Of a stretch of 24,610 bases of DNA, positions 1 to 24,610 are shown in pieces. The first letter of the stretch is position 1; each line of letters begins with the position of its first letter. The position numbers and the translations under genes were made by a program. Below the pieces are notes generated by a model. That model was not told the DNA's origin and ran no database searches. It worked only from the letters and a program-made list of their open reading frames with translations. This stretch comes from a virus. The stretch spans positions 1 through 24,610 of the IMG/VR virus record IMGVR_UViG_3300009553_000095. One strand, 5' to 3'.

Positions 1-7
1 AGCCAGA

Positions 8-31
8 AGCCCGCGGCGGGTGCCGCGGGCT
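8..31 (-). terminator. GC-rich hairpin downstream of the leftward arm
   Basis: A perfect 10-bp stem (8-17 paired with 22-31) closes a 4-nt loop. It lies about 105 nt beyond the stop of the leftward HNH gene, so it could end that transcript. Read on the minus strand, the stem is followed only by a weak T-containing tail, so intrinsic termination is plausible but not certain. Confidence 0.4.
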
Positions 32-135
32 GCCTGCAGCCAGGGGTTCGGTTTAGAAGCCTGCACAGCTGGCGCTGCACCCGCCCTTGCCCGCGCACTC
101 CGGCCCGAAGCCGCTTTCGATCGAGCTCGGGACCG

Positions 136-588
136 TCAGCTTGCGGCGAAGCTGCCGTCCGGTGTTCGACGTTCCATCCTGCCGTGGATCGTCTGGTGGG
201 AGCGTCGGCACAGGCCCATCAGGTTGTCGGGGGTATTGTTGAAGGGGTCGCCATCCCTATGGTGGACGTCGAGGGCAGGGGCGATCGAGCACTCCTCACA
301 CAGCGCCAGCGGCTTGCGCCGACGTGCCCGGCGGCGGGCTTGGAGAGTGGTGGTGGAGGTTACGTTGTCCCAGCGGCCGTTGCCGGGGCCGGAACGCTGC
401 GCCTTGACGCACTCGGCACACAGGCTGGCGGCGGGGCCGACCGGCGTATTGCAGGAGCTGCAATAGAACCTCCAAGGCCCGCTGTAGCGGTTCTGGAAGC
501 CGTGGGTCTTGATGTAGTCGAGGTAGCAGGCTTTGCAGCACTTGCCGCGATTACGCGACGTAGGGCCGCCGCAGAGGGCGCAGGGCAT
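136..588 (-). CDS. Zinc-ribbon HNH endonuclease-like protein (150 aa)
   Basis: This is a putative HNH nuclease with an unusually Cys-rich front half. Cys pairs fall at about residues 3/6, 18/21, 43/46, 57/60 and 97/100, consistent with several zinc ribbons. The C-terminal HNH-type core has the motif DVHHRDGD at about 107-114, followed by NN (117-118), N122, H131 and H135. The longest frame opens with TTG at 603, but the ATG at 588 is preferred because GGAG lies about 9 nt upstream of it. The gene is downstream of the coiled-coil gene at 656-985, on the same strand, with a hairpin between them. Such proteins in phages act as free-standing homing nucleases or as packaging-associated nucleases; position and sequence do not separate these. 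The family call is firm at the level of HNH fold, but the substrate is unknown. Confidence 0.75.
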   Translation of the reverse strand: MPCALCGGPTSRNRGKCCKACYLDYIKTHGFQNRYSGPWRFYCSSCNTPVGPAASLCAECVKAQRSGPGNGRWDNVTSTTTLQARRRARRRKPLALCEECSIAPALDVHHRDGDPFNNTPDNLMGLCRRSHQTIHGRMERRTPDGSFAAS

Positions 589-612
589 GGACGTAGGCTC
601 CAACAGGAAAGG

Positions 613-633
613 CCCGGCAGCATAGCTGCCGGG
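613..633. terminator. Hairpin between the two leftward genes
   Basis: A 9-bp perfect stem (613-621 with 625-633) surrounds a 3-nt loop and lies in the 67-nt gap between the two leftward genes. The plus-strand side is followed by TTTCTCT and the minus-strand side by CCTTTCC, so it may work as a weak terminator or attenuator in either direction. On the minus strand it would reduce expression of the HNH gene relative to the upstream coiled-coil gene. Confidence 0.45.
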
Positions 634-655
634 TTTCTCTCATGCCAGATCTCAT

Positions 656-985
656 TTAGGCGGCGAGGTTCTTGCCGGTCGGCAGGCCGACCAGATGGCG
701 GCGCACCAGCGTCGGCACGGTGTGCGCGGCAACATACTGATGCGAAAGTGTCGCACGGTAGTCCGCCTCGGCCTGCTTGAGCACGGCCTTGATCTCGGCG
801 GCCAGCTTGTCGTCGGGCTTGGTCCCGGCCACGTCCGAGATCGTCAGCCGGTAATCCGCGCTCTCGTAGGAGCCTGCCTTGAGGTCGGCGAGGGCGGCTT
901 CGAGCGCCTTCTTCTGGAGTTCGAGCTTGCCGATCTCAGTCTTGAGGGCGGCGTAGGCGTCGATCGTGGCGGTGAGGTTAGTCAT
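656..985 (-). CDS. Small coiled-coil phage protein (109 aa), unknown function
   Basis: I do not recognise a named family. The start is set at the ATG at 985 rather than the longer frame from 1072, because GGAG lies about 8 nt upstream of it and the longer frame would run through the promoter-operator region. The N-terminal half is a probable helical coiled coil (charged and leucine/alanine-rich, about residues 5-45). The C-terminal half contains a mixed strand-helix region and a basic VRRH segment. It is the first gene of the leftward transcript that diverges from the 1156-1598 pair, which fits an early or regulatory accessory role. No catalytic motif is visible. Confidence 0.7.
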   Translation of the reverse strand: MTNLTATIDAYAALKTEIGKLELQKKALEAALADLKAGSYESADYRLTISDVAGTKPDDKLAAEIKAVLKQAEADYRATLSHQYVAAHTVPTLVRRHLVGLPTGKNLAA

Positions 986-1019
986 GTGATGGCTCCACCC
1001 GGTTATTTCCGGTAACGCT

Positions 1020-1048
1020 GTTATCGGACCACTGGTCATATTTGTCAA
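1020..1048 (-). promoter_or_regulatory. Leftward promoter candidate overlapping operator copy 1
   Basis: On the minus strand a perfect TTGACA (1048-1043) is followed after 17 nt by GATAAC (1025-1020), a sigma70-like pair with a moderate -10. The operator-like 17-bp repeat at 1021-1037 fills much of the spacer and part of the -10, so a bound protein would block this promoter. It would drive the gene starting at 985. Confidence 0.5.
1021..1037 (+). repeat. Operator-like 17-bp repeat, copy 1
   Basis: The sequence TTATCGGACCACTGGTC is repeated exactly at 1088-1104 in the same orientation. Its core GACCA-C-TGGTC is a perfect 5-bp inverted repeat around one central base, as expected for a dimeric DNA-binding protein. 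Both copies sit in promoter spacers of the divergent region. Confidence 0.65.
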
Positions 1049-1081
1049 TGGCTCTTTTTCAATTATTTTCAAAAAACGTCG

Positions 1082-1111
1082 TTGACTTTATCGGACCACT
1101 GGTCTCATTAT
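1082..1111 (+). promoter_or_regulatory. Rightward promoter candidate overlapping operator copy 2
   Basis: TTGACT (1082-1087) is a good -35. The -10 could be CATTAT (1106-1111, 18-nt spacer); TATACT at 1109-1114 is a better hexamer but lies 21 nt away. The second 17-bp operator copy directly abuts the -35 and fills the spacer. It would drive the gene starting at 1156. Confidence 0.5.
1088..1104 (+). repeat. Operator-like 17-bp repeat, copy 2
   Basis: This is an exact copy of the repeat at 1021-1037, 67 bp away (about 6.4 helical turns). The dyad core GACCACTGGTC lies at 1094-1104. The matched placement relative to two divergent -35 elements suggests coordinated repression of both arms. Confidence 0.65.
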
Positions 1112-1155
1112 ACTTTTGAACGGAATTACCCGTTCGAAAAGGGAAGTCCATCACA

Positions 1156-1368
1156 ATGACCACGCAGACCCACCACTTTTACGATCGCGACCGCCACGGC
1201 GACGACATCCACAGCGTCGTCGGCACCGCCATGCTGGCGACCGGGCGCTACAAGGCTTGGCTGATAGAAGGCCCCGGCGACGACCTCGACGTCCGCGGCT
1301 ACGGCCATACCGTGCTGTCGGCGATTGCGGATCTCAACGCCGCCATCGCGAAGGGTGAGGCGGCATGA
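1156..1368 (+). CDS. Hypothetical phage protein (70 aa), first gene of the rightward pair
   Basis: It starts with an ATG preceded by a purine-rich GGGAAG about 9 nt upstream, and it is the first gene after the rightward promoter-operator. The product is acidic and small, with an N-terminal run of His and Asp (residues 6-18), a central strand-like region (32-48) and a C-terminal helix ending in AIAKGEAA. No known domain is recognised. The stop overlaps the ATG of the next gene (ATGA), so the two are probably co-translated. Because it is directly controlled by the operator region, it may be an early regulatory or host-takeover protein, but that is inferred from position only. Confidence 0.7.
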   Translation: MTTQTHHFYDRDRHGDDIHSVVGTAMLATGRYKAWLIEGPGDDLDVRGYGHTVLSAIADLNAAIAKGEAA

Positions 1369-1598
1369 GCTGGCAGCACACCCGCAGCATGTCGCCAGAG
1401 CAGCTCGCTCTGGCGATCGCCACGCTCAAGATGAAGCCCGCGGCGGCCTCGCGCTTCGTCGGCTGCTCCTACCGGCAGATGGTGCGGATGCTCAAAGGCG
1501 AGCGTGAAGTGCCGGTTCCGACCTCGCTGCTGCTCGGCTGCATGGTGGCGCACCGCCTGCGACCACTGGTGCCACGCCGGGTGCCCGGCACCTACTAG
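1365..1598 (+). CDS. Small helix-turn-helix protein, candidate Cro/repressor-like regulator (77 aa)
   Basis: Residues about 12-50 read as a compact HTH of the kind found in small phage regulators. The pattern is a helix (SPEQLALAIATLKM), a turn, the segment AAASRFVGCSYRQMVRML, then GEREVPVPTSLLL, closely echoing the common phage form in which an LGVxxRTVRRW-type recognition helix is followed by GEREIPxPVAxLL. The C-terminus is short and basic. It overlaps the preceding gene by ATGA and is followed by the strong terminator at 1618-1655. It is the only DNA-binding candidate near the operators at 1021 and 1088, so it is the best guess for the protein that binds them. The link to those sites is inference. 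Confidence 0.7.
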   Translation: MSWQHTRSMSPEQLALAIATLKMKPAAASRFVGCSYRQMVRMLKGEREVPVPTSLLLGCMVAHRLRPLVPRRVPGTY

Positions 1599-1617
1599 AT
1601 CTGGACGGCCCCAACCC

Positions 1618-1655
1618 AAAGCGCATATGCTCCGCCCGGCGCATATGCGCTTTTT
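1618..1655 (+). terminator. Strong intrinsic terminator after the HTH gene
   Basis: A perfect 13-bp stem (1618-1630 with 1641-1653) encloses a 10-nt loop, and the descending arm runs into TTTTT (1651-1655). The stem contains the palindrome GCATATGC on each arm. It ends only 17 nt before the first ATG of the following long operon. Confidence 0.85.
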
Positions 1656-1672
1656 CGCGTTCCGGTCCCAGC

Positions 1673-1840
1673 ATGCTCACGCCAGAGAACCCAGCGGCCA
1701 AGACCTATGTCGATGCCGAAATCGCGCGTGCGATCGAGCTGCTGGAGGGCGAATTAGCGAGCGTTGACATGAAGATAGCCGAGCTGACCGATCGCGTGCG
1801 GCGGCTCGAACAGGGAGGGGGACATTCCCCGGCTAAATGA
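1673..1840 (+). CDS. Short coiled-coil protein at the head of the late operon (55 aa)
   Basis: This short frame runs from an ATG at 1673 to a TGA that overlaps the next ATG (ATGA at 1837-1840), the same coupling used by most genes that follow. After a short N-terminus, residues about 12-47 form a charged heptad-like helix with AEIARAIELLEGELAS and MKIAELTDRVRRLE segments, which indicates a coiled-coil oligomer. There is no obvious Shine-Dalgarno before the ATG, and the terminator hairpin is just upstream, so its expression is unclear. It sits where many phages keep small packaging helpers. Function unknown. Confidence 0.6.
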   Translation: MLTPENPAAKTYVDAEIARAIELLEGELASVDMKIAELTDRVRRLEQGGGHSPAK

Positions 1841-2088
1841 CGACACCGAAACGGAAAAGCGTTTCTGACCTCGATCTCAAGTCGCTGGCGCGGGCGCACA
1901 CCACGGTGGCTATTCAGGCGCTGTCCGGCATCGCTCAGAACGGGCAACAGGAGGCCGCTCGCGTCAGCGCCAGCGTGGCATTGCTCGATCGCGGCTGGGG
2001 CAAGCCTAATCAACCGCACGATGCGAAGCTCGACGGCGAGCTGCGCATCACGATCAGGAAATTACTCACCAAGGAGGAAGGCGAATGA
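1837..2088 (+). CDS. Conserved phage protein in small-terminase position (83 aa)
   Basis: The pattern ARAHTTVAIQALSGIAQNG followed by ARVSASVALLDRGWGKP is common in alphaproteobacterial phage proteins just before terminase: an alpha-helical unit predicting loss-tolerant helical repeats, with the signature ALLDRGxGKP. It resembles the C-terminal part of DUF5681-type proteins. The position, three genes before TerL with ATGA coupling on both sides, makes it a small-terminase or DNA-recognition candidate. However, it is short for a TerS and I see no clear HTH, so the specific role stays open. The N-terminus is basic (TPKRKS). Confidence 0.7.
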   Translation: MTTPKRKSVSDLDLKSLARAHTTVAIQALSGIAQNGQQEAARVSASVALLDRGWGKPNQPHDAKLDGELRITIRKLLTKEEGE

Positions 2089-2306
2089 GCACGACCGAAG
2101 GCATGTCGATCGGCGCGCAGCGTGTGCGCGAGAGTTTCAATCCGAGTAAGGACAACATGGTCGATAAGATCAAGCGGTACACCGCCGATCTGATCGACCT
2201 CTGCGAAGATCTAAAACACCTTGAGCCGCGGCTCGCGAGCCTCGCGCAGACCGCTTACGAAGAGGCCGCGATGTGGGCCGTGAAGGCGGCCACAACGCAG
2301 AAATGA
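2085..2306 (+). CDS. Acb2/Tad1-like anti-CBASS cyclic-nucleotide sponge candidate (73 aa)
   Basis: The product matches from memory the small helical family annotated as Acb2/Tad1 domain (DUF7681). It has a conserved front VRESFNPSK (residues 14-22), then VDKIKRYTADLIDLCEDL (26-43), and the diagnostic back helix with AQTAYEEAAMWAVKAAT (about 54-70). Family members are helical hairpins that form hexamers and bind cyclic di- and trinucleotides, starving CBASS effectors of their signal. The NPS and IKxxTA segments and the EEAAMW helix are the parts shared between the rhizobial-phage and Pseudomonas-phage versions as I recall them. It overlaps both neighbours by ATGA and lies in a run of small genes before TerL. 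Family membership is well supported by motif; ligand binding here is inferred. A different small helical bundle remains possible. Confidence 0.78.
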   Translation: MSTTEGMSIGAQRVRESFNPSKDNMVDKIKRYTADLIDLCEDLKHLEPRLASLAQTAYEEAAMWAVKAATTQK

Positions 2307-2389
2307 CCAGCGGCGAACTGATCGCGGCGTTCGCGATCGTGTTCATGATCGGCATGTGCCTGTCGCTGATGAAGAGGCCGACGCGATGA
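2303..2389 (+). CDS. Single-pass membrane mini-protein (28 aa)
   Basis: A frame of only 29 codons is joined by ATGA overlaps to the Acb2-like gene before it and to the 65-aa gene after it, which argues that it is translated. The peptide has a hydrophobic core from about residue 6 to 22 (LIAAFAIVFMIGMCLSL) and a positively charged end (MKRPTR), so it should insert once in the inner membrane with the C-terminus inside. It is too short for a classical holin. Possible roles include a membrane-directed defence inhibitor or a lysis accessory peptide, but neither is shown. Confidence 0.6.
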   Translation: MTSGELIAAFAIVFMIGMCLSLMKRPTR

Positions 2390-2583
2390 ACTGGCTGTTG
2401 AAATGGTGGCGGGCCACGCAGCGCAGTACCGATCTGACGACGCTGTGGCCGGTCTGCAAGCAGCATGCGCGCGACATCGATCACGCGCGCGCCGCGTTCT
2501 TCATGCACGCCGTCAACGATACGGCGTGGACCCGCGACTATAGCGAGGATGAGATCATCGCGCGCGTCAGTGAGTTGCAATGA
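2386..2583 (+). CDS. Conserved small phage protein before terminase (65 aa)
   Basis: The start is placed at the ATG at 2386 (ATGA overlap with the mini-protein) rather than at the longer upstream frame from 2356. The N-terminus is tryptophan-rich and basic (MNWLLKWWRATQR), which suggests membrane or protein contact. The remainder is helical with HARAAFFMHAVNDTAW (about 35-50) and EDEIIARVSEL at the end. Proteins with this ARAAFxxHxxNDxAW pattern recur just before terminase in phages of Alphaproteobacteria, as I recall. No function is known to me. The stop overlaps TerL by ATGA. Confidence 0.7.
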   Translation: MNWLLKWWRATQRSTDLTTLWPVCKQHARDIDHARAAFFMHAVNDTAWTRDYSEDEIIARVSELQ

Positions 2584-3959
2584 GCGACGTCATGGACATC
2601 AGCGTGCCGCAGCGCGGGTGGCAGCCGCGACCGCATCAGCAACGGCTGTGGAATTATCTGCAGCGCGGCGGCAAGAGAGCTGTAGCAGTATGGCATCGCC
2701 GCGCCGGCAAGGATGAGATCGCGCTGCATGCGAGCGCGATCGCGATGCTGGAGCGTGTCGGAAACTATTGGCACATGCTTCCCGAGTTCGCGCAGGGTCG
2801 CAAGGCGATCTGGGACAGCGTCAATCCACACTCAGGCAGGAGACGCATCGATGAGGCTTTTCCACAAGCCATGCGAGAAAGTACAAGAGAGCACGACATG
2901 CACATCCGTTTCCGTAACGGATCAACGTGGCAAGTCGTCGGCAGTGACAGTGTCGTCTCCGGCGGCGGCATCGGGTCGTCTACCGCGGGCATCGTCTTTT
3001 CAGAGTACGCGCTCGCGAACCCCTCAGCGTGGGGCTACTACCGGCCCATACTGGAAGAAAACAACGGCTGGGCGTGCTGGATCTCTACTCCCCGAGGACG
3101 CAATCATCTACTTCAGCTGTACCAGCACGCCACCCGGACAAGAGGCTGGTTCTCCGAGATCCTCACCGTCGACGATACGGCTGCTCTCTCACCAGAAGCT
3201 ATTGCCGAAGCCTTAGCCGAATACAAATCGCTGTACGGTGACGACGCTGGCTCGGCGATGTTCGAGCAGGAGATGATGTGCAGCTTCACCGCGGCACTGC
3301 TCGGCACGTTCTACGGTCACGAGATGCGCGACGTGCGCAATGATGGCCGCATCCTCGACGTCGAGGCCGACGCCGACAAGTTCGTCCACACCGCGTGGGA
3401 TCTCGGCGTCGGCGACGATACGAGCATCTGGTGGTTTCAGACGCAGGGCGCGCAGCTGGTGCTGTTGGACCACTACGCCAGCAGCGGGCAGGGCCTTGAG
3501 CATTACCTCGACCAGATCATACAGCGCGAGCGCCAGCACGGCTGGAAGCGCGGCAGCGCCTTCGTACCGCACGACGCCAAGGTGAAGGAGTGGGGCAGTG
3601 GCAGAACGCGCGTTGAAACTATGTCTGCAATGGGCCTTAAGCCCCAACTCGTTCCTCTGGCCTCCCTCGACGATGGCATTAACGCCGTGCGGCGTACCCT
3701 ACCATTGTGCGTGTTCCATCCTCGCTGCGAAGAGGGAGGCATCTCGGCCCTTGAACAGTATCGCCGCGAATGGGACGACGAGCGCAAGTGCTTCACGCCG
3801 AAGCCGCTCCACGACTGGTCGAGCAATCCCGCCGACGCCTTCCGCTACCTAGCCCAGAGCTGGCGTCCCGCGCCGCTGCGCAAGGTCAAGGTGCCCCTAC
3901 AGACCGGCTGGCGCATCCCGCCGCCGAACGAGAACCGCCGCGGAGGCATCATCCTATGA
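2580..3959 (+). CDS. terL: Terminase large subunit (TerL), 459 aa
   Basis: This is the ATP-driven packaging motor and headful or cos nuclease. The N-terminal ATPase shows a deviant Walker A at HRRAGKDE (residues 39-46), a Walker B-like strand GIVFSE (137-142) in which Ser precedes the catalytic Glu, and a coupling-type motif ISTPRGRN (168-175). The C-terminal RNase H-like nuclease has TAWDLGVGDD (271-280, Asp274), FVPHDAK (328-334, Asp332) and SNPADAFRY (415-423, Asp419), giving the three expected acidic positions. The length is typical. It starts at the ATGA overlap at 2580, with an internal Met5 as alternative. Its stop overlaps the next gene by ATGA. The last 17 codons have a diverged second copy at 4458-4511. 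Confidence 0.95.
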   Translation: MSDVMDISVPQRGWQPRPHQQRLWNYLQRGGKRAVAVWHRRAGKDEIALHASAIAMLERVGNYWHMLPEFAQGRKAIWDSVNPHSGRRRIDEAFPQAMRESTREHDMHIRFRNGSTWQVVGSDSVVSGGGIGSSTAGIVFSEYALANPSAWGYYRPILEENNGWACWISTPRGRNHLLQLYQHATRTRGWFSEILTVDDTAALSPEAIAEALAEYKSLYGDDAGSAMFEQEMMCSFTAALLGTFYGHEMRDVRNDGRILDVEADADKFVHTAWDLGVGDDTSIWWFQTQGAQLVLLDHYASSGQGLEHYLDQIIQRERQHGWKRGSAFVPHDAKVKEWGSGRTRVETMSAMGLKPQLVPLASLDDGINAVRRTLPLCVFHPRCEEGGISALEQYRREWDDERKCFTPKPLHDWSSNPADAFRYLAQSWRPAPLRKVKVPLQTGWRIPPPNENRRGGIIL

Positions 3960-4150
3960 ACCAGCAACACACTGAGAAGCTACACCCCGGCGGCTGGCCG
4001 CGGATCTGGAATTACGACAGCTACTGGCGCAGGCTGCGTGAAGCGTGGTGGGTATTGATCGGCCGCCAGTCGCTACATCGCGCGTGGCAGAAGGGCTATG
4101 ACGACCACACCAGAGATGAAAGCGCGCGACGCGCGAGGGGCGGCCAATGA
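3956..4150 (+). CDS. Hypothetical protein in the terminase-portal slot (64 aa)
   Basis: The start is the ATG at 3956 (ATGA overlap with TerL), with GGAGG about 10 nt upstream inside the TerL end. The product is rich in aromatic and basic residues (WPRIWNYDSYWRRLREAWWVL, seen in shorter pieces at about 14-34) and ends in a charged, arginine-rich tail. No family is recognised. The equivalent slot in the second, divergent unit (4508-4615) holds a different protein, so this position between terminase and portal appears to be exchangeable between related phages. Confidence 0.65.
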   Translation: MNQQHTEKLHPGGWPRIWNYDSYWRRLREAWWVLIGRQSLHRAWQKGYDDHTRDESARRARGGQ

Positions 4151-4332
4151 CGCAAGCGCAGCTCGACCTCGCGCATAAGACGATCGGCGACCTCGGCCAC
4201 TGCGTCCGCGCCATGGAGCAGTACGGCAACGCCAAGATCGCAGACAAGATGCGGATCGCCATCTCGCTGTTGCAGGCGATGCTTGACGAGAACGAGCAGC
4301 TCGCGCTGCCACTGGAGAAAACAGATGGCTGA
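4147..4332 (+). CDS. Small helical protein, paralogue A1 (61 aa)
   Basis: A helical protein with the pattern DLAHKTIGDLGHC (residues 7-19), EQYGN (24-28) and a leucine-rich helix ending in MLDENEQ. It has a clear paralogue at 4612-4794 that aligns along its whole length, about two thirds identical by eye, with the conserved core GDLGHCV, EQYGN and ending EKTDG. It overlaps the preceding gene by ATGA and the following chimeric frame by 8 nt. No domain is recognised. Conservation of both copies suggests a small portal- or packaging-associated role. Confidence 0.7.
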   Translation: MTQAQLDLAHKTIGDLGHCVRAMEQYGNAKIADKMRIAISLLQAMLDENEQLALPLEKTDG

Positions 4333-4458
4333 CACCGCAGCTGCCCAGCACGAGGACGTGCGCCACGACGATCTGGAGTTCGACGTTGACATCCAGCCAG
4401 CCAAGAAAGCCAAGGCGTGGCTGAACCGGCTGGAGGAGAGCGAGGACGCGTTCGATCG
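4147..4458 (+). repeat. Diverged direct repeat, left copy (gene A + portal 5' end)
   Basis: This 312-nt segment aligns with 4612-4920: the whole small gene A plus the first ~45 codons of portal. The small-gene part is clearly diverged, while the portal part differs at only about four of 45 residues. The homology stops at 4458, where the sequence switches to a terminase tail. Confidence 0.85.
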
Positions 4459-4615
4459 GCTGGGTGATCCCGCCGCCGAACGAGCAGCGTCGACGGGGGA
4501 TACAGCTATGATCAGGTGGCTGCTGTGCCGGTTCAGGTGGTGTGGCGGCGTCGTCGATTACGACGCGACCGGCTCGTACTGGAAGTGTGCCCGGTGTGGA
4601 AAGGTGACACGATGA
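4325..4615 (+). CDS. Chimeric ORF: portal N-terminal fragment fused across a recombination junction (96 aa)
   Basis: Residues 1-45 repeat the portal N-terminus (starting MADTAAAQHEDVRHDDLEFD in both) with about four changes. At base 4458 the portal sequence ends and a diverged terminase tail is read out of frame (about residues 46-61). From Met62 (ATG at 4508) the frame becomes a small protein of 35 aa, MIRWLLCRFRW..., with a Cys pair near the end (WKCARCGK) that suggests a zinc-knuckle. The 4508 ATG overlaps the terminase-tail stop as ATGA, so the 35-aa product is probably the original gene and the 96-aa fusion a by-product. The fusion may still be translated, since it keeps the portal ribosome-binding region (GGAG before the ATG). 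The stop overlaps the next gene by ATGA. Confidence 0.65.
   Translation: MADTAAAQHEDVRHDDLEFDVDIQPAKKAKAWLNRLEESEDAFDRLGDPAAERAASTGDTAMIRWLLCRFRWCGGVVDYDATGSYWKCARCGKVTR
4458..4511 (+). pseudogene. Remnant of a second terminase large subunit 3' end
   Basis: Read in the frame from 4458, the 17 codons before TGA (4509-4511) encode GWVIPPPNEQRRRGIQL, matching the true TerL end GWRIPPPNENRRGGIIL (3906-3959) in length and at 12 of 17 residues. Both end in an ATGA overlap with the next gene. It has no start of its own and is a tail only. Confidence 0.85.
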
Positions 4616-4794
4616 CCCGCGCCCAGATCGATCTCGCCCACAGGACGGTCGGCGACCTCGGCCACTGCGTCACGGTGATCGAGCAGTACGGCAACGAGCG
4701 CATCGCGGGCTGCATGCGCGTAGCGGCCTCTTTGTTGCAACAGATGGTCGACGAGAACGAGACGGCAGAGCAAGCGGAGAAAACAGATGGCTGA
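4612..4794 (+). CDS. Small helical protein, paralogue A2 (60 aa)
   Basis: The start is the ATG at 4612, which overlaps the preceding stop as ATGA; longer upstream frames are shadows. The protein aligns end to end with the product of 4147-4332 (shared DLAHxTxGDLGHCV, EQYGN, SLLQ, DENE and EKTDG). It is adjacent to the intact portal gene, overlapping it by 8 nt exactly as copy A1 overlaps the chimeric portal fragment, so this copy belongs to the resident portal's own context. The function is unknown. Confidence 0.7.
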   Translation: MTRAQIDLAHRTVGDLGHCVTVIEQYGNERIAGCMRVAASLLQQMVDENETAEQAEKTDG

Positions 4795-4920
4795 CACCGC
4801 GGCTGCCCAGCACGAAGATGTTCGCCACGACGATCTGGAGTTTGACCCGGAGATCCAGCCTGCGAAGAAAAGCAAGGCGTGGCTCAACCGCTTGCAGGAG
4901 AGCGAGGACGCGTTCGATCG
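4612..4920 (+). repeat. Diverged direct repeat, right copy (gene A + portal 5' end)
   Basis: This is the partner of 4147-4458, 3 nt shorter because gene A2 is one codon shorter. After 4920 it continues into the intact portal. Confidence 0.85.
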
Positions 4921-7192
4921 CTGGCACGACCACTGCGACAACATCGACAAGATCTATGCGAGCCTCGAACGCTTAGCCACGAACAGCACGTCCGGCCGCG
5001 CTATCCGCGATCGCGAGTTCGCGATGTTCTGGGCCAATTGCGAGGTGATCAAGCCCACGATCTACGCCAGCGCGCCTATCCCGGTGGTGACGCCAAAATT
5101 CAAGGACAGGAGGCCGGTCTACCAAGAGGCCAGCGAGGTGATGGAGCGATGCTGCATCGTCGCGTTCGACTTAACCCGCATCGACGACCTGATGAAGCTG
5201 GTGCGCGATGACTTAGCCCTGATCGGCCGCGGCGTGGCGTGGTGCAGATACGAGAGCGCAGGTGAAGGCCGCTATTCCAGCGAGCGCGTCTGCATCGACT
5301 TCAAGGGCCGCCGCGACTTCCTGCACTCGCTCAGCTCCAACTGGCGCGAGGTGACATGGGTCGCCGCAGCCAGCTACCTGACGCGATCGGAAGCGCGTCG
5401 CCGCTTCCGCAAGCACTCAGGAGACACCTACCAGAGCGCCGAATACAAGGTTGACAAGGACGCCAAGGAGATCGGCGGCGGCGACAACCGCGAGCGCGCC
5501 AAGTTTTGGGAGATCTGGAGCAAGGGCGACAAGAAGGTGATCTGGGTCGCGCACGGCTGCGAGGACATCCTCGACGAGGCCGAGCCGCATCTGGAGCTGC
5601 AAAACTACTTCCCGTGCCCAAGACCTGCATATGGGACCGTGCAGCGCGGCTCGCTGATCCCTGTCCCCGACATCATGCAGTACAAGGACCAGCTGGATGA
5701 AATAAACGCCTTGACCGCGAAGATCCACGCGCTGTCCGACGCGCTGGAAGCCAAAGGCTTCTACCCTGCCGGCGGCGGCGAGCTCGAGGAGGCGATCAAC
5801 GCCGCGATGGCGACGCACACCAGCGGCCGCTTGCTGGTGCCGATCAGCAATTGGGCCTCCTTCGGCAACACCAAGGAAGTCATCGTCTGGATGCCGATCG
5901 ACATGATCGCGACGACGATCACCGCGCTGGTGATGCTGCGCAAGCAGATCATCGAGGACATCTACCAGATCACCGGCATGGCCGACATCATGCGCGGAGA
6001 TACTGACCCTAATGAGACATTGGGCGCGCAGAAGCTGAAGAACCAGTACGGCACCACGCGGATAAGGGACAAGCAGGCCGAGCTGGTGCGGCTGTCTCGC
6101 GATCTGGTCGAGATCGCCAGCGAGATCATGACCGAAAAGTTCGACGACGCCACGCTGATACAGATGTCGCAGACGCAGCTGCGCACAGAGGACATGATCG
6201 AGCGCGACGCGCAGCAGATCGAGCAGGCGTTGCAGCAGATCCAGCAGCAGGCCATGCAGCAGATCCAGCAGGCGCAGCAACAGAAGCGATTAGCTCCACC
6301 GCAGCAGGCTCCGGGCGGCGCACCTCCGGCTGACCCTGCTGCTGGCGGCGCTGCACCGGGCGCGCCCCAACCCCCTGCCGACCCGGTGCAGCAGATTGTC
6401 GAGCAGGCGCAGCAGCAAATGCAGCAGGGCATGACGCAGCTGCAACAGCTCAAGGACGAGGTGACGATCGAGCAGGTGCTCTATTTCCTGAAGGACACGC
6501 GCGCGAAGTCGTTCACGCTCGACATCGAGACCGACAGCACGATCATGGCGGACGAGGACGCCGAGAAACAGCGCCGCACCGAGTTCACGCAGGTCTTAGG
6601 AGGGCTTCTACCGCAGCTCGCGCAGATGATCCAAGCCGACGCCAAGACCGCGCAATTCTGCGGCGAGGTGCTCAAGTTCGCCACGGCACCGTTCCGCGCA
6701 GGCCGCTCGCTCGACGGCGCGATCGACGATCTCGTCGAGCAGATGAAGGACAAGGCGAACCAGCCGCAGGCGACGGATCCGGCGACGCAGCAGGCGCAGA
6801 CAGCGTTGCAGATCGAAGGCATCAAGGCGCAGGTCGCAAGAGAGAAGCTGCAGCAGGACGCGGCCAATGACCGGGCGAAGCTCGAACAGGCCGATCGCCA
6901 TAAGCAGTGGGAACTGGCGAACCAGCGCCAGATCGCGGGCGTCAAGGCGCAGAGCGAAGTCGGCGAGCAGCAGGCTGATATGGCAGTTCAAGGCCAGAAG
7001 ATGCAGGAGAGCCACGAAGCGCATCAGGCGAACCTCCTAGCTAATCAGCAGAAGATGGCGATCGAGGCGCAAAAGGCGCAGGCGCAGCTGGCGTCGCACC
7101 AAGCCAAGCAGCAGGACATGGCGGCGCGCGCATCCGAGCGGCAGGAAGCGATGCGCATGAAGGCGATGCAGCCGCGGCCGGGGGGCATATGA
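4787..7192 (+). CDS. Portal protein, large P22-like type (801 aa)
   Basis: This is the likely dodecameric portal through which DNA is packaged and ejected. Assignment rests on its place after TerL, its size, and a body typical of podovirus portals: a mixed helix-strand region about residues 60-440 including NCEVIKPTIYASAP, a VRDDLALIGRGVAWCRYE strand region, an EEAINAAM helix and the stem-like QIIEDIYQITGMADIMRG. The C-terminal third is unusual in composition: about residues 470-560 are Gln-rich with a Pro/Ala/Gly linker (QQAPGGAPPADPAAGG), and about 655-795 form a long Gln/Ala/Lys coiled coil, comparable to the barrel of P22 portal. RBS GGAG lies about 9 nt before the ATG. The stop overlaps the next gene by ATGA. 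Confidence 0.88.
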   Translation: MADTAAAQHEDVRHDDLEFDPEIQPAKKSKAWLNRLQESEDAFDRWHDHCDNIDKIYASLERLATNSTSGRAIRDREFAMFWANCEVIKPTIYASAPIPVVTPKFKDRRPVYQEASEVMERCCIVAFDLTRIDDLMKLVRDDLALIGRGVAWCRYESAGEGRYSSERVCIDFKGRRDFLHSLSSNWREVTWVAAASYLTRSEARRRFRKHSGDTYQSAEYKVDKDAKEIGGGDNRERAKFWEIWSKGDKKVIWVAHGCEDILDEAEPHLELQNYFPCPRPAYGTVQRGSLIPVPDIMQYKDQLDEINALTAKIHALSDALEAKGFYPAGGGELEEAINAAMATHTSGRLLVPISNWASFGNTKEVIVWMPIDMIATTITALVMLRKQIIEDIYQITGMADIMRGDTDPNETLGAQKLKNQYGTTRIRDKQAELVRLSRDLVEIASEIMTEKFDDATLIQMSQTQLRTEDMIERDAQQIEQALQQIQQQAMQQIQQAQQQKRLAPPQQAPGGAPPADPAAGGAAPGAPQPPADPVQQIVEQAQQQMQQGMTQLQQLKDEVTIEQVLYFLKDTRAKSFTLDIETDSTIMADEDAEKQRRTEFTQVLGGLLPQLAQMIQADAKTAQFCGEVLKFATAPFRAGRSLDGAIDDLVEQMKDKANQPQATDPATQQAQTALQIEGIKAQVAREKLQQDAANDRAKLEQADRHKQWELANQRQIAGVKAQSEVGEQQADMAVQGQKMQESHEAHQANLLANQQKMAIEAQKAQAQLASHQAKQQDMAARASERQEAMRMKAMQPRPGGI

Positions 7193-7404
7193 GCAGCTCC
7201 AGCAACATCACGACACGCCCCTCGATGCGCGCGCTGACGCGCGCGTCGGATGACGCGCTGGTGCTGGTCAACATGGCTTTTGTTAGAATGATCACGCAGC
7301 AGTCCGCGGGCGTGCTGCGGCTACACTTCGGCCCGCAGGGCAACGACAACATCGACGTCAAGCTGGTGACCATAGACGAATTGCAGAGACAGATGGTGAC
7401 CTGA
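7189..7404 (+). CDS. Hypothetical phage protein (71 aa)
   Basis: The product has a disordered Ser/Thr-rich N-terminus (MSSSSNITTRPS), a helix (about 12-40) and a strand-turn-strand piece LRLHFGPQGNDNIDVKLV (about 43-60). I do not recognise a family. It is coupled to the portal by ATGA and to the next gene by a one-base TGATG overlap, so it is co-translated with the portal region and may be a minor head or head-tail component. Confidence 0.65.
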   Translation: MSSSSNITTRPSMRALTRASDDALVLVNMAFVRMITQQSAGVLRLHFGPQGNDNIDVKLVTIDELQRQMVT

Positions 7405-8927
7405 TGGGCACTAACGACGAGTATGGTTATAGCGACCTCGGCGTGCTCATCGGCGCAACGCCCGGTGAGCCGAACGTCACCGACTACGGGCAGGCCGACC
7501 TGCGGCCTTTCGCGATGGGCGCGTTGGCGCAGCATCGGGATTATCAACCTACTGCCGCGCAGGGCACGGACCTGTGGGGCTACCAGATGGGCGGCCGCGT
7601 TGTCCCGCCGCAAGACGTCGAGAAAGCCATGAACATGGCGATGTCGTTCTCCGGCGGCGGCCTCAAGGTCAAAGAAGTTGCTCCGGCGCTAGGCTCCGTG
7701 CTGAACCCACGCTTGCGCGCGCAAGCCGACGCGGTGCGCGGCACCTATCCGCAATACGCCGAGACGTATCCCGAGGTCGGACCTCCGGCGCTGATGAGCA
7801 AGCTGCCTGACCCTAAAAACCCCGGTAAGTACCTGCTCAAGCCCGGACCCGAAGTGCCGTACAGCTCGATGGAGGAGGCGCTGGCGATGGACGCGCGGCC
7901 CGATCACTTCTTGAGCAAGAAGAAGCTGCCGCAAGTCGAGGAGTTTGCAGACGCGCGCAACACCATTCAGAAGGATCTGGACCTGCACGGCTACACGCCG
8001 TACTTCGACCCGGCGAAGCGGTTCGACGTGAAGGGTGAACACTACGGACCGTTCGCGGACACCGGCACCGCAGCGGCACCAGCCACAGCCAAGACCGACG
8101 CCGAGTGGTTCGCTAAATACGGCACGGCGGAGAACCGTGCCAAGTTGCAGGCTGGTTTCGCCGAGGGCAAGAACGTGCCCGAGAGCGCCAACTGGTATCA
8201 CATGGGCCAGCTGGAGCGCGAGTACGTCAAGGAGTTCGGCGAGAAAGCAGGCCGCGAGGCGTTCAAGCGCGAGTTTGGTGACATGATGGCCGCGACGACC
8301 GGCGGCGCTGACCCTTATAATAACTTCCTGATGTCGCAGTATGCCAATGTCGCTGCGAAGAAGGGGGAGCGGCTGGCTACGCGCGCGTATGAACTTCCGT
8401 TCCCGATCGGAGGCCGCTACGCGTCTGGCAATCTCGAACAGGCGCAGAAATATATCGACGCGGGAATGAAGGGGTTCGATCCGGCGCAGAACCCGAAACG
8501 GTACGACTTTTCTAGCGCGTTCGCTGGCAACAAGAATGCGTCAACGATTGACGAACAAATGTATGGCGCGCTGCGCCCAGTTACGACAAAAGCCTCTGTC
8601 GGTTTGCCAGAGTGGTACGGCCCGGCTACGCGCGTCGCGCGAGAGGAAGCTGCCAAGGCTGGCGTTGACGCGCGCGGCTTTCAAGATGTTGCATGGGCGG
8701 GCCTGAAAAAGGGCAAGACCGGCGAAGGCTTCGACTATGCGGGTCCGATGATCAACACGATCAACCGCTCGATCGAAACCACGCACAGGCTCACCGGCAT
8801 GCCGCGCGAGGAGATCGTGCGTCGCGGACTGATCCGCAAAGAGATACCCATGTATGGCATCGGCGGTGCAACCGCGATGGGTTCACTGGCTTCACAAGGC
8901 GACTACCAACCCGAGGAGAAAATGTAA
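7404..8927 (+). CDS. DUF7178-like phage protein after the portal (507 aa)
   Basis: A large protein with a flexible front (about 1-230, rich in Pro, Gly and short helices) and a helical C-terminal domain about 255-490. The C-terminal domain resembles DUF7178-type domains: WYHMGQLEREY (about 263), a following GDMMAATTGGADPYNNF segment (about 291), a central YDFSSAFAGNKNASTIDEQM block (about 369-389) in the place where those proteins carry TxDxxMARAL, and a late helix ARGFQDVAWAGLK. DUF7178 proteins are common in tailed phages; their activity is not known to me. The protein may be a virion component, since it lies in the structural operon. It is coupled to both neighbours by one-base overlaps. 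Confidence 0.55.
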   Translation: MGTNDEYGYSDLGVLIGATPGEPNVTDYGQADLRPFAMGALAQHRDYQPTAAQGTDLWGYQMGGRVVPPQDVEKAMNMAMSFSGGGLKVKEVAPALGSVLNPRLRAQADAVRGTYPQYAETYPEVGPPALMSKLPDPKNPGKYLLKPGPEVPYSSMEEALAMDARPDHFLSKKKLPQVEEFADARNTIQKDLDLHGYTPYFDPAKRFDVKGEHYGPFADTGTAAAPATAKTDAEWFAKYGTAENRAKLQAGFAEGKNVPESANWYHMGQLEREYVKEFGEKAGREAFKREFGDMMAATTGGADPYNNFLMSQYANVAAKKGERLATRAYELPFPIGGRYASGNLEQAQKYIDAGMKGFDPAQNPKRYDFSSAFAGNKNASTIDEQMYGALRPVTTKASVGLPEWYGPATRVAREEAAKAGVDARGFQDVAWAGLKKGKTGEGFDYAGPMINTINRSIETTHRLTGMPREEIVRRGLIRKEIPMYGIGGATAMGSLASQGDYQPEEKM

Positions 8928-9760
8928 TGGCACCGCAGTCAGCTCTAACCGTGACGCCTCCAAATCCTACGCCTCCCTCAAACTTCGCCTGCACCGGCGT
9001 CACCGGCCCGAACCCGCCGAACTTCACCCGGCAGCAATACGCCAACCCGCAGAACCTGACCGCTGTCGCCGCCGACGGCTCCGGCGGGCGGCCGCAGTCG
9101 CCCTACGGCGTCAACCCGAACCCGCCGCCTTATTATGACGACGGCTCGGCGCTGACGCCTACGGCGTTCGCAGCCTCCGTCGCCGCGCTGACCGGCGGCA
9201 CCTCCGCGGCCGATAACGGCACCGGCACGACACCGGGCACCAACGCCGCGGGCGCGGGCGGCACCGGCTTCAACAGCGTGCTGGGCAGTTATCCCGGCGT
9301 CGCCTCCGGCCTCGTCCCGGCCGCCGCCAGCGCCACGGCGGAGGGGCTGGGCACCGAGACGTTAGCCACCGCCAGCTACTCCAGCGCGATCTACGCGCCC
9401 CTTGCCCTGACCACGGTCGGCTCCGGCCCGGCGCTGGTGAAGGCCACCACGGACGCCGGTGCGCCGGTCAGCCCGAACGCCAACCACGCCTCAAGCCTGT
9501 CTCCAGCAACCAATCCGGCGCTGACGTCGATCGCCTCGATCGCCTCCGGCGGCGGCACCGGCACCTGCTCGGCGACGGGCACCAACTTCACCCGCCAGAG
9601 CGTGCTGGTGGTGAACGGCGTCTCCTACCCGACCACGTTCGTGTCGGCCACCAACATCACCGCCACCACGGCCAAGCGGCCCACCGCGGGAACATGGCCG
9701 GTCTACGTCGTCACCGGCGGCGTCATCTCCACGGCAACCGTGAACTGGACCTTCTCATGA
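8927..9760 (+). CDS. Beta-rich structural protein with C-terminal IPT/TIG-like domain (277 aa)
   Basis: The start is the ATG at 8927 (one-base overlap with the previous stop) rather than the longer out-of-context frame from 8693. Residues 1-100 are Pro/Asn/Gly-rich and probably extended. The middle is Ala/Gly/Thr/Ser-rich. Residues about 200-277 look like an immunoglobulin-like IPT/TIG domain: a strand-rich segment with GTGTCSATGTNFTRQSVLVV, then VSATNITATT and a final VYVVTGGVISTATVNWTF strand pair. Such domains decorate phage heads or tails and help bind surfaces. It is ATGA-coupled to a second Ig-like protein. Confidence 0.65.
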   Translation: MAPQSALTVTPPNPTPPSNFACTGVTGPNPPNFTRQQYANPQNLTAVAADGSGGRPQSPYGVNPNPPPYYDDGSALTPTAFAASVAALTGGTSAADNGTGTTPGTNAAGAGGTGFNSVLGSYPGVASGLVPAAASATAEGLGTETLATASYSSAIYAPLALTTVGSGPALVKATTDAGAPVSPNANHASSLSPATNPALTSIASIASGGGTGTCSATGTNFTRQSVLVVNGVSYPTTFVSATNITATTAKRPTAGTWPVYVVTGGVISTATVNWTFS

Positions 9761-10212
9761 CAGACAAGAAGCGCGACGAGCACGAAGAAGCCGCCGCCAA
9801 GGGCAAGGTCGAGCCTGCGGCCGCACCGAAGGAGGCTGCGCCGCAGCCTTTCCCGTTCTCGGCATCCATCAACGAGCCTCAAACCGTCAGCCTGCCGCTG
9901 CCGGAAGGCGTGACGGTGCCAGAGCCGGTGATCGAAAGCATCTCGCCAGCGAGCTGCATGGTCGGAGATCCCGACTTTCCGTTGATCGTGTACGGCGACA
10001 ATTTCTTCGCCGACAGCGTCATCAACTTCGCAGGCCAAGACGAGCCGACCACGTTCGACGCCGACGCCAAAACCCTGTCCACCGGCGTCAAGCCGAGCCT
10101 GTGGGCGGAGCCGGTCATCGTGGACGTGATCATCAAGAACGGGCCGGTGTCGTCCGGCCCGGTCGCGTTCGAGTTCGCACCGATCGCGCGCTCGTCGACG
10201 AGGAAGAAATGA
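9757..10212 (+). CDS. Ig-like (IPT/TIG) structural protein (151 aa)
   Basis: The start at 9757 is set by the ATGA overlap. The N-terminus (1-45) is a charged Lys/Glu/Ala-rich linker. Residues about 58-145 form an Ig-like fold: PVIESISPASCMVGDP, then LIVYGDNFFADSVINFAG, then a strand-rich end with VIIKNGPVSSGPVAFEF, the typical IPT/TIG order of strands. The linker plus one Ig domain suggests an accessory head or tail decoration anchored by its N-terminus. It pairs with the previous gene, which also ends in an Ig-like domain. Confidence 0.7.
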   Translation: MTDKKRDEHEEAAAKGKVEPAAAPKEAAPQPFPFSASINEPQTVSLPLPEGVTVPEPVIESISPASCMVGDPDFPLIVYGDNFFADSVINFAGQDEPTTFDADAKTLSTGVKPSLWAEPVIVDVIIKNGPVSSGPVAFEFAPIARSSTRKK

Positions 10213-10412
10213 GCACGGCGGTGATCACGGTCGCCAGCGGCGGGCTGGCGGTGACCGATGTCACCGCCACCTTTCCGAAGCTGGGCATGCCGGTCACGGA
10301 GGCGATCGCGATCGGCACGGTCAAGTACGGTATCGCGGTAACCAAGGTCGCCGCAGGCGGCGTCCCGGTGACGTTCGTGGTGGTGTCGACGTCAGGCGGG
10401 AACCCGAAATGA
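10209..10412 (+). CDS. Small beta-repeat structural protein (67 aa)
   Basis: The start is the ATG at 10209 (ATGA overlap). The protein is almost all short hydrophobic strands and contains four copies of a small motif of the form Gly-hydrophobic-x-Val-Thr: GGLAVTDV (11-18), LGMPVTEA (25-32), YGIAVTKV (40-47) and GGVPVTFV (50-57). This suggests a minimal beta-roll or beta-sandwich building block. As I recall, similar short proteins occur beside capsid genes in rhizobial phages. It is ATGA-coupled on both sides, so it is made with the Ig-like proteins. Confidence 0.65.
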   Translation: MSTAVITVASGGLAVTDVTATFPKLGMPVTEAIAIGTVKYGIAVTKVAAGGVPVTFVVVSTSGGNPK

Positions 10413-10732
10413 CGATCGAGCTGGAGGAGTTCGAGCCGGGCCGCTGGCGGGTCCGGCGCGAGAGGCACGAAAAGCAGCGGGCCGAAAACATGCCGCTGCC
10501 TTACGTCATCAGCGACACCATGGAGCCTGTCGAGCAGGTCGACGGCAGGTTCTACACGTCCAAGCGCGCGTTCCGCGCGGTCGGCCGGGCCAATGGCTTG
10601 ATCGAAGTCGGCACTTCAAAGCTGGAGCCGAAGCGGCGTGCGACAGACAGTCCAGAGCACAGGAGACAGATAAGGGACACGTTAGGCAAAGTAGTCTCTG
10701 AGTACAAACAAGGGCGGCGGCCTAAGATCTAG
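10409..10732 (+). CDS. Conserved phage protein before the scaffold (107 aa)
   Basis: The N-terminal half is rich in Arg/Glu (RWRVRRERHEKQR, about 12-24). Residues about 48-70 carry FYTSKRAFRAVGRANGLIEVG, a pattern common to small proteins that lie between portal and capsid genes in short-tailed phages (SKxxFRxxxxxxGxxEVG), probably a DNA- or protein-binding helix. The tail is basic (KQGRRPKI). It starts by ATGA overlap. Its 3' end overlaps by 11 nt the 3' end of the convergent homing nuclease gene. Confidence 0.65.
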   Translation: MTIELEEFEPGRWRVRRERHEKQRAENMPLPYVISDTMEPVEQVDGRFYTSKRAFRAVGRANGLIEVGTSKLEPKRRATDSPEHRRQIRDTLGKVVSEYKQGRRPKI

Positions 10733-11198
10733 GTCGTCTGTTTTGCGATTGTTGGGCGCGCGTGGCCCAGCGAATGTTGCCGGGTTCGTAGTTTCCGTCG
10801 CTGTTCAATCTATCAATGGTCGTGCCATGTGGACGAGGCCCTACATCGCTCAAGAACGTCGGAAAGTCGTTCCACCGCTTGCACACGGTGATGCCGCGTC
10901 CACCGTAATACTTGAAATCCGTGGAGTTTGGGTCGGAGCAGCGTTGACGCATCCTTTTCCAGACGGAGTACAGCGGATGTCGAGGCGTGTCCCTTCTGGC
11001 ATGGCCGTGGCGGGCACCCTGCCAGCAACCGCAAGAAGTTATGACACCCTGTCGGAGTGGTCCGCCTCTGACAACCGACGTCGCGCCGCAGTCGCATTGG
11101 CACAGCCATGTTTTCTGCCCGTTGCGCACAGTTTCGGTCATCGCGACGACGACCAGTCGCCCAAAACGCTGTCCGGTGATGTCTTTAAAGGAACCCAT
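10722..11198 (-). CDS. Homing-type endonuclease, degenerate HNH with zinc ribbon (158 aa)
   Basis: This is a free-standing mobile nuclease candidate, and the only minus-strand gene inside the late operon. The start at 11198 is preferred over the longer frame from 11237, because TAAGG lies about 6 nt upstream. Residues 31-58 form a Cys zinc ribbon (CQCDCG and SCGC). The rest is the widespread phage family with YYGGRGITVCKRW (98-109), FLSDVGPRPHG (115-125) and TIDRLNSDGNYEPGNIRWAT (127-146), then a basic end. Compared with HNH_3 enzymes, the first catalytic His is replaced (IDR rather than DH), so it may cut by another residue or only bind DNA. Its orientation and its convergent overlap with the 107-aa gene suggest a recent insertion. 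Confidence 0.8.
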   Translation of the reverse strand: MGSFKDITGQRFGRLVVVAMTETVRNGQKTWLCQCDCGATSVVRGGPLRQGVITSCGCWQGARHGHARRDTPRHPLYSVWKRMRQRCSDPNSTDFKYYGGRGITVCKRWNDFPTFLSDVGPRPHGTTIDRLNSDGNYEPGNIRWATRAQQSQNRRPRS

Positions 11199-11272
11199 AC
11201 CAAACCTTACTGAGGTTGGTACTAAAGTGCAACTCATAACGGTCCAACCGGCCGTAAAAGAAGGAAATTATC

Positions 11273-12562
11273 ATGTCCGACACGTCAGTTACGTCTGCGC
11301 CGCCCCAGCCCGCACAGACCTCTACGAATACTCCATCCGTAGGCGAAGTGCCGATCAACCAGAACCCGGTCAACAGCCCGAACCCGGTCGGCTCGCAGGC
11401 ACCCGAAAAGCCGCAGGATGCCGCCGCCGAGCGGCGCGCGTCCATCCAGCGCGCGTTCGATCGCGCCAGCAACCCGCCGCCGAAGGGCCAGCAGCCCGCC
11501 CAGAAGGCCGCGCCGCCAGCGCAGGCCAAGCCGGGCCATAACCAGCCGCCGGAGGAGACGAAGCCGGAGCGGCTGGATCTCCGCAAGCGTCCGCAAGCGG
11601 AAGCTGCGGTGCCGTCCGCGGCCCAGCCAAGGGACAGAGGGCGGTTCGCGCCGCGGGCGCAAGGCGCGCCCGGCAACGTTCAGGATACGCGGACTGCACA
11701 GGGAAACATCCCACAACAGGGTACCAATCAGGGACAGCCGGTCCGCAAACTGCCCGCAAATGCGCCGTACGCGCAGCCGCCGTCGCGGATGTCCGAGCGT
11801 GCCAAGGCGGAGTGGTCGACCACGCCGGAGAGCGTGCGCGGCGAGGTCGGCCGGATGCAGGAGGAGTTCGTCAAGGCGTACCGGGTCTACAAGACCGATT
11901 TCGAGGAGATGTCCAAGATCCGGCACTTCCACAAGATGGCCGCGGACCAAGGTACCACGCTCCAGACCGCGCTCACGAACTATGTCGGCATGGAGCAGAA
12001 GCTGCGCGCGGACCCGATCGCGGGCTTGGACGTGATAGTCAATAATCTGAACCTGCGCACGCCGGATGGCGAGAAGATCGGCCTGCGCGACATCGCGTAT
12101 CACGTCCTCTCACAGTCGCCGGACCAGCTCCGCCAGCTCCAGATGGGCAACCAGCAGCAGGCGGCATCCCAGCAGATCGGGGCGCTGCACCAGCAGATCC
12201 AGCACTTGCAGCAGACCGTGCAACAGATGCATACTAACCAGCAGTTCGTCCAGACGCGGTCCGCGATCGACGTGTTCGCCGATACGCATCCGAGATTTGA
12301 TGAATTGGGGACCGTCATCGAGCGCGAGTTGAAGCTCGGCTTCGATCTCGAAACGGCCTACCGGCGGGCGGAGCTGCTCCACCCGACCACCCGAGCGCCT
12401 CAGACGCGCACCCCATCGGCTCAGACCCGAGAACCGGACCGCTCGATCCACGGCACCAGCGAGATAGGCCCTAACGGGACTTCGCGGCGACCTCGACAGG
12501 CAAGTCCAACCCCTCGCGCAGCTGTTGCGAACGCCATCGCGCGTTTGAACGGCAGTATCTGA
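11273..12562 (+). CDS. Scaffolding protein candidate (429 aa)
   Basis: It lies directly before the major capsid protein with a good RBS (AAGGAA). Residues 1-170 are disordered and rich in Pro, Gln, Ala and Arg. About 172-300 are helical and contain SERAKAEW (common in scaffold or capsid-assembly proteins), GRMQEEFVKAYRVYKTDFEEM and ADPIAGLDVIVNNL. A Gln-rich coiled coil occupies about 295-330, followed by DVFADTHPRFDELG and a final helix AVANAIARLNGSI that could contact the capsid. Long, acidic/Gln-rich helical proteins in this position act as internal scaffolds. The C-terminal helix is basic, as expected for coat binding. No protease is present in this window. Confidence 0.75.
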   Translation: MSDTSVTSAPPQPAQTSTNTPSVGEVPINQNPVNSPNPVGSQAPEKPQDAAAERRASIQRAFDRASNPPPKGQQPAQKAAPPAQAKPGHNQPPEETKPERLDLRKRPQAEAAVPSAAQPRDRGRFAPRAQGAPGNVQDTRTAQGNIPQQGTNQGQPVRKLPANAPYAQPPSRMSERAKAEWSTTPESVRGEVGRMQEEFVKAYRVYKTDFEEMSKIRHFHKMAADQGTTLQTALTNYVGMEQKLRADPIAGLDVIVNNLNLRTPDGEKIGLRDIAYHVLSQSPDQLRQLQMGNQQQAASQQIGALHQQIQHLQQTVQQMHTNQQFVQTRSAIDVFADTHPRFDELGTVIERELKLGFDLETAYRRAELLHPTTRAPQTRTPSAQTREPDRSIHGTSEIGPNGTSRRPRQASPTPRAAVANAIARLNGSI

Positions 12563-12581
12563 ACCCTTTGGAGTTGAGCAC

Positions 12582-13601
12582 ATGCCCAACGTAACGAGTA
12601 ATGCCGCCTACCAACAGATCCTCTCGATGGCGATCGAAGATCGCAGCTCAGGCTACGAGGATCTCGTCTCGAACAACAACGCCCTTCTCGCCGTCATGCG
12701 CCGCAAGGGGCTTTGGCAGACCTACTCAGGTCCGAAGATCCGCCAGACCTTGCAGATCGGCAAGCAATCCGCGCAGTGGTATTCCGGCTACGATCAGCTG
12801 CTGAACCCGGCGATCGATCTGTTCAACGACGCCTTCTTCGATCCGAAGATGGTCGTGATCCCGATCATCCTGAGCTATCAGGAGATCCTGAACAACCAAG
12901 GCGACAACCAGCTGATGGACGTCTACGAGAGCTACATCTCGGCGGCGGAAAAGGCGCTGGAGGATGCCATGGATCAGGGCATCTACTCGGACGGCACCGC
13001 GAACGGCAACAAGCAGATCACAGGTCTTGCCACCGCCATCCCGATCGCCAACACCACCGGCGTCTACGGCGGCATCGACCGTGGCAGCGCGATCATCTGG
13101 CGCACGGCGACGTTTGATGCGAACAGCTTCCTCGCAGGCGCGACGCAGGTGTCATCGACGACCATCCGCCCGATGCTCAACTACATCATGACGCAGCGTT
13201 CGCGTGGTCGCGACTACGCGGATCTGCTCATCATGTCGCCGGAGCACTACGCGGCTTACGACGCCGCGACCGTCGCCATCCAGCGGCAGCAGAATGAGAC
13301 TTCTCTTGGAAAACTCGGCTTCTCGGCGCTCGAATATATCGGCGGCGGCAAGCGTGCCGAGATCGTGCTTGATGGTGGTATTGGCTCGAACATGCCTGCA
13401 AATACGACCTTTGGCATCAACACCGACACGCTGCGGCTTCGCTACAACAGCGCGCGTAACTTCGACAAGCTGTTCGACGGCGATGGTCAGATGCCGATCG
13501 ACAAGGATGCCATCGCCCAATTCATAGGGTGGATGGGCGAGCTCACCATGACTAACCCCTTGTTTAATTGGAGAATGTACGACAGCAATCCCGCTGCATA
13601 A
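12582..13601 (+). CDS. Major capsid protein (339 aa)
   Basis: This is the main shell protein, probably with the HK97 fold. It follows the scaffold and has an RBS (GGAG) about 9 nt before the ATG. The family is recognised by its overall pattern: AIEDRSSGYEDLVSNNNALL near the start, FNDAFFDPKMVVIPIILSY at about 81-99, EKALEDAMDQGIYSDGT, SPEHYAAYDAA, and the ending IGWMGELTMTNPLFNWRM. This form (about 340 aa, with ALLAVMRRKG and LLNPAID) is common in rhizobial and other alphaproteobacterial podovirus-like prophages. The absence of an N-terminal delta domain agrees with a separate scaffold. Confidence 0.9.
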   Translation: MPNVTSNAAYQQILSMAIEDRSSGYEDLVSNNNALLAVMRRKGLWQTYSGPKIRQTLQIGKQSAQWYSGYDQLLNPAIDLFNDAFFDPKMVVIPIILSYQEILNNQGDNQLMDVYESYISAAEKALEDAMDQGIYSDGTANGNKQITGLATAIPIANTTGVYGGIDRGSAIIWRTATFDANSFLAGATQVSSTTIRPMLNYIMTQRSRGRDYADLLIMSPEHYAAYDAATVAIQRQQNETSLGKLGFSALEYIGGGKRAEIVLDGGIGSNMPANTTFGINTDTLRLRYNSARNFDKLFDGDGQMPIDKDAIAQFIGWMGELTMTNPLFNWRMYDSNPAA

Positions 13602-13607
13602 CCTATT

Positions 13608-13629
13608 CAACCCCCTTTAGTGGGGGTTG
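13608..13629 (+). terminator. Hairpin after the major capsid gene
   Basis: An 8-bp stem (13608-13615 with 13622-13629) closes a 6-nt loop directly after the capsid stop. There is no T-run behind it, so it is more likely an RNA stability or processing element, or a Rho-assisted stop, than a full intrinsic terminator. Confidence 0.5.
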
Positions 13630-13640
13630 ACTACGAACCT

Positions 13641-13683
13641 CCGGTCTGGCGATCTGGTCTGGTTAACCAACCAGACCGGAGAG
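13641..13683 (+). promoter_or_regulatory. Alternative hairpins in front of the homing nuclease
   Basis: Two mutually exclusive 9-bp stems can form: 13656-13664 with 13669-13677 (4-nt loop), or 13641-13649 with 13671-13679 (21-nt loop). The putative ribosome binding site GGAGAG (13678-13683) starts inside or right beside the 3' arm. This resembles translation control of phage homing endonucleases by RNA structure. Confidence 0.5.
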
Positions 13684-13688
13684 TTCAA

Positions 13689-14264
13689 ATGAAAGCCTAT
13701 TCGCTTCCCTCGAAAGAGGTTCTCGATCAGTTGCTGAAGTACGATCCTGAGACAGGCAAGTTTTTGTGGAGGTTAAGACCTGTGACGATGTTCACGATCG
13801 GAAGGTCGACAAAGAAGCCTCGTTCGGCCGAGCACGCCTGTAATCAATGGAATAGCCGCTGGGCGGGAAAGCCAGCGATGACCAAAAGTCATGACGGCTA
13901 CTGGTACGGTCGTATCTTTTACCGGCAGGTACTGGCGCATCGTGTAGCGCACAAAATAATGACAGGCCAAGACCCGATCGAGATAGATCACATCGACGGG
14001 GATCGCGGAAATAACAAGTGGTCCAACCTGCGCGATGGGACACGATCGGACAATCTTCGAAACATCGCGTTAAAGCGCAACAATACGTCTGGGCACCACG
14101 GTGTGACGTTCAGTAAGCGTCAACAGAAATGGATCGCTCAGATCATTCTAGGTTCATTTGACAGCAAGGAAGAAGCCGTAGCCGCGCGCCGTAAATACGA
14201 GGCGTTGCTCGGTTACCATCCCAACCACGGACGTGACGCTGTGATAACTAACCCGGCCGCCTGA
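13689..14264 (+). CDS. HNH homing endonuclease with AP2 DNA-binding domain (191 aa)
   Basis: A mobile endonuclease. The start at 13689 follows GGAGAG by 5 nt; the longer frame from 13620 would run through the hairpins. Residues about 66-128 are an HNH_3 domain: GYWYGRI, then LAHRVAH (82-88), then EIDHIDGDRGNN (98-109) with the catalytic-type DH and following Asn residues, and NLRDGTRSDN. Residues about 133-180 are an AP2-type DNA-binding domain with SGHHGVTFSKRQQKWIAQI and EEAVAARRKYEALLGYH. It is inserted between the capsid gene and the next structural gene, in the same orientation. Such enzymes cut alleles lacking them and spread by repair. Confidence 0.9.
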   Translation: MKAYSLPSKEVLDQLLKYDPETGKFLWRLRPVTMFTIGRSTKKPRSAEHACNQWNSRWAGKPAMTKSHDGYWYGRIFYRQVLAHRVAHKIMTGQDPIEIDHIDGDRGNNKWSNLRDGTRSDNLRNIALKRNNTSGHHGVTFSKRQQKWIAQIILGSFDSKEEAVAARRKYEALLGYHPNHGRDAVITNPAA

Positions 14265-14290
14265 CGCCGAACGCTGGGCAGCCGAGTACA

Positions 14291-14343
14291 CTGGAGCCGC
14301 CGACGTGTAGGTTCAAGCCTTCCTTCCGCGAAGGCGGCTCCAG
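14291..14343 (+). promoter_or_regulatory. 11-bp hairpin with an anti-Shine-Dalgarno loop before the connector-region gene
   Basis: An 11-bp perfect stem (14291-14301 with 14333-14343) encloses a 31-nt loop. The loop contains CTTCCTTCC (14319-14327), fully complementary to the ribosome binding site GGAAGGAAG (14357-14365) of the gene at 14370. The two pairings can compete or form a pseudoknot-like arrangement. Confidence 0.5.
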
Positions 14344-14369
14344 ACCGTTTCAACAAGGAAGGAAGCACT

Positions 14370-15083
14370 ATGGCTATCAACGACCCTGATGATCTGCTCG
14401 TCGTTCTGTTCAAGCATCTGGCAACTGAAAACAAAGCGAAGTCGCTGGAGGAAGGCCGACCGATCTATGACGACCAAGAGATTTGCGAGATCCGCGCGCC
14501 CGGCTCAAAAGACGTGAAGGTGTTTCCGGCCACCGCCTTCGCGCGCTGGATCGACGACCCGCTGACGGGTGAACAGACAAAGCAATCTTACGCCGAACGC
14601 TTCTCGCACCAGTACCGGCAGTTCAAGGCCAAGGCGTCGCAGACCAAGCAGGGCACGCCGCTCGACTTCGCGCCGTTCCTCAGTGAAGGCCGCCGCTCCG
14701 AATTGAAGGCGCAGAACATCTACACCGTCGAGCAGCTCGCCGCGGTCGAGGGCGCGGAGCTGAAGAACTTAGGTCCGGGAGGTCGCGAGATGAAGAACGC
14801 GGCCACGGAATTTATCGGCGAGAGCAAGATGGCGGCACCGAACCTGCGCATGGCCGAGGAGCTGGCCGCGCTCAAGGCACGCAACGCCGTGCTGGAGGAG
14901 GACAACAAGATCAAGCAGGAGCGCCGCGCCGCGGAAGGCACCGACAGCGAGTTCGACGCGATGTCGCTGGACGAGCTGCGCAGCTACATCGAGGCCAATA
15001 CCGGCAAGGCTCCGATGGGGTCGCTGAACCGCAAGAACCTGACCCGCATGGCTGAAAACTCCAGACCTGAGAAGGCTGCATGA
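14370..15083 (+). CDS. Phage structural protein after the capsid (237 aa)
   Basis: RBS GGAAGGAAG is very strong. The first 90 residues carry EGRPIYDDQEICEIRAPGS and FPATAFARWID, a pattern of phage head-region proteins annotated only as hypothetical. Residues about 110-160 contain YTVEQLAAVEGAELKNLGPGG, a helix-hairpin-helix-like turn, then a coiled coil with LRMAEELAALKARNAVLEEDN (about 153-173). The end has MSLDELRSYIEANTGKAP, like the small LEM-type or Rho-N-type helical end domains of other phage structural proteins. It is probably a minor head or head-completion protein; the specific role is not clear. Confidence 0.65.
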   Translation: MAINDPDDLLVVLFKHLATENKAKSLEEGRPIYDDQEICEIRAPGSKDVKVFPATAFARWIDDPLTGEQTKQSYAERFSHQYRQFKAKASQTKQGTPLDFAPFLSEGRRSELKAQNIYTVEQLAAVEGAELKNLGPGGREMKNAATEFIGESKMAAPNLRMAEELAALKARNAVLEEDNKIKQERRAAEGTDSEFDAMSLDELRSYIEANTGKAPMGSLNRKNLTRMAENSRPEKAA

Positions 15084-15084
15084 C

Positions 15085-15786
15085 ATGACGCTGTTGTCGG
15101 TGGTTCGTGACGTCTGCGCTGTCGTCGGCGTGCAACAGCCGACGTCCGTCACCTCCAACCTCGTCGCCAACAGGACCATGCAGGAGATGTTGGCGCTCGC
15201 CAACGAAATGGCGCAGCGCATCAGCTACGACACGCGCGACTGGACTGTATTCCGCAAGGTGCAGACCTATCCCGGCGACGGCGTCGCCGCCGGGTTCGAC
15301 CTGCCCGCCAACTACAAGCGCATGCTGCTGACCGCCAATGTCTGGCGCTCGACGCAGACGCAGTACCCTATGCGGTTTGTCCCTGACACCGACGAGTGGC
15401 TGAACCGGCGCGCACGCAATTACTACGACGTCGCAGGTGAGTGGACGATGCTCGGCGGGCAGATGCTGATCGCGCCGGTGCTCGCTACCGGCACCAGCGT
15501 CTACTTCCCTTACCTCGAAAAGAATTGCGTCAACCTCACCAGCGGGGGCTATGGCGACAGCTTCATGGCCGACACTGACAGCTTCCGCCTCGACGAGCGG
15601 CTCTTGAAGCTCGGCATGATCTGGCAGTGGAAGCAAAACAAGGGCACCAGTTACGCCGAGGACATGGGCACTTACGAGACAGCGTTGTCTGTCGCGGCGG
15701 GCCATGACAGACCCGCGCCCATCATTGTTGGGCGGCATCCGATCTCGGCGAACGCGCGTGTCGCCTACCCGTGGCCGACGCCATGA
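15085..15786 (+). CDS. Head-tail adaptor protein, P22 gp4-like (233 aa)
   Basis: This is a predicted tail-adaptor ring protein that binds under the portal. The N-terminal helices follow the common form: VRDVCAVVGVQQP, then MQEMLALANEMAQRISYDTRDWTVF (about 32-56). A strand-rich centre contains YPGDGVAAGFDLPANYKRML, and later PYLEKNCVNLTSGG and DERLLKLGMIWQWKQNKG (about 172-189) follow. Podovirus adaptor proteins share the opening LLxVVxxVCxxxGxxxP, the ALANxxA helix and the final IWxWKxxKG helix. It is separated from the previous stop by one base and is ATGA-coupled to the next gene. Confidence 0.75.
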   Translation: MTLLSVVRDVCAVVGVQQPTSVTSNLVANRTMQEMLALANEMAQRISYDTRDWTVFRKVQTYPGDGVAAGFDLPANYKRMLLTANVWRSTQTQYPMRFVPDTDEWLNRRARNYYDVAGEWTMLGGQMLIAPVLATGTSVYFPYLEKNCVNLTSGGYGDSFMADTDSFRLDERLLKLGMIWQWKQNKGTSYAEDMGTYETALSVAAGHDRPAPIIVGRHPISANARVAYPWPTP

Positions 15787-17387
15787 CCGTAGCTGTATAT
15801 CAGGGGTTCAAGCGGCAGGCGGTGCCCGCGCAGGTCGCGCAGCAGCTCCAGACCGTGACGCTGCCCGCGCCGACGCGCGGGCTGATCCTCAACGAGAACG
15901 AGAGCTTCATGCAGCCCGGCGGCGCGCTGGTGCTGGATAATTGGGTGCCCACCATGAAGGGCCTCAAGTTGCGCGGCGGCACCAAGACGTGGGCGAGCCT
16001 GCCAGAGACAACACCTGTCATCTCGATGTTCAACTTTATCAGCGGCACCCAGCAGCGGATGTATGCGGGCAACGCCACCAAGCTGTACGATGTCACGGCC
16101 TCGACGCCGGTGATGATCAAATCAGGCCAGCTGTCCGGTAACTACGTCGCCAGCCAGCTGGCAAACCAAGCTGGCGACCACATGCTGGTCTGCAACGATG
16201 CCGGTGACTTCGTGCTGCACTTCGACGGCACGACGTGGACGACGTTCAACGCCAGCCAGATCAACGCAGATCCGGCGATCACGCCGCCGCCTAGCTGCCT
16301 CAACGGCCACAACCTGACCTATGTCTGGAAGTACCGCGGGCGCTTCTTCTTCATTGAAGGCGGCACCATGAATGCGTGGTACCTGCCGACCAACGCCTTC
16401 CAAGGCCGCATCCTGCAGATCCCGCTCGCCGGTGCCGCAACGAAAGGCGGCAAGCTGCTGTGCGGCTTCACTTGGTCGATCGATGCTGGCGACGGCATCG
16501 ACGACAAGTGCGTTTTCATGACCGATCAGGGCGAGCTGCTGATCTTCACCGGCAGTGATCCGTCGACGGCTGCGAACTGGCGGCAGGAGGGCAGATACGC
16601 CACCTCGTTCCCGCTCGGCATGAACTGCTGGACGCCGATCGGCGGCGACGTACTGATCGCGACGGTCGACGGCATCATTCCGATCAGCGCGTCCATCACC
16701 AAGGATACCTCGCAGCTCGAACTGGCGGCCATCACACGTCCGATCAAACCCATGTGGCGCGACGAAGTGAACGCCAAGCGCGCGCTGCCGTGGACGATGT
16801 GCAAATGGGACGAGTTCGGCGGACTTTTCGTAACTTACCCCGGCGGCATCCCCGGCAGCCTGACCATGGGCGCGGTCAATATCGCGACCGGCGCGTGGTG
16901 CAGATACACCAACGTCGACGCCATGTGCTTCGGCCGCCTGCGCGCGGACGCGTTCTTCGGCACGCAGTCCGGCAAGATCGTGCAGTTCGAGCGCACGGGA
17001 ACAGATAATGGCGTGCCCTATACCGCGACGATGGTGGGTGGGTGGGAGATGTTCTCCTCGCAGTCCGCCACGATCGTGTGGCGACAGGCGCGCGCGTCGT
17101 TCCGCGCGCGTTCCGGCGAGCCGTTCCAGCCGCAGCTGTCCGCCACGACAGACTATGTGATCGTAATCCCGACGCCGCCGTCCGCGCCCGACATCGCGCA
17201 GTACGCGCAGTGGGATCAGCCCGCCCCGGCAACGGCGACCGTGCGTAACACCATGTGGGTTTCGATTGGCTACACCGGCTTCAGCCACGCGCCCATCTGC
17301 CAAGTGACGATCGCACAGGCGTCGCCGCCGGATGTTGAATTGATCTCGATAGCTGCAACTTATGACGCCGCTGGCGTGAACGTGTGA
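15783..17387 (+). CDS. P22 gp10-like tail/packaged-DNA stabilization protein candidate (534 aa)
   Basis: The ATG at 15783 is chosen (ATGA overlap); a GTG at 15771 is an alternative. After a short N-terminus, PTRGLILNENESFMQPGGALVLDNWVP (in pieces, about 31-57) opens a strand-rich protein that continues with repeated blade-like strands (TPVISMFNFISG, LYDVTASTPV, VWKYRGRFFFIEGG, VFMTDQGELLIFTG, VLIATVDGIIPIS, GLFVTYPGG, FGTQSGKIVQFE). This is the signature of a beta-propeller such as P22 gp10. Its position after the adaptor protein agrees with a plug that follows gp4. The assignment is by pattern and context. Confidence 0.65.
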   Translation: MTVAVYQGFKRQAVPAQVAQQLQTVTLPAPTRGLILNENESFMQPGGALVLDNWVPTMKGLKLRGGTKTWASLPETTPVISMFNFISGTQQRMYAGNATKLYDVTASTPVMIKSGQLSGNYVASQLANQAGDHMLVCNDAGDFVLHFDGTTWTTFNASQINADPAITPPPSCLNGHNLTYVWKYRGRFFFIEGGTMNAWYLPTNAFQGRILQIPLAGAATKGGKLLCGFTWSIDAGDGIDDKCVFMTDQGELLIFTGSDPSTAANWRQEGRYATSFPLGMNCWTPIGGDVLIATVDGIIPISASITKDTSQLELAAITRPIKPMWRDEVNAKRALPWTMCKWDEFGGLFVTYPGGIPGSLTMGAVNIATGAWCRYTNVDAMCFGRLRADAFFGTQSGKIVQFERTGTDNGVPYTATMVGGWEMFSSQSATIVWRQARASFRARSGEPFQPQLSATTDYVIVIPTPPSAPDIAQYAQWDQPAPATATVRNTMWVSIGYTGFSHAPICQVTIAQASPPDVELISIAATYDAAGVNV

Positions 17388-17397
17388 GGCAGACATC

Positions 17398-19077
17398 ATG
17401 GCTAGGGGTCAACGAACCTACGCTTACCAGTCGATCCCCGACGTAGGGCCTTACGGCACCGCGACCAACCGCGCGCTGCCGGGGCCTGACACCGGGCCTG
17501 CGATCGGAAGCCTTTTCAATTCTGGCTTCATCCCGTCCGTGAACCCGACCATACCGGCCTACGCTGCACCCGCCGCGCCGGAACCCGCAGTGACGCAAAG
17601 CGCGCTGGAGAAGTGCATGCTGTCCGGCATGTCGCGCGAGGCGTGCGAGCAGCGCGAGGCGATCGCGCAGGCGATCGCGGAGCAGGGCAGCGGTCCGGGC
17701 ACCGACCCCGGCCTCGGCACGCCTCCGGGCGACCCGGAAGTGGTCGCGCCGCCGGTAGCCGTGCCGGAAGACCCCGCGCCGCCGCCGGTGACGGTAGCGC
17801 CGCCGCCGACGCAAAAAGGTGAACCGAAAGGTGATGAGGAGGGTGTCGAAGAAGGCCCGGCAACGCCCACCGGCGTTGTTACGCGCGGGCCGGATCTCCC
17901 CGACCTCTCCGTAGACCCGTTCGCGCCGCCAGAGGGCAAGGACCAGTCGCAGCCGCAATTCGACACCACACCGCTTGGACCGAAGGGGTCGATGGTCAAT
18001 CCAAGTCCGGTCACGGTTACGCCGGTCACGCCGACCGACCCAACACCGACGCCAACGCCGACCGACCCAACACCGACGCCAACGCCAACGCCGTCGCCGA
18101 CACCTGCGGTGCCAAACAATCCGAACATGACACAGGCCGAGTTCGACGCTGCTGTCGCCACCGCGCTGGCGCAGGCCGCGATCGCCGATCCGACCTCGCC
18201 AGAAGCTTCTACGGTAGGGACACCGGCTGCGCCCAGCGCGCCCAGTGCGCCCAGCGCGCCCTCTGCGCCGGGCGCAACCGGCCTCTCAGGCGTCGCGGTC
18301 GGACCGACCGGCGTGTCGTCGAACATCGGCGTTACCTCGCTCGGGCTGGATGGCCCGCTTAGCTTCGACACTTCGCCGACCGCGATTGCGCAGGCGCAGA
18401 CCGCGATGGACGACGCGCAGGCGCAGGGGCTGGCTAACGCGACCGCGCAGTCGATCGGCCAGCTCTCGGGCCTGACAGGCTACGCGCCTCCGGGCATCAA
18501 TACAGGCATCTCCACGGCAACCCAGCAGGGCCAGCTGTCTGGCATCACGCAGTCACAGGCGCTCGCCGACGCGATGCAGAGCGATCCGGGCCTCGCCGCA
18601 GCGATCGCGGCCTCCGCCGAGGCCAGCGTGGCGGCACAGGCGGGCGATCCCGGCCCCGAAGGCGGATACGGCCCTGCGGGCGGCTATGGCCCGAGCGAGA
18701 GCGGTCTGGGTGGCGGCGAAGGAGCCAGCGGCGTTGGGGGTGGCGGTCCCGGTCCCGGCGGCGGGGGCGGTGCCAGCGAGGGCGGCCTCGGCGGCGGTGA
18801 AGGAGCCAGTGGTGTCGGCGGCACCGCAGGCGAGAGCGGGCTTGGCGGCGGTGAGGGTGCCAGCGGCGTTGGCGGGGCTAGCAGTTCAGGGGCCAGCGAA
18901 GGCGGTCTGGGCGGCGGTGAAGGCGCGAGCGGTGTCGGTGGCACCGGCAGCGAAGGCGGTCTGGGTGGCGGTGAGGGGGCCAGTGGCGTCGGCGGCACCG
19001 GCGATGGTGGTGTCGGCGGGCTTGGCGGTATCGGCGGCGAGGGTGCCGGTGGCGTGGGAGGCGTCGGAGCATGGTAG
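17398..19077 (+). CDS. Low-complexity Pro- and Gly-repeat virion protein (559 aa)
   Basis: A structural-operon protein with three repeat types in order. Residues about 210-237 are Thr-Pro repeats in which a 27-bp unit (18031-18057 and 18058-18084) is doubled exactly or nearly so. Residues about 278-292 are Ala-Pro-Ser repeats (18232-18270). Residues about 435-556 contain five clear copies of xGLGGGEGASGVGG spaced by short variable linkers, plus a sixth weak copy. The start (GARGQRTYAY-like) and a segment with EKCMLSGMSREACEQREAIAQAI (about 71-93) are the only non-repetitive parts. The glycine repeats recall fibrous or silk-like spacers. The gene overlaps the next by 7 nt. Confidence 0.6.
   Translation: MARGQRTYAYQSIPDVGPYGTATNRALPGPDTGPAIGSLFNSGFIPSVNPTIPAYAAPAAPEPAVTQSALEKCMLSGMSREACEQREAIAQAIAEQGSGPGTDPGLGTPPGDPEVVAPPVAVPEDPAPPPVTVAPPPTQKGEPKGDEEGVEEGPATPTGVVTRGPDLPDLSVDPFAPPEGKDQSQPQFDTTPLGPKGSMVNPSPVTVTPVTPTDPTPTPTPTDPTPTPTPTPSPTPAVPNNPNMTQAEFDAAVATALAQAAIADPTSPEASTVGTPAAPSAPSAPSAPSAPGATGLSGVAVGPTGVSSNIGVTSLGLDGPLSFDTSPTAIAQAQTAMDDAQAQGLANATAQSIGQLSGLTGYAPPGINTGISTATQQGQLSGITQSQALADAMQSDPGLAAAIAASAEASVAAQAGDPGPEGGYGPAGGYGPSESGLGGGEGASGVGGGGPGPGGGGGASEGGLGGGEGASGVGGTAGESGLGGGEGASGVGGASSSGASEGGLGGGEGASGVGGTGSEGGLGGGEGASGVGGTGDGGVGGLGGIGGEGAGGVGGVGAW
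18706..19060 (+). repeat. Glycine-rich tandem repeats (GLGGGEGASGVGG)
   Basis: At least five copies of a 14-residue unit occur at uneven spacing of about 19-26 residues, each with the fixed core GGGEGASGVGG. The DNA varies at third positions (ggcgaagga, ggtgaagga, ggtgagggt), so the repeats are kept at protein level and are not simply new DNA copies. Confidence 0.85.
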
Positions 19078-19319
19078 CGAACAAGCACACACAGGCGGAA
19101 GCCAACTACGGCCGCGGCGACCCGGTCAGCCACTGTGGCATCTGCATCTACTACAACGGCCATGGCACCTGCTCGCAGGTCAAGGGCCGCGTCAGTCCCT
19201 ACGGCGTGTCCGACATCTTCAAGGCGGAGCCGAACGCATTCGGCAAGACGCTCGCGCCTGCCGAGCTGATCGCCATCAAGCGGATGGCGGCGGACGCGTC
19301 AGATCGATCTGGAGGTTAG
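19071..19319 (+). CDS. Small Cys-motif phage protein, iron-sulfur/zinc-like (82 aa)
   Basis: It starts 7 nt inside the previous gene. The front half carries NYGRGDPVSHCGICIYYNGHGTCSQVKGRVSPYGVSDIF (in shorter pieces, residues 12-50), with Cys at 22, 25 and 34. Phage proteins with this layout (CxxCxxF...C...V.G.ISP..VCDxF) are known to me as a common small family resembling high-potential iron-sulfur proteins. Here the expected fourth Cys position is Ser47 (VSDIF), so metal binding may be altered. The back half is a helix with KTLAPAELIAIKRMAAD. Role unknown; it sits directly before a GNAT gene. Confidence 0.6.
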   Translation: MVANKHTQAEANYGRGDPVSHCGICIYYNGHGTCSQVKGRVSPYGVSDIFKAEPNAFGKTLAPAELIAIKRMAADASDRSGG

Positions 19320-19320
19320 C

Positions 19321-19800
19321 GTGCTCGACTACGTCTACGGACACGACAAGGTGGTCGCTGACTTCGTAGCGAGCTTGATCCCGGCTGTCGCGCCCTACGG
19401 CTTCTCGGCAGCATCCAAGGCGATCGGCGTGGTCGAGGACGGCAAGCTGATCGCGGGCCTCGTCTATCACAACTTCGACCCCGGCGCGGGCGTCATCGAG
19501 ATGAGCGGCGCTGCCCTACCCGGCAAATACTGGCTCACCAGCGAGACGCTGCGACGCATTTACGACTATCCGTTCCTTGAGGTCGGCGCGCAGATGGTGG
19601 TGATGCGCGTCGCCGAGGAGAACACGACATTGCTGCGCGTGCTCGCCGCGATCGGCTACACCTTCATATTGGTGCCGCGGCTGCTCGGCTACGACAAAAA
19701 CTGCGTATTGTGTACGCTGACGTTCGAGGACTGGAGCGCCAACAAATTTAACGAACGTGATCGTCGACGCTTGTCGACCGAGAAAGCAAAGGCCGCCTGA
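19321..19800 (+). CDS. GNAT-family acetyltransferase-like protein (159 aa)
   Basis: The start is GTG at 19321, with GGAGG 6 nt upstream. The layout is that of a GNAT N-acyltransferase: an N-terminal helix region, a strand pair KAIGVVEDGKLIAGLVYHNFDP (about 33-54), a strand GVIEMSGAALPGKYWLT (57-73), then a strand-helix AQMVVMRVAEENTTLLRVLAAIGYTFI (about 90-116) in the position of the acetyl-CoA pyrophosphate loop and following helix. The canonical QxxGxG/A loop is not obvious, so cofactor binding may be weak. Phages often carry GNAT proteins among tail genes; the substrate is unknown. It is coupled to the next gene by a one-base overlap. Confidence 0.7.
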   Translation: MLDYVYGHDKVVADFVASLIPAVAPYGFSAASKAIGVVEDGKLIAGLVYHNFDPGAGVIEMSGAALPGKYWLTSETLRRIYDYPFLEVGAQMVVMRVAEENTTLLRVLAAIGYTFILVPRLLGYDKNCVLCTLTFEDWSANKFNERDRRRLSTEKAKAA

Positions 19801-20111
19801 TGCCGTATCCTCCGCAGGTCGACGCGCAAAGAAACAACATCACCAGCGCGCTGATGAACATCGCAAGCCCGCCGCCAGCGCCTCCGCAGATGCCGCAGGG
19901 ACCGGCTCCTATACCTCAACAAGGGCTGCCGATGCCGCCGCCTTACTCGCCGCCGGGCATGCCGCAAGGCGGCACGCCGCTGCCGGGCATGGCACCGCCG
20001 AGCCTGCCCATAGTTCCTCGCCAGCCCGGCGCGCAGGCACCGCAGCCGATGGCAGCGCCCGGTGCCGCGCCGATGGCACCGCAGGGCGGCATGCCACCGC
20101 CACAGTATTGA
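19800..20111 (+). CDS. Proline/methionine-rich disordered protein (103 aa)
   Basis: Apart from a short N-terminal segment (MPYPPQVDAQRNNITSALMN), nearly all of the protein is Pro, Gly, Met, Ala and Gln. There is no fold to predict and no family that I recognise. The TGATG junction with the GNAT gene and the next RBS (AGGAGG) only 12 bases past its stop indicate a normal member of the operon. Such sequences in phages usually act as flexible virion linkers. Confidence 0.55.
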   Translation: MPYPPQVDAQRNNITSALMNIASPPPAPPQMPQGPAPIPQQGLPMPPPYSPPGMPQGGTPLPGMAPPSLPIVPRQPGAQAPQPMAAPGAAPMAPQGGMPPPQY

Positions 20112-20123
20112 TAGGAGGCAGCT

Positions 20124-21521
20124 TTGAAGCCCGACCCGCCCACACCTCCAGATCCTGCTGCGACAGCTCGCGCGCAGACCGGGACGAACGTCTCGACCGC
20201 GGTGGCGAACGCGTTTCTGGGCAACGTCAACCAGAACACGCCTGATGGCTCGCTGTCCTATAACCAGAGCGGCAGCTACGGCTGGACCGATCCCACCACT
20301 GGATCTACCTACAACATCCCGACTTTTACGGCGACGCAGCAGCTGTCGCCGTCCGGCTTGCAGCTCAAGAACACACAGGACGCCACCAAGCAGCAGCTCG
20401 CCAACCTCGCCAATTCGCAGGCCAGCCGCGTGCAGGGCGTGCTGGGCACGCCATTCAGCCCGTCAGGAGGTCCGCAAGGCGGCGACAGCGCGAGCATCAG
20501 CAACGTGCCGAAGGCGCTTACCAACTTCAATCCGGGCGTACCAATTCAAACCGGCTTCGACAGCGGCGGCGACATCACCAGAGATTATGGACCTGCGGAT
20601 AATTACTCCGCCGATCGCCAGCGCGTTGAAGATAGCTTGATGCAACGCATGAACCCGCAGCTGCAAATCGAGCAGCAGCGCATCCAGCAGCAGCTGGCGG
20701 ATCAGGGCATCAGATACGGCTCGCAAGCATATAATGACGCCATGCGCGTCAACTCGATGCAGGCGAACGACGCGCGCTACGGAGCTATTCAGCAAGCAGG
20801 CCAAGAACAGCAGCGCATGGACGCCATGGCGGCGCAGCGCGCGGCGTTCCAGAACGCGGCGCAGGAGCAGGGCTACCAGCAGAACCTCGGTCAAGGCACG
20901 TTCTATAACCAAGCCGCGAATACGCTCTTTCAACAGAACGCCGCGCAGGCCGCGTTCGCCAACGCCGGTCTGGCGCAACAGGTCGGTCAGGCGCAGTCTG
21001 GCTTCAACGCCGCGGAGGCGCAGCGAAATCAGTGGCTGCAAGAGCAGTACGCAAACCGTAATCAGCCGATAAACGAGATCTCCGCGCTGATGAGCGGCAG
21101 CCAAGTCAGCCAGCCCAATTTTGTTAACGCGCCTTCGACGCAGATCCCGACGACCGATTACGCAGGCATCACCCAGCAGGGTTTTCAAAACCAGATGGGG
21201 CTGTACGGCCAGCAGATGCAGCAATCCAACGCGCTGCTCGGCTGCGTGCTTGGCCTCGGCGCGGGCGTGTTGAAGTCGGACCGCAGGGAAAAAGAGGACA
21301 TCGACCGCATCGGCACGGTGTTCGCCGCCAACGCGGACGGCGCGCGCAGGAAGCTGCCGGTCTACGAATACGCATACAAGGACGATCCGGCGAGCATGCG
21401 CCATATCGGCCCGATGGCGCAGGACGTGGAAAAGATCACGCCGGAAGCCGTCGAGGAACACCGTGGCGTCAAGTACATCAGACCCCGCGAGGTGATGGGG
21501 TCCATCATCAAGGCAGTGTAG
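20124..21521 (+). CDS. Gln-rich virion/tail protein with S74-like chaperone end (465 aa)
   Basis: It starts with TTG at 20124 behind a perfect AGGAGG. The N-terminus (about 1-75) contains GSLSYNQSGSYGWTDPTTGS and FTATQQLSPSGLQL, a form shared by short-tailed-phage proteins annotated as tail fibre or internal virion protein. About residues 170-350 are Gln/Asn/Ala-rich helices. A small hydrophobic stretch LLGCVLGLGAGVL (about 371-383) precedes an S74-like intramolecular chaperone domain from Ser385: SDRREKEDIDRIG, then LPVYEYAYKDD, then MRHIGPMAQDVEKITPEAV and YIRPREVMGSIIKA. This domain trimerises fibres and cleaves itself before the SDRR Ser. Activity is not proven here. Confidence 0.75.
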   Translation: MKPDPPTPPDPAATARAQTGTNVSTAVANAFLGNVNQNTPDGSLSYNQSGSYGWTDPTTGSTYNIPTFTATQQLSPSGLQLKNTQDATKQQLANLANSQASRVQGVLGTPFSPSGGPQGGDSASISNVPKALTNFNPGVPIQTGFDSGGDITRDYGPADNYSADRQRVEDSLMQRMNPQLQIEQQRIQQQLADQGIRYGSQAYNDAMRVNSMQANDARYGAIQQAGQEQQRMDAMAAQRAAFQNAAQEQGYQQNLGQGTFYNQAANTLFQQNAAQAAFANAGLAQQVGQAQSGFNAAEAQRNQWLQEQYANRNQPINEISALMSGSQVSQPNFVNAPSTQIPTTDYAGITQQGFQNQMGLYGQQMQQSNALLGCVLGLGAGVLKSDRREKEDIDRIGTVFAANADGARRKLPVYEYAYKDDPASMRHIGPMAQDVEKITPEAVEEHRGVKYIRPREVMGSIIKAV

Positions 21522-21522
21522 G

Positions 21523-21783
21523 ATGGTCAACGTGCCAAAAGAGATCGCGGCGCTCGGCTTCCAGCAGGCCGAGCTGCGCAAGAGAATTGCGCAACAGGTA
21601 ATGGCGCAGAAGATGGCGCAGCAACGGCGGTCGGTCGCACCGCCAGTTGATCCCTTTGCGCAGCAACAGCAACAGGCGCAGGCGGCGGAGGCGCAGCTAC
21701 AGCAGGCGCTGCTGCAACAGCAGGCGGCGGAGGCGGAGCAGCAGCGGCGGCTGGCGCTGCAACAGCAGCTGGGAGTAGCGTGA
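21523..21783 (+). CDS. Gln/Ala-rich coiled-coil protein (86 aa)
   Basis: After a short N-terminal helix (VNVPKEIAALGFQQAELRK) nearly the whole protein is Gln, Ala, Leu and Glu, probably one long coiled coil. It begins one base after the stop of the previous gene and ends in a TGATG overlap with the next. Probably a virion or ejection-protein partner; no family is recognised. Confidence 0.55.
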   Translation: MVNVPKEIAALGFQQAELRKRIAQQVMAQKMAQQRRSVAPPVDPFAQQQQQAQAAEAQLQQALLQQQAAEAEQQRRLALQQQLGVA

Positions 21784-23498
21784 TGGGACTGTTTGACAAT
21801 CTTACTTACGCCTTTAGCGGCAGCGCGCCAGCTGGCGACCCGTCCAGCTTTTCAGCACTGGAGAACCGTCGCAAGATCGCGCTGGCGATGATGGCGCGCG
21901 ATCGCAAGGGCTACCCCAAGAACGTCGGCGAGGGCCTGACCGCGATCGGCGACGCGATCGGCGAGCGTAGCCAGCTATCGCAGCTTGACGCGCAGCAGGC
22001 CGCCTATGACAAATGGAACGCGGACCACCCGCCTCCGGCCGCGTCCGAGCTGATGCGCAGGACGGAGCCGCCTCCGGCGACGACAGGGCCGCGCGCCGAG
22101 GTGTCGCCACAGCTCGCCCCGGCCGCGCAGCCGGTGCAGGCCGCGGAAGTCGCCGCGCCGTGGCAGCAGACTGCGGTAGCGGCCAATGACGCCTACCAGC
22201 CCGTTGACGCGCTGCCGCCCGTTCAGGACGCCGGGGGTGCCCCGCAGATGGCCTCGGCGGACACCGGCACCCTGAGCGACGCGCCGCCGGTGGGCGCGCC
22301 CACGGGCCAGCCCAACCCCGCCGCCGTGCGCGCCAGCATCGCCCAGCTCGTACAGCCGCGGCAGGGGGTGCCGCCCCAAAACCCTCTGTTGGGCGGGGGC
22401 CAATCCCCCGCCGCTATGCCGCCCTCGGTCAGCCCCGACCCCTCGCTCCTTGGTTCCCCACTTGAGGCGGCGCAGAACCCTCCGCGCCCATTCAAGGTGG
22501 CGCAGGGCGCGCCCATCGGTACGGCACCTAGTATTCCTGAGATCAATCGCACATCGCCGCCGGTAGCGATGCCGCCACCGGGTCCGGTGCAGCAGCCGCC
22601 GAACGCGCGCTACAACCAGATGGAGCTGAAAGGCGCGGATCTGGAACAGTGGGGCAATCAGCGCGGCGACCCGCGCGCGATCGCGCAAGGTCAGCTGTTG
22701 CAGAAGATCGGCAAGGAGCAGCGCGATCGGGAGAATGCGGATCTCCAGAAAAAGTACGAGCTGGACCGCAGCCTAGAAAGCCAGCGCGTACTGGAGCAGC
22801 AGCGCGCCGAGCAGGGCAAGGGTCTGGCGCAGAAACAGCTGGAGGAGGCGACCGCCAAGGCCGCGGATGCGCAGCGGGCCAACCGCTTCGGTGGTGCGAC
22901 GGGATACCAGAAGTTCACCGAGGACATGAGCACGTCGCGTGCCGCTATCCAGCCACTGGCCAACACGCTGCCGATGTACGACCAAGCCAAGGCGGCGCTC
23001 AAGGACGCCTACACCGGCACGGGTGCCGAGGTGAAGCTGGACGCCAACAAGATGCTGCGCGGCCTTGGCGTGCCCGGCGACTACACGCCGTCCGTGGCGA
23101 CGGAGATCCTGCGGTCGCGCATGTCGGCGATCGCGGCGGGCTTCGTCAAGGGCACGGTAGGCGGGCAGAACATCTCGAACCAAGACGTCAAGTTCGTGGA
23201 GAAAGCCTACAGCGGCGACATCACCATGGAGCCGGAAAGCCTGCGCAGGCTTCTGAACATCGCGCAGAGGGCCGCCATCGATACCATCAACCAGCACAAC
23301 GATCGGCTCAACGGCGTGGCAAAGCACCCTGACGACATCACCGTGCGCGATATGTTCCGCGTTCCGATGCAGTACGGCAAGGACGCGGAGATCCTGAAGC
23401 AGCAGGGAGGCGATCAAAAGATCCGCGACTACTTTGACCAGAAGTATGGCAAGGGCCACGCCGACGCGGTGCTGAGGGGTAGACCCTATGGCGACTGA
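21783..23498 (+). CDS. Candidate internal virion (ejection) protein (571 aa)
   Basis: The ATG at 21783 makes a TGATG overlap; a GTG at 21780 is the alternative. Residues 1-80 are helical (GEGLTAIGDAIGERSQLSQL). About 90-280 are Pro/Ala-rich and disordered. About 285-385 form a charged coiled coil (LLQKIGKEQRDRENADLQKKYEL and following). The C-terminal domain about 390-560 is a stable helical region with FVKGTVGGQNISNQDVKFVEKAYSGDITMEPESLRRLLNIA, a pattern found in phage internal virion proteins and related ejection proteins. Position between tail-region and the next large protein supports ejection into the cell during infection. Confidence 0.6.
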   Translation: MGLFDNLTYAFSGSAPAGDPSSFSALENRRKIALAMMARDRKGYPKNVGEGLTAIGDAIGERSQLSQLDAQQAAYDKWNADHPPPAASELMRRTEPPPATTGPRAEVSPQLAPAAQPVQAAEVAAPWQQTAVAANDAYQPVDALPPVQDAGGAPQMASADTGTLSDAPPVGAPTGQPNPAAVRASIAQLVQPRQGVPPQNPLLGGGQSPAAMPPSVSPDPSLLGSPLEAAQNPPRPFKVAQGAPIGTAPSIPEINRTSPPVAMPPPGPVQQPPNARYNQMELKGADLEQWGNQRGDPRAIAQGQLLQKIGKEQRDRENADLQKKYELDRSLESQRVLEQQRAEQGKGLAQKQLEEATAKAADAQRANRFGGATGYQKFTEDMSTSRAAIQPLANTLPMYDQAKAALKDAYTGTGAEVKLDANKMLRGLGVPGDYTPSVATEILRSRMSAIAAGFVKGTVGGQNISNQDVKFVEKAYSGDITMEPESLRRLLNIAQRAAIDTINQHNDRLNGVAKHPDDITVRDMFRVPMQYGKDAEILKQQGGDQKIRDYFDQKYGKGHADAVLRGRPYGD

Positions 23499-24610
23499 CA
23501 ACCCTTTCTCCGAGGATTATGTGCCGCCGTCGAAAGACCGTGCGCCGCAGGTGCCGATCTCTGGTGCCAATCCGTTCGAGCCTTTGCCGGTCGCGATTGG
23601 TGCCGATACTTCCGAGATCGTGAGGCCGAATACCAATCCGTACAGCGCCTTCAACACGGTCGGGCGCATGGCGAGCGACGCGCTGCTCGGCTTACCCGAC
23701 ACCATCAACATGGCGGCGCGCGGGCTGAACTACGGCATCGACTACGGGCTGGAGAAGCTCGGACTGCCGCCGCCGCCGGTCAAACCGCGCGGGCTTAGCG
23801 AACTGATCACAGGCGAGAAGCCCAAAGGGCCGGACTACGGTTCAATCCCCTATATCGCGCCGATCTTGCGCAAGGCGGTTGGCGTCGCCGAGCTGCCGGA
23901 GGACGCTGGCCTTACCCGTTCGCTGCTTGAGGGCGGCGGCTCGGCCTTGCTTGGCGGCGTCGGATCGGCCACGACGCGCGCCATCGGCCGCGGCGTGAAA
24001 GCGGCACCGGAAGTGATCGGCTCAATCCTCAACCCGTCGCGGGTCCGCAGCATCACGGATGACGTCTTGGAGAAGTCAGGGGGTAAGTGGTACAAGGCGC
24101 TTGACCAACTCGACGTGCGCTATCATCCAGATACCGGCCCCCATATGGCCGATGCTATCAATCGGGGCGCGTTCAAACCAGCAGGGATCACCACCCAGAA
24201 TGCCCCACGCGCCATCGACGACGTCAACAAGCTCAGATCGATCGATCCAGAGGCCAACGTCCCCTACGGCACCGTCAAGGACTACATCGTTCCGAGAGAC
24301 ATCGAAAGCGTGCGGCAGGATCTCAACCACACCCGCGCCACCGCATGGCAGCCCGGATCTGCGCGCCGCGAGGGGGAGGCCGCCAACACCGCCATCAGCG
24401 GCATTGATAGCTTTCTTCACAACCCTCCAAAGGGTGCCATTCATCCGTCCAATCTTAACGACCCTTCGCTCGTTGGGCCTGTTCTCGCAAACGCTCGCGC
24501 AGATACAGCCGCCTCGCATCGGCTCGGCCTTCTTACAGGAACTAGAGACGAGATTGGCACGAAGCTCGCCGCCAAGCCTAACGCAAGTAGAAGTGTTGAA
24601 GCCCAAGCTC
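23488..24610 (+). CDS. Large virion protein, 3' end beyond the window (at least 374 aa)
   Basis: An open frame without a stop runs from ATG 23488 to the right edge. Its start lies 11 nt inside the end of the previous gene. After a Pro-rich N-terminus there is a hydrophobic/amphipathic region with GRMASDALLGLPDTINMAARGL (about 64-85), a glycine-rich hydrophobic stretch ALLGGVGSATTRAIGRG (about 152-168), and then a globular part with LEKSGGKWYKALDQLDVRY (about 189-207), TVKDYIVPRDIESVRQDLNH and RAISGI-like helices. Large proteins of this kind with amphipathic N-termini at the end of the tail region are commonly ejection proteins with a distal enzymatic domain. The rest of the protein is not in view, so its activity cannot be read. 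Confidence 0.65.
   Translation, partial: MATDNPFSEDYVPPSKDRAPQVPISGANPFEPLPVAIGADTSEIVRPNTNPYSAFNTVGRMASDALLGLPDTINMAARGLNYGIDYGLEKLGLPPPPVKPRGLSELITGEKPKGPDYGSIPYIAPILRKAVGVAELPEDAGLTRSLLEGGGSALLGGVGSATTRAIGRGVKAAPEVIGSILNPSRVRSITDDVLEKSGGKWYKALDQLDVRYHPDTGPHMADAINRGAFKPAGITTQNAPRAIDDVNKLRSIDPEANVPYGTVKDYIVPRDIESVRQDLNHTRATAWQPGSARREGEAANTAISGIDSFLHNPPKGAIHPSNLNDPSLVGPVLANARADTAASHRLGLLTGTRDEIGTKLAAKPNASRSVEAQA

Follow-up and report, generated by a model that had tools for sequence, protein, structure and literature searches.

A probable autorepressor cassette with one operator in each of two divergent promoters in a tailed-phage record

HigA2 and MqsA antitoxins autorepress their own operon. 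For the Aca repressors of acr-aca operons, the published sites are placed in the core promoter (PMC9410906; PMC8434428), and scrambling of these sites is reported to have abolished repression in most cases (PMC9410906). AcaFinder is credited with 36 further high-confidence Aca families in addition to 12 published ones (PMC9765179), and acr loci are described as clustering with other anti-defence genes (PMC7648647). Our searches of open-access papers brought up no account of an Aca-type repressor that serves two divergent arms. Here we consider it likely that a phage locus with two divergent promoters constitutes a self-limiting, two-armed, accessory cassette in which a 77-aa HTH protein acts as autorepressor of both promoters. 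This reading draws on the sites, their placement, their conservation, and the constant presence of the HTH gene, all of which are observed, and on the HTH fold, which is predicted.

The window analysed, a viral record of 24,610 bases taken at its full length, encodes the packaging and head module of a tailed phage, with PHROG matches to the terminase large subunit, the portal, and the major head protein. Judged by the terminase and portal proteins, Rhizobium phage RHph_I3_18 and Bradyrhizobium phage ppBjS10J-1 come closest among well-placed named phages (34-56 percent identity). Located among the head genes are an HNH-type endonuclease ORF on the opposite strand (10722-11237, minus) and a second ORF that is HNH-like by eye (13620-14264, plus). 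A tandem near-duplicate (4184-4458 and 4649-4920), in which exact repeats reach 25 bases, contains a small ORF together with the portal gene's 5' end. The two-way promoter region is the 170-base gap between orf109 (985-656) and orf70 (1156-1368), with a GC content of 42 percent versus 64 percent for the record. An HNH ORF (136-603) neighbours the cassette, and downstream, at a distance of a few genes, the terminase is encoded. The features of the cassette are as follows.

613-633, minus strand: terminator-like hairpin 3' of orf109, followed by CCTTTCC
656-985, minus strand: orf109, first leftward gene; conserved, with a predicted long helix and strands
1020-1048, minus strand: putative leftward promoter P_L, TTGACA-17-GATAAC, with an operator within the spacer; arranged alike in relatives
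1026-1038, no strand assigned: left operator, 13-mer GGACCACTGGTCA, a 6-1-6 dyad with 5 of 6 pairs, adjoining the leftward -10
1082-1111, plus strand: putative rightward promoter P_R, TTGACT-18-CATTAT, with an operator within the spacer
1093-1105, no strand assigned: right operator, 13-mer GGACCACTGGTCT, a dyad with 5 of 6 pairs, adjoining the rightward -10
1156-1368, plus strand: orf70, first rightward gene, encoding a small protein
1365-1598, plus strand: gene of the 77-aa HTH protein, the proposed autorepressor; its start overlaps the orf70 stop
1618-1655, plus strand: hairpin closing the rightward unit, a 13-pair stem and T run (-23.5 kcal/mol, z -4.78)

The cassette would thus read as a self-contained unit of about 1 kb: from left to right, a terminator, orf109 transcribed leftward from P_L with its operator O_L, the operator O_R with P_R reading rightward, orf70, the HTH gene, and a second terminator. 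An exact 17-bp direct repeat bearing a dyad, claimed from an initial sequence-only reading, is indeed present: the 17-mer TTATCGGACCACTGGTC has two exact copies (1021-1037 and 1088-1104) and no third in the window, where base composition predicts approximately 0.0004 exact direct repeats of at least 17 bases within 100 bp. Its core, GACCACTGGTC, is found exactly at 1027-1037 and 1094-1104 only, and both 13-mers stop exactly where the -10 starts, in each arm of the window. The two opposing promoters proposed in that reading, with a dyad in each spacer, were likewise recovered with the hexamers and spacers (17 and 18) it had given. A 10/11 match at 1561 was considered as a third site and rejected, as it lies in the coding end of the 77-aa HTH gene and its first base is gone in G001 through a codon change. 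Two contigs with a single copy of the 17-mer each (L003 and L005) were rejected as relatives; they are other kinds of contig with repeat-rich sequence and have no such promoter pair.

By themselves, the hexamers are weak evidence for promoters. A consensus promoter scan of positions 1-2600 returned two sites, with an expectation of 0.5 from shuffles; the rightward promoter above is among them (9/12 matches) and the leftward promoter is not. It is the comparative evidence, rather than the window alone, that renders the feature convincing at the level of sequence. Among 33 hand-chosen arms, including those of the window, 23 have their site within 1 bp of the best-scoring -10 (one row, the left arm of G004b, is a script mis-hit and was scored as a miss); in G002, G003, and G007 the -10 of the right arm is poor. 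Since the spacers measure 16-18 bp behind TTGAC-type boxes, repression by occlusion fits.

Scans of viral contigs with orf109 yielded 18 loci on 17 contigs besides the window, and when the gaps were read one by one, most modules were found to share the plan of a dyad in both arms. Sites of the GGACCANTGGTCC type, with small changes, occur in the window, G001, G002, G003, G004 (two modules), G006, G007, G008, G011, G012, and G014. The dyads of G005, G009, G013, and G016/G017 are spelt differently, with arms that resemble each other (the likeness being weakest in G016), and for G010 and G015 (2 of the 18 records) no convincing paired site could be named; these two are left out of the operator tables (covariation, spacing, and -10 distance). 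Imperfect sites are found in the right arm of G006, in G012, and in G016. G017, with a gap identical to that of G016 over the length compared, was excluded from alignment A2 and from the promoter, shuffle, operator, spacing, and -10 distance analyses. Centre-to-centre distances between sites range from 31 to 91 and equal 67 in 7 of 16 modules. When the best 13-mer shared by the two gap halves was compared with 100 dinucleotide shuffles (G006a, consisting of one arm only, was left out), 11 of the 18 modules reached a p of 0.01 or below, G013 gave 0.04, and the remaining six gave 0.06-0.44; in G005 and G009 the best shared 13-mer is the -35 region, not the operator. Ten records were searched whole, of which 8 match GGACCANTGGTCC at up to 2 mismatches, and sites with 0 or 1 mismatch are confined to the cassette gaps. 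The pattern GGACCRNTGGTCC-N(1-12)-GTCAATGGG returned 7 stretches from viral contigs; they fall in 6 contigs, each of which had been identified before as a cassette carrier. The 42-kb phage record G004 contains two copies of orf109 (L033 251-568 and L035, 41345-41674), each with its own divergent module, and its early region also encodes a homologue of the GcrA cell-cycle regulator (L033 8555-9007, minus strand; PF07750, E 6.3e-16).

The sequence-only reading had also stated that no third operator is present. This holds for the gap of the window, in which no third site is found at up to 2 mismatches, and fails as a statement about all relatives: one module of G004 has three sites, and the right arm of G006 has two GGTCC-type sites. 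The third G004 site, located upstream of the right -35, bears on a controller-like circuit, in which the HTH protein would activate first and repress later in the manner of the C proteins of restriction-modification systems. The predicted fold also matches C.Kpn2I (Foldseek rank 4, VIA Z 6.9). Such C proteins are encoded next to a restriction endonuclease and a methyltransferase; the observation here that bears on this is the HNH ORF at 136-603. The window, however, has its sites only between -35 and -10, with nothing further in the gap, and the spacers are already near-optimal, as fits occlusion; an activator circuit of this type appears unlikely. Repeats serving a role other than transcription, such as replication or packaging, would agree with the proximity of the terminase gene, yet the position of the sites is tied to promoter boxes and not to packaging genes, and the second module of G004 lies away from the terminase, making such a role highly improbable. 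Repression of both promoters through their operators is the preferred reading.

A homologue of the 77-aa HTH protein was identified in 18 of 18 records, within approximately 1.2 kb of the orf109 start, even on contigs of 4-7 kb. Among named phages the HTH was detected in one record, Bradyrhizobium phage ppBeUSDA76-2. The AlphaFold model (mean pLDDT 87.6) has five helices, and its closest folds by VIA Z are Aca2 (9.6), the MqsA C-terminal domain (9.5), HigA2 (9.5), Aca10 (9.0), and Aca1 (8.9), while the best Foldseek match is HigA2 (E 0.006). Sequence profiles gave weak matches, the best of which include Aca1 and HigA (E 0.057-0.082); those to Aca1/Aca2 chains have E 0.057-1.3. The Pfam models Xre-like-HTH and HTH_31 each match 14 of 17 family members at E values up to 1, and no named Aca model is among the NCBIfam matches of the family. 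The modelled fold likeness is common to many XRE-type HTH domains; it is not specific to Aca and proves no function. Of the earlier proposal that one dimeric regulator serves both arms, the two operators, one per divergent promoter, are in place, and the 77-aa HTH protein is, judging from its sequence, the probable dimeric regulator.

The sites could be real and bound by another protein, either a host regulator or a different phage DNA-binding protein, such as the 101-aa HTH-like protein (HTH-like by eye only) or the GcrA homologue of G004; G004 does encode other likely DNA-binding proteins. Against this stand the occurrence of the 77-aa family in every record, including contigs of 4-7 kb, the shift in site spelling in both arms together between phages, and the coupling of a site with the 77-aa family on a bacterial contig (L091, below), and we regard a different binder as improbable.

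In bacterial genomes, the pattern GGACCRNTGGTCC-N(1-12)-GTCAATGGG was found in 4 stretches, versus about three expected by chance (a hand estimate). Three of these (L089, L090, and L092), a number close to the chance expectation, have no HTH homologue in the stretch examined. In the fourth, L091, from a Silicimonas metagenome contig, GGACCATTGGTCC adjoins TATGAT, 18 bases after TTGCAT, and is followed by an 81-aa ORF. The stop of this ORF overlaps the start of the gene for a 70-aa relative of the 77-aa HTH protein (best E 8e-9 when six loci were searched). No leftward promoter is evident in L091, and the match to GTCAATGGG may therefore be fortuitous. A chance pairing of site and HTH in L091 is itself unlikely because HTH relatives are rare, occurring in 2 of 295 genomes of the family to which the Silicimonas contig belongs. 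Further on, the opposite strand of L091 encodes a C-terminal part of Cas3 (PF22590, E 1.3e-33); the stretch 5141-7487 spans the operator, the small ORF, the HTH gene, and this nearby Cas3 C-terminal ORF. The Silicimonas genome carries another copy of the HTH gene (L098), upstream of which no intact site was found. In another genome of the family (L097), two near-identical, differently spelt dyads (at about 997-1050 of the reverse complement) stand before a gene and an HTH homologue, and one of them is beside a -10-like box by eye.

Site spelling varies between phages in both arms together, and operators were compared with the recognition helix. By eye in the alignment, residue 40 (window numbering) is R, V, or A with GGACC-type sites and H or N otherwise, and the simple correlation between operator and recognition helix was reached by none of 5,000 permutations. 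A partial Mantel test with the rest of the protein removed was not significant (partial r 0.18, p 0.087, with hand-chosen operators). The six HTH rows that lack GGACC-type sites fall together on one side of a tree branch (support 88/79), with one change accounting for these rows in 86 percent of bootstrap trees, and may, from their sequences, reflect a single event. Because the groups separate in the tree and the partial Mantel test is not significant, we do not claim coevolution.

The products of the flanking genes have no useful family match, and no known acr was recognised among them (phrogs, pfam, and padloc searches of orf70 and orf109). The model of the 109-aa orf109 protein contains no HTH, weakly resembles uncharacterised phage proteins and, again weakly, a Gp157-type protein, and has no useful fold match in the PDB. 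No relatives of orf109 were detected in the bacterial genomes scanned or in named phages, and none of orf70 in the viral contigs scanned; by eye, the small rightward genes of G005 and G011 have endings similar to that of orf70. The terminator-like hairpins appear, from sequence, to bound the cassette. A fixed-rule script found a hairpin 3' of the HTH gene in 6 of 17 loci (G000, G001, G002, G007, G010, and G012), and other loci of the GGACC group have a like hairpin with a poorer T run by eye. The terminator scan of the window missed the hairpin at 1618-1655, the loop of which is longer than the tool permits, and hairpins like that at 613-633 are not commoner in the surveyed stretch than in shuffles. 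Beyond the 1618-1655 hairpin lies a 73-aa ORF (2085-2306, plus strand) that matches the Acb2/Tad1 hairpin domain (PF24729, E 1.5e-12) and likely encodes an anti-CBASS cyclic-nucleotide sponge. A gene of this type is above the cut-off in 2 of the 18 records only, namely the window and G014, where it is downstream of the HTH gene.

Divergent promoters, operators in common, and a small HTH protein are also what a lysis-lysogeny switch of the CI/Cro kind would present, with the HTH protein as Cro or CI. Each module, however, has a single HTH gene, and two opposing repressors were not found; a phage integrase was detected in 0 of 18 records and a resolvase in 0 of the 12 searched (many of the records being fragments), and in the related Rhizobium phage RHph_I3_18, an annotated repressor C and an HTH gene occur elsewhere on the genome. 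We therefore judge a CI/Cro switch to be quite unlikely. A bistable switch requires two opposing regulators. The term "switch" in the sequence-only reading consequently has to be dropped, as there is one regulator gene, on one arm, while the 109-aa protein of the other arm has no predicted HTH and no antagonist was found.

For the autorepressor cassette, the simplest circuit is a negative feedback lowering both arms, because the regulator is made from one of the arms it would control, and since both promoters carry the same site, the two arms should fall together. Upon entry of the phage DNA, both promoters would be open to the host housekeeping RNA polymerase. Once made, a dimer of the HTH protein would, to judge from geometry, conservation, and fold, occupy the 13-bp dyad between the -35 and -10 of each promoter, and in doing so would exclude polymerase from both, turning off its own unit and orf109 together. 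The small flanking proteins would be expected to appear in a pulse that ends when both promoters are shut down, a timing that would follow the logic of Aca repressors of anti-CRISPR operons.

A counter-defence role of the small proteins is a guess, based on the likeness to acr-aca and on the Acb2/Tad1-type gene further right. With considerable doubt, we raise the broader possibility that the HTH proteins form an undescribed Aca-like repressor family, and the cassette a two-way counter-defence unit in phages akin to those of alphaproteobacteria. One HTH protein would time two divergent sets of inhibitors, site and protein would have drifted into several specificities, some phages would hold two cassettes, and the small genes would encode new inhibitors of host immunity. 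If true, the operator would be a DNA handle for counter-defence genes in phages without a known acr as bait, and the small genes that follow such a site would become candidates, whichever arm they are on; L091, found by its site alone, brought up a regulator and a small gene with a C-terminal part of cas3 nearby. The joint change of the sites in both arms would then also provide a natural series on how the specificity of a small HTH protein changes.

Several known systems share parts of this arrangement. Several small early genes of SIRV2 share one regulatory sequence and are presumed to be shut off by Aca8 (PMC11065993), whereas that system has archaeal promoter elements and a winged HTH, and its sites stand before single genes along the genome termini and not in one two-way promoter. 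In the ArdK regulon of plasmid R388, one small repressor acts on several promoters, all of which contain a conserved repeat (PMC9723621); unlike the cassette, it involves a KorA family protein, direct repeats, and a plasmid. The HigA2 and MqsA antitoxin DNA-binding domains are, together with Aca proteins, among the closest folds to the HTH model, whereas no toxin partner was recognised in the cassette. The lambda-type CI/Cro control region resembles the cassette in having operators in divergent promoters; the cassette differs in its single regulator and single site per arm, from which bistability is not expected. With the acr-aca operons of Aca1, Aca2, and Aca10, the cassette shares a small HTH gene, here that of a proposed repressor, behind small genes in a short operon, a phage origin of these genes, the fold match, and, as seen in its sequence, an inverted repeat lying within the core promoter of the unit that contains the HTH gene. 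It differs from them in that no known acr was recognised and in having two divergent arms under the same site; as read from its layout, the arrangement works like an acr-aca operon to which a second, divergent arm has been added.
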